Assembly (NCBI GenBank): GCA_003246755.1
Contig: QKDC01000139.1
Coordinates: 1-54,310 of the forward strand
DNA: 54,310 bases
Origin: Gemmatimonadota bacterium
GTDB taxonomy: Bacteria; Gemmatimonadota; Gemmatimonadetes; Gemmatimonadales; GWC2-71-9
Direction of reading: 5' to 3'
Positions 1 to 54,310 of the stretch are shown in pieces; position 1 is the stretch's first letter; each line of letters begins with the position of its first letter. The notes under the pieces are model-generated. The model was not told the DNA's origin and did no database searches. It was given only the letters and a program-made list of their open reading frames with translations. The translations under genes and the position numbers were made by a program.

Positions 1-732
1 GCCGTGGATCTCTTGACATGGGGGGATGCCTTCCGGACGAACGGGCCGGCCCCGCCGGCCCGTACCTGGTACCGCTTCCTCAACGTGGGGTTTGATGTGC
101 CCGCTACCGCGGGAACCGACAAGATGAGCACCAATCAGGTCGTGGGATCGGTACGGACATACGTCCACCTCGATCAGCCATTCACGTACGAGCGGTGGAT
201 CGAGGGAGCGAAGGCCGGTCGGACCTTCGTCACGACCGGTCCGATGCTGACGTTTTCGGTTGATGGCCGGGAGGCCGGTGAGACGATTGCCTTGGGAGAG
301 ACTGGCACGGTCACCGTCCACGCGACGGTGCGTTCACTGCTGCCGGTCGAGCGACTCGAAGTCGTGCGGGGGGGCGAGGTGGTCATGGTTCAGGAGAACC
401 CCGACAGTCTCCGCAACCTGACACTGGAGACTCCGATCGACGTCGAGGGAAGCACCTGGATCGCCGTGCGCACCGCATCCTCTCGACCGATGCCGACCAA
501 TGGGGTCCCGCTCCAGGCACACTCCAGCCCGGTGTACGTCTCCGTGGCTGGGGCACCACGCCAATCACCGGAGGACGCGGCGTTCCTGATGGGCTGGACC
601 GATGAGGCGATCGAATGGGCGGAGACCCAGGCCCGGTTCCACCGCGAGTCTCAGCGGGAGGCGATGGTTGAACTCTTCCGGCGGGCTCGTGCGATCTACG
701 CGGCGCAGGTTGGGGGAGCGGAGCGGCCATAG
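1..732 (+). CDS. CehA/McbA-type metallohydrolase, C-terminal part (5' truncated by window)
   Basis: The frame is open from base 1, so this is the 3' end of a longer gene; the GTG at base 4 is probably internal. The 242 visible residues contain GTDKMSTNQVVGSVRTY followed by a GRTFVTTGPML segment and a beta-rich domain, the usual end of CehA/McbA-family metal-dependent hydrolases (PHP-like catalytic domain). The N-terminal metal-binding histidines would lie upstream of the window. The last ~60 residues, with a WAETQARFHRESQREA helix, form a charged tail. Such proteins are normally exported and of unknown substrate. The family call rests on the conserved C-terminal pattern only; catalytic competence cannot be judged here. 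Confidence 0.7.
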   Translation, partial: AVDLLTWGDAFRTNGPAPPARTWYRFLNVGFDVPATAGTDKMSTNQVVGSVRTYVHLDQPFTYERWIEGAKAGRTFVTTGPMLTFSVDGREAGETIALGETGTVTVHATVRSLLPVERLEVVRGGEVVMVQENPDSLRNLTLETPIDVEGSTWIAVRTASSRPMPTNGVPLQAHSSPVYVSVAGAPRQSPEDAAFLMGWTDEAIEWAETQARFHRESQREAMVELFRRARAIYAAQVGGAERP

Positions 733-769
733 GCTCGTCTCAACACCCAAGCAATACGGCTGAGCTGAG

Positions 770-1288
770 TCAGGCGATCAGGTATTCGGTCTGCACGAGG
801 CCATTGGCGTATTGGCGTGTGTCCACATGTGTCAGCCGCGTATCGCGATCAAGTGCGCCGAAAAGCGGAATGCCGGAGCCAATCAGAACCGGGACATGTG
901 TGATGATCAGGCGCTGGATCTGTCCAGCCCGCAGAAACTCCTGAATCGTGCGCCCACCATCGACGTAGATATGCTCGAAGCCTCGACCGGCAAGCGCCGC
1001 CACGATCTCTGTCGGGGGGCCGGCCATCCGTTCCACAACAGCCTCAGTGGGAGGGGGAGCAAGTTCCTGTGAACTGAGGACGAAGACAGGCTTTTTTCCA
1101 TAGAACCATCCGCCGAAGCCCAACACCGTCTCGTAGGTTTTGCGACCCATCACCAAGGCGTCGACGGAAGCGAAAAATTCCTCAAAGCCGTGTGGCTCCC
1201 CGCCCCCAGCATCGAGGAAGTCGAGCGCACCGTCTCTTCGCGCGATGAAGCCGTCAACACTTACACCAACAAAGACGGACGCTTTCAT
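770..1288 (-). CDS. Dihydrofolate reductase-fold protein (RibD C-terminal domain family)
   Basis: A 172-residue single-domain protein. It starts with a short beta strand and the SVDGFIARRDG loop, then VDALVMGRKTYETVLGFGGW and the late HIYVDGGRTIQEFLRAG and LIGSGIPLFG motifs, all diagnostic of the DHFR-like/RibD-C family of NADPH-binding proteins. These are usually annotated as dihydrofolate reductase family, but true DHFR activity is not implied; many reduce unknown pterin- or pyrimidine-like substrates. Cytoplasmic, with no signal peptide. The ATG overlaps the stop of the preceding NTF2-like gene by four bases (ATGA), which suggests translational coupling and settles the start. It is the last gene of a kinase/NTF2/DHFR-fold operon. 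Confidence 0.85.
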   Translation of the reverse strand: MKASVFVGVSVDGFIARRDGALDFLDAGGGEPHGFEEFFASVDALVMGRKTYETVLGFGGWFYGKKPVFVLSSQELAPPPTEAVVERMAGPPTEIVAALAGRGFEHIYVDGGRTIQEFLRAGQIQRLIITHVPVLIGSGIPLFGALDRDTRLTHVDTRQYANGLVQTEYLIA

Positions 1289-1818
1289 GGTGACGGACTG
1301 CCGTTGTCCATGTCAGAAGCGATGAGCCACCGCCGGTCCGGGCCGAGTCGCAGTGTCAGGGTGAACTTCCCTTGATCCGCGGGTGCGTCTCCGTACCTGT
1401 AGGCACCGATGATGTAGGCGACGGTATCGGCAGCCGCGTAGGCAAGAGCGCGCAGTCGCAGGGGCCCGCCGCCCTGCCCTCGGTACACTTCCTCTAGAGC
1501 AGCACGTCCGCGAGCCGGCAGCCGGCCTGGCTGTAGGACGAACCCATCGCTGGTAAAGAGCGCCGCCAGGGCCGCGGGGTCGTTTGCGCGCCAAGCTTGT
1601 TCGTAGTCCCGTAGAACGCGGTCAAGGACCTCAGGCAGCTCGATGGAGGGGAGCATCTCGTTTTGGACGCTGCGCCCATCCACGGGTCCCTGCGCGTGAC
1701 TCTCCAGCATCGGCGTCACCAAGCCCAAAGCCATGGCCCCGGTCACGGCCACGGTGCGGAGCAGGGAGCGCAATCCGCCGTCATCCACTGAACTGATTCC
1801 GTTCGTCGACAAGTGCAT
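1285..1818 (-). CDS. Secreted NTF2/SnoaL-like (DUF4440-type) protein
   Basis: 177 residues. A hydrophobic segment (about residues 20-36) followed by SHAQ looks like a signal peptide with cleavage near residue 43. The mature part has the NTF2-like pattern: DYEQAWRANDPAALAALFTSDGFVLQPG, then RGRAALEEVYRG, then alternating strands ending in WLIASDMDNG. DUF4440/SnoaL folds bind small hydrophobic ligands or catalyse simple isomerisations, and the substrate is unknown here. GGAGG sits four bases before the ATG, supporting this start. The gene begins inside the last 38 bases of the upstream kinase gene and ends in an ATGA overlap with the next, so all three are probably co-translated. Confidence 0.8.
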   Translation of the reverse strand: MHLSTNGISSVDDGGLRSLLRTVAVTGAMALGLVTPMLESHAQGPVDGRSVQNEMLPSIELPEVLDRVLRDYEQAWRANDPAALAALFTSDGFVLQPGRLPARGRAALEEVYRGQGGGPLRLRALAYAAADTVAYIIGAYRYGDAPADQGKFTLTLRLGPDRRWLIASDMDNGSPSP

Positions 1819-3325
1819 GGTGCCTCCACCATAAGCGTGCCTTTTCCTGAGTCCAATCCTCTCCCGAATCGACTCGGCTCAGGATAGAGGACAGGTCGTC
1901 GGCCGACCCCGGTCGGGCGTCAGGATCCTTGGCGAGGCAGGCCATCACGGCCGCCTCCAGCGCCTCTGGAATGGGATGTTCTCCCCGTTCTGAAGGTGGA
2001 ACCGGGGGCTTGTACGCATGAGCCAGCATGACCTGCAGGGAGGTTTCCGCCTGGAAAACCTCGGAGCCGGTCAGCAACCAGTACGCCACACATCCCACGG
2101 CGTAGATGTCCGAACGCGCGTCGAGCGCCCCGGTGCCAAGGATCTGTTCTGGCGCCATGAAGGCTGGAGTACCACTCAGCGTCTGGTCTGCGGTGAGCTG
2201 TGTGACGTGAGGATTGCGGTGTTTCACGAGGCCGAAGTCGAGAACCTTGACGAAATCGAAGGCACGTCCATACCGGCAGATGTAGATATTGGACGGTTTG
2301 ATATCGCGATGGATCAGCCCAGCGGCGTGCGCCTCACCCAACGACTCGCACACCTGTTGGAGGAGGTACACCACGCGTTCGGCGGGCATCGGCCCGAACC
2401 GCTGCACCAACTCCGCGGCATCGTAACCATCCAGCAATTCCATGACATAGTAGAACCGCCCCCCTTCGGAAACGCCGAAGTCATAGAGGTCGATGGTATG
2501 CGGTGAGGAGAGCGATGCCGTGGTCTGCGCCTCCCGTTCGAATCGGGTGAGCACGGCATCACGATTGCCTCGCTCTCCGCCCAACGCCTCGGGCCGAACG
2601 AGCTTGATCGCCGCGCGTCGGGCCAGAAGACGGTGTTTCGCGCGCCACACCTCCCCCATCCCACCACGCCCGAGCAATTCCTCCAACCGATAACTACCGA
2701 GGCTCTCGATCTCCTGCCGGGCGGTCCATACGACGTGACAGAGAATCACTCCGAGAATCGAGGACGCCACCACAAAGACGTAGTTGGCCGCGAACACGAC
2801 CAGGGCGTCTCGGGTGAGCCACGCTGCTCTTGCCGCAGGTGAAAGGATGGCCGTGGCGGCGATCACGACCGGAAAGGCGAGACCGATTCCCAGGAAGGTG
2901 GGGAGTGCCCGTCGCCAGTGAATTGGCATCAGGACGGCCCAGACCAGTGCCACCACCGAGATCCCATGCATGTAGGAGCTACGGATTCCACCGAGGTGGA
3001 TTGCCATGAAGGCGATCAGCGCCGCCGCGGCGATGAACGTGAGACTGTGCCACTGGAACAGGACGCGGGAATCCACCGAATCCCGCCGACTCGCTCGGTA
3101 GACCAACGCAAAGACCACTTCCAACCCGAGGCGATAGGCGACAAAGAGCCCGAAGGGAGCCCCGGGATAGGCCACGAAGCACATGTAGGCATCGAGGATG
3201 ACAAACGATGGCCAAGTCCAGAGCCCGATCCGCATCGCCCGCTCGACGACGCGACGGTCGGTCCCGGACTCGATGTTGGTGATCCTCGTCGAGGCGACTT
3301 GGACGAGGTTTGATACCTGATTCAC
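1781..3325 (-). CDS. Polytopic membrane serine/threonine protein kinase
   Basis: 514 residues from a GTG start. The N-terminal ~200 residues hold about six hydrophobic segments (roughly 33-53, 58-78, 93-112, 116-136, 142-162, 172-200), and a Hanks-type kinase domain occupies about 212-480. The glycine loop is GRGGMGEVW (219-227), the lysine is in AAIKL (K241), the catalytic loop is HRDIKPSN (339-346), DFG is at 363-365 and APE at 391-393, so the enzyme should be active. The kinase domain is predicted cytosolic. This order, membrane domain first and kinase last, is the reverse of the two large kinases at 9.8 and 15.3 kb. There is no TPR or PASTA tail. The start is uncertain because the ribosome binding site is weak; an ATG at 3235 is an alternative. 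Confidence 0.88.
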   Translation of the reverse strand: MNQVSNLVQVASTRITNIESGTDRRVVERAMRIGLWTWPSFVILDAYMCFVAYPGAPFGLFVAYRLGLEVVFALVYRASRRDSVDSRVLFQWHSLTFIAAAALIAFMAIHLGGIRSSYMHGISVVALVWAVLMPIHWRRALPTFLGIGLAFPVVIAATAILSPAARAAWLTRDALVVFAANYVFVVASSILGVILCHVVWTARQEIESLGSYRLEELLGRGGMGEVWRAKHRLLARRAAIKLVRPEALGGERGNRDAVLTRFEREAQTTASLSSPHTIDLYDFGVSEGGRFYYVMELLDGYDAAELVQRFGPMPAERVVYLLQQVCESLGEAHAAGLIHRDIKPSNIYICRYGRAFDFVKVLDFGLVKHRNPHVTQLTADQTLSGTPAFMAPEQILGTGALDARSDIYAVGCVAYWLLTGSEVFQAETSLQVMLAHAYKPPVPPSERGEHPIPEALEAAVMACLAKDPDARPGSADDLSSILSRVDSGEDWTQEKARLWWRHHALVDERNQFSG

Positions 3326-3480
3326 GGATCCGTTGGTCAGGATTTACCTCTTGATACTGCTGGCCACCACCCGGTGTATCTTAGCTGACCAATGTCTGAA
3401 ACCACACTGCGCCTCGCTCCGGCCCTCGCCGACCGCTCCCGCATCGAACCCGAACCTGGACAAGCCGGGATGACCACGTC

Positions 3481-4521
3481 ATGAAGGTCGGACTCGTCGG
3501 GTTCGCGGGGTCGGGGAAGACGACAGTTTTCAACACCCTCACGGGTCAGGACGTGCCCACCGGATTCGGTGGCGAACTCCACCTCGGTACGGTGAAAGTT
3601 CCGGACGAACGGATCGATGCCCTGAGTAAGATCTTCAAGCCGAAAAAGACCGTGTATGCGGAGATGGTGTTCAGCGACATCCCCGGCGAGCACGACGCCG
3701 AGAACAAGAGCCTTTCCCGCAAGTCACTCGACCGGATTCGCGACCAGGATGTGCTGTGCCTGGTGCTGCGCGCATTCGCGAACCCCGCATTGTCTTCCGA
3801 CCCCGATCCCGCCGCCGACCTCGAGGCCTTTCTCAACGAGTGCCTGCTCGCCGATCTCGGCATCGTCGAACGGAAACTCGATCGGGGGAAGAAGGAAAAG
3901 GCCGACCCACGGGAGATGGCGGCGTTCGAGACGATGAAGGCAACACTCGAGGAGGGGCTCCCGATCCGATCCCTGTCGCCGGAAGAACTCAACCGGGAAA
4001 TGCTCAGGGGCCATGGGCTGCTCAGCGACCGGCCGCTGCTGGTGGTACTCAATTGCCCCGAGGAGACGGCCTCCGCGCCGATGCCAGCCGCAATCACCCA
4101 ACAACTGGAGAGCCAGAGAGCCGCAGGGTTGGTGCTCTCGGCGAGTGTCGAGGCCGCGATCGCAAGCATGGACGCCGCCGATCAGCAGGTCTTCCTCGAC
4201 GACCTGGGCCTGACAGAGTCAGCGCTCGCCCGGTTCATCCGGACCGCCTATGGACTCCTCGACCTCATCTCCTTCTTCACCGTGGGGGACGACGAGGTCC
4301 GTGCCTGGCCGATCCGGCGTGGCACCAAGGCTCGGCAGGCGGCCGGACGAATCCACTCCGACCTCGAACGCGGCTTCATCCGCGCCGAGGTGATGCCGTA
4401 TGATCGGTTCATGGAGCATGGGAGTGAGCAGGCGGTACGCGAGGCCGGCCATCAGAAGATCGAGGGGAAAGACTACGTGGTGGCGGACGGCGATATCATC
4501 AGCGTCCGCTTCAACGTGTGA
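3481..4521 (+). CDS. YchF/Obg-like P-loop ATPase/GTPase (DUF933 C-terminal domain)
   Basis: 346 residues, slightly shorter than the usual ~363 of YchF. The P-loop is GFAGSGKTT (7-15), the switch II region DIPGEHD (66-72), and the G4 position reads NCPE (191-194), the NxxE form that in YchF/OLA1 favours ATP over GTP. The C-terminal ~80 residues, with DLISFFTVGDDEVRAWPI and a final DYVVADGDIISVRF, match the DUF933/TGS-like domain. The P-loop lacks the PNVGKS consensus of canonical YchF, so this is more likely a divergent paralogue than the housekeeping copy. Cytoplasmic and ribosome- or stress-associated by family knowledge. It is divergent from the kinase operon, with a 155-bp gap that must hold both promoters. 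Confidence 0.85.
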   Translation: MKVGLVGFAGSGKTTVFNTLTGQDVPTGFGGELHLGTVKVPDERIDALSKIFKPKKTVYAEMVFSDIPGEHDAENKSLSRKSLDRIRDQDVLCLVLRAFANPALSSDPDPAADLEAFLNECLLADLGIVERKLDRGKKEKADPREMAAFETMKATLEEGLPIRSLSPEELNREMLRGHGLLSDRPLLVVLNCPEETASAPMPAAITQQLESQRAAGLVLSASVEAAIASMDAADQQVFLDDLGLTESALARFIRTAYGLLDLISFFTVGDDEVRAWPIRRGTKARQAAGRIHSDLERGFIRAEVMPYDRFMEHGSEQAVREAGHQKIEGKDYVVADGDIISVRFNV

Positions 4522-4543
4522 CGCTATGGTTGGCAGTCGAAGG

Positions 4544-5050
4544 TCACTGTTGCGGTGCGCCGGTGGGTCGGCGCGGCCACCAGCGGCGCACCCGTCTGCA
4601 ATATTCCTCATAGTCGTCGCCAAACGTCTTGCGTAGGGTCGGCTCCTCATACTGCACGACGAAGAGGTGGATGAGGGTGAAGAAGAGCGCAGTGTAGACC
4701 AGAAGGACTGGGGATCGGTAGATGAGCGCAGCACCCACCAGCACGAATCCCACGCCGATCGCCATCGGATTGCGGACGTAGCCGTACGGTCCGTGGGTCA
4801 CGAGACGTTGGGGTGGGGCAATCGGGAGTGGGGTGCCGCGGCCGACCAGGGCGAAGATCGACACGCACCAGAGCACCAGCACCCCGGCGGCGAAGGCGAT
4901 CACGCCACCGACGACTTGGGCGAAACCGATGATTTGTGGGCGCATCACTCCCAACTCTTCCAGAACGCTGGCAGGGAGGAAAGCCAGCGCGAGACCGACG
5001 ACCAACGTCACATAGGTAATGGTGCGGATCAACGCGACCATGTGTTCCAC
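4544..5050 (-). CDS. Isoprenylcysteine carboxyl methyltransferase (ICMT/PEMT)-family membrane protein
   Basis: 168 residues with about four membrane segments. The family signature is clear: LVTHGPYGYVRNPM in the middle, QYEEPTLRKTFGDDYEEYCRRV near the C-terminus and a WWPRRP end. This SAM-binding membrane fold methylates lipids or small molecules in bacteria; no prenylated substrate should be assumed. The gene is convergent with the YchF-like gene, 22 bp apart, with no hairpin seen between them. The first two in-frame ATGs (5050 and 5041) are both possible; no strong ribosome binding site decides. Confidence 0.82.
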   Translation of the reverse strand: MEHMVALIRTITYVTLVVGLALAFLPASVLEELGVMRPQIIGFAQVVGGVIAFAAGVLVLWCVSIFALVGRGTPLPIAPPQRLVTHGPYGYVRNPMAIGVGFVLVGAALIYRSPVLLVYTALFFTLIHLFVVQYEEPTLRKTFGDDYEEYCRRVRRWWPRRPTGAPQQ

Positions 5051-5079
5051 CCTTTGCAGAACGTGGCGCTGAGGATGAA

Positions 5080-5199
5080 ATGAAAACGAATCGCCACTCG
5101 TTCTCCCTTCGGAACCGGGCCTTTGATGGCTACTTCTACCCGCTCGTCACGAGCATCATGTTTGGTTCACTCTGTTTTCATGGCCCGGCGACTAAGTAA
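5080..5199 (+). CDS. Possible small ORF, 39 residues, hydrophobic core
   Basis: An ATG at 5080 is preceded by GAGG at 5071-5074 with five-base spacing and opens a 39-codon frame ending in TAA. The peptide has a basic N-terminus (MKTNRHSF) and a hydrophobic stretch YFYPLVTSIMFGSLCF, compatible with one membrane helix. It lies 29 bp before the secreted protein at 5229 on the same strand. Nothing homologous is recognised. Ribosome-binding-site spacing and position are the only support, so it may be chance within the leader of the next gene. Confidence 0.25.
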   Translation: MKTNRHSFSLRNRAFDGYFYPLVTSIMFGSLCFHGPATK

Positions 5200-5228
5200 C
5201 GAGTCCAGTATCCAGGAGGGAGCTTCTC

Positions 5229-5780
5229 ATGTCAAACGTGTGCCGTCTCATCGTCGTTTCCTTGTTCATCCAGACCCCCTTGGTGGCGCAAGTATCCTTG
5301 GACGCCGTCGCCCGCGATGTGAAGCAGGGTCAGAAGGTTCGGGTGCACTCATCTGCAGGGTTGATGGAGGGGCGATATGCCGGTTACACCAACAACCCGG
5401 CGATGATTCGACTACGTGTGGGAGACAACATCGTTCCCGTTGGGATGATCGACTCCCTCTGGGTGCATCACAGCAACGTCAAGACATTTGCGATCATCGG
5501 CGGGTTGGTCACCGCTGCCGGAGCCACGGCGGGCTGGGTGTGGATCTGCGGATCCGATGATGACGGCTGCGATGTCAACGCCACGATGATCGGGGGGACG
5601 GCAGCGGTTGTCGGGATCGGAGCGTTCATCGGAGGCCTGCTTGGCGCGGCCGCTTCGGGGTGGGACCTTCGGTACTCCACTGCCTCGGTGAGCCTCAGAA
5701 CGACACCGCTGCCCCAGCGCCGTGTCGGAGTCGGGGTTTCGATTCCGGTTTCGTTCGGGAGACCCTTCCTACGACGGTAG
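5229..5780 (+). CDS. Exported protein of unknown function with glycine-rich membrane segments
   Basis: 183 residues, with AGGAGG seven bases before the ATG. The N-terminal hydrophobic run ending PLVAQ is a likely signal peptide. Residues ~25-75 form a beta-rich segment (GQKVRVHSS, GRYAGYTNN, MIRLRVGDN) that resembles the small SH3-like barrel often placed before glycine-zipper segments. Two hydrophobic Gly/Ala-rich stretches follow (about 80-97 and 115-140), separated by a short CGSDDDGCD loop with two cysteines. No enzyme motif is seen. A small envelope protein is the most that can be said. Confidence 0.65.
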   Translation: MSNVCRLIVVSLFIQTPLVAQVSLDAVARDVKQGQKVRVHSSAGLMEGRYAGYTNNPAMIRLRVGDNIVPVGMIDSLWVHHSNVKTFAIIGGLVTAAGATAGWVWICGSDDDGCDVNATMIGGTAAVVGIGAFIGGLLGAAASGWDLRYSTASVSLRTTPLPQRRVGVGVSIPVSFGRPFLRR

Positions 5781-5814
5781 TCTGGAGACTCCGTGGCCAG
5801 GAACTTCGGGCCTG

Positions 5815-6267
5815 TTATCGATTCGCTTCACGGACGTCGATCCCGCCTGACGGAAGGGTGATGTACCATGCCCGTTCGACCGTCACGGACTCCACCGGAT
5901 AGATGCGGCCACCCTGATCGAGGAGATCCGCCAACCGAACCTCCACCTCAACCCGGTCCTCTGGGCGTGAGCCCTCCCGCAGTGCTCGCATCTCCACCGT
6001 TTCCTGCCAGTTGGGGGTGGCGGTTTCGGCAAAGGCGAGGCCCGGACCCACGAGTTCAGCCTGGACCACGTAGCCAGGACCATAGACGTCGATGACCGCC
6101 TCGCTCGGATGGGGGTTTGCCGCTAAGCGGTAGACACCGGCTGTTCCGGTTTCGGTGAGCGATGAACGCTCAGCCTCACGATAGAGTCGGGTGTCGCCGG
6201 TCAGGTGGTGCTCGTCGAGTAATCGCGACAGAACGGCCTCGGCCGCCGCATCCCGTTGATTCTGCAT
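5815..6267 (-). CDS. Hypothetical protein, 150 residues
   Basis: A soluble, charged protein without signal peptide or membrane segment. The N-terminal ~45 residues look helical (AAAEAVLSRLLDEHHL, LYREAERSSL); the rest alternates short strands, with the pairs AVIDVYGPGYVVQAELV and RVEVEVRLADLLDQGG. The codon pattern is like that of its neighbours. The gene is convergent with the exported protein at 5229. No family is recognised. The ribosome binding site before the ATG is weak (GAG nine bases upstream), so the start is uncertain. Confidence 0.55.
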   Translation of the reverse strand: MQNQRDAAAEAVLSRLLDEHHLTGDTRLYREAERSSLTETGTAGVYRLAANPHPSEAVIDVYGPGYVVQAELVGPGLAFAETATPNWQETVEMRALREGSRPEDRVEVEVRLADLLDQGGRIYPVESVTVERAWYITLPSGGIDVREANR

Positions 6268-6559
6268 GTCTCGGCTCGAAAGGTAAGAGTCGGTTGGAGT
6301 CTAACGTTGCGGGTTCGTCCGGTCCAATGGTGATGCGGCGGCCAGCCTCATCCGGGCTTTCCAGGGGATGCGATCTCGGATCACGGTCAACTCTGGAACC
6401 GTCCGGGAGCCGGCGCCCCCAACGGCGCGGTCCACGGGTCCGCCTGGACTGTTCAGCCAGGCGAGAGTTTACGGAGGTGCCGGATTCCCGACGGACACCG
6501 ACACCAGCTTCATTGTCCATGAACGCCGGGCAAAGAACCCAGGGTAGCTAGCGGCGAAG
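6268..6559. other. Intergenic region, 292 bp, the longest gene-free stretch of the window
   Basis: It lies between two minus-strand genes and must contain the promoter of the 150-residue gene. The reading frames across it are Arg/Pro-rich with no ribosome binding site and look like GC-rich noise. No long inverted repeat, promoter pair of good quality, or tRNA-like fold was seen by eye. Confidence 0.5.
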
Positions 6560-7537
6560 TCAGGCTGCTGTCACCATGTCCCTCCGCCATGTCCGGACGA
6601 ACCAGGTGGCCACGACACCCATACCGACCACGCGAATCGCCAGGGAAACGGATTCGCTCACCTGAAGCTGTGTCGCGATCGCCGGACCCGCAAACCAGTA
6701 GTAGAGTCCTCCGGCCGCTGCAGCGAGCAGGATGATCGCAGTTGAGACCTTGAGTTTGAGCCCCACCACGACGACCACCGTGATCAGGTAACTGGCCAAG
6801 GAGTAGCCGAGGGTGGTGAGGTACACATGTCCTGCAGTGGCGAGCGGACCGTCGGTCAGCAGGCTGTAGCCGATCACGAATCCCGGCAGGGCCGCGATGA
6901 AGATCCCGAACGGTGTGGCCAGCCAGGCATTACTCCGGCGGCCGGGCCCGAGGACCTGCAGAATGGTTTTCTGCTCCGAGAGATCCAGACATCCCCGTGG
7001 CGTGCAAACGGTGCACGTGGTACATCTCCCCCGCTGGAGAGAGACGAGTGGTGCATGCCCATAGAGCAGCTCCACCGGAAGCACCGGACAGAGGGCGTTG
7101 CAGAAGGCGGACCGCACCGACCAGACTGCGCCGAGCACGACCGCGAGTACCCCGACAAGAGCCACCGTGATCACCAGGGCCAGCCCATCCTGGTTGAACA
7201 ACACCCGCCGCCCGGGCACCATTAGGTGAAAGAGTACCAGCCCTGCAGTCCCAAGGACCCCGGCCAGCTTCGGTGACAGGGGGCGTTGGGTGCCGATCCG
7301 GTTGCCCAACTCGTTCAGCGTGGCCAGTGGGCAGATGCCGCGCCAGAGGGCCGGTGACAAGAAGAACGTGGCCGGTAGCACCGGAATCACGACGTACCAG
7401 AGAGCGGTCAACGCCGGTTCAGGGGTCACCACCAGAAGAGTCAGCAGCACCGGCACGGCCAGGAAGGCGGTCCAGCGGGCAACGGCCCAGAGCCGTTCGC
7501 GTCGAGCGTCGTGGACGAGGACGTGTGCATGGGCCAT
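6560..7537 (-). CDS. Membrane iron-sulfur protein, NosR/NapH-like cysteine arrangement
   Basis: 325 residues with about eight hydrophobic segments. The cysteines fall in three groups: RGICPL (C69), FCNALCPV (C146, C150) and RCTTCTVCTPRGC (C172, C175, C178, C183). The last is a CX2CX2CX4C ferredoxin-like ligand set, and the CX3CP pair resembles those in NosR/NapH/CcoG-type membrane electron-transfer proteins. It lacks the FMN-binding domain of full NosR. The N-terminus carries His residues (MAHAHVLVHD). It probably moves electrons across or near the membrane; the partner is unknown. GAGG eight bases before the ATG supports the start. No nos, nap or cytochrome genes are adjacent, so the assignment is by cysteine pattern only. 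Confidence 0.7.
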   Translation of the reverse strand: MAHAHVLVHDARRERLWAVARWTAFLAVPVLLTLLVVTPEPALTALWYVVIPVLPATFFLSPALWRGICPLATLNELGNRIGTQRPLSPKLAGVLGTAGLVLFHLMVPGRRVLFNQDGLALVITVALVGVLAVVLGAVWSVRSAFCNALCPVLPVELLYGHAPLVSLQRGRCTTCTVCTPRGCLDLSEQKTILQVLGPGRRSNAWLATPFGIFIAALPGFVIGYSLLTDGPLATAGHVYLTTLGYSLASYLITVVVVVGLKLKVSTAIILLAAAAGGLYYWFAGPAIATQLQVSESVSLAIRVVGMGVVATWFVRTWRRDMVTAA

Positions 7538-7624
7538 CGAGATACCTCGGCTGAGGGGCTAGGTTCGGCGATGCCCTATTGTCGTGGTCCCCAATGAAGC
7601 GTTAGTGAGATCCGCGTGAAGTGC

Positions 7625-7822
7625 CTACCCCACCGTGCAGGTCATATCGTTTCCGCAGCACATGGGGGACTTGACCTTGCCGTGTCCTCCGGGGCACTTG
7701 GCGACGAAGACGGTATTGCCATCCGGAAGCGACAACTCATCGTGGACCAACTCTGCATTGCAGTGCCCACAGGTCATCGTACCGACGCTCATGCCACACT
7801 TTCCACATGTATACAGGGCCAT
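7625..7822 (-). CDS. Small zinc-ribbon protein
   Basis: 65 residues, nine of them cysteines. CGKCG and CGHC give two CXXC knuckles in the first 22 residues; a strand-turn section follows, and the end has CPGGHGKVKSPMCCGNDMTC. Small proteins of this pattern are common in bacteria and bind Zn or Fe, with unknown role. AAAGGA lies seven bases before the ATG. It sits between the Fe-S membrane protein on the same strand and a divergent pirin, which hints at a metal or redox context but proves nothing. Confidence 0.75.
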   Translation of the reverse strand: MALYTCGKCGMSVGTMTCGHCNAELVHDELSLPDGNTVFVAKCPGGHGKVKSPMCCGNDMTCTVG

Positions 7823-7965
7823 GGTCTGTTCCTTTCGCCTTTCGTGAGGTCCTATGGGTTCGCACTGCTGATCGTTCGCGCAGGCCGGGGTATCAGGTAA
7901 CTTTAGTGAATATATCCGGCTCTGTAGCTCCGGCCGGGTGCAACGTTGATCGACGAGGAGATGTG

Positions 7966-8874
7966 ATGTCCATACGACCTGTCAAGCGGATCATCGAAGC
8001 CAAACCCACCTTGGAAGGAGCAGGGGTCAAGTTGCACCGTGCCTTCGGGTTCGGCGACACCGACGAGACCGATCCCTTCCTGCTCTTCGACGATTTCCGA
8101 AACGAAAGACCCGAGGACTATCTGGCCGGGTTCCCCTGGCACCCACACCGTGGGATCGAGACGATCACCTACGTCCTCGCGGGCACCGTGCACCATGGCG
8201 ACAGCCTGGGAAACCAGGGCGCCATGACAGCAGGGGACGTGCAATGGATGACGGCCGGGAGCGGGATCCTCCATCAGGAAATGCCCGAAGGAGACCCTTC
8301 GGGTCGAATGCACGGCTTTCAACTCTGGGCCAACCTCCCCTCCTCGCTCAAGATGACCAGCCCCCGATATCAGGACGTGCTCTCGAAGGACGTTCCCGAG
8401 ATCATGGACGATGACGGCACCATGGTTCGTGTGATTTGTGGAGAATTCTGGGGCAAGCGTGGCCCCGTCGATGGAATTGCCGCCGACCCGAGGTACCTCG
8501 ATGTCTCGGTGCCACCAGGCAAGCGGAAGACCCTCCCCGTGGAGATGGGCCGACGCGGTTTCGCGTACGTCTTTGAAGGAAGCGGAAATTTCCGTGACGC
8601 ATCGGCGCCTTTCGGTGTCCTCACCGAGAAGGGCGGACCAAACGACGAAGTTCTCATACGGGAATCGGCGGGTAACCGTTCACTCGTGTTGTTCGATCGT
8701 GGTGATGAAGTGACCGTGCAGGCGGGGCAGGAGGGGGTGCGCTTTCTCCTGGTTTCGGGGAAGCCGATAGAGGAGCCGGTTGCGTGGTACGGGCCCATCG
8801 TGATGAACACGCGTGACGAGCTGCGACAGGCAATCGCGGATCTCAACGGCGGGACCTTCATCAAAGGGCCCTGA
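7966..8874 (+). CDS. Pirin family protein (bicupin)
   Basis: 302 residues from the ATG at 7966, which has GAGGAG five bases upstream; the longer frame from 7807 overlaps the divergent zinc-ribbon gene and its extra 53 residues look non-coding. The N-terminal cupin shows the pirin signature FPWHPHRGIETITYVL with metal-binding His residues, then GDVQWMTAGSGILHQEMP with the further His and Glu ligands. The C-terminal cupin follows with the usual RSLVLFDRGDEVTVQAG. Pirins are Fe-binding proteins; some show quercetinase activity and some modulate transcription or metabolic enzymes. Cytoplasmic. The full length and intact ligands suggest a functional protein. Confidence 0.92.
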   Translation: MSIRPVKRIIEAKPTLEGAGVKLHRAFGFGDTDETDPFLLFDDFRNERPEDYLAGFPWHPHRGIETITYVLAGTVHHGDSLGNQGAMTAGDVQWMTAGSGILHQEMPEGDPSGRMHGFQLWANLPSSLKMTSPRYQDVLSKDVPEIMDDDGTMVRVICGEFWGKRGPVDGIAADPRYLDVSVPPGKRKTLPVEMGRRGFAYVFEGSGNFRDASAPFGVLTEKGGPNDEVLIRESAGNRSLVLFDRGDEVTVQAGQEGVRFLLVSGKPIEEPVAWYGPIVMNTRDELRQAIADLNGGTFIKGP

Positions 8875-8897
8875 CACAACTCAACGAAAGAGAGTCC

Positions 8898-9548
8898 ATG
8901 ATGCGACGAATCACTGCGGCTATTGCTGCCGTTCTGCTGTCGGCCGCCCTCCCTCTTCACGCCCAGAGTGCGCAGATGAACTTTTTCATCACGAGCGCGG
9001 GTCCGGGCGACGGAGCCAACCTGGGTGGACTGGTGGGTGCGGACCGGCACTGCACTGAACTTGCTCGTGCGGCTGGAGCCACGGGATTCGAGTGGCACGC
9101 CTACCTCAGCGCAACCGCCACCGAGTCGAGTCCGGCGGTCAATGCCCGAGATCGAATCGGCTCCGGGCCGTGGTTCAACTACGCTGGCGTGCAGGTCGCG
9201 AAGGACCTCGATGACCTCCATGGAGAGAACAACAATCTGACGAAAGCAACGATCCTCACCGAGAAAGGCGCTCAGGTGAACGGGCGCGGCGATCAGCCCA
9301 ACATGCACGACATCCTCACGGGCTCAGGACTCGATGGCAGAGTGGTTGTCGGTGATGGCGATACGACCTGCGACAACTGGACCAGCAACGGTTCAACCGG
9401 CAGTGCCCTCGTGGGACACCACGATCGACAGGGTGGGGGGCAGAACCCGACCTCCTGGAACTCGGCGCATGGGTCTCGGGGCTGCGGCCAGAGCAACCTC
9501 CAAGCAACGGGCGGAAACGGATTCTTCTATTGTTTCGGTGTCAATTAG
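8898..9548 (+). CDS. Secreted C-type-lectin-like protein
   Basis: 216 residues. The signal peptide (about residues 3-23, ending LHAQS) leads a mature domain with the pattern MNFFITSAGPGDGANLGGLVGADRHC, then the HAYLSAT strand and a C-terminal CDNWTSNG...ALVGHHDR...CGQSNL...FYCFGVN. The cysteine spacing and the late W/N/G-rich part resemble the C-type-lectin fold of secreted bacterial proteins often annotated only as lectin. Ligand unknown. It lies 23 bp after pirin with AAAGAGAG before the ATG, so it may share the transcript. Confidence 0.65.
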   Translation: MMRRITAAIAAVLLSAALPLHAQSAQMNFFITSAGPGDGANLGGLVGADRHCTELARAAGATGFEWHAYLSATATESSPAVNARDRIGSGPWFNYAGVQVAKDLDDLHGENNNLTKATILTEKGAQVNGRGDQPNMHDILTGSGLDGRVVVGDGDTTCDNWTSNGSTGSALVGHHDRQGGGQNPTSWNSAHGSRGCGQSNLQATGGNGFFYCFGVN

Positions 9549-9590
9549 CCGATCCGCGTCACGTTCTGAAACAAAGCTGTGAACCCCTCC

Positions 9591-9610
9591 GTCCGGGATG
9601 CGACTCGGAC
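9591..9610 (+). other. Short hairpin after the lectin-like gene
   Basis: A seven-pair stem (one G-T wobble) with a six-base loop, GTCCGGG and CTCGGAC arms, begins 43 bp after the lectin stop codon. No T-tract follows. It ends two bases before the GAGGAG that precedes the small frame at 9623, so it could act on that site or be a weak terminator. Confidence 0.3.
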
Positions 9611-9622
9611 TGAGGAGCGTGT

Positions 9623-9691
9623 GTGGCCAAAACGATTCTGGCATTTGTCCTCGAGCGGCTTTGGCGCTGGTTACTCAGGATCTTTGGCTGA
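9623..9691 (+). CDS. Possible 22-residue amphipathic peptide
   Basis: GTG at 9623 has GAGGAG at 9612-9617 with five-base spacing and opens 22 codons to TGA. The peptide reads VAKTILAFVLERLWRWLLR then IFG: hydrophobic residues with Lys/Arg/Glu spaced 3-4 apart, as in a membrane-surface helix. It lies in the 214-bp gap between the lectin-like gene and a kinase on the same strand. There is no conservation evidence and the frame is short, so this is a candidate only. Confidence 0.3.
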   Translation: MAKTILAFVLERLWRWLLRIFG

Positions 9692-9762
9692 CCTGAAACG
9701 CCCCTTCCCTTGCGTAGGCCCTGAAACGGCTGGAGAATAGACCGCAAGGGGAGGAGCGGTCC

Positions 9763-12171
9763 ATGCCGGAGGAGCCCCAGGAGAAATACGTCAATCCTCG
9801 AGCGGCGGCGGCCCAGGCGGCCCTCGGCGCGGCACTCGCCGGGAAGTACATCCTCGAAGACCAGATTGGCAAAGGTGGTATGGCGAGAGTGTTCCGCGCT
9901 CGCGACCTGCGCCACGACCGCCCCGTTGCGATCAAGGTCCTCCATCCCGAACTCGCCTCCGACATCAGTACCGACCGGTTCTTTCGTGAAATCCGCATCG
10001 TCTCCAATCTGACGCACCCCAACATCGTCGGTCTGATCGACTCGGGGTTCGCCACCGCTGCCGATGGTGCGCAGCTTCCCTACTTCGTGATGCACTACAT
10101 CGAGGGTGAGTCCCTGCGGCAGAAGATGCGGCGGGAGGGTCCGATGGCGGTCGACGAGGCCCTCCGAATAGCGACCGAAGTCGCCGATGCGCTCGATTTT
10201 GCCCACGAGCATGGAGTGATCCACCGCGACATCAAACCCGAGAATATCCTGATTCAGGCCGGGCACGCCATGGTGGCCGACTTTGGGGTTGCCCTCGTAC
10301 TGCGCGCCGAGGCCTCGGATGAAAGCCGTGCAGGCCTTGCTGTTGGAACGCCTCACTACATGAGTCCCGAGCAATGGGATGGGGAACCGACACTCGATGG
10401 CCGGACCGATCTCTACAGTCTCGGCTGTGTGCTGTACGAGATGCTCGTCGGAACCCCACCATTCACCGGTCCGAGCGCGCAGACGGTTGCCGCCCGGCAT
10501 CGCGTTGATCCGGTGCCTCCCATCCGAACGGTTCGCCCCACGGTTTCCGAACCCGTGGAGGAGGCGCTCGAACGGGTTCTCGCCAAGCAGCCCGGGGACC
10601 GATTCCTGACCGCCGATGCCTTTCGTGCAGCGCTTCAATCTGCGGCGCAGCCCTCCAGACCAACTCGGTTTGCCAGGGGAATCTTGGTCGGGGCCGTCGC
10701 GATCGCGTTGGTGTGGCTCAGTTGGCTCGTGATCACTCCGGGATCACCGGAGCGCGACTTGTTGGCCGTGACGGTCCTCAGCGACCTCGAAGGGCTCGAT
10801 GAACCCCAGACCGATCTGGCCCGCGACGTGGCCGATCGGGTCATGGCCTCCTTGACGACTGTCGCCACGATGCGGGTGTTCGACAGTCTTGCACCCTCTG
10901 TCGGGACGGCGGTGAAGGTGGCCGTCTCCGGGCCGCGCGAAACTCCCACGTTCACGGTCAAAGTACTGGATGCGGCAACCGGTGAGTTGATGAAGAGCCA
11001 AACCTGGTATCCCGGGCAGGCCGACACGGAGATGCAGGTTGCCGTCGCCGCGCAAGTGACGGCGTTCGTAAGGAAAACCATCGGACTCGCCACCGAGCTT
11101 CGGACGGCAGTTTCCACCCTTGGAAATCCCGAGGCGAGAGTGGCGGTACTCCAGGCCGAAGATCATTTCCAGAAAGGGCGTGAAGCCTATCACGCTGGGG
11201 ACGTCGAACAGGCCGCGTGGGAGTTTTCCCAGGCTGATACCCTTCTGTCGCAAGCCCACCAGTCCGATCGATCGAGTCCGCTGCCTTGGATCAAGCGTGG
11301 GTGGGTGAGCTACGACATGAGCTTCTTCCAAGGCACCGCTCTGGCGATCGATTCCACCATTCGTAGAGGTATCGCCTTCGCCGACAGTGCCCTGGTGCGG
11401 GAACCGGCCTCCGCGACAGCACTCGCTCTGCGGGGTTCGCTCGCCGAACTTCTCGCATTCCTGGTGCCGGCGCTTGCCGATAGCGCCCGACCCGACGCCG
11501 AGCGCGACTTGAAAGCGGCCTTGGCCGAGGACAATCGATTGAGTGGAGCGTGGGTGCATCTGAGCAGGATCTATCGGCGTACCAACCGCCTCGAAGAGGC
11601 CAAGAAGGCTGTACAAGCGGCGCAGAGCTTCGACGACTTCCTGCAGGACGGCCATGATGTAGCGGGGCAACTCCTCGTGCTCTTTCGCGAAGTGGGACCG
11701 AGAGAGAAAGTGGAAACGTTGTGCGAGCAGGGGAGGTGGCTGTACGGGGAGTACCCAGATTTCAAAGAGTGCCGGCTGGTGACTCTGGGGTACTTCGGAT
11801 CGGGACCCGATGACGTGCGAGCGGCCTGGCGTGAACTTCTGGTCATCGAGCGATCGGACGGCCGGGTGGAGGAAGCCACCGCGGGGTACCGGCGGGCGAT
11901 GGTGGCCGCGGTGCTGGCACGCTCCGGTCGGGGAGACAGCGCGCTCGCGGTGCTGGAACGCTCACGACGAGCCGGCCACCTCGGCGCCGACATCTACGAG
12001 TCCTACATCCGCGCGATCCTTGGTGACGCGCGAGGTGTCGTGGGCATCCTCGCACCCATGATCGAACGAGATTCCTCGTTTCGGGCCAGCTTCAGGACGT
12101 CATCCTGGTTTCGCCCCGTGCACGAGGATTCCGCGTTCAGGCGGCTCGTGGGACTCCCGGTAGAAAACTAG
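9763..12171 (+). CDS. Serine/threonine protein kinase with extracytoplasmic TPR-like tail
   Basis: 802 residues with GGGGAGGAG upstream of the ATG. Kinase domain about 28-290: glycine loop GKGGMARVF (36-44), AIKVL lysine (K58), HRDIKPEN (154-161), DFG (173-175) and SPEQ after the activation segment, all intact. One membrane helix lies at about 306-326. The following ~475 residues are predicted outside the cytoplasm: first a ~110-residue alpha/beta section beginning LLAVTVLSDLEGLDEPQ, then helix pairs with TPR character (GREAYHAGDVEQAAWEFSQA, LARSGRGDSALAVLERSR). This is the typical large-kinase plan of Gemmatimonadota and Acidobacteria. Substrates are unknown. The stop shares CTAG with the convergent neighbour. 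Confidence 0.93.
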   Translation: MPEEPQEKYVNPRAAAAQAALGAALAGKYILEDQIGKGGMARVFRARDLRHDRPVAIKVLHPELASDISTDRFFREIRIVSNLTHPNIVGLIDSGFATAADGAQLPYFVMHYIEGESLRQKMRREGPMAVDEALRIATEVADALDFAHEHGVIHRDIKPENILIQAGHAMVADFGVALVLRAEASDESRAGLAVGTPHYMSPEQWDGEPTLDGRTDLYSLGCVLYEMLVGTPPFTGPSAQTVAARHRVDPVPPIRTVRPTVSEPVEEALERVLAKQPGDRFLTADAFRAALQSAAQPSRPTRFARGILVGAVAIALVWLSWLVITPGSPERDLLAVTVLSDLEGLDEPQTDLARDVADRVMASLTTVATMRVFDSLAPSVGTAVKVAVSGPRETPTFTVKVLDAATGELMKSQTWYPGQADTEMQVAVAAQVTAFVRKTIGLATELRTAVSTLGNPEARVAVLQAEDHFQKGREAYHAGDVEQAAWEFSQADTLLSQAHQSDRSSPLPWIKRGWVSYDMSFFQGTALAIDSTIRRGIAFADSALVREPASATALALRGSLAELLAFLVPALADSARPDAERDLKAALAEDNRLSGAWVHLSRIYRRTNRLEEAKKAVQAAQSFDDFLQDGHDVAGQLLVLFREVGPREKVETLCEQGRWLYGEYPDFKECRLVTLGYFGSGPDDVRAAWRELLVIERSDGRVEEATAGYRRAMVAAVLARSGRGDSALAVLERSRRAGHLGADIYESYIRAILGDARGVVGILAPMIERDSSFRASFRTSSWFRPVHEDSAFRRLVGLPVEN

Positions 12172-12695
12172 GGACGCCTCTCCATTGCATGTCGAGTCCG
12201 CACCCGTGAGAGATACACGGTGTAGCTCGCGTAGGCCCGGGCGGCACCCTTGTCGGCGACCTGGAATGGCAAGGCGAATCGCTCGTATGCCGACGGTGTG
12301 AGGACTACAGCGTCGTACGTTTGTCCTAGGGACTTCTCCCCCTCCCACCCGACGATGGTCCGCCGAAGCGCGGCCGGACAGACCCAGGTGCAATCCGGCG
12401 TGTGGGCGAGGACGTTGAATCTTTGGAGGCAAGCCTTGTGCGCCCTCCGGTTCTTGAGCGCCGCTTCATATCCGTGGAGCAGTACCTGTGAGGGAAATAC
12501 GAACAGGTCGTAGGCCCTGAGGGTGAAGACCATGGCGTCGTAGTCCGTGCCCCCCGGCAGCGCATCGGGCAAGCTCAGGGTTCCGAGTGGGAACTCGACG
12601 GCCCAGCTTCCCCGTCTGAAGGTCTTGGGGCACACCCATTCGCAGGTCATTGTGTCGTGAGCACAGACGCCGATTTCTTGATCACCGTTCGGCAT
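12168..12695 (-). CDS. Hypothetical protein with an internal duplication
   Basis: 175 residues, with GGAGG four bases before the ATG. Two similar units are visible: residues ~17-89 and ~101-164. Both have a CXWVCP start (CEWVCP, CTWVCP), a following RR pair, then YDA.V.T..AY..F..P.QV and a basic helical end (KNRRAHKACLQ; ASYTVYLSR). The CX3CP pair in each unit could bind a metal or form a disulfide. There is no signal peptide. It lies 63 bp downstream of the kinase at 12759-15281 on the same strand and may be co-transcribed with it. No family is recognised. The stop codon overlaps that of the convergent kinase. Confidence 0.6.
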   Translation of the reverse strand: MPNGDQEIGVCAHDTMTCEWVCPKTFRRGSWAVEFPLGTLSLPDALPGGTDYDAMVFTLRAYDLFVFPSQVLLHGYEAALKNRRAHKACLQRFNVLAHTPDCTWVCPAALRRTIVGWEGEKSLGQTYDAVVLTPSAYERFALPFQVADKGAARAYASYTVYLSRVRTRHAMERRP

Positions 12696-12758
12696 GGATC
12701 CTCCACAGAGCGGGGAAGTAGGGCGAACCCCCGATGCTGCCCCCGATTCAGCGGCTCG

Positions 12759-15281
12759 TCAAGGGTGGGGTGTGGGGTTCCCTCCCTCTCTGACCCTTTG
12801 GAGGAGGTCGTCGAGTTCTGCCTGACGAATCAGGGCAAGGAACTCGGGATTGGTACGGAGACCCGCGAGGTCGGGGTGGGCGACGAACCATCGGAGTTGC
12901 CGCGGACGACGCTGCAACGCGCGTCGGGTCCATTCCATCGTCGCGGGCCAGTCATCAAGGGAGGCGTAGAGAAGAGCGATTCGCGCCTCCTGGAGGGGTG
13001 GGATGGTGTCGGCCACCTCGTTGCGCGGGCCCTGGAGCCCGCGGATCATGGCGTCGATTTTGTCTCTGGTTTCCTCTTCCAGCACCCGTCGGTAACCCAA
13101 CGCACCCTCTGTATTGAACGCCCGGGTGAAGGCCCCGAGACGCGTGGTGTCCGTGGCCTGGCGCCGGGCTTCCAGGGCCTCTGTCCACTGGCCGGTACGC
13201 TCGTAGCTCTGGATCAGCCGACTTCTGGGGCCGGGAAGACCGGCGTCGACGCGCAGGGCTTCGCGCAGGGCTCCGATCGCCTCAGGGTACCGGCGTGCCC
13301 GCATGAGAAGATCGCCGAGCGTGTTGTTGTAAAAGGGCTGTGGATCGACGGCAACCGCATGCTGGAGGTGGGTGATCGCAGAGTCCAGGCGTCCCTCGAA
13401 CTCGCCGAGGTAGATCCCATAGTACATCCTCGCCCAGGGGTGATCGGGGTCAAGCCGTACAGCGGTAGAAAGATCGCGACGTACGGCCGGCCAGTCGTCG
13501 GTCAAATAGAGGCCGATCTGTCCCCGGTTCGACCAGGCCATCGCCAAAGTGCTGTCGAGCGCGAAGGCCCGCTCCATGTCGGCCCAGGCCGTATCGATCA
13601 CAGCCCCGAAGGGCTTACGCCACCCCCGGAACCCGTAGGAAATGTAGAGGGCGGATCGCAGCACGTACCCGCGGGCGAAGTCCGGATCCCGCGCCAGCGC
13701 CTGATTCGCGTAGTTGAGGGCAGAGTCCGCGTTCTCCAACGCGAGGGTCGCCCCGAGGGGGGAGGAGCGAAGGGCCAGGTTCCAGCCCCGCAAGTACAGG
13801 TCGTAGGCCACAGGGTCACGAGTCGGCACCCGCGCCATCGTCTCGACCTCTTCACCGGTCAGCGTGATTTTGAGCGATTCGGAGATGGTACGCGCGATGT
13901 CTCCCTGGACCGCAAGTAGGTCACGGAAAGGCCGATCGTAGCGGGAGCTCCAGAGAAGATCACCACCTGGAATGCGAAGTAGTTCGGCTCTCACGTGGAG
14001 CGAATCGTTTCCGGGCCGCAGGTCCCAGGTGAGGACGGCCCCAACGTTGAGCTCTCGGCCGAGTTCCTCAGTCGTAGCGGTCGGTCGCTGCCGCTGGATC
14101 TGTCGTACCAGACTCGGGGCGGTCACCGTGAGTGCTGGTAGTCGGCGTAGCAAGTCTGCAACCGCTTCATGGATGCCATCACTCAGATACTGCGTCTCGG
14201 AGTCGTCACCCGAATTGCTGAGCGGCATGATGGCGAGCGAGGTGATCGGAGCGCGGGAGTCACCGAGGAAGCGTTGGGCGATCAGCAGGGCCGCGATGAG
14301 CACCACCGCAGCCACGCCGAACCAGCGGACACGCCGAGTTCTGGGAGAAATCGTGGCCACTTCCCCGGTCGTCGCGAGCGCCATTGAAAACTCCCCGGCC
14401 GTGGCGAATCGATCATTCCGCTTTGTGGCGAGGGCGCGAGCAAGGGCCTTCTCAACCTTCGCGGATACCTGCGCCCCGGAGGAACGTACCGGAGGCGGAG
14501 GCTCGAGCACACGTTTGGCCATTGCCGACTGCGCGGACTCCCCGGAGAACGGCAGTCGGCCTGTCAGCATCTCGAAGAGGACCGTGCCGAGCGAGTAGAG
14601 ATCCGACCGACCGTCGGCCTCGCCTTCACCGGCGACTTGTTCGGGGCTCATATAGAGCGGCGTGCCAACCGCCAGGCCTGTTGCGGTGAGCCGTGAGCCG
14701 CCGGCGACACCCACGGCCCGGGCGATCCCGAAGTCAGCCACGACGGCGTGTCCCTCACTCAGCAGGATGTTCTCGGGTTTGATGTCGCGATGGACGACGC
14801 CTTGGCGATGGGCATAGTCGAGGGCATCCGCCGTCTCCCGTGCCAACTGAATTGCTTCATCGGCCGGCAGTTTCCCTTCGCGGTCGAGTCGCGATCGCAG
14901 TGACTCGCCCTCGATGTAAGGCATGACATAGTAGGGGATGAGTTGGGCAGATCCACCCTCACCCATCGAAAAGGAGCCAGAATCGAGCAGCGGAAGGATG
15001 TGGGGGTGGCTGAGTCCCGCAGCGATCTCGATTTCCCGGGTGAACCGGTCGGCACCGATCAGCGGGGCGAGTTGGGGCTTCAGGATCTTCAGGGCCACAT
15101 CCCGCCGGTGCCGGAGATCCCGCGCCAGATAGACGATGGCCATCCCACCCTCACCGAGCTCGCGCTCGATCTGGTAACGGTCGGCCAGCGCCGTCTTCAA
15201 GAATGCCAAGACGTCAGTCAGGGGGCTGTTTCCTTGAGTTTCGGATGACCCAGTAGGATACGGGGTCCTCCGGCTCCTCAC
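12759..15281 (-). CDS. Serine/threonine protein kinase with TolB-like and TPR extracytoplasmic domains
   Basis: 840 residues. Kinase domain about 35-300: GEGGMAIVY glycine loop (43-51), ALKIL lysine (K65), HRDIKPEN (164-171), DFG (183-185) and SPEQ, all intact. A single membrane helix (FGVAAVVLIAALLIAQRFL) lies around residue 335. The outer part begins with ITSLAIMPLSNSGDDSETQYLSDG and DLLAVQGDIARTISESL, the TolB/FlgO-like module common after such kinases, then five or more TPR-like helix pairs to the end. The first 20 residues before TDVLAFLKTALADRYQIERELG are poorly conserved in this kinase type, so a start nearer residue 20 is possible. It is divergent from the TlpA-like gene with only 44 bp between starts. 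Confidence 0.93.
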   Translation of the reverse strand: MRSRRTPYPTGSSETQGNSPLTDVLAFLKTALADRYQIERELGEGGMAIVYLARDLRHRRDVALKILKPQLAPLIGADRFTREIEIAAGLSHPHILPLLDSGSFSMGEGGSAQLIPYYVMPYIEGESLRSRLDREGKLPADEAIQLARETADALDYAHRQGVVHRDIKPENILLSEGHAVVADFGIARAVGVAGGSRLTATGLAVGTPLYMSPEQVAGEGEADGRSDLYSLGTVLFEMLTGRLPFSGESAQSAMAKRVLEPPPPVRSSGAQVSAKVEKALARALATKRNDRFATAGEFSMALATTGEVATISPRTRRVRWFGVAAVVLIAALLIAQRFLGDSRAPITSLAIMPLSNSGDDSETQYLSDGIHEAVADLLRRLPALTVTAPSLVRQIQRQRPTATTEELGRELNVGAVLTWDLRPGNDSLHVRAELLRIPGGDLLWSSRYDRPFRDLLAVQGDIARTISESLKITLTGEEVETMARVPTRDPVAYDLYLRGWNLALRSSPLGATLALENADSALNYANQALARDPDFARGYVLRSALYISYGFRGWRKPFGAVIDTAWADMERAFALDSTLAMAWSNRGQIGLYLTDDWPAVRRDLSTAVRLDPDHPWARMYYGIYLGEFEGRLDSAITHLQHAVAVDPQPFYNNTLGDLLMRARRYPEAIGALREALRVDAGLPGPRSRLIQSYERTGQWTEALEARRQATDTTRLGAFTRAFNTEGALGYRRVLEEETRDKIDAMIRGLQGPRNEVADTIPPLQEARIALLYASLDDWPATMEWTRRALQRRPRQLRWFVAHPDLAGLRTNPEFLALIRQAELDDLLQRVREGGNPTPHP

Positions 15282-15325
15282 CAGGGGTTGCGAACCTTCA
15301 GAGTATACGGTGTGTTTCAGGAGAC

Positions 15326-15928
15326 ATGGACTCTACCGAGGTACCCACCACTCCCGAAAACAACCTGGGTTCCCTCCGTTGGGGGCAGATCTTGACCAAG
15401 GTGCTCTTTGCCGGGGTGTGGGTCTTCCTGGCGATTCAGCTCGCTCCCCACCTCGCCGCCATCGTGGGTATCGAGACCGGGTATGCCGCCACACCTGAGA
15501 TCGAGGTCTCGACCCTGGATGGGACCGTTCTCACCAGCGCGGATCTCGAGGGAAAGGTCGTGTTCGTGAACTTCTGGGCGACCTGGTGCCCCCCCTGCCG
15601 AGTGGAAATGCCTCTTCTCCAACGCATGGCCCTCCGCCACCGTGACGCCGGCCTGGTGGTGCTCGGGCTTTCTCGTGATCTCGATTCACCCGATAAGGTG
15701 CAGGCTTTCCTCGATGAACGGGGGATCACCTACCCGGTCGCGATCGTCGGTCGTGATGCGGAGCAACGCTTCGGTGGTGTTCGAGGGTATCCAACATCGT
15801 TCTTGTTGGACCGTGCGGGCCGGATCCGTCACAAAGCGCTCGGACCACTCGCCATGTTGTCATTCGAACCTGCCGTCCGGCGTCTCCTCGCGGAACCTAC
15901 TGGAGGAGCACCGCCGCAAGTTCCTTGA
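15326..15928 (+). CDS. TlpA/ResA-family thiol-disulfide oxidoreductase
   Basis: 200 residues with CAGGAG before the ATG. An N-terminal membrane anchor (about 27-47, VLFAGVWVFLAIQLAPHLAAI) is followed by a periplasmic thioredoxin fold: VFVNFWATWCPPCRVEMP carries the WCPPC active site, VVLGLSRD is a central strand, and YPTSFLLD holds the cis-proline. TlpA-like proteins reduce disulfides in the envelope, often for cytochrome c or copper-site assembly; no such genes are adjacent. The last 32 bases overlap the 3' end of the convergent agmatinase-family gene. Confidence 0.93.
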   Translation: MDSTEVPTTPENNLGSLRWGQILTKVLFAGVWVFLAIQLAPHLAAIVGIETGYAATPEIEVSTLDGTVLTSADLEGKVVFVNFWATWCPPCRVEMPLLQRMALRHRDAGLVVLGLSRDLDSPDKVQAFLDERGITYPVAIVGRDAEQRFGGVRGYPTSFLLDRAGRIRHKALGPLAMLSFEPAVRRLLAEPTGGAPPQVP

Positions 15929-16736
15929 TCAACTTGAAGCAGACCGGGGCGGTGACTGCTTGGATGTCCGTCTCAGGATTGTACTCGACGAGATCGGCGC
16001 CGATCACCTCTCCACCCAGGCGCTGGAGAACACCAATCACATCGCGAACCGAGAGTCCCCCGGGCTCGGGGTGCGATACACCTGGGGCAAAGGCTGGGTC
16101 GAGGGCGTCGAGATCGAGTGAAATCCAGACCGGGCGCTCGAAGAAGAAGGCGCTACCACTGGTCCAGTTGGCCATCGTGAGTTGTTCCACGCCATACTGC
16201 TCCGCGATCTCGCGCTGGGGACGGTTGGAGGTGCGGATACCGACTTGAACCAGGCGATCGATCAGTCCTGCCTCCAGTGATCGCGTGAAGGCGCACGCAT
16301 GACTGTACTTGTCCCCATCGAGTTGTGGATAGAGATCTGGATGCGCATCGAAATGGAGAACGTCTAGCTGGCCGTGTCGCGCATGAGCGGCGCGAAGGGC
16401 AGGGTAGGTGAGGGAGTGGTCGCCGCCGAGCAGGAGGGGTCGTTCACCCGCGTCGAGCAGTTGTCCCACATGCTCTTCGATCGCCGTGCGCGTCTCGCCA
16501 GCCGTGCCGCAGGGCACATCACCCGCATCCCGGAGGAGCCCAGGTGCACTGAGGTCTATACCAGATTCGGTGGTCAGGTTGGAATACTGGACTGCCCGCT
16601 CCCACTCCGCGCGGATCGCCGCCGGGGCCTTCTCTGGGCCTCGACGATAGGAAGAACTGTTGTCGTAGGGAACGCCGAGGAGTGCCACTTGCACCGGAGC
16701 CTCTTCTCCATAGTGAGGGATTCGAAGGTGGTCCAT
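15897..16736 (-). CDS. Arginase/agmatinase-family ureohydrolase
   Basis: 279 residues when started at the ATG at 16736, just before MDHLRIPHYG; an upstream extension to 16883 is Pro/Arg-rich and overlaps the divergent gene, so it was dropped (ATG at 16745 is equally possible). The binuclear manganese site motifs are present in order: GGDHS, FDAHPD, and SLDLDALDP, with the family EPGGLS loop after. This fold hydrolyses arginine, agmatine, formiminoglutamate or related guanidino compounds; the sequence alone does not separate them, and the late EYNPETD motif fits agmatinase-like members. Cytoplasmic. The 3' end overlaps the tlpA-like gene by 32 bp. Confidence 0.88.
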   Translation of the reverse strand: MDHLRIPHYGEEAPVQVALLGVPYDNSSSYRRGPEKAPAAIRAEWERAVQYSNLTTESGIDLSAPGLLRDAGDVPCGTAGETRTAIEEHVGQLLDAGERPLLLGGDHSLTYPALRAAHARHGQLDVLHFDAHPDLYPQLDGDKYSHACAFTRSLEAGLIDRLVQVGIRTSNRPQREIAEQYGVEQLTMANWTSGSAFFFERPVWISLDLDALDPAFAPGVSHPEPGGLSVRDVIGVLQRLGGEVIGADLVEYNPETDIQAVTAPVCFKLIKELAAVLLQ

Positions 16737-16809
16737 CCCCGGCATCCGGACAAGGTGAGGGCAATGGTTCCCTCCAAGGTGGGGGGGACAGGCAGGTCCT
16801 CCCCGCTCG

Positions 16810-17256
16810 GTGGATTCCCTTGCGGGATTCGGCGTTCTCCCTGAGATTCGATGGGTGAATTCTGCCGATCGCCCCACACGCACTTTCCTCCGACCCCTCT
16901 GGACGCTCCTTTTGGGGTTTGGTGTGCTCCTGGGTGCGCCGGATACCGCCTTTGCGAGTGGAGGTCACTCGCACTGCAAAGGTGTTTCTGCCCCGGGGTC
17001 TCCGCCGCATACAACGATGGTGCCCGCCGCAGAAATTGTTGTAGAGGCCGCCGCGCCGTGCGGATCGTGCCCCGCGAGTCAGTGTCCCACGCACGTTTCC
17101 TGCGCTTTCAATGGCTTTCAGTTCCTCGCGGACAACGAGGACTCCTGTGCGGCACAGGAGCATCAGCACGTCTCACACTGGGTGGCCATACAGAAACACC
17201 TGAGTTTCGACCCCAGCCCCCCAACCCCACCACCCAACGACCCCACGGTTCACTAA
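16810..17256 (+). CDS. Exported Cys/His-rich small protein preceding a metal-efflux operon
   Basis: 148 residues. A hydrophobic segment (about 29-47) ends DTAFASGG and should be a signal peptide; a GTG at 16855 would give a more normal signal length and is an alternative start. The mature part has SHC, a CGSCPASQCPTHVSC group of four cysteines, a further Cys, several His residues (HQHVSHW) and a proline-rich end. Such composition suggests metal binding in the periplasm. It lies 41 bp before the TolC-like gene of the Cus-type efflux operon on the same strand, so a role in metal capture or sensing is a reasonable inference. No family is recognised. Confidence 0.6.
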   Translation: MDSLAGFGVLPEIRWVNSADRPTRTFLRPLWTLLLGFGVLLGAPDTAFASGGHSHCKGVSAPGSPPHTTMVPAAEIVVEAAAPCGSCPASQCPTHVSCAFNGFQFLADNEDSCAAQEHQHVSHWVAIQKHLSFDPSPPTPPPNDPTVH

Positions 17257-17297
17257 GACGGCGTTTCCGCTCGACTTGAACTGAAGAGGTTGTTCCC

Positions 17298-18560
17298 ATG
17301 ACTGTCCTGTTTGCGGTCGCTTTCGCGTCCGCGCTTCTGCCTGTCCCGGGGTCAGCGCAACAGATCACTGCTGCCCCTGCCGACACCCTGTACCTGTCGG
17401 ACGCACTCAGTATCGCCCGAGAAGCGAGTCCCCATCTCCGGGCTGAGCGGTTGCGTTCAGAGGCCGCAGCGGAACGAGTGTCGCAGGCCGGTGCGCTGCC
17501 CGACCCGGTGCTCGGCATCGGATTCATGAATAGGCCTCTCTCCGGACTCGGCACCGACGAACGCATGACCATGAATCAGATCCAAGTGACGCAGTCCTTG
17601 CCGTGGCCTGGGAAGCTCGGCTTCGCCAGGCAGCGAGCCGGACATCTGGCGAGCGCGGAGACCTTCATGGCCCTCGAAGCGGAAGTCCAACTCCTCAGCC
17701 GCGTCAAAAACGTCTACTACGAATTGGCCTTCATCGACCGGGCAGTGGTGATCATGGGACGGACGCGTGAGCTCCTCCGTGACTTCCATCAGGTGACCGA
17801 GGCACGCTATCGGGTCGGGGAGGGCCTCCAGCAAGATCTGCTCTCGGCACAGGTCGCGGTGACCCAGATGACCGAGGACATCATGGTCATGACCGCGGAT
17901 CGGATCGCCATGGCCGCGCGGTTCAACGCGCTCCTCGGCAGGGCGCCCACGACACCGATTGGGCATCTCGTCCTCCCGCAGCCGGATGCCGAACTCCCTG
18001 CAGTGGATTCGCTGATCAGTCTGGCCAGTTCGCGGCGACCGGCGATTCAAGCCGCGGCCGAGCGAACCAAGGCTGCGACGGCCGGATACCTGGCGGCACG
18101 GCGGCAACTGTACCCCGACATCACCGTCACGGCCGGGTATGGTCAACGTCCCCAATACGACGACATGGCGACCCTCATGGTGGGTCTCAGGATTCCTCTC
18201 TTTGCCGGAGCGAGGCAGCTGCCGTTGAGGCGGGAGATGGCGGCGATGGAAGCCCGGGAAGTCGCGAGTGCCCTCGACCTCTACAACGAGACCTTCGCGC
18301 GCCTCACGGAACTGAGAGCGAAAGCTGAACGGGCGAGGGAGTTAGTGGCGCTCTACACGACGGCCATTCTGCCGCAGGCTCGGGCGAGCGTCGAGTCGGC
18401 GCTGTCCGCCTACCGGGTCGGTCGCGTGGATTACATGACCCTGGTCGAGAATGGAATGACGGTCAATCGATACGAAATCGAACTAGAACGCCTCAGCGCG
18501 CAGTATCAACAGGCTGTGGCGCAGATTGATGCCTTGCTGGGCAATGGAGAAACCTCATGA
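17298..18560 (+). CDS. TolC-family outer-membrane efflux protein (CusC/CzcC-like)
   Basis: 420 residues with signal peptide (to about residue 21, PGSAQ). Two long helical/strand repeats of the outer-membrane efflux family are seen: LSDALSIAREASPHLRAERLR near the N-terminus and a second unit starting around SLASSRRPAIQAAAERT. The motif ITVTAGYGQRPQYDD is a typical strand. It should form the trimeric outer-membrane exit duct of the tripartite pump made with the next two genes. The start has AAGAGG upstream, and the stop overlaps the adaptor's ATG (ATGA). Confidence 0.92.
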   Translation: MTVLFAVAFASALLPVPGSAQQITAAPADTLYLSDALSIAREASPHLRAERLRSEAAAERVSQAGALPDPVLGIGFMNRPLSGLGTDERMTMNQIQVTQSLPWPGKLGFARQRAGHLASAETFMALEAEVQLLSRVKNVYYELAFIDRAVVIMGRTRELLRDFHQVTEARYRVGEGLQQDLLSAQVAVTQMTEDIMVMTADRIAMAARFNALLGRAPTTPIGHLVLPQPDAELPAVDSLISLASSRRPAIQAAAERTKAATAGYLAARRQLYPDITVTAGYGQRPQYDDMATLMVGLRIPLFAGARQLPLRREMAAMEAREVASALDLYNETFARLTELRAKAERARELVALYTTAILPQARASVESALSAYRVGRVDYMTLVENGMTVNRYEIELERLSAQYQQAVAQIDALLGNGETS

Positions 18561-19789
18561 GAACGCACCTGATACTGGCGTTGAGTCTGGTCGTCGGGCT
18601 CTCCGGATGCCGCGAGTCCGAAGATACCTCCATGCCCGGAATGACCGCGGAAGAGCACGCGCGGATGCAGGCCGGCGGTACCCAGGGCGCGACCGACACC
18701 GCGGGGCAAGCCTTGCGGCGCCCGGTCCAGCTCACCGCACAGAACGAAAGGGCTCTCGGTGTCGTCTATGCGACCGTTCACCGTGAGACCTTGACCAAGA
18801 ACGTGCGAACCGTCGGTGAAATCCAGTCACCAGAGCAGAATGTCACGGACATTACTCCGAAGGTCGATGGCTTCGTCGAACAGCTCTTCGTTTCGACGAC
18901 CGGGGAGACCGTTCGGAAGGGTGATCCCATTCTCGCCCTGTATAGCCCAGCGTTGGTCGCCGCGCAGGAAGAGTTCTTGATCGCCAAGAGCCTAGTGACC
19001 CGGGTTGATTCCTCGGCGGGTGAAGCGTGGCGCGCTGCGTTGGCCACGCTCGATGCGGCCCGTCGTCGGCTGTCGTACTGGGACATTCCGGATGCCCAGG
19101 TGGCGGAATTGGAGGCGACGGGGAGGGTGACCAAGACAATGACCTTGGTATCGCCCGTCAGCGGTATCGTGCTCGAAAAGAGTGTTCTGGAAGGGCAACG
19201 CGTCATGCCGGGGCAGCGGTTGTACCGGATTGCGGACTTGTCGGAAGTCTGGGTCGAAGGCGAGGTGTTCGAGCAAGACGTTCCTCTCCTGCGAGTTGGG
19301 GTACAGGTCCACGTGGAAGTGTCCGGCCGGCCGGGTGAACATCTGATGGGACAGGTGAGTTTTGTGTATCCCACTGTGGATATTCGCAGTCGGACGAATC
19401 GCGTCAGACTCACCGTGGCCAATCCCGATGGCAGACTCAAGCCCGGGATGTTCGCGACTATCTACTTCGAGGCGCTGTTGGGGCGCGACGTGCTCGTGGT
19501 TCCACGCGATGCGGTCGTCGTCACTGGGACCCGCAACCTTGTCTTCGTGCGTGACGCCGAAGGCAGTCTGCACCCGCGTGAAGTCGTGCTTGGATTCCGC
19601 TCGGCAGACCATATCCAGATCCTCGATGGAGTACGGGAGGGTGAAACCGTCGTTGCGTCTGCCAACTTCCTGGTTGATGCGGAATCTCGACTTGGATCAA
19701 CTGAGGGGTCCATGCCCGGGATGCAACATCAGGAGCCTGGCGCGGTCACTCGTGAACCACCTCCCCCGGAGCACGACCATGATCGGTAA
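18557..19789 (+). CDS. RND efflux periplasmic adaptor, CusB/CzcB-like lipoprotein
   Basis: 410 residues. The lipobox LSGC (about residue 18) predicts a lipid-anchored protein. Soon after come MPGMT and EEHARMQ, and the C-terminus carries MPGMQHQ and HDHDR: Met/His-rich ends that fit soft-metal binding as in CusB. The core has the adaptor order: barrel-sandwich strand VTDITPKVDGFVEQLFV, helical hairpin with the PALVAAQEEFLIAKSL sequence, the second lipoyl half SPVSGIVLEKSV, and the beta-barrel LSEVWVEGEVFEQDV. It couples the outer-membrane duct to the inner-membrane pump. Overlaps are 4 bp upstream and 11 bp with the permease gene. Confidence 0.93.
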   Translation: MRTHLILALSLVVGLSGCRESEDTSMPGMTAEEHARMQAGGTQGATDTAGQALRRPVQLTAQNERALGVVYATVHRETLTKNVRTVGEIQSPEQNVTDITPKVDGFVEQLFVSTTGETVRKGDPILALYSPALVAAQEEFLIAKSLVTRVDSSAGEAWRAALATLDAARRRLSYWDIPDAQVAELEATGRVTKTMTLVSPVSGIVLEKSVLEGQRVMPGQRLYRIADLSEVWVEGEVFEQDVPLLRVGVQVHVEVSGRPGEHLMGQVSFVYPTVDIRSRTNRVRLTVANPDGRLKPGMFATIYFEALLGRDVLVVPRDAVVVTGTRNLVFVRDAEGSLHPREVVLGFRSADHIQILDGVREGETVVASANFLVDAESRLGSTEGSMPGMQHQEPGAVTREPPPPEHDHDR

Positions 19790-22700
19790 GATCATCGGCT
19801 GGTCGATCCACAACCGAGGGTTGGTCCTGCTGGCGACCGCCGGCCTCATTGGGGCCGGGCTATGGGCGATGACCACGACCCCCCTCGATGCGATTCCCGA
19901 CCTCTCCGACGTGCAGGTCATCGTCCAGACCAACTTTGCGGAGCAGGCTCCCCAGATCGTCGAGGACCAGGTGACCTACCCGGTCGCCTCCGAAATGCTC
20001 AAGGTGCCGGGGGCTCGGGTCGTACGTGGCTACTCCTTCTTCGGGCTGAGTTTGGTGTACGTCATCTTCGAGGACGGGACCGATCTCTACTGGGCCCGAT
20101 CGCGGGTCCTCGAATACCTCAACGGAATCCGTCGGCAACTTCCCACAGGGGTCGAACCAACCCTCGGGCCCGATGCGACAGGGGTTGGCTGGGTGTTCGA
20201 ATACACTTTGGAGTCGGACAGCCTCGATCTGGCCCAGCTTCGCACCCTGCAGGATTGGAATATCCGGTACCAACTCACCGCCGTTCCCGGTGTGTCGGAA
20301 GTCGCAAGCCTCGGCGGATTCGTCAAGCAATACCAGGTGGAGGTGGACCCGGAACGCCTCCGTGCTTTTCGCATCCCCGTCACCCGAGTCGCCGAGGCCA
20401 TCGGCCGTCACAACATCGATATTGGCGCTCGCGTCCTCGAGATGGGCGGTCGGGAGTACATGATCCGCGGGCTGGGGTATCTCGACGGGGTAACCGACAT
20501 CGAGAACGTGACCGTCGGAGTGACGATGAATGGGACCCCGGTTCGGGTGGCGGATGTCTCAACGGTGCAGGTGGGCCCTGCTCCCCGACGTGGTGCCGCC
20601 GATCTGGATGGCAAGGGCGAGGTTGTTGCAGGCATAGTCATCATGCGCTTCGAGTCGGATGCTTTGAAGACCATCGAAGCCGTCAAGGCCAAGCTCGCGC
20701 AAATCGAACAGAGCCTTCCCGCCGGCGTCCGACTCCGTCCAGCATACGACCGAAGCGACTTGATTCATCGCGCCATCGGGACCTTGCGTGAGAAGCTGAT
20801 CGAGGAATCCCTGATCGTTGCCGCGGTGGCCATTGTGTTTCTCCTCCACGCTCGCTCAGCCCTCGTGGCCATTATCACATTGCCGCTCGGTATTCTCATC
20901 TCGTTTCTCGTCATGCGGGCAATCGGGGTCAGTGCGAACATCATGAGTCTCGGTGGGATCGCCATCGCGATCGGCGCAATGGTGGATGGCGCCATTGTGA
21001 TGATCGAGAACATGCACAAGCATCTGGAGCGTGCCGATGGCGATGTCTCCCGATGGGATGTCGCGCTCAAGAGTGCTCAACAAGTGGGCCCTCCGCTCTT
21101 CTTCTCCTTGCTGATCATCACTTGCAGCTTCCTTCCCGTCTTCGCCCTGGAGGCCCAGGAAGGGAGGCTGTTCAAACCCCTGGCCTTCACCAAAACCTTC
21201 GCCATGGCGGGCGCCGCCCTGCTGTCCATTACGCTGGTCCCCGTGCTGATGGGGTATCTGATCCGAGGGCGGATTCACCCGGAGTCGCGCAACCCTCTCA
21301 ACCGACTCCTGCGGGCAGTCTACGAGCCTGTCATTGGGATCGTGGTGCGCTGGCCATGGTCGGTTCTCCTCATGGCCACGGCCGTTGTCGGGCTCACCGT
21401 GGTTCCCTGGAAAGCGCTGGGGAGCGAGTTCATGCCCCAGTTGCGCGAGGGCTCTATTCTGTTCATGCCCACGACGGTTCCTGGGGTGGCCATCGCGCAG
21501 GCCAACGACATCATGCGATACCAGGACAGTGTCTTGGCATCATTCCCGGAGGTGGAACGTGTATTGGGGAAGGTAGGCCGAGCCAATACGGCAACGGATC
21601 CCGCTCCCCTCGATATGTTCGAGACCACGGTCACCTTGCGACCGGAAGCCGACTGGCGGGCCGGGATGACCTATGATCGACTGGTGGCCGAGATGGATCG
21701 GGCGGTGCAACTCCCCGGCGTGACGAATGCCTGGACCATGCCCATCAAGGGGCGGATCGATATGCTCGCCACAGGGATTCGGACGGCGGTCGGGATCAAG
21801 GTCTTTGGGCCCAATCTCGACACCCTGCAATCGCTTGGCGAACGCGTCGAGCGGATCATGCAGACTGTTCCCGGGACGCGCAGTGCCTTCGCGGAACGCG
21901 GTGCCTCAGGGTACTACGTCGATATTGATATCGATCGAACCGAGGCCGCACGATACGGGTTGAACGTCGGTGATATCCATGGGGCCATCATGGCCACGGT
22001 TGGGGGGATGACGACGGCAATGACCGTGGAAGGCCGAGAGCGCTATGCCGTGAATGTCCGCTACCCACGAGAGCTCCGTGATGATGTTCAGGAACTGCGG
22101 GAGGTCGTCCTTCCCACAATCAGTGGTGCCCAGATTCCGTTGGGGCAGGTGGCTGAGGTCCGTGTCCTCCAGGGCCCCATGGCGGTGAAGACCGAGAATG
22201 CCTTTCCGGTCACAACGGTGTTCGTGGACATCGACGACCCGGACGTCGGAGGATATGTCCAACGTGCCCAGGCCGCCGTGGCCTCCGGCCTGACGCTCCC
22301 GACCGGATACACCCTGGTGTGGAGCGGAGAATACGAGTTCATGCAACGGGTCCTGAAGAAGATGCGCATCGTGGTCCCCGTCACGCTGGGAATCATATTG
22401 CTGCTGCTCTACCTCAGCTTTGGGAGCATCGCCGAGTCGTTGCTCGTGATGATGACCCTCCCGTTTGCGCTTGTCGGTGGTGTCTGGTTTCTCTGGCTCC
22501 TGGGGTACAACACGAGTGTCGCGGTGTGGGTCGGATTCATCGCCCTTGCCGGAGTTGCCGTGGAGACCGGCGTCGTGATGCTGATCTACCTGGATCAGTC
22601 GTTCCGCAGGCATCACGATGAGGGCCGGCTCGACACGCCCCACGATCTGGCACTCGCCATTCGAGATGGAGCCCTCGAGCGACTCCGGCCGGTGATGATG

Positions 22701-22880
22701 ACCGTCATCGCCATCATCGCCGGACTCGCCCCGATCCTCTGGGGTACCGGAACCGGCGCCGATGTGATGAAGCGCATCGCTGCTCCGATGGTTGGCGGCA
22801 TGGTGACCGCGACGGTGCTGACGCTCGTGGTGATCCCGGCTGTATATCTCTTGTGGCGACGAGCCACGCTTTCTCGGTGA
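19779..22880 (+). CDS. Heavy-metal efflux RND permease (CusA/CzcA type)
   Basis: 1033 residues from the ATG at 19779 (MIGKIIGWSIHNRG), close to the usual CusA length; the frame is open upstream but that part overlaps the adaptor gene. It has the HME-type fingerprint GAMVDGAIVMIENMHK in transmembrane helix 4, the conserved DAIPDLSDVQVIV after helix 1, and GVAVETGVVMLIYLD with the relay Glu. Twelve membrane helices and two large periplasmic loops are expected. The proton-driven pump should export Cu/Ag or Zn/Co. GRIDMLATGIR keeps the Met matching E. coli CusA M573 as recalled, whereas the M623-equivalent is Leu (ARYGLNV) and the third Met is shifted by one, so the metal is uncertain. Confidence 0.94.
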   Translation: MIGKIIGWSIHNRGLVLLATAGLIGAGLWAMTTTPLDAIPDLSDVQVIVQTNFAEQAPQIVEDQVTYPVASEMLKVPGARVVRGYSFFGLSLVYVIFEDGTDLYWARSRVLEYLNGIRRQLPTGVEPTLGPDATGVGWVFEYTLESDSLDLAQLRTLQDWNIRYQLTAVPGVSEVASLGGFVKQYQVEVDPERLRAFRIPVTRVAEAIGRHNIDIGARVLEMGGREYMIRGLGYLDGVTDIENVTVGVTMNGTPVRVADVSTVQVGPAPRRGAADLDGKGEVVAGIVIMRFESDALKTIEAVKAKLAQIEQSLPAGVRLRPAYDRSDLIHRAIGTLREKLIEESLIVAAVAIVFLLHARSALVAIITLPLGILISFLVMRAIGVSANIMSLGGIAIAIGAMVDGAIVMIENMHKHLERADGDVSRWDVALKSAQQVGPPLFFSLLIITCSFLPVFALEAQEGRLFKPLAFTKTFAMAGAALLSITLVPVLMGYLIRGRIHPESRNPLNRLLRAVYEPVIGIVVRWPWSVLLMATAVVGLTVVPWKALGSEFMPQLREGSILFMPTTVPGVAIAQANDIMRYQDSVLASFPEVERVLGKVGRANTATDPAPLDMFETTVTLRPEADWRAGMTYDRLVAEMDRAVQLPGVTNAWTMPIKGRIDMLATGIRTAVGIKVFGPNLDTLQSLGERVERIMQTVPGTRSAFAERGASGYYVDIDIDRTEAARYGLNVGDIHGAIMATVGGMTTAMTVEGRERYAVNVRYPRELRDDVQELREVVLPTISGAQIPLGQVAEVRVLQGPMAVKTENAFPVTTVFVDIDDPDVGGYVQRAQAAVASGLTLPTGYTLVWSGEYEFMQRVLKKMRIVVPVTLGIILLLLYLSFGSIAESLLVMMTLPFALVGGVWFLWLLGYNTSVAVWVGFIALAGVAVETGVVMLIYLDQSFRRHHDEGRLDTPHDLALAIRDGALERLRPVMMTVIAIIAGLAPILWGTGTGADVMKRIAAPMVGGMVTATVLTLVVIPAVYLLWRRATLSR

Positions 22881-22909
22881 CGGAACTCAACAACTTCGGG
22901 AGTCCTACC

Positions 22910-23356
22910 ATGTCGATGCGTGCCCTCTTTCTTGTGCTCCTCGCCCCCAGTCTGGCGGGACAGGCAGTCGCCCAGCAAACAGATTCCGCCGCCGTGGCGG
23001 CTACGGTTGCTCGGTACCAGACGGCCCTTGCGGCCGGAGACAGTACCTCGGCGGTCGAGCTCTTGGCCTCTGACGCGGTCATTCTGGAGAGCGGGGGTGT
23101 CGAGACGCTGGCGGAGTACCGTTCCCATCACCTCCCCGCCGATATCGAGTTTGCCAGTAGCATCCCTGCCCAACGATCCGCGCTGCACGTCTCCGTGGTC
23201 GGAGACGTGGCATGGGTGACGTCCACCTCGGTGAGTCAGGGTGAGTTTCGAGGCCGCCAGATCAATTCGCGAGGGGCCGAGCTGATGGTCCTCACCCGAA
23301 CCCCCAGAGGCTGGCGGATACGGGCGATCCACTGGTCCTCACGGTCATCGCGGTAG
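22910..23356 (+). CDS. Secreted NTF2/SnoaL-like (DUF4440-type) protein
   Basis: 148 residues when started at the ATG at 22910, which has CGGGAG upstream and begins a clear signal peptide (MSMRALFLVLLAPSLAGQAVAQ). The mature domain has the NTF2 pattern: VARYQTALAAGDSTSAVELLASDAVIL, an EYRSHHLPAD turn, then strands WVTSTSVSQGEF and MVLTRTPRGWRIRAIHWSS. Histidines in SHHLP and IHW lie where such folds often place ligand or metal contacts. It follows the CusA-like gene by 29 bp, so it may be the last gene of that operon and work in the periplasm. Function unknown. Confidence 0.78.
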   Translation: MSMRALFLVLLAPSLAGQAVAQQTDSAAVAATVARYQTALAAGDSTSAVELLASDAVILESGGVETLAEYRSHHLPADIEFASSIPAQRSALHVSVVGDVAWVTSTSVSQGEFRGRQINSRGAELMVLTRTPRGWRIRAIHWSSRSSR

Positions 23357-23385
23357 CTCCAGGGCGGGATGACGGCACGAAGCCG

Positions 23386-23414
23386 TTGTCAACCGATCAG
23401 TTGAGTGGTAGTAT
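23386..23414 (+). promoter_or_regulatory. Sigma70-like promoter of the ArsR-family gene
   Basis: TTGTCA (23386-23391), a 17-base spacer and TAGTAT (23409-23414). The transcript would start near 23421 and leave a leader of only about eight bases, so GGGGAGG would lie at its 5' end; this weakens the call a little. Confidence 0.45.
23389..23404. promoter_or_regulatory. Inverted repeat in the arsR promoter, candidate operator
   Basis: TCAAC, six bases, GTTGA: a perfect 5-bp inverted repeat lying between the -35 and -10 elements, where binding of the ArsR protein would block its own transcription. It is shorter than the classic 12-2-12 ArsR/SmtB operators. Confidence 0.4.
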
Positions 23415-23428
23415 TGGGGAGGCCTGAT

Positions 23429-23755
23429 ATGACGAAGCTCACCCCCGCAATGCTCGATGCCGTGGCGCACCGGTTCCATCTTCTGGGAGAACCCATGCGG
23501 CTGCGCCTGCTCGATGCCCTGCGCGGTGGGGAACGGACGGTCGGCGAACTGGTTGAAGCAACCGGCGGCGGGCAGGCCAATGTGTCGAAGCACCTTCAGC
23601 TCCTCCTGGGCGGCGGACTCGTCGATCGGCGCAAGGAAGGGACGGCGGTGTACTACCACCTGGCCGACACGTCGGTTCTCAAGATCTGTGACCTGGTGTG
23701 CGGCCGAGTCGAAGAAACGATCGAGGACCGGCGCCGGGCCCTCACGGGTCGCTAG
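23429..23755 (+). CDS. ArsR-family winged-helix transcriptional regulator
   Basis: 108 residues from the ATG at 23429, with GGGGAGG seven bases upstream; the longer frame from 23405 lacks a binding site. The helix-turn-helix is plain: LGEPMRLRLLDALRGGERTVGELVEATGGGQANVSKHLQLL, then the wing GLVDRRKEGTAVYYHLAD. The C-terminus VLKICDLVCGRVEE holds two Cys residues (CDLVC) but not the ELCVCDL site of ArsR proper, so the inducer is unclear. It sits between a metal efflux operon ending upstream and an oppositely oriented RND operon. Regulation of either pump is likely but not shown. Confidence 0.9.
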   Translation: MTKLTPAMLDAVAHRFHLLGEPMRLRLLDALRGGERTVGELVEATGGGQANVSKHLQLLLGGGLVDRRKEGTAVYYHLADTSVLKICDLVCGRVEETIEDRRRALTGR

Positions 23756-23762
23756 CACGATC

Positions 23763-23779
23763 GCCGATCGGCCATCGGC
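23763..23779 (+). terminator. Hairpin between convergent arsR and DUF2892 genes
   Basis: GCCGAT and ATCGGC arms around a five-base loop, 8 bp after the arsR stop. A T-run (23796-23800) lies too far downstream for a standard intrinsic terminator, so this is a weak call. Confidence 0.35.
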
Positions 23780-23791
23780 ACACCATTCCCG

Positions 23792-23983
23792 TCACTTTTT
23801 CACAAGACCAGACCTCACCAGAACCCGCTCCAGCGGGCAGAAGTTGGTGAAGCTCGATTGCAGGAGATTCAGCCCGACAAAGGCGGTGAAGAGCAAGAAG
23901 AGGGGATTTACCCACCAGCCAAGTGCCAGGGAAACGAGAACGAAGGTGCCGGCAAATCGCCGGATGATCAGTTGGATTCGCAT
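23792..23983 (-). CDS. DUF2892 (YgaP-like) small inner-membrane protein
   Basis: 63 residues. The helix-rich sequence with GWWVNPLFLLFTAFVGLNLLQSSFTNFCPLE is the DUF2892 signature, best known as the membrane part of the rhodanese YgaP. The conserved NFCPLE cysteine is present. There are two membrane helices. It follows the RND permease gene by 46 bp on the same strand and is probably the last gene of that operon. DUF2892 proteins often lie beside thiol, sulfur or metal-handling genes; the role here is unknown. It is convergent with the ArsR gene. Confidence 0.85.
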   Translation of the reverse strand: MRIQLIIRRFAGTFVLVSLALGWWVNPLFLLFTAFVGLNLLQSSFTNFCPLERVLVRSGLVKK

Positions 23984-24029
23984 GATGAGTCATTCCTGAA
24001 AGGCCAGGCATCAGAGTGACAAGCCATTG

Positions 24030-27000
24030 TCATTCAGATCCCTGTCGGTGACGAGTGAGCTCCCAGTAGAGCAGGGGGACCACAACCATGGTGAGGAGGG
24101 TGGCGACGATGGCTCCGCTGATCAGGGCGACCGCCAAACCCTGAAAGATCGGGTCGAGCACCAGGATGATTCCGCCTGCAACCACCGCAGCCGCCGTGAG
24201 CGCGATCGGCCGGAACCGCACCGTTCCGGCTTCGATCAGCGCCTCCTGGAGAGGATGACCTTGTCGGCGTGCAAGTTGTACGAAGTCCACCAGGAGAATC
24301 GAATTTCGTACGATGATCCCGGCGAGCGCGATCATCCCGATCATCGACGTTGCCGTGAAGAAGGCCCCTGCCAACGCGTGCCCCGGTAGAATCCCGATCA
24401 AGGTGAGGGGGATCGGCGCCATGATGACCAGCGGTACGCTGAAGGACTCGAACCACCCGACGACGAGGACGTAGATCAGCACGAGGACCACAGCGAAGGC
24501 GATTCCAAGATCGCGAAACACCTCGATCGTGACCTGCCATTCTCCGTCCCACTTGAGAGCCGTCTCATCCAATGTCTCGGGCTGGATCGCGTTGTACCGT
24601 TCGATTCCGGCACCCTCCACGCGTACCGCGTCGAGTCGGCGGTTCATTTCCAGAATGGCATAGACCGGCGCTTCGATGGATCCCGCGACATCACCCGTCA
24701 CGTAGATCACGGGGCGCAGGTTCTTTCGAAGACGGGAGGGTTCCAACGTGGTGCTGTCGAGTGTGACAAACCGGGCCAGCGGTTGGGGACCTTGCGCCGT
24801 GCCCACAGGAACTCCGAGGAAGTCATGAACTGAGGAGCGATGGGGAAGAGGCAAACGTGGTACGATCCGGATGCCTTCCCGTGTCGTCGGCGAGGCGACG
24901 AGTCCCGCGATACCACCTCCCGCCGCCAATACCAATGTTTGAGCAATCTGCTCGACATTCGCACCCGCTTCCGCCGCGCGAACGCGATCGACCCGGAAGC
25001 GCACCTTCTCCTCCGGCGCCTCGACCGTCCAGTCCACGTCGACCACCCCTTCCGTCGATTCGAACACCTGCTTGACCTGTCGTGCGGCCTCCAGACGGAT
25101 GGAGTCTGTCGCACCGTACACCTCCGCCACGAGGGTCGAGAGGACCGGTGGACCGGGCGGGATCTCGGCGATCTTTGCGCTGGCCCCATATCGGTTGGCG
25201 ATCGAGTCGATGCGCGGGCGGACGGCCACCGCAATCGCGTGACTCTGCCGGGAGCGATGTTCCTTGGAGAGGAGAGTGACCTGGAGGTCGGCGACGTTGG
25301 CTCCGCGCCGGAGAAAGTAGTGTCGCACCAATCCGTTGAAATTGAACGGCGACGCCGTCCCCGCATAAACCTGGACACTCGCCACCTCGGGTACGGTCAA
25401 GAGGTAGTTCGCCAATTCCCCGCCCAAGGCATCGGACGTCTCCAGGGTCGTCCCCTCCGGCAAATCGAGGATGACCTGGAACTCACTCTTGTTGTCGAAG
25501 GGGAGCATCTTGACCTGTACCCCGCGGACGGCCAGGAGGCCCAGCGACAGCAACAGCGCTGCGGCAACCATGGCGTAGAACCCGTACCGTCGACGCGAGT
25601 GCATGAGCAGCGGGGTCATGATGCGGGCGTACAGCCGGGCGAATCCACGTGGCTCGGAGGTCGGTACGGAGGGCTCACTATGGCGTACGTGACCCCTGAG
25701 GAGTCGGAGCGCCAGCCAAGGCGTGACTACAAACGCCACGCCCAAGGAAACCAGCATTGCGGCGGAGGCGCCAACCGGAATCGGGCGCATATAGGGTCCC
25801 ATGAGCCCGGACACGAATGCCATGGGGAGAATGGCAGCGACGACCGTGAAGGTGGCCAGGATGGTCGGATTGCCGACTTCATCGACCCCCTCGATCGTCG
25901 CCGTTTCGGGAGTGCGGTCACCGATCTTCATGTGGCGGTAGATGTTCTCCGCAACCACGATCGCATCGTCGACCAGGATACCGATGGAGAAGATCAGGGC
26001 GAATAGGGTGATCCGGTTGAGGGAGTACCCCATCGCGTAGTACACGAAGAGCGTGAGGGCCAGAGTAACGGGGACGGCCACCAGCACTACGATGGCCTCG
26101 CGCCACCCGAGCACGAAACCGACCAGAATGGTGACCGACACGGTGGCGAGCAGCAGATGCAGGATCAACTCACCCGCCTTCTCCGTGGCAGTCTCCCCGT
26201 AGTCGCGAGTCACCGACACCTCGACTCCTGCCGGCAGAATGCGGCCTTGGGCGTCCTCCACGCGTTTGCGCACGTGGTCGGCCACGACCGCCGCGTTCGC
26301 CCCCTTCCGCTTGGAGATCGCGATCGTAACCGCCTGCTGACGGGTGCTCGAGCCGGCGACATGGGTCACGTAGCTCAGCGGTTCTCCCGGGGCATCCTCC
26401 AGCGTGGCGACACTCTGGAGGTACACCGGCACTCCGTTCGGGGTCCCGACCACCACGCTCTGGAGGTCTCCCAAGGTTCGGATCGGTGCCCCGATCGAAA
26501 CGAGGGTCATGGTATTGCCGCTGGCGAAGTCACCGGCGGGAAGCCGAGCGCCGGTCCCACGGAGTGCGTTGAGAACCTCCCCGGGGGTGACACCGCTCGC
26601 GATGAGACGCGCCGGATCGAGATTCACACGGAACTCCCTCGACATGCCGCCGATGACCATCGTCGTTGCCACGTCGGTCACGGTCCGGATCTCATCTTCG
26701 AGGTGCACCGCGATCTCGCGGAGCAGGTTCGACGAATACCCCTCGCCGTGCAGTGTGAGGGTGAGGATCGGAACGTCATCAATCGCGTAGGGTTTGACGA
26801 CGGGCGGGAGCATTCCGGGTAGCGCTTGGTCCATTCCCGCCATCAGTTTGGCGTTGACCTTCGTCACGCTTTCTTCCTGATTGGCTCCCACCTCGAAGCG
26901 CACGGTCACCAAGGTCCATCCGTCTCCGGCGAGACTGTAGACGTACTCCACGCCAGGAATTGCCCACATCCTGCGTTCGATGGGCCGGGTGAGGAGGTTC

Positions 27001-27188
27001 TCGACCTCGCTGGGATCTGCCCCTGGCAACGCGGCGAGTACGTCGATCATGGGGACGGATATCTGCGGCTCTTCTTCCCGCGGGGTGGCGATGATGGCCA
27101 GGGCTCCGATCAAGAGCGAGGCGACCGTGAGGAGCGGGGTGAGTTTGGAGTGGAGAAAGGCCGATGCGACCCGGCCCGCGATGCCCAT
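24030..27188 (-). CDS. RND multidrug-type (HAE) efflux permease
   Basis: 1052 residues, the full length of the family. After the first membrane helix comes PREEEPQISVPMIDVLAALPGADPSEVE, typical of the AcrB/MdtB-related subfamily with the REEEPQI box. Transmembrane helix 4 has GILVDDAIVVAENI with the aspartate pair of proton-driven HAE pumps, and helix 10 has IIVRNSILLVDF, with Arg where AcrB has Lys940. Two periplasmic porter domains separate the helix sets. It should take organic or amphiphilic compounds, in contrast to the HME pump upstream. The ATG shares a base with the adaptor stop (TAATG). Adaptor, duct and pump come from one transcript. Confidence 0.93.
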   Translation of the reverse strand: MGIAGRVASAFLHSKLTPLLTVASLLIGALAIIATPREEEPQISVPMIDVLAALPGADPSEVENLLTRPIERRMWAIPGVEYVYSLAGDGWTLVTVRFEVGANQEESVTKVNAKLMAGMDQALPGMLPPVVKPYAIDDVPILTLTLHGEGYSSNLLREIAVHLEDEIRTVTDVATTMVIGGMSREFRVNLDPARLIASGVTPGEVLNALRGTGARLPAGDFASGNTMTLVSIGAPIRTLGDLQSVVVGTPNGVPVYLQSVATLEDAPGEPLSYVTHVAGSSTRQQAVTIAISKRKGANAAVVADHVRKRVEDAQGRILPAGVEVSVTRDYGETATEKAGELILHLLLATVSVTILVGFVLGWREAIVVLVAVPVTLALTLFVYYAMGYSLNRITLFALIFSIGILVDDAIVVAENIYRHMKIGDRTPETATIEGVDEVGNPTILATFTVVAAILPMAFVSGLMGPYMRPIPVGASAAMLVSLGVAFVVTPWLALRLLRGHVRHSEPSVPTSEPRGFARLYARIMTPLLMHSRRRYGFYAMVAAALLLSLGLLAVRGVQVKMLPFDNKSEFQVILDLPEGTTLETSDALGGELANYLLTVPEVASVQVYAGTASPFNFNGLVRHYFLRRGANVADLQVTLLSKEHRSRQSHAIAVAVRPRIDSIANRYGASAKIAEIPPGPPVLSTLVAEVYGATDSIRLEAARQVKQVFESTEGVVDVDWTVEAPEEKVRFRVDRVRAAEAGANVEQIAQTLVLAAGGGIAGLVASPTTREGIRIVPRLPLPHRSSVHDFLGVPVGTAQGPQPLARFVTLDSTTLEPSRLRKNLRPVIYVTGDVAGSIEAPVYAILEMNRRLDAVRVEGAGIERYNAIQPETLDETALKWDGEWQVTIEVFRDLGIAFAVVLVLIYVLVVGWFESFSVPLVIMAPIPLTLIGILPGHALAGAFFTATSMIGMIALAGIIVRNSILLVDFVQLARRQGHPLQEALIEAGTVRFRPIALTAAAVVAGGIILVLDPIFQGLAVALISGAIVATLLTMVVVPLLYWELTRHRQGSE

Positions 27189-28225
27189 TATCGGTTCCCA
27201 CCCGAGCGATCGGGCACCACCACCGTATCACCGGCCACCAATCCCGCCAGGATCTCGACCTCCCCATCGCGGGTCGATCCCAATCGCACCCATCGCAGGT
27301 CGGTGCGGTTGTCCTGCGTGACGTAGAGTCCCGTAAGGTCGCCTTGACGCACGACGGCGGCACTCGGGACCAACAATGTGCGCCGTGTATCCTGCGGAAG
27401 GGAGAGAGTAGCGGCAGATCCCCCAAAGAACTTGCCTTCGTGATTGTCGATCAGCGCGTTGACCGTGACGAGGTTTCCGCCAGGACCGGATACGACCCCC
27501 TCGACTGTCGCGACGACAGGTTGACCGGAGACGGTGCCGTGCACGCTCGTTCCCCGCTGAACCTGCTTCACCGCCTCTGGGGCTGCGCTCACTGATATGC
27601 GCAGGCGGTGCTGGTCTTCGAGCACCAGGAGCGGCGCGCCCGGTGTCGCCACCGTCCCGGCATCGGCCATCCGCTGGACCACAATTCCCGCGAATGGCGC
27701 AGAGAGGGTTGCGTAGTCTGCCATTGCCCTGACCTCCGCCGCCGCCGCGCTCACCGAGTGCACCCCCGCCTCGGCCCGCGCGAGACCAGCCTCCGCGGCA
27801 TCGAGTTGCGCTTTCGGCGCGGCGCTGTCGGCGTAGAGCGAACGGATGCGTTTGGCGTGTGCAAGGGCCTCCTCGTGGACGGCCTGGGCGCTCGCGAGGG
27901 AAGCCTCGATCTGCCGGCCCCTGGCGACTACCTCCCGGGTATCCAACCGCACGAGAATCTGGCCGGGTGTCACCCGGTCGCCCTCTTGCACCGGGATCTC
28001 GACCACCGCAGCGAAGAGCTTGGTGGCGATCGTCGCACGCTTCATCGGCTCGGCAACGCCCGCGGCGTAAAAGGCCGTACTCAAGACCGTATCGCGAACG
28101 ACGATTGTGGTGCCCTCCACTTGGAGGGATTGGGGTTCGGGCAGGTCCGGGGCTTCGCCGCAGGATGCGACCAGGAGGCCAACCAGGAGCGGTGCGCGAA
28201 AGCGTATTCGATTACCCGTCATCAC
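27188..28225 (-). CDS. RND efflux periplasmic adaptor lipoprotein (HlyD/AcrA-like)
   Basis: 345 residues. A lipobox VASC (about residue 22) follows a hydrophobic start. The adaptor order is visible: FAAVVEIPVQEGDRVTPGQILVRLDT (lipoyl half-motif), a short Ala-rich hairpin about 80-140, AMADYATLSAPFAGIVVQRMADAGTV (second lipoyl half), then the barrel and membrane-proximal strands, with VDAEV-like text near the end (VEILAGLVAGDTVVV). The hairpin is shorter than in AcrA. The gene starts inside the last four bases of the TolC gene (ATGA) and ends on the permease start. Confidence 0.92.
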   Translation of the reverse strand: MMTGNRIRFRAPLLVGLLVASCGEAPDLPEPQSLQVEGTTIVVRDTVLSTAFYAAGVAEPMKRATIATKLFAAVVEIPVQEGDRVTPGQILVRLDTREVVARGRQIEASLASAQAVHEEALAHAKRIRSLYADSAAPKAQLDAAEAGLARAEAGVHSVSAAAAEVRAMADYATLSAPFAGIVVQRMADAGTVATPGAPLLVLEDQHRLRISVSAAPEAVKQVQRGTSVHGTVSGQPVVATVEGVVSGPGGNLVTVNALIDNHEGKFFGGSAATLSLPQDTRRTLLVPSAAVVRQGDLTGLYVTQDNRTDLRWVRLGSTRDGEVEILAGLVAGDTVVVPDRSGGNR

Positions 28226-29580
28226 TCGGCTCCATTTCGGTCCAGCACTGTCAACTCTGTTACCCGGCCGCCGGCCGCCAGCCTCCAGGCCGCAGCGGCC
28301 ACGATCACGTCATAAATCGCCGCATCGCGCTCGAGTTGGCTCGCGATCTCCTGCGTCGACGTATCGAGCAACTCGGTGATTGTGGTCAAACCACCCTCGT
28401 ACTTTCTGGTCATGATCCGATGGGCTTCCGCGCTCTGGCTCACCGCCCGTTCCGCGATCTCGAGTTGTGCAACGGCCACCTCGAGCGCGTTGCGCCACTC
28501 GCGTTCCTCCAACTCGGCACGAGCGTCCATGGCGTCGGCCATTGCGGCTGCCGTCTTGGCTTGGGCCTGTGCCCGTCTGCGCTCGGCGAGTTCCGAGGCC
28601 CCACCGAAGAGCGATACCGAGGCGACGATTCCGACCGTCCAACTTGGTGTGCCGCCGACCAGGCTGGTTCTGTGATTCCAGTCGTATCGCGCGAAAGAGC
28701 CAATCCGGGGAAGCAACAGCGACGTCGCGCGCCGAACGTCGAGCGCGGCAGCTTCCGAACTGAGTTTGGCGGCCTCCACATCGGCTCGAAGCTGAGTTTC
28801 AGTCTTGGTCGAAGCGAGGGCGGAGACGTCAGGTACCGACGGAAGTGAGGATGGCAGGACGAGCGTCGTGTCCTTCGGGGTGCCGAGCACGATTCCCAAG
28901 CGGGCGACCGCAAGAGAGGCCTCCCCCTGCGCGGCAATGAGTTGGGCTTCCGCTTTTCCGGCCCCTACAAGGGCCAACAGCACGTCGGAGCGTGTCACCA
29001 GACCCTGTTGGTGAAGCAGCTCCGCCCGGCGAACGTGACTTTGCGCTGCGGCCAGCCCCTCCTCCATGGCCCTCACCTTGGCCCCAGCGAGAATACCGCC
29101 GAAAAAGGCACGGACCACCTGAAGTCTCGTGTCGCTCTGGGTCCAGTGCTCTTCCGCCTCGGCCGCATCCTCGATCCGGCGGGCTACGGCCCGACCGAAC
29201 CATGCATCGGCGTTGAAGATGGGCAGGCCGAACACGGCGCCAGCCCCCAGATTACTGATGGCCGCAGGGTTGTTGAGGCCGGCGGGATCGAACGAGAGTT
29301 GGCTGACCGTCCGCTGTCGAAGGGTGAACCCGAAGGCAGTCAGGGGATCACTGGTCCGCATCCAGCCAGCCTCGGCCTGGAGTGAAGGGAGGATTCCACG
29401 CAGGGTGGCTTGGCGACCCGCCGCCGCGACCTCTCGGCGGGCGGTAGACAGGCGGTTGCTGAAGGCTGTCGTGTTGGCCTGGGCAAATGCCTGGCTCAGA
29501 CTCAAAGGCCTTTGACCGAGGACCGGGATGGGGGCGGCAACCGTAGCGAGGGCCAGGGTCGCCAGAATCGTGAATCGCAT
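28222..29580 (-). CDS. TolC-family outer-membrane efflux protein
   Basis: 452 residues with a signal peptide (MRFTILATLALATVAAPIPVLGQ). Both family repeats are present: LSLSQAFAQANTTAFSNRLSTARREV at the start and another at about residue 250 (STKTETQLRADVEAAKLSSEAAALDVRRA), with VGIVASVSLFGGASELAERR preceding the last long helix. It is the first gene of the second RND operon and should form the exit duct. It has little sequence in common with the TolC at 17.3 kb, so the two pumps have separate ducts. A good promoter lies upstream. Confidence 0.92.
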   Translation of the reverse strand: MRFTILATLALATVAAPIPVLGQRPLSLSQAFAQANTTAFSNRLSTARREVAAAGRQATLRGILPSLQAEAGWMRTSDPLTAFGFTLRQRTVSQLSFDPAGLNNPAAISNLGAGAVFGLPIFNADAWFGRAVARRIEDAAEAEEHWTQSDTRLQVVRAFFGGILAGAKVRAMEEGLAAAQSHVRRAELLHQQGLVTRSDVLLALVGAGKAEAQLIAAQGEASLAVARLGIVLGTPKDTTLVLPSSLPSVPDVSALASTKTETQLRADVEAAKLSSEAAALDVRRATSLLLPRIGSFARYDWNHRTSLVGGTPSWTVGIVASVSLFGGASELAERRRAQAQAKTAAAMADAMDARAELEEREWRNALEVAVAQLEIAERAVSQSAEAHRIMTRKYEGGLTTITELLDTSTQEIASQLERDAAIYDVIVAAAAWRLAAGGRVTELTVLDRNGAE

Positions 29581-29633
29581 CAGGCCGTGGGTTGAGGTAG
29601 GAAAACGAGTTCCCTCTCAATAAACACTCCATA

Positions 29634-29662
29634 ACCATATAGTCATATGATAGCTATGTCAA
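29634..29662 (-). promoter_or_regulatory. Sigma70-like promoter of the second RND operon
   Basis: Read on the minus strand: TTGACA (29662-29657), exactly 17 bases, TATGGT (29639-29634), inside a local AT-rich island in otherwise GC-rich DNA. The spacer contains the palindrome TCATATGA (29643-29650), a possible repressor half-site. The start would be near 29627, giving a leader of about 45 bases to the tolC ATG. Confidence 0.65.
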
Positions 29663-29744
29663 CTCCTTTGGATCCAACTCTCCCTGGACGCCATAGATTC
29701 TCCCACTGCTGCTGGGGTGGCTTTCTTCCTTGAGGGGTGGGGAA

Positions 29745-31067
29745 GTGATTCGACGAATCCTGGAAGCTGTAACCTGTCGGACGGTGCGGATCTTCTTCCG
29801 CCGTCTTCAAGTGACCGGGAAGGAGCATGTCCCGGTTCGAGGACCGGTCCTGTTCGCCCTCAACCACCCCAACGCCCTCGTCGATCCCATGGTCCTGCTG
29901 TGCCAGTCGGGACGACGCGTTTCGTTCCTGGCCAAGGAACCCTTGTTTCGAATGCCGGTGCTCGGAGCTCTGATCCGAGCGATGGACGCGATCCCGGTCT
30001 ACCGCCGACAGGACAACGCTGACCTGACCCAGAATAGGAAGACCTTCGAGGTTGCCCGGCGAGTGCTCCGTAGTGGGGGAAGCATCGGCATCTTTCCGGA
30101 GGGTCGATCCCACACCGAGCCCCGATTGATGCCCCTCCGAACCGGTGCGGCAAGGATCGCACTCGGTGCCGTGGATGCGGGAGGTCTCGATATCATCCCT
30201 GCAGGTCTCTTCTACACCGACAAGATGACCTTTCGCAGCGCCGCGCTGCTCTGCTTCGGGCCACCGATCCGAGTGGACCCAGTCGCCCTCGGACCTGATG
30301 GAGAACCGCCGGCCGAGCACGTGCGCGCGCTCACCGATAGACTGGAAGAGGCCCTGGGAGCGCTCACGGTGCAGGCGGATCACCACGAAGCCCTGCGGCT
30401 CGTGGAAACCGTTGAGGCCCTCCTCCTGTCTGCCAGCGATGAGCCACGGCGAGACCTGGATGCCCGGAGGCAACTGCGGCAACGCCTGACCCGGGGGTAT
30501 TCGTCGCTTCGGGCCAGGGCACCAGAGCGCCTCGCCCGTGTGCAATCACGGGTAACGCGATATGTCGAGGCACTGCGTCAGGCCGAATTGTCACCCGAGC
30601 TCCTGCCCCGGAGAGGGTATCGTGCGGTGACGGTTGTGCGGGTCACGGCGAAGGCACTGGTCGCGTTGCTCCTCCTCCTTCCCTTGGCGGTGGCAGGGTT
30701 CGTGATTCATGCGCCAGCCTGGGTGGTCATCGATCGGATCGGAAACTCCTACCGATCGACGCACCCCGATGCGGTGGCGACGGTGAAGGTGCTGGGAGGG
30801 ATCCTGTTCTTCCCATTGACCTGGTTGGCGATCGGCACGGGTGCGGGTCTGTGGTGGGGTTGGCCGATCGGCCTGGGGCTGGGAATCACCCTCCCGGTGG
30901 CTGGGTACGCGACGCTCCGATTTCTCGAACGGCTCGATCGGGTCCTGGGCGGTGCCCGGGGAGTCCTCCTGGCGCTGACCGGCCGCCGCCATTTTCTGAG
31001 GCTGGTGGCCGAACGGAAGGCAATTCGCACGGAATTGCTTGCGATTGGGGAGGAGTATGGGGTCTAG
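29745..31067 (+). CDS. PlsC-family acyltransferase with C-terminal membrane domain
   Basis: 440 residues from GTG at 29745, preceded by GAGGGGTGGGG; a TTG at 29730 is the alternative. The acyltransferase domain covers about 1-220: NHPNALVDP (H41, D47) is the catalytic box in the H-x5-D form common in this subfamily, KEPLFRMPVLGALIRAM is block II, FPEGRSH is block III with the acceptor-binding Arg, and DIIPAGLFY is block IV. The C-terminal ~220 residues have a helical part and three or four membrane segments (about 300-325, 345-390) not found in the ~240-residue PlsC, so this is a larger two-domain form. Likely esterifies glycerophospholipid precursors at the inner membrane. Confidence 0.88.
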   Translation: MIRRILEAVTCRTVRIFFRRLQVTGKEHVPVRGPVLFALNHPNALVDPMVLLCQSGRRVSFLAKEPLFRMPVLGALIRAMDAIPVYRRQDNADLTQNRKTFEVARRVLRSGGSIGIFPEGRSHTEPRLMPLRTGAARIALGAVDAGGLDIIPAGLFYTDKMTFRSAALLCFGPPIRVDPVALGPDGEPPAEHVRALTDRLEEALGALTVQADHHEALRLVETVEALLLSASDEPRRDLDARRQLRQRLTRGYSSLRARAPERLARVQSRVTRYVEALRQAELSPELLPRRGYRAVTVVRVTAKALVALLLLLPLAVAGFVIHAPAWVVIDRIGNSYRSTHPDAVATVKVLGGILFFPLTWLAIGTGAGLWWGWPIGLGLGITLPVAGYATLRFLERLDRVLGGARGVLLALTGRRHFLRLVAERKAIRTELLAIGEEYGV

Positions 31068-31176
31068 ACGTGATTGACAGACCGGATTCTACGGGTTCAT
31101 TTCTGAAACCAGCCTAGGCTGTACTGCGTACGCATCTCGAGTCAGTTCTCGTGCCCCCATCTAGGAGTGTGTCGTT

Positions 31177-31584
31177 ATGTCCATCCGCCTTCGCCGGCAC
31201 TTCGCCGGTCCACTCGTGGCCTTTCTCGGCTTGGCCTTCCTCGTGTCCACCACACCGGCTCAGGCCCAATCCCACGCCGCGGGGACCTGGCAGGGGACGT
31301 TCGTCACCGATGGTCCAAGCGGCACGATGAAGCTCGTGCTGAAGATGGATGGGGATCGGTGGAAGGTGGAGACCATGCTCGATGCCGAAGGAGCCCCGCC
31401 ACCCGGTGAGGTTCGCGAGGTCGTCGTGGAGGAGGATGGCTTCTCCTTTGCCCAGATCTTCGGCGAATATGATGTCCTCTTCCGCGGGAACATCAACGGT
31501 GACACCATCGAGGGGACCATCGAGGCCTATCAAGGTGGGTCGATGGTCGGTTCCGGCGTGTTCGATCTCAAACGCCAGCCATAG
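31177..31584 (+). CDS. Secreted hypothetical protein, 135 residues
   Basis: A signal peptide is clear (MSIRLRRHFAGPLVAFLGLAF, cleavage after AQAQ near residue 31). The mature ~104 residues are beta-rich: GTWQGTFVTDGPSGTMKLVLKMDGDRWKVETML begins a small barrel and GDTIEGTIEAYQGG...GSGVFDLKR closes it. This resembles small exported lipocalin-like proteins that report an effect of a substance on a background, common in this bacterial group. It starts with TAGGAG upstream. No catalytic motif. Confidence 0.65.
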   Translation: MSIRLRRHFAGPLVAFLGLAFLVSTTPAQAQSHAAGTWQGTFVTDGPSGTMKLVLKMDGDRWKVETMLDAEGAPPPGEVREVVVEEDGFSFAQIFGEYDVLFRGNINGDTIEGTIEAYQGGSMVGSGVFDLKRQP

Positions 31585-31607
31585 GTTGTAGCACCTCTAC
31601 TTGGACT

Positions 31608-31637
31608 GAAGGGGCGCCCCTACCGGAGCGCCCCTTC
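31608..31637 (+). terminator. GC-rich perfect hairpin, candidate terminator
   Basis: Ten-base perfect arms GAAGGGGCGC and GCGCCCCTTC around a ten-base loop, 23 bp after the preceding stop and 19 bp before the convergent gene's stop. No T-tract follows, so it would act as a bidirectional or Rho-assisted terminator. Confidence 0.6.
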
Positions 31638-31656
31638 GGCATTCGGGAAGATGGGA

Positions 31657-32076
31657 CTAGCGAGGAGGAGGCTCAGGCTTCCGGCTCATGGTCGTAACCA
31701 TGATCGCACCTTGCTCGTGATCGGCACCGTACAAGACCTTGGCCTTGCTCGGTTGCAAGTACCTGATCTCCCAAATCTCTTCCGCGCGGATGTTTCGAAG
31801 GTCCTGGAGGTCGGGTTGTCTCAACTCGTCGATATAGAGGATGGCGGATGCTCCTTCTACCGCGCCGGGGACACCCTCGTTTCTCTTGCTCCTGACCACC
31901 CGCAGGAAGACTGGTCGGAGGCGCTGGACGGCCTCATACCCGTTGGTGATCTCGGGTTTCTCCGCTATCTCTTCGGCCGTGATGACGTAGCGATCGCGTT
32001 TCTGTGCCTCCGCGGGCCTGGCCGAGACCAACATCAGCCCCATGAAGAAGACCGCGAACAAGGGAAAGTGACGCAT
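31657..32076 (-). CDS. Secreted plug-domain-like protein
   Basis: 139 residues with a signal peptide (MRHFPLFAVFFMGLMLVSARPAEAQ). The mature part reads ITAEEIAEKPEITNGYEAVQRLRPVFLRV, then ILYIDELRQPDLQDLRNIRAEEIWEIRYLQPSKAKVLYGADHEQGAIMVTT. This order (A-x-Q-x-LRP, a strand naming one element, then YG...GAI.V.T) is that of the TonB-receptor plug domain without a barrel, a small family frequent in Gemmatimonadota genomes. GGAGGT lies eight bases before the ATG. Role unknown. Confidence 0.7.
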   Translation of the reverse strand: MRHFPLFAVFFMGLMLVSARPAEAQKRDRYVITAEEIAEKPEITNGYEAVQRLRPVFLRVVRSKRNEGVPGAVEGASAILYIDELRQPDLQDLRNIRAEEIWEIRYLQPSKAKVLYGADHEQGAIMVTTMSRKPEPPPR

Positions 32077-32123
32077 GAGAGGTACCTCCGTTTCCAGTAA
32101 ACCGGTGACGAACCACCCGTAGG

Positions 32124-33308
32124 ATGCGCAGAAACAGCAGTCCGGTCAACGGGCAGACCACCAGGGTCATCGCGCCGGGGCGTGTGAACCTCATTGGCGA
32201 GCATATCGACTATAACGGGCTGCCTGTGCTTCCGGTCGCCATCGATAGAGGTTTGGAGGTGACCTTCCGAGGTTCAGACGATTCGGTCATTTCCTGTGTC
32301 AGCCGCGATGAGAGGTTCGACCCGGTCCGCTTCTCCCTCAGTGAAACCATCGAACGCGGTCCTCCGGGACATTGGGGAAACTACGTTCGCGCTGCGGGGC
32401 AGGCGCTGTGCCGCGCGCGGGGCCCACTCCGCGGATTCGAGGCACAGATTGTGTCGTCTCTGCCGATCGCTGCCGGGCTGAGTTCGTCCTCTGCCCTGGT
32501 CGTCGGAATCGCGCTCGCCATCATTGCCGAGAACGGACTCGAGTTCGCGCCGAGGGAGTTGATGATTCTCCTGGCCGAGGCAGAGCGATACGTGGGGACG
32601 GCGGGAGGTGGAATGGACCAGGCGACGATTCTCGGCGGACGTCATGGTCACGCGCTCCACATCGGGTTCGATCCGTTGGTGCTTCTCCCCATCCCGGTTC
32701 CGGATTCATGGCGCATCGTTGTCGCCTCATCGCTGGTGCCGGCGGCGAAGTCCGGGGCAGCCCGGCGGGTTTACAACGCACGGGTGGAAGAGTGTCGCCA
32801 GGCACTCGCGGAAGTCGCGCGGACGCTTGGTGAGCCCGTCCCCGATTACGTGACCCTGCGGACGCACTGGGATACCAGCGTCCTGCTCGACGTCGGCAAA
32901 GGAGCCCTGGACGATTTGCACCATCGGCGTTTCCGCCACGTCCTGACAGAAGCGGATCGAGTGACCGGCGCCGTGGAGGCAATGCGACGATGTGACCTGG
33001 TGGGGTTCGGCCGACTCATGGTGGCATCTCAGGTCAGTCTGCGAGAAGACTACGAGGTGAGTTGTCCCGATCTCGACGAGCTGGTGGATTGCAGCTTGGC
33101 CGCAGGTGCCGCGGGAGCTCGGCTGACTGGTGCCGGGTTTGGTGGCTGCGTCGTTTCGTTGGTCGGGGAGGAGGAGTGCGACGCACTGCTGGACGAAATG
33201 TGGACGGAGTACTACCTCCCGCGAGGTCTGGCCGAGCAAGGTCGTTCCGAGGTGCTGTTCGTTGCTCGTCCGTCGGCTGGAGCGCGCGTCGAAGAGGTTA
33301 CCGCGTAG
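32124..33308 (+). CDS. galK: Galactokinase (GHMP kinase)
   Basis: 394 residues. It has the galactokinase signature VNLIGEHIDYNGLPVLP (22-38), the GHMP phosphate loop LPIAAGLSSSSA (113-124), GGMDQATILGG with the catalytic Asp region, and LTGAGFGGCVVSLV near the C-terminus. ATP-dependent phosphorylation of galactose C1 is expected, but the active-site similarity also fits other sugar kinases. It faces a convergent operon encoding a nucleotidyltransferase and a sodium:solute symporter, so a linked sugar uptake/activation unit is plausible. galT and galE are not in the window. The ribosome binding site is weak. Confidence 0.85.
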   Translation: MRRNSSPVNGQTTRVIAPGRVNLIGEHIDYNGLPVLPVAIDRGLEVTFRGSDDSVISCVSRDERFDPVRFSLSETIERGPPGHWGNYVRAAGQALCRARGPLRGFEAQIVSSLPIAAGLSSSSALVVGIALAIIAENGLEFAPRELMILLAEAERYVGTAGGGMDQATILGGRHGHALHIGFDPLVLLPIPVPDSWRIVVASSLVPAAKSGAARRVYNARVEECRQALAEVARTLGEPVPDYVTLRTHWDTSVLLDVGKGALDDLHHRRFRHVLTEADRVTGAVEAMRRCDLVGFGRLMVASQVSLREDYEVSCPDLDELVDCSLAAGAAGARLTGAGFGGCVVSLVGEEECDALLDEMWTEYYLPRGLAEQGRSEVLFVARPSAGARVEEVTA

Positions 33309-33312
33309 ACAA

Positions 33313-33609
33313 CTAGACGCCCGCGGCGTTCGCCACGACCTCCCAGGCATCACGAAGCCAGACGACGACGGCCCTGAGGCCGACCAGCATCGTATCTCCT
33401 AATGCCTCCAGGATGCGTCCCACCGCCGAGCCATCGAGCCATCCAGTCATTACAGCGACCGCGAGGACAACCCCCGCCACCAGTCCGATGCGGATGAGAA
33501 TCCGGGCGGCTTCGCGGAGGAACACGCTGACCACCAACACGAAGAGGGCGAAGATGACCGCCTGACCGAGCAGCGCGGATGGGATGGACAGGGATCCAGG
33601 ATCGGGCAT
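33313..33609 (-). CDS. Small membrane protein downstream of the symporter gene
   Basis: 98 residues from the ATG at 33609, 8 bp after the symporter stop. A longer open frame reaching 34086 overlaps the symporter and reads as Arg-rich noise until this point. The sequence has two membrane helices (about 15-32 and 38-58: VIFALFVLVVSVFLREAARI, IGLVAGVVLAVAVMTGWL), a short loop and an amphipathic end (MLVGLRAVVVWLRDAWEVVA). Unknown function; the position suggests an accessory to the transporter. It ends 4 bp from the convergent galK stop. Confidence 0.5.
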   Translation of the reverse strand: MPDPGSLSIPSALLGQAVIFALFVLVVSVFLREAARILIRIGLVAGVVLAVAVMTGWLDGSAVGRILEALGDTMLVGLRAVVVWLRDAWEVVANAAGV

Positions 33610-33617
33610 ATCGCGCC

Positions 33618-35387
33618 TCAGGTCGTGACGCCCACGCGGGGGAGCGTCCGCAGGAGCCAGGCAGCCGCGACGAGCGCAATAGCAGTAAAGAGAAGACCCG
33701 AGCTGGTCCGTCCGTACAACAACGCCCCTGTGGCGAAGAGTGTGCTGTAGACGACGGCACAGCCCAAGAACCATGCAAGTAATCCCACGGAGACGCTCCC
33801 GGCAGGGACGTTCACTCCGACGTTCACGACCTTGTGCCAGGAACGTCCCATCGGTCGGATTTGGTCGTAGTACACCTGTAACTGTGCGCGATCGGTGGCC
33901 GGCGTCAGAAGCGTGACGCTGAGCCAGACCACCGTCGTGACGGCCACGCCGACCAGGAGAGCCACCGTGGGGTCGATCGGTGCGAACCCCAGCCGAGTGT
34001 GGATCAGATTGAAGTACACCGCGACGAGGAACGAGATGGCCATCCCTGCGATCTCGCTCCAGGCATTGATCCGCCACCAGAACCATCGCAACAAGTAAAT
34101 GAGTCCGGTGCCGGCTCCGATCTGCAGCATGATCTGAAAGGCTTGAAATGCGTTTTCGAGCCAGAGAGAGACGACCGCCGCGAAGACAACCAGCATCACC
34201 GTGACGACTCGAGCCATGGTGACGTAGTGCCGCTCGGTTCGTGCAGGCTGCATGAAACGCCGATAGAAATCATCGACGATGTACGAGGCACCCCAATTGA
34301 GGTGTGTGCTGATGGTCGACATGTAGGCGGCGGCCAGCGAGGCGACCATGATGCCCAGGATCCCGTGTGGTAGGTAGACCAGCATGGCGGGGTAGGCCAG
34401 GTCGTTCCGAACGATGGAGGGATCGAGGTTCGGGAACTTCGTCAGGATGTCGGAGACGTCAGGATAGACGATGATCGAGGCCAGGGCGACAATGATCCAG
34501 GGCCAGGGCCGGAGTCCATAGTGGAGGATGTTGAACAGCAGGGTCGAGAGCAGTGACTCCTTCTCATTGCGTGCGGCGAGCATTCGCTGCGCGACGTACC
34601 CCCCTCCTCCAGGTTCGGCCCCAGGATACCAGGCACTCCACCATTGGACGGCCACCGGGACGATGAAGACCGCAGCCGCTGTTCGCCAATCTCCAAAGTC
34701 GGGCAAGAGGGAGAGCTTGCCTACCACCTCGGGGTGGGAGAAGAGCCCTGAAAGACCACCAACCTCCGGGAGTGAGACGGCGTAGTAAGCGGCCGCAAAC
34801 GACCCAATCATGGCAATGGTGAATTGGATGGCGTCCGTCAAGACCACTCCGCGCAACCCGGCACTGGCGGCGTAGAGGGCCGTCAAAGCACTGGCAACCA
34901 GCACCGTGGTGTACTTGTCCACCCCGAGCAGGACGCCGGCGATCTTGATGGCGGCGAGGTTGACCGACGCCATGATCATCGCGTTGAAGAAGAGGCCGAG
35001 GTACACGGCGCGAAAGCCACGGAGAAAGGCGGCGGGCTTGCCGGAGTAGCGGAGTTCGTAAAACGCGATGTCCGTGAGTGCGTCTGACCGTCGCCAGAGT
35101 CTGGCGTAGAAGAACACCGTGCACATTCCAGTGATCAAGAAGGCCCACCAGACCCAGTTCTGGCTCACCCCTCCGGAGCGAACCAGATCGGTCACCAGAT
35201 TCGGTGTGTCGGTCGAGAACGTGGTTGCAACGAGAGAGACACCGAGCAGCCACCAGGGTAGGGAACGCCCAGATAAGAAGAACTCCTGCCGGCCTTCTCC
35301 AGCACGCCGGCTCACGGCGAGACCGATAGCGACGGTGAGCAAAGCGTAGATCGCCACCATCATCCAATCGAGGCCGGTCAGCTGCAT
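33618..35387 (-). CDS. Sodium:solute symporter (SSS family)
   Basis: 589 residues with 13-14 membrane segments. Typical pattern: MQLTGLDWMMVAIYALLTVAIGLAVSRR, then EFFLSGRSLPWWLLGVSLVATTFSTDTPN (unwound helix 1 with Na+ site residues), VNLAAIKIAGVLLGV and GASYIVDDFYRRFM after the mid-protein STISTHLNW, which is the Na2 Ser/Thr region. The family moves sugars, myo-inositol, amino acids, nucleosides or bile acids with Na+; the neighbours suggest a sugar here. The 5' end overlaps the upstream nucleotidyltransferase gene by 10 bp. Confidence 0.92.
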   Translation of the reverse strand: MQLTGLDWMMVAIYALLTVAIGLAVSRRAGEGRQEFFLSGRSLPWWLLGVSLVATTFSTDTPNLVTDLVRSGGVSQNWVWWAFLITGMCTVFFYARLWRRSDALTDIAFYELRYSGKPAAFLRGFRAVYLGLFFNAMIMASVNLAAIKIAGVLLGVDKYTTVLVASALTALYAASAGLRGVVLTDAIQFTIAMIGSFAAAYYAVSLPEVGGLSGLFSHPEVVGKLSLLPDFGDWRTAAAVFIVPVAVQWWSAWYPGAEPGGGGYVAQRMLAARNEKESLLSTLLFNILHYGLRPWPWIIVALASIIVYPDVSDILTKFPNLDPSIVRNDLAYPAMLVYLPHGILGIMVASLAAAYMSTISTHLNWGASYIVDDFYRRFMQPARTERHYVTMARVVTVMLVVFAAVVSLWLENAFQAFQIMLQIGAGTGLIYLLRWFWWRINAWSEIAGMAISFLVAVYFNLIHTRLGFAPIDPTVALLVGVAVTTVVWLSVTLLTPATDRAQLQVYYDQIRPMGRSWHKVVNVGVNVPAGSVSVGLLAWFLGCAVVYSTLFATGALLYGRTSSGLLFTAIALVAAAWLLRTLPRVGVTT

Positions 35388-36286
35388 GAAATCCGCTCCA
35401 CTGCCAGTAGGGCGGCTCGTACTCCATCCCGATCACCGGGGTGTGTCAGCCCCATCCATCTATCCCCACCGGGAATCACCTGGACGGGGACTCCTGCAAC
35501 GTTCGCGAGTTCACTCACAGCGTCGGGCAGTCGGAACTCCGCGGCCAGGAGATCATCTTCGCGATCGAGAAACCGCTGGAGGGCTTCCTCGAGCAGGGAA
35601 TAGACCGGAGGGGTCAGCGCCCAGCAATTCATCGAAACGAGCTCGCGACCCGTGAAACTGCGACCGCCTTTGCCATCGAACCCGGTGAATCCCGTTTCCC
35701 CCGCTGAGATTCCAGTCACTTCGACAAGGCTCTCCACGGTACCGTCAGGCTTTTGCGAAACAATCGCACGGGAAACGGGGCCGGATGGGGGTGTGGTGTC
35801 GCCAAGCCGATATCCCACCAGCGCGATGGCAGGGTGGCCGGGTTCCGTGGATGCCAGGAAATCGCGGGCGGCCTGGAAGGCATTGGGGCCGTAGTAATCG
35901 TCGGCGTTCACCACGACGCATGGGCCGGACACCAGGGGTAGGGCCGTGAGGAGGGCATGAGCCGTCCCCCACGGTTTGACTCGTCCGTCGGGTGGCGTGT
36001 GACCCTGCGGGAGGCGATCCATCCGCTGATGGACATACACAATCGGACCGCCCAGCTGCTGGTCCCCGTGATGCGACCGGATGGTGTCTTCATCCTCCGG
36101 AGCGATCACGAACACGCAACCGACAGCCCCTGCCAGGTGGGCATGTCGAAGGGAATAATCGGAGAGGATCTGCCCCGACGGCCCAACGGGTTCGAGTTGC
36201 TTTCTGCCGCCAAAACGTGTTCCCAGCCCCGCGGCGAGGACAACAAGGGTCCAGGCGTCCGCGGGTATGGGCGGCTCTGTGGGCAA
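35378..36286 (-). CDS. Sugar-phosphate/NTP nucleotidyltransferase-family protein
   Basis: 302 residues from a TTG at 36286; the ATG frame to 36466 overlaps the upstream gene by 164 bp and its extra residues are Arg/Pro/Ser-rich, so it was dropped. The Rossmann-like start WTLVVLAAGLGTRFGGRKQLEPVGPSG is the GxGTRxG-K signature of NTP transferases, and VVVNADDYYG carries the Asp-Asp-type metal site. The rest (WGTAHALLTALPLVSG, LVGYRLGDT, VSMNCWALTP) follows the same fold. It would make a nucleotide-activated sugar or phosphonate precursor; the substrate is unknown. It forms an operon with the symporter and a secreted protein upstream. Confidence 0.85.
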   Translation of the reverse strand: MPTEPPIPADAWTLVVLAAGLGTRFGGRKQLEPVGPSGQILSDYSLRHAHLAGAVGCVFVIAPEDEDTIRSHHGDQQLGGPIVYVHQRMDRLPQGHTPPDGRVKPWGTAHALLTALPLVSGPCVVVNADDYYGPNAFQAARDFLASTEPGHPAIALVGYRLGDTTPPSGPVSRAIVSQKPDGTVESLVEVTGISAGETGFTGFDGKGGRSFTGRELVSMNCWALTPPVYSLLEEALQRFLDREDDLLAAEFRLPDAVSELANVAGVPVQVIPGGDRWMGLTHPGDRDGVRAALLAVERISCS

Positions 36287-36302
36287 TCGATGGGACCGGA
36301 GG

Positions 36303-36902
36303 CTACGGTTTCGGGATGTACATGATGTGGGCTTTCGGGGTTCCCGAATACATGATCCAGGGCACTCCCACACCCGGTCTGTTGAGGATCCCGGTCGATT
36401 CGGGTGTGGCGCCGGGGATGTACACGGTATGAAGCGGCCGCGCTCCGACGATGCTTCCGGTCTCATGGTCGTACGACGTCCCGGTCAGGGAGGACAGAGC
36501 AGCCGGTAGCGTGGGCATCTTCAACTTCCCATGCTCCACCTCGGCGAAGCGTACGGTGTCCACCAAGTCCCCCGTCACTCCCATCGACCGCAGTTCCCGT
36601 CCGCGAGCCATGAAGGGATCCATCGATTCGTGATAGCAGGCCACATGGAACTGCGGGGAGCCCGGCGCGCTCGCGAGGCAGACCATATCGCCGGTTCCCT
36701 CGCGAAGTTTCACGAACGTCCCGGCCGCGTCGTATCCCCATACGGTTGCGGTGGGACGAACGCCCTCCGGCAGCGGAAGGACGGCCGACGCGATCTGCTG
36801 ATCAGGCGGGAGGACCTTTGTCTCGGCGCTTTGCGCGTGGAGGGGAGTGATGGCGAGGACGCCAGCCAGAGGTATGGCAAGATAGGGTCGCATGGGTCTC
36901 AT
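36303..36902 (-). CDS. Secreted hypothetical protein, 199 residues
   Basis: A signal peptide of about 23 residues (PYLAIPLAGVLAITPLHAQS) is followed by a mature part with two Cys (VCLAS, VACYH) and strand-rich regions. Notable segments are DQQIASAVLPLPEGVRPTATVWGYD, CYHESMDPFMARGRELR and a final PWIMYSGTPKAHIMYIP. No enzymatic motif or membrane helix. Similar proteins of unknown function occur in related genomes from memory, but no family name is known. The start is one of two ATGs (36902, 36893), without a strong ribosome binding site. Confidence 0.6.
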   Translation of the reverse strand: MRPMRPYLAIPLAGVLAITPLHAQSAETKVLPPDQQIASAVLPLPEGVRPTATVWGYDAAGTFVKLREGTGDMVCLASAPGSPQFHVACYHESMDPFMARGRELRSMGVTGDLVDTVRFAEVEHGKLKMPTLPAALSSLTGTSYDHETGSIVGARPLHTVYIPGATPESTGILNRPGVGVPWIMYSGTPKAHIMYIPKP

Positions 36903-36972
36903 CTCAGGGGTTTAGGGTGTCAGGACCTCCATGACGGTATCTTGAACCCCGACGAATCGCAACGGAGGAACC

Positions 36973-37689
36973 GTGGCCAGCCGTGCCTCTGACGTGCGTG
37001 CCGATGTCCGAAGGTCTGCCGATCCCGTTCGCGCCAAGCTGGCAAAGGGCTACTTCAAGACGGGGCCCGGAGAGTATGGGGAGGGTGATCGGTTTCTGGG
37101 CCTCAAGGCAGCCGATCTCCGCCGTGTCGCGGCAACTTACCGCGACCTCCCCCTCCCAGAGGTTGAACGACTCCTGGCCTCACCTTGGCACGAAGATCGA
37201 GCGGCGGGTCTCCTCATCATGGCTCACGCGTACGCCAAGGCCGATGCGAAGGGTCAAACCGCCATCTATCGGTGTTACCTGGCACACACCGATCGCGTCA
37301 ACAACTGGGATCTCGTGGACATGTCTGCACCACACATCGTGGGGAGGCATCTCGCCCACCGGAGCCGAAGGACCCTCTACCGCCTCGCTCGCTCGGGAAA
37401 TCTTTGGGAACGCCGCATCGCCATCATCTCAACGTTCCACTTCATTCGAGATGGCGAGTTCGATGAGACCCTGGCTTTGGCCGGACTTCTTCTCGGCGAA
37501 GAGGAAGATCTCATCCACAAGGCCGTCGGGTGGGCACTGCGCGAGGTGGGTAAGCGGGACCGCGGTGTCCTGGAGGCGTTTCTCGACGCGCACGCCGAGC
37601 GGATGCCCCGGACGATGCTTCGGTACGCCATCGAGCGATTCCCGCAGCGGCTCAGGAAGCGGTACTTGGCCCGTCGCCGATTGCGCTAG
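36973..37689 (+). CDS. AlkD-type DNA alkylation repair protein
   Basis: 238 residues from a GTG with GGAGGAA upstream. The HEAT-like helical repeat pattern is evident. Three conserved AlkD positions are present: the Trp-Asp pair in VNNWDLVDMSAPHIVG, the Arg in NLWERRIAIISTFHFI and the Trp in VGWALREVGKRD, which in Bacillus cereus AlkD form the cationic, aromatic DNA-binding cleft. The protein should excise N3- or N7-alkylpurines without base flipping. The stop codon TAG shares its bases with that of the convergent outer-membrane gene (CTAG). Confidence 0.9.
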   Translation: MASRASDVRADVRRSADPVRAKLAKGYFKTGPGEYGEGDRFLGLKAADLRRVAATYRDLPLPEVERLLASPWHEDRAAGLLIMAHAYAKADAKGQTAIYRCYLAHTDRVNNWDLVDMSAPHIVGRHLAHRSRRTLYRLARSGNLWERRIAIISTFHFIRDGEFDETLALAGLLLGEEEDLIHKAVGWALREVGKRDRGVLEAFLDAHAERMPRTMLRYAIERFPQRLRKRYLARRRLR

Positions 37690-40600
37690 GTGGGAGGTCG
37701 CCGTTGGCCCACGCCGGGGCGCCCTCCAAACCGGGTTGCCGGATTCCGGACACCCTCCGGGAGCTTCGACCACTGAAAGGGCGTTAGAAGACTCCGGACC
37801 TCGTCCAACGCCTTGGCCAGGTGGGTTCGCATCTCCTGGAGTCTCGGCTGAAGGATCTGGGCCATCTGCCGGAAGTCGGGGTTGGCGCCTGCCTTCTGGA
37901 GTTCCTCGCTGATGGCAGTTGCGAGGGAGAGATTCGTCGCGGCGAGTGAGTCGCGGATCCTCTCCAGTTGAGTGACCTGCCGCTCATCGAGCAGGAGCGT
38001 ATCCCGCATGTCGAGCGCCGCCGCTGCCGGATTGGGCATGATCGCGTTCAATCTGGTCAACAGTTCATCCGGATTCCCAGCCGCCCGGGCCATGTCGGCA
38101 AAGGCGCCGCCTCCTGGGCCATCACCACCGCCGGCACGCCCCCCACCGGCGCCTCCAGCGAGGCCGCCCCGCCCGCCACCGCGTAGACCATCCACCGCCG
38201 CTCGCCCACGATCCGGACCGATGGTCATTCGGACCTGGATGCCGATCTGGAACGGTGAGCGGAGTGCATTGGCCCCACTGCCCGTGGCACCGAATCGCTC
38301 ATTGACCGAGTACTGGAACGCACGAGTGTCGCGATCGAACCCGGTCACGTAGAGCAGGGTTGGGTCAGGCCTGAGGGTCAGTCCCCATCCCTTGGCGTCC
38401 TCCGCTCCGTGAACCAACTCATCCACGCCACGGAGCATGTTGACCGTCGTGAGTGACATGGCGAGACGCCTGCCGAGACCAAGGATGTTGGGGCGCCAAT
38501 TGAGCTGAAGATCGAACGTGCCCTGCCAGGGACCCGTGCACGAGTTTCTCGCGGCGACCACTCCAATCTGGCTTCCGAGACAGGAGGAGATCCCGCCGCT
38601 CGAGCTTGCCAGCAAACGCTCCATGCTCTCGGCAACGGACGATCCACTTCCCCCGGGGAAGACGAACGCGCGATCGTTTCGCGATCCATCGCCGTTGATG
38701 TCCGATCCGACCATCGGGGTGAACGGCGATCCCGACATCAGGCGCCCGATACCCGTGAGTTCAAGGGACACTCCGAACGGGTACGTGATGGTGGCGAGGA
38801 ACGAATGTCGGCGCTCGAAGTCGCTTCGCGCCCATTCCCGCACGTTTGGATCTCCAGCGGTCGTGGCGCCCGAGAACCCGTCGCCCCCTCCGCGGGAACT
38901 CGACAGCTGGTCTCGAGAACGCTGCCAGGTATACGACCCCTGCAGTTGGATACCGCGACGGGTAAACCCGCCGAGTGAGACGGTGAACTGCTCAGACTGA
39001 GATGCGAGATCGGAGCGTGTCTCCAGGATCTGACCAAATCGCGAGTCGATGCGTGACCCCGTGAAGCGGACCGCGCCGCTGGCAGGATCGATGTCATCGA
39101 GACTGACGTACACGGGACGGCTTCCTTCCTGGGTGAGTTGGAACTGCGGAGCCGACAGGAGATTCAAGTCGGTGAAGCCATACTGGCTGACCCCACGGGC
39201 AAGGGAACCGCTGACTGAGAGCCGGAGCAGGTTGGTGAGGTTACGCTGGAGACTGAGCGAACCACGCCACGATCTTGGCGCGGCGTAGTCGTCCGCGAAG
39301 AGGACGACCGTTCGAGCAGGCGCACGAGGAGCCGGTCCCCCGAAGCCGAGACACGAAGTGGGGATGTTGGCCTGGTCGGCCCCATAGGCCGTCCAATCCG
39401 GGATTGGTACTCCGGCTCCGATACAAGAGATCTCCGCCTCGGTGGATTCCAGTCCCGGAGCTGCCTGGGCCGACGCCACGAGGTTCGCCGGGATGGGGGA
39501 GCGGAATTCACCGATTCCCCCGCGCAGGATGAGTGTTGGGGCGCGGCCGACGCCGAAACCCTCTCCCCGCGTGTTTGGATTGCTCGCCCCGATGTTCCAG
39601 GTGAACCCCATACGTGGACTCACATGCCATTCGCTGGGCAGGGCGTCCGTGCGTCGACCGAAGACCGAGTCCACCACCGGGTTGTATTGCGGGGTTCCCG
39701 AGAACCTGGATCCTTCGACCCGGATCCCGTACGTCAGTTGGAGTGGTCTCGACGCGTACCAGACATCGCCCAGGTAGGCGGCATAGTCGAATGCTGTCGA
39801 GTTCCGCTCCGTAGGATTCAGAGTTCGGCGGAACGATGCGGGACGATTGGCTTCGAAGTCGGCCAGGGAGTTATAGGAGAAGGTCCCAAAGACGTTTCCG
39901 GTCTGGCTGTTGGTGGACCGACTCGACCGAAACACGACACCGAGCTTGACGCGATGCTGACCGGTACCGGGGATCCAGGACAGCTCATCCGCGATATCCA
40001 AGGTCTTGGACCTGGAGGTCTGTATCGCCTGGCCGCCACCAAAACCGAGGGTGGTCACTCCCTGGGTGCCGTCCGGCAGGTCGGACGCGATCTGAACCCG
40101 TCCGCCCGGCAGCTGCGTGAACGGTGTGTTGTTTCGACTCGATCCGGAGAGATACACCCGACCCTCATTGAGCAGGCTTACGCCGAAGCGAGAGGTCATG
40201 GTCGCCATCCCCCCGCCACCAGAGTTGGTGTTTGACCCCCCTGTCTGGGGGAGGGCAAGCGATCCCACGCGGGTCGGATCGATGACGGTACCGCGCCAAT
40301 CTCCTCGAAGCGTCATCGTGTGGGCATTGCCGAGGAGATAGTCGAATCGCATCATCCCCGAATAGCTGTTGCGGTCCCTGTTGTCGATGGCGGGGACGCT
40401 GAGCGGGTCAATCCCGGCGGATGACACCAACGCCATGAATCGGCCTACGGAGTCGGGACTGACTCCAAGTCGTGGCAAGTCGGTGGGGGTCGCCGAAAGC
40501 AGATTGGGTTGAGGGTCGTTGCGGACCTGGGCCAGGCCGGAAGCAAACACGAACAGCCGATTACGTGCGATGGGACCACCCAAGCCGCCACTCACCTGGT

Positions 40601-41441
40601 GCTGGGTGAACGCATCGCCAAAGGGTGATGTCTCATCCCCGGTTTCGATGGCGAGGGCATCGTCTCGCAACACGTAGCCGCTCGATCCCTGCACGACGTT
40701 GCTGCCACCACGTGTGGTGGAGGAGATGAGGCCTCCGGAAAAGCCGCCTCGAGAGACATCGAATGTGCTGGTGATGACGCGAGTACTCCGAACGCCATCC
40801 GGCGGAATCAACCCGCTGCCGAAGAGCAACCCATCGAGGGTGATGGCATTCGCGTCGTCCCGCTGTCCCGCTACCGAGAACGCGTTGGCAGTCGAATCGC
40901 TCCCGGGAATGCCCAGGATGCCTGGGACCAAGGTGGCGAGAAGATTGACGTCAGCGGTCTCGATGGGGAGACGAGAAACGAGGTCAGGTGTGAGCAGCCG
41001 TTCGGTCGACCCGGGGGTCGGCCGCTCGGGGATCTGAACGGCTCCGCGACGGGCGGTGACCTGAAGCTCATTCAGGGTGACCGCTCCCTCGGTGAGTTGG
41101 ACATTCCAGACCAACCGATCTTCGTCTTCGTAGCGCTGGAGGAGAGCTTGACGCGGCGATAGGCCAATGGCGCGGGCCGTCACCCGGTACTGACCGCCCC
41201 CATCGGGGAACAGGATGGTATAGCGACCCCGGGCATCGGTGCGGGCCGAACGACTGATCTGGGTTTCGAGAGAGACCGCATCCACCACGGCATCGGCCAC
41301 GGGGGTACCATCGGCGGTGGTGACCACGCCAGTGATGATATCAGTCGTGAGTCCGACCTGACCGTACAGACCGCTTGCTGGCAGTGAGGTCACGGCGACA
41401 ACGATCAGGAGGCGTTTCAGGACTGCGAGCGATCGTGTCAT
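37686..41441 (-). CDS. Oar/TonB-receptor-like outer-membrane protein with Spy/CpxP-like C-terminal domain
   Basis: 1251 residues with a signal peptide (to about 27). A carboxypeptidase-regulatory-like domain (IITGVVTTADGTPVADAVVDA, about 34-110) precedes a plug region with LNELQVTARRG and about 900 residues of beta-barrel strands and long loops (about 200-1085), as in Oar proteins. The barrel seems to end in PFQIGIQVRMTIGP. A Gly-rich linker (about 1088-1113) and a ~115-residue helical domain with LLLDERQVTQLERIRDSL and LTPFQW (1219-1224) follow; that domain resembles the Spy/CpxP LTxxQ family. The C-terminal residue is not the usual aromatic of barrel proteins. The natural substrate is unknown. 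Confidence 0.88.
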   Translation of the reverse strand: MTRSLAVLKRLLIVVAVTSLPASGLYGQVGLTTDIITGVVTTADGTPVADAVVDAVSLETQISRSARTDARGRYTILFPDGGGQYRVTARAIGLSPRQALLQRYEDEDRLVWNVQLTEGAVTLNELQVTARRGAVQIPERPTPGSTERLLTPDLVSRLPIETADVNLLATLVPGILGIPGSDSTANAFSVAGQRDDANAITLDGLLFGSGLIPPDGVRSTRVITSTFDVSRGGFSGGLISSTTRGGSNVVQGSSGYVLRDDALAIETGDETSPFGDAFTQHQVSGGLGGPIARNRLFVFASGLAQVRNDPQPNLLSATPTDLPRLGVSPDSVGRFMALVSSAGIDPLSVPAIDNRDRNSYSGMMRFDYLLGNAHTMTLRGDWRGTVIDPTRVGSLALPQTGGSNTNSGGGGMATMTSRFGVSLLNEGRVYLSGSSRNNTPFTQLPGGRVQIASDLPDGTQGVTTLGFGGGQAIQTSRSKTLDIADELSWIPGTGQHRVKLGVVFRSSRSTNSQTGNVFGTFSYNSLADFEANRPASFRRTLNPTERNSTAFDYAAYLGDVWYASRPLQLTYGIRVEGSRFSGTPQYNPVVDSVFGRRTDALPSEWHVSPRMGFTWNIGASNPNTRGEGFGVGRAPTLILRGGIGEFRSPIPANLVASAQAAPGLESTEAEISCIGAGVPIPDWTAYGADQANIPTSCLGFGGPAPRAPARTVVLFADDYAAPRSWRGSLSLQRNLTNLLRLSVSGSLARGVSQYGFTDLNLLSAPQFQLTQEGSRPVYVSLDDIDPASGAVRFTGSRIDSRFGQILETRSDLASQSEQFTVSLGGFTRRGIQLQGSYTWQRSRDQLSSSRGGGDGFSGATTAGDPNVREWARSDFERRHSFLATITYPFGVSLELTGIGRLMSGSPFTPMVGSDINGDGSRNDRAFVFPGGSGSSVAESMERLLASSSGGISSCLGSQIGVVAARNSCTGPWQGTFDLQLNWRPNILGLGRRLAMSLTTVNMLRGVDELVHGAEDAKGWGLTLRPDPTLLYVTGFDRDTRAFQYSVNERFGATGSGANALRSPFQIGIQVRMTIGPDRGRAAVDGLRGGGRGGLAGGAGGGRAGGGDGPGGGAFADMARAAGNPDELLTRLNAIMPNPAAAALDMRDTLLLDERQVTQLERIRDSLAATNLSLATAISEELQKAGANPDFRQMAQILQPRLQEMRTHLAKALDEVRSLLTPFQWSKLPEGVRNPATRFGGRPGVGQRRPPT

Positions 41442-41523
41442 GCCGCCTGCACGAGAAGAGACACCCTCACGTACGTCCGATCAATAGACTCCGTTGGGCA
41501 GGAATTGTTAGCCGGGTCGGCCG

Positions 41524-42201
41524 CTACAGTTTCTCATAGGTGCATCCGCGTTCTTGTGTCAGGCCAATGAGAAGGGTGTGTGCCGGGACCAGTTTGACCT
41601 CTGGAAGGAAACCGTCAATCAACTCACTCCGCACCGCGGGCACCTCTTGTTTGGTCATCCCCGCGATCCACTCCGAGATTCCGTTGAGTGCGTTGTTGCA
41701 TTGCCAGAAAATGGTGCCTCGCCGTCGCAGTGACGGGACCTGATACTCCGCTGGCCAATTCTCCGGTGGCGGGTCGGCTGCGAAGACATTCCTGACCGCC
41801 CATTCTCCGGTTGCGGGATCCCTCACCTCCCAGTGTTTCCCGAGTTCATACTTGGCCCAGAGGGCGTCATTGGCATTGATGGGGAACCCACTGCTGGCAA
41901 TGCCCACCACGGTGTTGACGTCCGGATACCTGAGTCCGAAGACTTCTTCGGCGCCCTTCAGGTAGTTCCCGACCACATGGAGAAGTCCATCGACCCCCCC
42001 GAAGTCGAAGACCTGTTTGTGCCTCCCCGTCAGCCCGTCGAGCCAGGACAAGTCCCATTCGGCTGAGTGGGCGAGGTTCGTCGGTCCGGTTTGCGCCATC
42101 GTGTGGCGGGCCCCCAAGGCACTGAGCCCGGCGGCGGCCCCTGCGACCTGAAGGAAGGCGCGCCGTCCGGGTGATGCTACGGTGTCGTTGTCCATGCCCA
42201 A
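41524..42201 (-). CDS. Tat-exported protein of unknown function
   Basis: 225 residues with a Tat signal (SPGRRAFLQVAGAAAGLSALG, twin Arg at 13-14). The mature part has WLDGLTGRHKQVFDFGGVDG, NYLKGAEEVFGL, VVGIASSGFPINANDALWAKYELGKHWEVRDP and a late RRGTIFWQCNNALNG, ending VKLVPAHTLLIGLTQERGCTYEKL. The pattern resembles secreted proteins with a DsrE-like fold in this group, but the match is from memory and weak. The export route implies a folded, maybe cofactor-bearing protein. Gaps are 82 bp to the outer-membrane gene and 22 bp from the sortilin-like gene, so one transcript is likely. Confidence 0.6.
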   Translation of the reverse strand: MGMDNDTVASPGRRAFLQVAGAAAGLSALGARHTMAQTGPTNLAHSAEWDLSWLDGLTGRHKQVFDFGGVDGLLHVVGNYLKGAEEVFGLRYPDVNTVVGIASSGFPINANDALWAKYELGKHWEVRDPATGEWAVRNVFAADPPPENWPAEYQVPSLRRRGTIFWQCNNALNGISEWIAGMTKQEVPAVRSELIDGFLPEVKLVPAHTLLIGLTQERGCTYEKL

Positions 42202-42223
42202 TCTCCGTGATAGATGGCTTGAG

Positions 42224-45064
42224 TCATTCGATGCCCCTCGAGGCCGGATCCTCGCGCACGGAGACCGTACCGCGGACGCGTCTCCCCCCTACGGTAATAG
42301 TGACTCGATAGGTTCCCGCCGAAGCCTCCTGCCCGAGGGTTGGACCACCGAAGGGTCCGAAGCCACCCCCCTCCCCGGGTGTGGGCCGCGGTGCGTCGGG
42401 ATCGGGGTTGAATCGGAGATTCCAATAGAAGCGGTTGATGCCCTGATGCGCGTCGATCTCCGCGGTGAAGCGTCCTTCTCCTTCGAGGGGAGTCACTTCG
42501 ATCGCCACCTTCCCTGTGGGAGCGGCCTTGAGGAAGAAATCAATCGTCGCAGAGTTGGTGAGATCCGCAGGGGAATTCATCGGCTCCCGTTGCGTGATCG
42601 TCAACGGGTTCTTGGCGGCGAAGTACATGTGGCCGCGGGTGGCCCCACGACTGACACCATGCCATTTGGTCGCAGTCTTGTTCTGAAAGAGATGAACGTC
42701 CTTAGCCAAAATCATTGGGGTCAGCTGCTGCAAGGGGCCGAGGTCGTCGAGAATCCAGATGCTCCGGCCGTGCGTCGCCGCGACGAGATCACCATCCCTG
42801 GGGTGCACCACCAGATCGTGAATGGCTACGGTCGGGAGACCGGTCATCAGGCGGTGCCAGGACGCACCGCCGTCGATCGAGACGTGCGCGGCGAACTCGG
42901 TCCCGACGTAGAGAAGATTCGGATTCCTGGGATCCTCTTCGACCACGTACACAGGGGCGTTTGCCGGCAGGTCCGAGGAGAGGCTCGTCCAGGTCCTTCC
43001 ATAGTCGGTCGTCCGGTAGAGATAAGGTCGGAAGTCGTCCCGACGATGGTTGTCGAATGCCACGTAGGCCGCCGCAGCGTCATAGCGAGACGCCTCCACC
43101 CTGCTGATCCAACTCCCCGGTGGCACCCCCTGCACATTGCCGCTCAGGTTGGTCCAAGTCCGACCGCCATCGCGCGTGAGTTGCAGGTTGCCATCATCGG
43201 TCCCGGCCCAGAGCACTCCACTGGTGACAGGGGACTCGGCGATGCTGATCATGGTCGCGTGGGTCTCGGCGCCGGTGATGTCGCTCGTGAGTCCACCCGT
43301 TGCGGGGTCGGTGAGGTGTGGTGCGTTGGTGGAGAGGTCCGGACTGATGATGGTCCAGGTGTCCCCTCGATCGGTACTCTTGAAGAGGTAGTTGCCGCCG
43401 AAGTAGAGCGTTCGGCTGTCGTGGGGCGAGAGGATCAGCGGCGCACTCCAATTGAAACGGAACGCAGGAGAGGGCAGGCGGGAGGCAGGTCCGTCGTAGT
43501 CAGGAAGAATCTCACCGAAATTGAGTATTGTGGCGGCGGTGGGTGAGATCGACTTGCCGACCTGCCGAAAGACCGCATCGAGACGGCGTAGCCGACCACC
43601 TTGTGCCTCCGTGTAGACGGTGCGCCAATCGTTGGGATCGACGGTGGTGTGGAACCCATCACCTGAATGGAACTTGAACCAGTGGTCGTTCAGGATCCCG
43701 TTGACGTCTCGACTGTTGCTCGGTCCGCCCCAATTGCCGTTGTCCTGCAGCCCACCATACACCCAATAGGGGTCGCGGTTGTCCATCGTAACCGCGTAAA
43801 ACTGCCCGATATCCATGTTGTTGAACATCTGGAAGGTCTCACCCCGATCGTAGGTGGCGTAGGCACCTTTGTCGTTCCCCACGTAGAATCGGTCGCTTCC
43901 TGCCGGATCGACCCACAGGGCATGGAAATCCCCCGAGATACCCTCCAGTGAACGGCTGAATGTCCGTCCACCATCCTCCGAGACCTGGGCGCTGCCTGCG
44001 AGCACATAGACCCTGTTACTCTCGTTCGGATCGATGAAGATGTGGCTGTAGTAGAAGGGGCGGTTGTTGTAACGACTGAGATAGCTCCACGTCGCCCCAC
44101 CGTCCTCGGACCGGTAGATGCCGGTTCCCAGCTTGCTCATGTCCCGGTAGTCCGGATTGACCCGGCCCCCGACTCGCTGCTGCGGCTGAAAACCGTGCTC
44201 GACGATGGCGACCAGAATTCGAGGATCCCGCCGAAAGACCGAGAGTCCGATCTTCCCCGTCTCACCCGTGGGGAGTCCGCGGGTCAGTTTGGTCCACGTC
44301 TCCCCGCCATCCGTAGATTTGAAGATGCCGCCGTGAGCACCACCGCTCAAGAACTGATGGGGTTGCCGGATACGTTCCCACATGCCGACGTAGAGAACCG
44401 ATGGGTCAGTCGGGTCCATGACCAAGTCGCTGGCACCGGTACGACCGTCGCTGGGCAGACCCTGGGTCAGGTGATGCCAGGTCTTCCCTCCATCGGTGGT
44501 TTTGAAGACCCCGTGGTCACCGGAGTGTCCCCACAGGTGGCCTTGGGCTGCGACATAGACGATGTCGGGGTTCGTGGGGTGCGTGACGACTTCACTGATG
44601 TGATGGGTTCCTTGGAGCCCCACGTTGGTGAACGTCTTCCCGCCGTCCGTTGACTTGTAGACGCCATCGCCCCAGGCGACGCTGTTCCGAACGCACGATT
44701 CCCCGGTCCCGACCCACACGATGTCGGGATTCGGCTGGAACACGGCGATGTCGCCGATGTTGGCCGTCCCGTAACCGGTGAAGATCGGCATCCACGTAGT
44801 GCCCGCGTTCGTCGATTTCCACACCCCACCCGAGGCGGCACCGACATAGACGATCGCCGGATTGGCCTCCACGGCTTCGATGTCCGTGACGCGTCCCGAC
44901 ATGTTGGCAGGGCCGATATTCCGCCACCGGAGATCACCAAAGAGTCCGGCCGGGTCTTGCGCGTGAGCGACCGGTACCTGGAGGGCCAGCAGGGTCGTGG
45001 TAAGGAGGACCAGGAGTCGTTTCATGAGAGTCAAGGATTCAGAGTGATGCAACATCCGGTTCAT
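42224..45064 (-). CDS. Sortilin/VPS10-type beta-propeller (BNR repeat) secreted protein
   Basis: 946 residues from the ATG at 45064, with a perfect GGAGGTG four bases upstream; the frame continues to 45490 only through the neighbouring gene. A signal peptide is present (LLVLLTTTLLALQVPVAHAQ). About ten Asp-box turns are visible, for example STDGGKTFTN, TTDGGKTWHH, STDGGETWTK, SEDGGATWSY, STDRGDTWTI, TRDGGRTWTN and TTDYGRTWTS, spread over two seven-bladed-like propellers to about residue 780, then a 160-residue beta domain. Such sortilin/photosystem II stability-factor-like proteins are often called glycosyl hydrolases without evidence of activity. Start and stop of the preceding small gene overlap as ATGA. 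Confidence 0.9.
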   Translation of the reverse strand: MNRMLHHSESLTLMKRLLVLLTTTLLALQVPVAHAQDPAGLFGDLRWRNIGPANMSGRVTDIEAVEANPAIVYVGAASGGVWKSTNAGTTWMPIFTGYGTANIGDIAVFQPNPDIVWVGTGESCVRNSVAWGDGVYKSTDGGKTFTNVGLQGTHHISEVVTHPTNPDIVYVAAQGHLWGHSGDHGVFKTTDGGKTWHHLTQGLPSDGRTGASDLVMDPTDPSVLYVGMWERIRQPHQFLSGGAHGGIFKSTDGGETWTKLTRGLPTGETGKIGLSVFRRDPRILVAIVEHGFQPQQRVGGRVNPDYRDMSKLGTGIYRSEDGGATWSYLSRYNNRPFYYSHIFIDPNESNRVYVLAGSAQVSEDGGRTFSRSLEGISGDFHALWVDPAGSDRFYVGNDKGAYATYDRGETFQMFNNMDIGQFYAVTMDNRDPYWVYGGLQDNGNWGGPSNSRDVNGILNDHWFKFHSGDGFHTTVDPNDWRTVYTEAQGGRLRRLDAVFRQVGKSISPTAATILNFGEILPDYDGPASRLPSPAFRFNWSAPLILSPHDSRTLYFGGNYLFKSTDRGDTWTIISPDLSTNAPHLTDPATGGLTSDITGAETHATMISIAESPVTSGVLWAGTDDGNLQLTRDGGRTWTNLSGNVQGVPPGSWISRVEASRYDAAAAYVAFDNHRRDDFRPYLYRTTDYGRTWTSLSSDLPANAPVYVVEEDPRNPNLLYVGTEFAAHVSIDGGASWHRLMTGLPTVAIHDLVVHPRDGDLVAATHGRSIWILDDLGPLQQLTPMILAKDVHLFQNKTATKWHGVSRGATRGHMYFAAKNPLTITQREPMNSPADLTNSATIDFFLKAAPTGKVAIEVTPLEGEGRFTAEIDAHQGINRFYWNLRFNPDPDAPRPTPGEGGGFGPFGGPTLGQEASAGTYRVTITVGGRRVRGTVSVREDPASRGIE

Positions 45065-45462
45065 GAGGCACCTCCAGTAAACCACGCCCGCCAGTTGGCC
45101 GCCAGGTGCAAGCCTGCGCCCAGGGTCCCCAGCAACACACCCACCGAGATCAGTGGCCGGTCGAGAGTACCGAGTGGAGACTCGAGGAAGAATGAAGCCG
45201 TGAAGATCGTGGGCGTGAGGGCGAGGATGATCGAACCGGACTGCTGCAGGCGTTCCTGTCCCGCCGGTGCGGGTTGGAGATGGATCGCCAGGAGTCCGTT
45301 GATCAAGGCCGCAAACAGCAGATAGATGTGGGACGACCGATAGAGCGTATGCACCACGAGGTCTTCGTCGTAGACGCTCGGGAGGAAGAACTTCATATAG
45401 ATCCCGGTCATGGCGAACACTGCCAGGAAGGCCATGGCAACGAGCTTGTGCGCGCTGTTCAT
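45061..45462 (-). CDS. Small four-helix membrane protein
   Basis: 133 residues from the ATG at 45462, preceded by GGAGTGAG; the upstream extension to 45567 overlaps the divergent gene's start region and looks non-coding. There are four hydrophobic segments: HKLVAMAFLAVFAMTGIYM, SSHIYLLFAALINGLLAI, SGSIILALTPTIFTASFFL and LISVGVLLGTLGAGLHL. No catalytic motif was seen; a cluster of aromatic and His residues near the membrane faces (HTLYRSSHIY) may be structural. Its stop overlaps the next gene's start (ATGA), so its translation should feed that of the sortilin-like gene. Unknown function. Confidence 0.65.
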   Translation of the reverse strand: MNSAHKLVAMAFLAVFAMTGIYMKFFLPSVYDEDLVVHTLYRSSHIYLLFAALINGLLAIHLQPAPAGQERLQQSGSIILALTPTIFTASFFLESPLGTLDRPLISVGVLLGTLGAGLHLAANWRAWFTGGAS

Positions 45463-45565
45463 TCTCGTACTCACTCCGGCGCGAGGGCAAAGAGGGTTGG
45501 GGATGTACTGCACGACGATAAAGAATACGTTAGAGCGGGCCCGGGACCATAACCAGGAGCTTTTC

Positions 45566-46489
45566 ATGGAACGCCGTCACTTCCCCATCACGTCAACCAT
45601 GCTCGTCGGGATCGCCCTCTTGGCGGGCTGTAATGCAGCGCCCCCCCCGGACGCTCCCGAGGCCCTACTCGGTCGCTGGGACTTGACGGTGACCGATAGT
45701 GCCGAATCCTGGCCACTTTGGCTCGAACTCACCAATGACACCATGCTCTCGGGCCGCTTCCAGCCACGAGGAGGTCATGCCCTCCCGATCGAGGATATCG
45801 TCCTGGAAGGTACGTCGCTGGCCTTTGGAATTGCGGAAAGAGAGTTGCACTTCGAAGCGGGCCTCGAGGATTCGGTCCTCTCAGGCACCGTCACCGACAT
45901 GTACGGAGGACCGTTCCGCTTCACGGGTGTCCGGGCACCGACGCTGGAGCGGACCGTGGAACCCGAATGGGGAGAGGAAATCGATCTCCTGGCCGACGGA
46001 CTCGAAGGGTGGGTGGTTCGCCGAGCGGAGAATGGCTGGTCCTTCTCCGATGGAATCCTGAACAACAGTGCCCCGTCGAGCGACCTCATCAGTCGCCCGC
46101 ACTTCACGGATTTCCGACTCCATGTGGAGGTCAATGTGCCTGCGGAGGGTAACAGCGGCATCTACCTCCGTGGGCGTCATGAGGTCCAGGTACAGGATGA
46201 CTTCGGCAACGAGCCACAGAACCGTCGGATGGGGGGAATTTACGGGCAGGTGACGCCGACCGTTCTTCCGGCGAAGCCCCCTGGAGAATGGCAGACTTTC
46301 GACATCACCTTGATCGGCCGCCGAGTCACGGTGGTTCTCAACGGGGTGACGATGATCGAGGACGCCGAGATTCCGGGGATTACCGGCGGAGCCCTCGACA
46401 GCGATGAAGGCGCACCGGGCCCCATCATGTTGCAGGGAGATCACACCGGCATCCAGTACCGGAATATTCGCATTACCCCGGCACGCTAG
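45566..46489 (+). CDS. DUF1080 (3-keto-disaccharide hydrolase-fold) lipoprotein
   Basis: 307 residues from the ATG at 45566 with AGGAGC upstream. The lipobox LLAGC (C22) predicts an envelope lipoprotein. An N-terminal beta domain (LLGRWDLTVTD...) precedes the DUF1080 jelly roll: WSFSDGILNNSAPSSDLISRPHFTDFRLHVEV, then NSGIYLRGRHEVQVQDDFG and WQTFDITLIGRRVTVVLNGVTMIEDAE, all characteristic of the concanavalin-like 3-keto-glycoside hydrolase family. The usual Glu/Asp/Arg clefts appear intact. It should cleave a glycosidic bond of a C3-oxidised sugar in the periplasm, in step with the Gfo/Idh-type enzymes nearby. It is divergent from the small membrane protein. Confidence 0.85.
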   Translation: MERRHFPITSTMLVGIALLAGCNAAPPPDAPEALLGRWDLTVTDSAESWPLWLELTNDTMLSGRFQPRGGHALPIEDIVLEGTSLAFGIAERELHFEAGLEDSVLSGTVTDMYGGPFRFTGVRAPTLERTVEPEWGEEIDLLADGLEGWVVRRAENGWSFSDGILNNSAPSSDLISRPHFTDFRLHVEVNVPAEGNSGIYLRGRHEVQVQDDFGNEPQNRRMGGIYGQVTPTVLPAKPPGEWQTFDITLIGRRVTVVLNGVTMIEDAEIPGITGGALDSDEGAPGPIMLQGDHTGIQYRNIRITPAR

Positions 46490-46504
46490 GAGGTGACGGG
46501 TGGG

Positions 46505-47722
46505 TTACTCTAGGATCGAGAGGTCCATACTCGAACCCGAAATGACCGCCTGATTCGCGAGGATGCCCACAATCGTGCTCCGGACACCCTCGGCAGCCGT
46601 ACAGGCCACCGGTGTTCCTTCGGTGACACTCTTCAGGAAATCCGCGAGCGCATAGTAGAGTGAGGGGTAGGGCAACCCGACTCCGTCCTTGAGCCTCCCC
46701 TGGGCGGCCAGTTTGGTGGCATCCGCGACCAGAATGATCCCCTCGTCCTGAAAGAACTGCTGTCGAGTCGCATAGACCTCCCAGCCCTGGGTCGGGGCGT
46801 CCACTTCCTTGAAGAGCCATCCGTGTGAGTCGGCGAGTTTGATGGCGGCGTTCGACCCATGGAACACCTCATAACGACCACCAAAGGAGTTGGCCAATGT
46901 CGCTTCATAGTGGAAGGACGGCCCATCGTCCCACGCAACATCCACGTGAACGGTATCCGGTACTTTTCGGCCGTCACGATGAAACCGGACTCCGCCTGCA
47001 CCGTGGGCACTACTCGGGGAGGTTCCACGGAACCACAGGGCCACGTCGAGCTGGTGAGATCCGATTTCACCCGCGAGGCCAATGGATACCTCGGGGTCGA
47101 GTCGCCAATTCACGGCGGCCGCCCCATCCGCTTCGGTGGAGGGGAACCGCCAACTGGTCTTGTGATGGTAATGACCTCCCATCGAAATGAGGTTGCCGAG
47201 CTCGGTCTGAAAGAGCGGTTGGGCGCGACGGTAGACCGGGTTGGATCGTGCCTGGAAGCCGGCATGCACCACACGGGAGCTGGCGCCCGCAGCCCCTGCG
47301 ATCGCCTGACAATCTTCCACCGTCGCGGCTACCGGGGCTTCGCAATAGACGTGACGCTCGGCGGCGATCGCGGCTTCGACGATCTCGCGGTGCAGGTGGG
47401 TCGGTGTGGCCACAAACACCGCTGGGATGTCCTCCATGTCGAGCACGGCTCGGAAGTCCTCCACTGCTTGAGATCCGGGGGCGCGAGCCTGGGCGCTACT
47501 CAGCCTTGAGGGACTCGTGTCACAGACCGCGCCGATGGTGACATCGGGGAGTTTCTGGAGTTCGGTGATGATTGCACGGCCTTGCCGACCGGCCCCGATA
47601 AGTCCGACACGCACTGGTTCCACCAACCTGACGGGTGCCAGGTCGAGTGTTCGAGGAAGGAGCGAGATCCCTGCAAGCGCGCCGGCGGTATCCGCCAGGA
47701 ATGCCCGGCGACTCTTCGACAC
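46505..47722 (-). CDS. Tat-exported Gfo/Idh/MocA oxidoreductase with altered EKP motif
   Basis: 405 residues. The Tat signal has SRRAFLA at residues 4-10. The Rossmann nucleotide-binding turn is GLIGAGRQGRA (40-50). The conserved CEKP position reads CEAP (127-130), so the lysine usually important for catalysis in Idh-type members is absent. The C-terminal substrate domain keeps GEIGSHQLDVALWF, with His and Asp in the place of the family's DxGxHxxD box. Zymomonas glucose-fructose oxidoreductase shows that a Tat-exported enzyme of this family can carry its NAD(P) bound. It probably oxidises or reduces a sugar in the periplasm; the changed motif makes full activity uncertain. It ends 15 bp from the DUF1080 stop, convergent. 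Confidence 0.88.
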   Translation of the reverse strand: MSKSRRAFLADTAGALAGISLLPRTLDLAPVRLVEPVRVGLIGAGRQGRAIITELQKLPDVTIGAVCDTSPSRLSSAQARAPGSQAVEDFRAVLDMEDIPAVFVATPTHLHREIVEAAIAAERHVYCEAPVAATVEDCQAIAGAAGASSRVVHAGFQARSNPVYRRAQPLFQTELGNLISMGGHYHHKTSWRFPSTEADGAAAVNWRLDPEVSIGLAGEIGSHQLDVALWFRGTSPSSAHGAGGVRFHRDGRKVPDTVHVDVAWDDGPSFHYEATLANSFGGRYEVFHGSNAAIKLADSHGWLFKEVDAPTQGWEVYATRQQFFQDEGIILVADATKLAAQGRLKDGVGLPYPSLYYALADFLKSVTEGTPVACTAAEGVRSTIVGILANQAVISGSSMDLSILE

Positions 47723-47731
47723 TCGTCGTCC

Positions 47732-48457
47732 CTACGCGAAAGACACGGACCACTCAGGTCCGAGGTTGGGGGGCCGTGTTCCCAGCACCAGCGCGGCGGT
47801 CGACCACGCATCGGCGAGGGTCGCGGTGGGCCCGACCACCGCTACACGACGCGGGGCGGGGATGACGGCTTTCGTCCGGGGGTCTCGTGTCGGATTGGGG
47901 TTGTCTCGCCACGCCGCCGACACCGAGAGAGCCTGATCCTGAAGAAACACGTTCGATCCGCTCCGAGGTTCGCTCAGGCTCACCCCCCACCCAGCTCCAC
48001 CGGGTTGGGTACCGATGCCGAGTGCGCTGCTCGTCCCCCCGTGCAGGAAGGCGGACTCCACGGCGTGTTCCCGGAGGACACTGGCCGCACGATCGAGAGC
48101 GAACCCCTTGGCGATACCCCCAAAGTCGAGAGCGATCCCGGTCCCACGAAGGGTGATCGTGGAGTGATCCTCATCCAGGTCCAGGTCGGCCATCGCTCTT
48201 CCTCCCGAAGGATCGAACGCGCCGTCAGAGGCGTGGCAGACGTCACGTGCCGAACGCATCAAAGCGAAGGTGTCCCGATCGACGCGGACGCTGGATCCGG
48301 GTTTGGAACGCCGGAGATGGGTCAAGAGACTCGAGGAGGAGAAGCGATTGAACCGCTCGTGGCACCAGCGGATCTCCTCAAGGGCGAGTTCTCCAATACT
48401 GCGAAGCCAAGTTGGGTCTCCTTGATCGCCGAGGATCAATTCGAAACGCGTACCCAT
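47732..48457 (-). CDS. ApbE-family FAD:protein FMN transferase without visible signal peptide
   Basis: 241 residues if started at MGTRFELILG (48457). Alternatives are a CTG at 48481 that overlaps the upstream stop as CTGA, or a GTG at 48535 deep inside the neighbour. Family motifs are present in order: AMGTRFE, CHASDGAFDPSGG, LDFGGIAKGFALDRA (Mg/FAD site), HGGTSSALGIG and TLADAWSTAALVLG, carrying the DAxxTA metal box. ApbE attaches FMN covalently to Thr/Ser of partner proteins and is normally an exported lipoprotein of 300 or more residues; here no export signal is seen with any start. It is sandwiched between two Gfo/Idh genes. No target FMN-binding domain was spotted in the window. Confidence 0.82.
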   Translation of the reverse strand: MGTRFELILGDQGDPTWLRSIGELALEEIRWCHERFNRFSSSSLLTHLRRSKPGSSVRVDRDTFALMRSARDVCHASDGAFDPSGGRAMADLDLDEDHSTITLRGTGIALDFGGIAKGFALDRAASVLREHAVESAFLHGGTSSALGIGTQPGGAGWGVSLSEPRSGSNVFLQDQALSVSAAWRDNPNPTRDPRTKAVIPAPRRVAVVGPTATLADAWSTAALVLGTRPPNLGPEWSVSFA

Positions 48458-48477
48458 GGCCTCGTGGGCGAGTGCGA

Positions 48478-49788
48478 TCAGAGTCTCTTGACCTTTCGGG
48501 TCCGAGGGTTGTAGGCAAAGGCTCCACCTTCCCACATCGACCGCGCGGCGAGATCAACGATCACCATGACCTTGGTACCGAGTTCCACTGTGCTCGCTGT
48601 CGGTGTGCGCGTCCGGATCGCCCGGAGCCACTGCCGACGGAGCTCATCTTGGTCGTCTCCGTGATCTTCCCCCACAATGGTCTGCTCGTCGAGTTCGTCG
48701 GCGTAAAGCCGCTCGGGACGCAGGACGGCGTTTCGGCCGCCCACAAACAGATTGCCCTTGTGTCCTCTGATCACCGTTTGCAACCCGAGCTCGTTGGCCG
48801 TCGAGCCGGCCACGATCATGGTGTGCTCCCCTTCGAACTCAATGGTCAGGTTCACTTGGTCGTGGTTTTCCATCGCCTTGTCGACATAGTGCCCCCCCGA
48901 GGCGATCACTCGAACCGGCCAACCCATGTTCAGGGCCATGACCAGCGGGGTGATCTGATGCACCAGAAGATCGCCGATGATGCCCGTGGAATACCGCTTG
49001 TACCGGCGCCAGCGAGCGTAGACTTCGGGATCCCACTTGGCTTTGCCGGACGGTCCACACCAGGCATCCCAGTCGAGGTTGACACCGGGTTGCCAGGCGG
49101 GATCGATACCATAGTAGAGCCACTCACCATCCTTGGAGTTCCGGCAATAGCTCGTCTGGCTCCACACCGGTTTTCCGATGGCGCCATCGGCAATGAGGCG
49201 TTGGGCCTCGCGATAACTCGCGATTGTGACGAACTGGGTGCCGACATTGATGATGGTACCGGGGTTCGCGCGCTGCACATCCCAAAGTCGCAGCGCGTCC
49301 TTGAGATGAAGCGTCATCGGCTTTTCGACATAGACGTCCTTGCCGGCGGCCACGGCATCTTCCGCCATCTTCGCGTGCCAGTGTTCGGGGGAGGCAATCA
49401 GGACACCGTGCAGGTCAGTGCGTGCCAGGAGGTCGAGGTAGCGTCGGTAGGTGGCCGGTGGCGCTCCTTGGACGTCCTCCACCTTCTTGCTTGCCGCGTC
49501 GAGTCGCGGTTGGCAGACATCGGCCAGGGCCTCTATTCGAACCGGTTCGCCCTGATCCCGGGCCAGGCGGAGGAACGCATCGACGTGTCCGGTCCCCATC
49601 CCACCCGTCCCGATTACGCCGATCCGGAGAGCCTCACCCTGTGCCAACGTGGCACGCGGCACAGCGTTCGGTAGCGGACGAGGGTCAGCAAAGACCTCGT
49701 CGACCGGGAGGTGGGCAAAGAGGCCAGTGGCGGTCGCCGCGCCCACTGTTCGTTGCAGGAAGTCACGACGGGATCTCGAGTCACTCAT
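48478..49788 (-). CDS. Tat-exported Gfo/Idh/MocA oxidoreductase
   Basis: 436 residues. Tat signal SRRDFLQ (6-12) and a 30-residue linker precede the Rossmann fold GVIGTGGMGTGHVDA (57-71). The VEKPMTL motif with Lys156 is intact. The C-terminal domain has GDLLVHQITPLVMAL (catalytic His) and many aromatic residues for sugar binding (WDAWCGPSG, EVYARWRRYKRYSTG). This larger form resembles enzymes in glycoside oxidation clusters of Bacteroidota, Planctomycetota and Gemmatimonadota. It should oxidise a sugar hydroxyl with bound NAD(P). It starts two bases after the TIM-barrel gene stop and is followed by the ApbE gene. Confidence 0.92.
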   Translation of the reverse strand: MSDSRSRRDFLQRTVGAATATGLFAHLPVDEVFADPRPLPNAVPRATLAQGEALRIGVIGTGGMGTGHVDAFLRLARDQGEPVRIEALADVCQPRLDAASKKVEDVQGAPPATYRRYLDLLARTDLHGVLIASPEHWHAKMAEDAVAAGKDVYVEKPMTLHLKDALRLWDVQRANPGTIINVGTQFVTIASYREAQRLIADGAIGKPVWSQTSYCRNSKDGEWLYYGIDPAWQPGVNLDWDAWCGPSGKAKWDPEVYARWRRYKRYSTGIIGDLLVHQITPLVMALNMGWPVRVIASGGHYVDKAMENHDQVNLTIEFEGEHTMIVAGSTANELGLQTVIRGHKGNLFVGGRNAVLRPERLYADELDEQTIVGEDHGDDQDELRRQWLRAIRTRTPTASTVELGTKVMVIVDLAARSMWEGGAFAYNPRTRKVKRL

Positions 49789-49790
49789 GC

Positions 49791-50744
49791 TCAGTCTCCT
49801 TGCTCGTCCCGGTCTCCAGGTGCAGAAAACTCTTCGCGCACCCGCTCCAGGAGGGCCTTGGTCCTGCGGATCCCTTCACGTTCCGAGAGTCGATCGCCTT
49901 CGTACTCGATACCGACCCAGGAATGGAAGCGGGCGTCGAGGACGATTCGCAGTAGTCGTCGGTAGTCCTTCGTCGTCTCGTTGCCATCGCTGTCAAAATC
50001 ATGGGACTTGGCACTCACCGCCTTGGCCCAGGGCATCATCTCCTGGACACCTTGGTACCGATCGTACTCGTAGAAGTTTCCGAAGTCAGGCAGGGTTCCG
50101 CACCGGGGATGGTCGACCAGCCGCATCACCCCGGCGAGCCAATCACCGTGTGACGAGAGTCCGCCGTGATTCTCCACAATGACGTTGATACCGCGGTTGT
50201 CGGCGTACTCGCACAACCGGCGGAGGCCGTCGGCCGCCAGCTTCTGCTGCTCCTCGAACGACCCCTCACTGGCTGCGTTCACCCGGATCGTAGCACACCC
50301 CAGCAAACGGGCTGCTTCGACCCATTGGTGATGGTTTTCGACGGCTTGGATCCGTTTGCCAGTGTCCGGATCGCCGATCCGGCCCTCGGCGTCACACATG
50401 ATCAGGTGCTGATAGACACCGTTATCCTGCGCCCGTCGGTTCATCTCCGACAGATAGGCGACATCGGTCGCCTTGTCTTTGAAGAAGACATTGACGTATT
50501 CCACCGCGTCGATGCCGAACTCCTCACGCGTGACGCGCGCGAAGTCGAGATGGTCGATCGTCTCGTCAAACAACTCTTTGTGGAGAGACCACTGGGCAAG
50601 CGAGATGCTGAACAACGGCGCCGGTGATGCGGTCAGGGCCGCCACGGACCCGATCGGTCCATCAAGCACCCGAGCCATGCTGGCGGCCGTGAGTGCCGCG
50701 GTACCATGAAGCAGGAATTCTCGACGCGTAGGATGTGACGGCAT
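49791..50744 (-). CDS. Tat-exported sugar isomerase/epimerase-like TIM-barrel protein
   Basis: 317 residues from the ATG at 50744 (GGAG upstream); a longer frame to 51038 crosses the divergent gene and is not credible. Tat signal TRREFLLHG (6-14). The barrel has the AP-endonuclease-2/xylose-isomerase-like pattern: [68 protein letters not shown] and WVGIEYEGD. Conserved Glu/His/Asp residues should hold a divalent metal. Relatives cleave or rearrange keto-sugars. It is the first gene of a minus-strand operon (TIM barrel, Gfo/Idh, ApbE, Gfo/Idh) with a good promoter just upstream. Confidence 0.9.
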
Positions 50745-50773
50745 GGGCCTGCTCCAGAGGGCGGGTCTTTCCA

Positions 50774-50802
50774 ACCATAGTCCTGATGGATTGTGGTGTC
50801 TA
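50774..50802 (-). promoter_or_regulatory. Sigma70-like promoter of the TIM-barrel/Gfo-Idh operon
   Basis: On the minus strand: TAGACA (50802-50797), 17 bases, TATGGT (50779-50774). The -10 is the same hexamer as at the second RND operon. The transcript would begin near 50767, leaving a leader of about 23 bases that includes the GGAG. Confidence 0.6.
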
Positions 50803-50874
50803 GCGGGGCGTCCGCGGGTTCGGAGTGGTCTTGGGGCCGAGAGGTTCCTACCTTGGGCGCATCGGTTCTCGGCG

Positions 50875-50894
50875 GGGGTGTCATGGTACACCCC
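50875..50894. promoter_or_regulatory. Inverted repeat between divergent sugar operons, candidate operator
   Basis: Perfect seven-base arms GGGGTGT and ACACCCC separated by six bases, lying in the 191-bp gap between the two TIM-barrel genes. It is upstream of the minus promoter and 41 bp before the plus-strand start, positioned to control either or both operons. Confidence 0.45.
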
Positions 50895-50935
50895 AGCCCG
50901 GATCTCATCTCTTGCCCCATGCATTGGAGGCGGTT

Positions 50936-51763
50936 CTGAGCGCACGACTCGGGGTATCCTCCTGGTCACTCCCGGCAACGGATTCGGGGTGGGTAGATCT
51001 GTTGCGACATACGGGGGTCGGAGGGCTGGAACTGGCACTCGATCCGGTCCGTGAGGGGCGGAGTGACTTGTCCACCCTGCGTGATGGGCTTGCCGGCTTG
51101 CCGATCACCATCCTCTCCGCAATGATGGTCGTCGGGGCGAAGGACGTGCTCGATGACCTCGGTCCCGGCACACTCGTCCCCGACGCGCTCTGGACCGAGA
51201 CACTCAAGGCCGCCGAGATCAACGCAGGTCTCGCGTTCGATCTGGGGCTTCCGTTGGTGACCCTCAGGGTCTTGCCACGACCTGTACGCGGTGGCATGTC
51301 CGCCAGGGACGCACTGATTGATAGGATCCGACGCTTGGCAGCGCCATTTCTGGGACGGGGAATGGCGGTCGCGCTCGAGGTCGGTGGAGAAAGCACCGAC
51401 GCCATGATCGGCCTGCTCATCGATCTTGGTAGGCCCGGAATTGGAGTCAGCTTTGACCCCGCGGATATGATCATCCACGGGGCGGGTGACCCGGTGGAAG
51501 CGCTGGATCTGTTGTCCTCCTACGTTCATCAGATTCGGATCCGCGACGCCACCGCTCCAGTGGACTCCGGTGCGAGAGGGGCTGAGGTGGCGGTGGGTGA
51601 TGGTGTCGTGGATTGGGGAGCGTTCTTCGATGTGATCCGTAGCGGTCGACTCTCCGTGCCGATGGTGATCACGCGTGAGATAGGAGACACTCGTGTGCCG
51701 GACATCAAGGCAGCCGCGGCGCTTGTCCGGGCCTTTGGGATCGAAGGGATCACGGCTCACTAA
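50936..51763 (+). CDS. Cytoplasmic sugar isomerase/epimerase-like TIM-barrel protein
   Basis: 275 residues if started at the CTG at 50936, which has GGAGG six bases upstream and puts LGVSSWSLP at the N-terminus; no in-frame ATG is suitable, and GTG 50825 or TTG 50924 are other options. The barrel strands are seen as [44 protein letters not shown] and HQIRIRDAT, as in the xylose-isomerase-like TIM-barrel superfamily. Metal-ligand Glu and Asp residues are present (EVGGES, FDPADM), and the late MVITREIGD gives another Glu. There is no signal peptide. It is the first gene of the plus-strand set, 35 bp before a Gfo/Idh gene. Confidence 0.78.
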
Positions 51764-51798
51764 CGACGCACGACCGTTCACCTTATGGTTCCCGACAC

Positions 51799-53082
51799 AT
51801 GTCCACTTTCAAGCGATCAAACATGACAAGTTCTCGTCTCGGCGTTGGCTTCATCGGCAGTGGCTTCAACGCCCGTTTTCACATGCTGTCCTGGACTGGC
51901 GTCCGTGACGCCGACGTGCGCGGAGTCTGGAGTCCCAACCGTCAACGGGCCGAACGTGCTGCCGCGTACGCGCGCAGTCTCGACGTGGGACCGGCCAGGG
52001 CCTATCGGTCGATCGGAGAGATGGTCGCCGATCCGGCAATCGATGCGATCTGGCTGTGCGGTCCCAATCAGGCACGGATCGAAAATGTGGAGGAACTCAT
52101 CGATCCCCTCCTCAGAGGGAAGGCGGAACTCAAAGGTCTGGCTTGTGAGAAACCCTTGGCACGGAACGTGGCTGAGGCCAAGGAGGTGTTGCGGTTGGTG
52201 AAGTCTGCCCGACTTCGGCACGGTTACTTGGAGAACCAGTGCTTCTCGCCGCAGGTAGAACGCGGCCGCGAGCTGCTCTGGGCCCGCGGAGCCGCACTCA
52301 CCGGACGTCCCTACCTGGCCCGCGCTGCGGAAGAGCATGCCGGGCCTCACATGCCCTGGTTCTGGCAGGGCAATCTTCAGGGTGGCGGAGTCCTGAACGA
52401 CATGATGTGCCACTCGGCGCTTGTGGTTCGCCATCTCCTCACCAAACCCGGTGAGGCGCTGGCGACCGTCAGACCAAAACGGGTCACCGGTCACATCGCC
52501 AGCCTCAAGTGGACCCGACCCGAGTACGTGCGGCGTCTCAAGACGACCATGGGGAGACAAGTGGATTACTCCAAGGCGCCGTCGGAAGATTTCGCCAGCG
52601 TGATGATCGAATTCGAGACTGCCGACGGCTACACCGTCATGGGGGAGGCCACGACCTCCTGGAGTTTCGTCGGTGCCGGACTTCGTCTATCGGCCGAACT
52701 CCTGGGGCCCGAGTACTCCATGTCCTGGAACACCCTCGACACCGGGCTCAAACTCTTCTTCAGCCGGGAAGTGCAAGGGGAGGCCGGCGAAGACCTGGTG
52801 GAGAAGCAGAATGCGGAAGTGGGCGTCATGCCGGTCGTGGCCGACGAGGCCGTCGCCTATGGGTACGAGGCGGAAAACAGACACTTCGTTCGGGCGTTTC
52901 TCGGCAAGGAGGCGCCTCGGCTCACCTTCCACGACGGACTCGAGGTGGTGAAGGTCTTGATGACGGCCTATCAGAGCGCAGAGCAGGGAAAGACCCTCAG
53001 ATTCCCTCCTCCCGGCCTCGACCGTTTCGTACCTGATGTCGCGCGAGGTGGGAAGAAGCTGACGAGGGCTCGGCGGGACTAG
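51799..53082 (+). CDS. Cytoplasmic Gfo/Idh/MocA oxidoreductase
   Basis: 427 residues, without a signal peptide; the start may be the ATG at 51799 or 51823. Rossmann turn VGFIGSGFNARFH (16-28), cofactor region IWLCGPNQARIE and the intact CEKPLARN motif show a dinucleotide-dependent dehydrogenase. The substrate domain includes GGGVLNDMMCHSALVVRHLL, with the catalytic His. It should act on a cytoplasmic sugar or cyclitol, possibly re-reducing an oxidised product taken up by the cell. It lies 35 bp after the TIM-barrel gene. Its stop shares CTAG with the convergent phosphatase. Confidence 0.9.
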   Translation: MSTFKRSNMTSSRLGVGFIGSGFNARFHMLSWTGVRDADVRGVWSPNRQRAERAAAYARSLDVGPARAYRSIGEMVADPAIDAIWLCGPNQARIENVEELIDPLLRGKAELKGLACEKPLARNVAEAKEVLRLVKSARLRHGYLENQCFSPQVERGRELLWARGAALTGRPYLARAAEEHAGPHMPWFWQGNLQGGGVLNDMMCHSALVVRHLLTKPGEALATVRPKRVTGHIASLKWTRPEYVRRLKTTMGRQVDYSKAPSEDFASVMIEFETADGYTVMGEATTSWSFVGAGLRLSAELLGPEYSMSWNTLDTGLKLFFSREVQGEAGEDLVEKQNAEVGVMPVVADEAVAYGYEAENRHFVRAFLGKEAPRLTFHDGLEVVKVLMTAYQSAEQGKTLRFPPPGLDRFVPDVARGGKKLTRARRD

Positions 53083-53963
53083 TGCTTGAGGACGGCCCGT
53101 CCGACCACGACGGTCACGTTGTCCGACCCACCACCATCGAGCGCATCCTGGACGAGCGCGCGACTCACCTGCTCCGACGTTTCCATGGCCATGAGCCGTG
53201 CCTTGATCTGGTCATCGGAGACGTGTTTGGTCAGGCCGTCACTGCAGAGCAGCAACACATCACCCTCGATCATCGTATGCTCACCAACCTCGGGCTGGGT
53301 CGTACCACCGATGGCGCTCGCCAAGACATTGGCGAAGGGACTCCGCTTGATCCGGTCGGCTGGGAGGGCTCCGGTGTCCACCAGATACTGGGCCATGGTT
53401 TGATCGCGAGTCAGTTGGATCAACTCGCCTTGCCGGAGCATATAACAGCGGCTGTCGCCGACGTGCAGGATGTAGAGCTTGGGCCAGGTCACGATGCTGA
53501 GGGTGAGGGTCGTGGCCATCCCAGTGAACTCCGGGTGCTGTCTGCCGCGCTCGAGGACGCTCTTGTGACACGCATCGGCCGCTTCCTGCAGAGCCGTCGT
53601 AAAGGCGACCGCCTGCTGGGGGTCGGCGGCGAAATAGCACTGCATGCTCTGGGTCACGTACGAGGCAACCGCTTCGAGTGCCGATCGGCTGGCCTCTCCG
53701 CCCGCGCGTGAACCTCCGACCCCATCCGCCACCATCATCACCGATGCCAATCGCTGACTCGGGATTTCCAGAATCTCGGGGTTGGGTAGACTGGTTGAAT
53801 GAACCCGCATCGTCTTGTGGAGCATGGTGACGAGATAGTGATCCTGATTCGACTTCCGAACCAGGCCCTGGTGGGTGACGCCGAAGAGATCGACCTCATC
53901 GTCATGGGGTTTCCTCCCGGAGACGAGGATCGCAGGATCGGATGGCATGGGCGAAGGGGACAT
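53079..53963 (-). CDS. PP2C-family serine/threonine phosphatase
   Basis: 294 residues from the ATG at 53963, with GGAGG six bases upstream; the codon before it is TTG and was not used. The PP2C metal-binding motifs occur in order: GLVRKSNQDHYL (D41), VADGVGGSRAGG (Asp with the DGxGG loop), GMATTLTL, LHVGDSRCY, LLCSDGLT and GGSDNVTVVV. The domain spans the whole protein with no extra regulatory domain or membrane segment. It should dephosphorylate targets of Hanks-type kinases such as the three in this window, as PstP/Stp1 homologues do, though kinase and phosphatase are not adjacent. Confidence 0.94.
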   Translation of the reverse strand: MSPSPMPSDPAILVSGRKPHDDEVDLFGVTHQGLVRKSNQDHYLVTMLHKTMRVHSTSLPNPEILEIPSQRLASVMMVADGVGGSRAGGEASRSALEAVASYVTQSMQCYFAADPQQAVAFTTALQEAADACHKSVLERGRQHPEFTGMATTLTLSIVTWPKLYILHVGDSRCYMLRQGELIQLTRDQTMAQYLVDTGALPADRIKRSPFANVLASAIGGTTQPEVGEHTMIEGDVLLLCSDGLTKHVSDDQIKARLMAMETSEQVSRALVQDALDGGGSDNVTVVVGRAVLKH

Positions 53964-53981
53964 CAAACACCTCCTTCAGCA

Positions 53982-54009
53982 ATGATACCCTCCATGCCCC
54001 AAGGGGCAA
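53982..54009 (-). promoter_or_regulatory. Possible sigma70-like promoter of the PP2C gene
   Basis: On the minus strand: TTGCCC (54009-54004), 16 bases, TATCAT (53987-53982). The start would fall near 53975, giving a short leader that ends with the GGAGG and ATG. Confidence 0.4.
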
Positions 54010-54030
54010 GCCACCGCAACGCACCCCTTG
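53995..54030. repeat. Two overlapping inverted repeats at the PP2C promoter
   Basis: TGCCCC-AA-GGGGCA (53995-54008) shares its central bases with a longer pair CAAGGGG (54000-54006) and CCCCTTG (54024-54030), a perfect seven-base match with a 17-base gap. They cover the -35 and spacer of the putative PP2C promoter, so an operator or mutually exclusive structure is possible. Confidence 0.4.
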
Positions 54031-54125
54031 CGCTCAGGAGGTGAATCACGGATTCTGAAAAGGCTCACCCGCTCCCGTACCGCTCGCACGACCCCACGAC
54101 ATTTGCCGCTCAATCCGAGGCTTGC

Positions 54126-54310
54126 ATGACCAAGACCCCGCTCGGTCGCCTTTCGGTGATGATGTTCCTGCAGTATGCCGTTTGGGGGGCGTGGCTTCCC
54201 CTCGCCGCCAGATATCTGTCCGCCGGCCCCGCAGATGGCGGTTTGGGCTTCACCGGCGGCCAGATCGGAATGATCCTGGGCCTCGCGGGGTCGATTGGCG
54301 CCATCGCCTC
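54126..54310 (+). CDS. Nucleoside:H+ symporter-like MFS permease, N-terminal part (3' truncated by window)
   Basis: The visible 61 codons begin at ATG 54126 with CGAGG upstream. The peptide starts LGRLSVMMFLQYAVWGAWLP, then a polar loop and GLGFTGGQIGMILGLAGSIGAIA; the MMFLQYAVWGAW box is typical of the NupG/NHS family of the major facilitator superfamily. Members of this family often sit beside Gfo/Idh/MocA and TIM-barrel genes in Gemmatimonadota, Planctomycetota and Bacteroidota and probably move sugars or nucleosides. The rest of the gene lies outside the window. Confidence 0.8.
   Translation, partial: MTKTPLGRLSVMMFLQYAVWGAWLPLAARYLSAGPADGGLGFTGGQIGMILGLAGSIGAIA

Follow-up and report, generated by a model that had tools for sequence, protein, structure and literature searches.

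In BAM substrates the polypeptide usually ends with a strand of the pattern GXX-aromatic-X-aromatic, and it is at this C-terminal strand that folding by BAM starts (PMC13067283). The receptor gene described here raises the question of what it means when a large outer-membrane barrel is followed by a further domain: what the added domain is, how it was acquired, what became of the last strand, and what the domain may do for its barrel. The window, i.e. the whole stretch of 54,310 nucleotides that was analysed, comes from a draft Gemmatimonadota assembly (3.15 Mb in 190 contigs). An open reading frame on its minus strand (37686-41441, stop included) encodes a receptor of 1251 amino acids. The region 37689-38180 of the same strand, in which a sequence-only reading had recognised a Spy/CpxP-like domain behind an outer-membrane barrel, corresponds to residues 1088-1251, i.e. 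to the C-terminal part of this protein.

The receptor and its parts

By its sequence this protein belongs to the Oar-type TonB-dependent outer-membrane receptors. Two Pfam families pass their cut-offs, CarboxypepD_reg (PF13620) with 46.9 bits against 32.3 and OMP_b-brl_4 (PF25183) with 185.8 bits against 30. No Pfam match to Plug (PF07715) was listed for the window receptor, and in its relatives this family stays under the cut-off (E 0.001 in L003, E 0.0078 in L047). A TonB-box-like stretch, TLNELQVTA, was noticed by eye only. The parts of the gene are as follows.

37686-41441, minus strand: whole receptor gene, 1251 aa (open reading frame; orthologues with 43-61% barrel identity)
41361-41441, minus strand: signal peptide, residues 1-27, MTRSLAVLKRLLIVVAVTSLPASGLYGQ (sequence inspection)
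41145-41336, minus strand: periplasmic N-terminal extension, CarboxypepD_reg, residues 36-99 (PF13620, E 3.7e-12)
40719-41024, minus strand: putative plug-like region, residues 140-241 (motifs SVAGQRDDANAITLDG and STFDVSRGGFSGG, by inspection)
38496-40718, minus strand: beta-barrel, residues 242-982 (PF25183 OMP_b-brl_4, E 1.9e-54)
38220-38258, minus strand: last barrel strand, residues 1062-1074, SPFQIGIQVRMTI (aligned with relatives of both kinds, tailed and untailed, and with Bacteroidota outgroups ending in NPFQLQIGLRYGF)
38070-38219, minus strand: Gly/Arg-rich linker, residues 1075-1124 (sequence; length variable among relatives)
37731-38069, minus strand: LTXXQ (Spy/CpxP-like) helical domain, residues 1125-1237 (Pfam, profile-profile comparison, AF2 model)
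37977-37991, minus strand: first LTxxQ-type motif, LDERQ, residues 1151-1155 (Q1155 identical in all 37 tails)
37773-37787, minus strand: second LTxxQ motif, LTPFQ, residues 1219-1223 (Q1223 identical in all 37 tails)
37689-37730, minus strand: Gly/Arg-rich C-terminal end, residues 1238-1251 (sequence; most close orthologues end similarly)

The Gly-rich linker that had been proposed to follow the last strand is present, but it starts a little earlier than had been supposed: the conserved PFQ anchor places the last strand at residues 1062-1074, so the linker begins at about residue 1075. Its length differs widely among the tailed receptors.

The N-terminal extension, the plug-like region and the large barrel are common to the window receptor and Oar-type receptors such as Oar of Myxococcus xanthus. 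The window receptor differs from these in having an extra helical domain at its C-terminus and no aromatic residue at the end of the beta-signal. N-terminal architecture was the sole criterion by which a survey classified 34,893 TBDTs (PMC6434023). In the literature that we searched, we found no description of the barrel-LTXXQ fusion, of its fixation in much of a phylum or of the accompanying loss of the aromatic. Both parts, the Oar-type receptor and the LTXXQ domain, are known; their combination is a new architecture.

The tail as an LTXXQ domain

The membership of the tail in the LTXXQ family is well supported at the sequence level. PF07813 matches the window tail with E 7.4e-5 and 23.8 bits, just under the cut-off of 24.3 bits, and it exceeds the cut-off in the orthologues L036 (31.6 bits) and L047 (27.7 bits), where barrel and LTXXQ match are parts of one polypeptide. 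In both of these proteins CarboxypepD_reg, OMP_b-brl_4 and LTXXQ are each above the curated cut-off. Tails from the genomes G003, G016, G029 and G039 also pass it, and 17 of the 37 homologous tails match PF07813 at E<0.1. The two motifs that had been named, LDERQ..QLERIRDSL (residues 1151-1166) and LTPFQW (residues 1219-1224), are both present. In the alignment of the 37 tails, many of which are less than 25% identical to the window tail, the two LTxxQ glutamines are the sole invariant columns, and the distance between them is mostly 67-71 residues as compared with 73 in the E. coli proteins Spy and CpxP. The W that follows the glutamine of the second motif is invariant in the 19 close orthologues (19/19), and so is the QW..(V/L)P signature to which it belongs. 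Two tails, L050 and L044, are shortened in the middle (37 and 50 residues between the glutamines) and keep both motifs.

The tails were also compared with 20 stand-alone LTXXQ proteins of related genomes, found independently by Pfam. The hhalign comparison of the 19 close-orthologue tails with this set gave a probability of 98.1% (E 1e-13, score 76, 99 columns), and the alignment puts both LTxxQ motifs in register. Forty column-shuffled control profiles reached at most 1.2% (score at most 15) and the reversed tail profile 1.5% (score 16). Shuffling in blocks of 11 columns, with the motif blocks left intact, gave up to 96%, which means that most of the profile signal comes from the motifs and the columns around them. 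The tails of more distant paralogues match the stand-alone profile as well (94.8%). Against a profile of just two sequences, Spy and CpxP, the tail profile scored 10.9%, which is below significance, and searches of the PDB sequences with the tail profiles returned only coiled-coil and designed-bundle noise.

The AF2 model of the tail, built from two sequences only, is all helical and contains a hairpin (pLDDT 82.5, pTM 0.76). The first motif opens a helix of 31 residues, which is followed by a turn, a helix of 29 residues and the second motif. A full-length model, likewise from two sequences, was too poor for the barrel (pLDDT 29.8) and contained the same tail helices as the tail-only model. 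Taken together, the sequence profiles and the all-helical, hairpin-containing model support a Spy/CpxP-like domain C-terminal to the barrel. A four-helix cradle of the Spy/CpxP kind is no more than a candidate fold for the tail, since no PDB chain was matched significantly by the tail model in Foldseek (best E 1.2). What the tail and Spy/CpxP (PF07813) have in common is the pair of LTxxQ motifs at nearly equal spacing, a helical structure with a long hairpin, as predicted for the tail, and a secreted compartment. The tail differs from them in being tethered to an outer-membrane barrel, Spy and CpxP being small soluble proteins, and the tails of the close orthologues carry the conserved QW..(V/L)P.

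Distribution of the tail and state of the last strand

The number of relatives with such a tail, which the sequence-only reading had left to be counted, is large. The tail profile matches 138 of the 200 Gemmatimonadota genomes sampled (E<=1e-3), with a maximum of 12 matches in one genome; the weaker matches in other families may include stand-alone LTXXQ proteins. Among the roughly 150 best matches listed, all but about 12 lie in frames of at least 1000 residues, the size of a tailed receptor. Seven short frames were inspected and proved to be contig ends or interrupted receptor genes. The exception among the short frames is L053 (G027:C1, 7042-7812, plus strand), a secreted protein of 257 amino acids in which a signal peptide precedes CarboxypepD_reg, the latter joined directly to an LTXXQ-like tail, and which has neither plug nor barrel; a barrel-less protein of this type occurs once in 41 genomes. 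Small stand-alone secreted LTXXQ proteins (L075, L076 and L078, on G027:C16, G029:C27 and G033:C4) are found in the same genomes as tailed receptors, and the tail is therefore no replacement for the soluble family.

The related genomes encode two kinds of barrel that belong to this receptor's Pfam family, untailed (mostly 960-1170 aa) and tailed (mostly 1220-1370 aa). The window genome has one tailed receptor and several untailed ones. The closest named relative that we found is from a Gemmatimonadetes MAG (L003), and the cultured Gemmatirosa kalamazoonensis (KBS708) encodes a protein that is 45% identical. In quick maximum-likelihood trees, calculated from the barrel regions alone and without bootstrap, a single branch separates 38 tailed from 24 untailed receptors (SH-aLRT 100), and the split is unchanged, again with SH-aLRT 100, after the addition of Gemmatirosa and four Bacteroidota relatives. 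The distances between tails follow the distances between barrels (Mantel r 0.89; 999 permutations, null maximum 0.15), which indicates that the tail was inherited together with its barrel. Divergence is faster in the tail, where identity to the window protein is 29-43%, than in the barrel, where it is 43-61%. It is present in every complete member of the clade that was examined and absent from the four Bacteroidota relatives examined, all of them plasmid records. By this evidence the fusion arose once, in an ancestor of the tailed Gemmatimonadota receptors.

The two groups also differ in the last strand. In the untailed Gemmatimonadota receptors an aromatic residue lies within the last two residues in 22 of 24 cases, and three of the four Bacteroidota relatives likewise end in an aromatic signal. 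At the corresponding site the window protein reads SPFQIGIQVRMTIGPDR, with M and I in the two aromatic positions, and the PFQ anchor aligns without gaps between it and its relatives. Among 40 tailed receptors, the second position of the homologous strand is aromatic in two and the first in eight. The tailed receptors have thus lost the aromatic that normally ends the beta-signal. E. coli OmpA is an instructive comparison, as in it, too, a periplasmic domain follows an outer-membrane barrel on the C-terminal side. Its barrel is small, the added domain is a peptidoglycan-binding OmpA domain and not LTXXQ, and an aromatic GVSYRF is retained at the end of the barrel, before the periplasmic domain. 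An added C-terminal domain does not, therefore, abolish the signal by itself. We note that the tailed receptors share one ancestor, so that the coincidence of tail and altered strand counts as one evolutionary association and not as forty.

Possible roles of the tail

The reading that we tentatively favour is that the tail acts in cis, as a holdase in the biogenesis of its own receptor; both the chaperone activity and the action in cis are conjectural, though the built-in chaperone that the sequence-only reading had suggested is plausible. From barrel topology, the tail should be periplasmic and should adjoin the last strand. The flexible Gly-rich linker would then tether the LTXXQ domain on the periplasmic side of the barrel, next to the strand at which BAM-dependent folding is expected to start, and the tail could keep the unfolded barrel soluble or help to present it to BAM. 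E. coli Spy is known to bind unfolded OMPs, and OmpX forms partial beta structure while it is held (PMC8546600). It is this property of Spy, together with the initiation of BAM folding at the C-terminal strand, that makes a cis-acting holdase the favoured explanation. A tethered chaperone may also have allowed the canonical terminal aromatic to be lost, although this connection between tail and beta-signal is conjectural too.

Several observations speak against a cis-acting holdase. In structure, no significant similarity of the tail to Spy or CpxP emerged. Spy is active as a dimer, and a tethered Spy-like copy would have to dimerise or to work otherwise. The core of the tail is near neutral in charge, as opposed to the positive concave face of Spy (PMC8144458). 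Bacteria with untailed receptors manage without the tail, and the gain of the tail and the loss of the aromatic, as one ancestral event, may be coincidental. The more far-reaching proposal, namely a receptor family that has no canonical aromatic beta-signal and relies on the attached Spy-type domain for its delivery to BAM or for its folding there, seems to us rather unlikely. If it were true, it would mean that a barrel carrying its own assembly chaperone had become fixed in much of a phylum. The subject touches on two questions, by what means BAM recognises a last strand that lacks the usual aromatic signal and whether chaperones can be provided in cis. The tailed, aromatic-less clade amounts to a natural experiment, as it can be set against untailed relatives that are often encoded by the same genomes; Gemmatirosa kalamazoonensis KBS708, a cultured isolate, also has copies of the tailed receptor.

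The closest rival, and a plausible one, is that the tail acts after assembly as a docking module in the periplasm, binding the N-terminal extension, TonB, a partner, a second receptor copy or a polypeptide cargo. CarboxypepD_reg and the tail should share one periplasmic face, and the barrel-less L053 consists of just these two domains. The QW..(V/L)P signature, being specific as well as invariant, looks more like part of a set interface than of one that accepts many partners. Dimers are common among LTXXQ domains, which bears on the binding of a second receptor copy. In Myxococcus, an Oar-type receptor is required for protease secretion (PMC6434023), which also speaks for this rival. A docking partner encoded nearby is not apparent, however, as no neighbour gene family is conserved among 20 receptor loci, and the barrel-less protein was met only once.

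It is improbable that the tail is a passenger, i.e. an old and harmless read-through fusion whose strand lost its aromatic because it was no longer terminal. The divergence of the tail, faster than that of the barrel, and the variable length of the linker speak for a passenger. A mere passenger is nevertheless unlikely because both glutamines are invariant in 37 deeply diverged tails and no loss is seen within the clade, the short cases inspected being contig ends or broken frames. Even the tails that are shortened in the middle retain both motifs.

A metal or stress sensor that resembles CnrX or ZraP and signals via the receptor (a metal sensor was one of the functions suggested by the sequence-only reading) is disfavoured and in our estimate very unlikely. 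CnrX and ZraP belong to the same broad family of helical hairpins, and structures of CnrX, an LTXXQ-related sensor, recur in the Foldseek top 50 for the tail, the similarity in fold being weak, non-significant (TM 0.24-0.45) and confined to CnrX. The tails differ from these sensors in that they carry no conserved metal ligands: there is no Cys in any of the 37 tails, His makes up 0.7% and Met 2% of the residues, both lower than in stand-alone LTXXQ relatives of the same phylum, and no metal-ligand column is conserved. No regulator is conserved nearby either. Metal sensing was therefore rejected.

Least credible of all is an unrelated helical segment that is LTXXQ-like by composition, as the coiled-coil noise of the PDB profile searches and the sub-threshold Pfam score of the window protein are set against several orthologues above the cut-off, a profile match far beyond the shuffled and reversed controls, and two motifs in register at the right spacing.

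With respect to the genomic surroundings, a DNA-alkylation-repair gene (PF08713; 36973-37689, plus strand) is convergent with the receptor gene and overlaps its stop codon by 4 bases. The genes around the receptor at 33618-35387 and 45410-49788 include a sodium:solute symporter, a 3-keto-disaccharide hydrolase, GFO/IDH/MocA-type oxidoreductases and ApbE, which suggests a region of sugar-derivative catabolism. Four untailed Bacteroidota receptors (L186, L187, L188 and L189) adjoin genes for alkaline phosphatase, phospholipase C, phosphoesterase or beta-propeller lactonase, a hint of a phosphate-scavenging role in that untailed branch.
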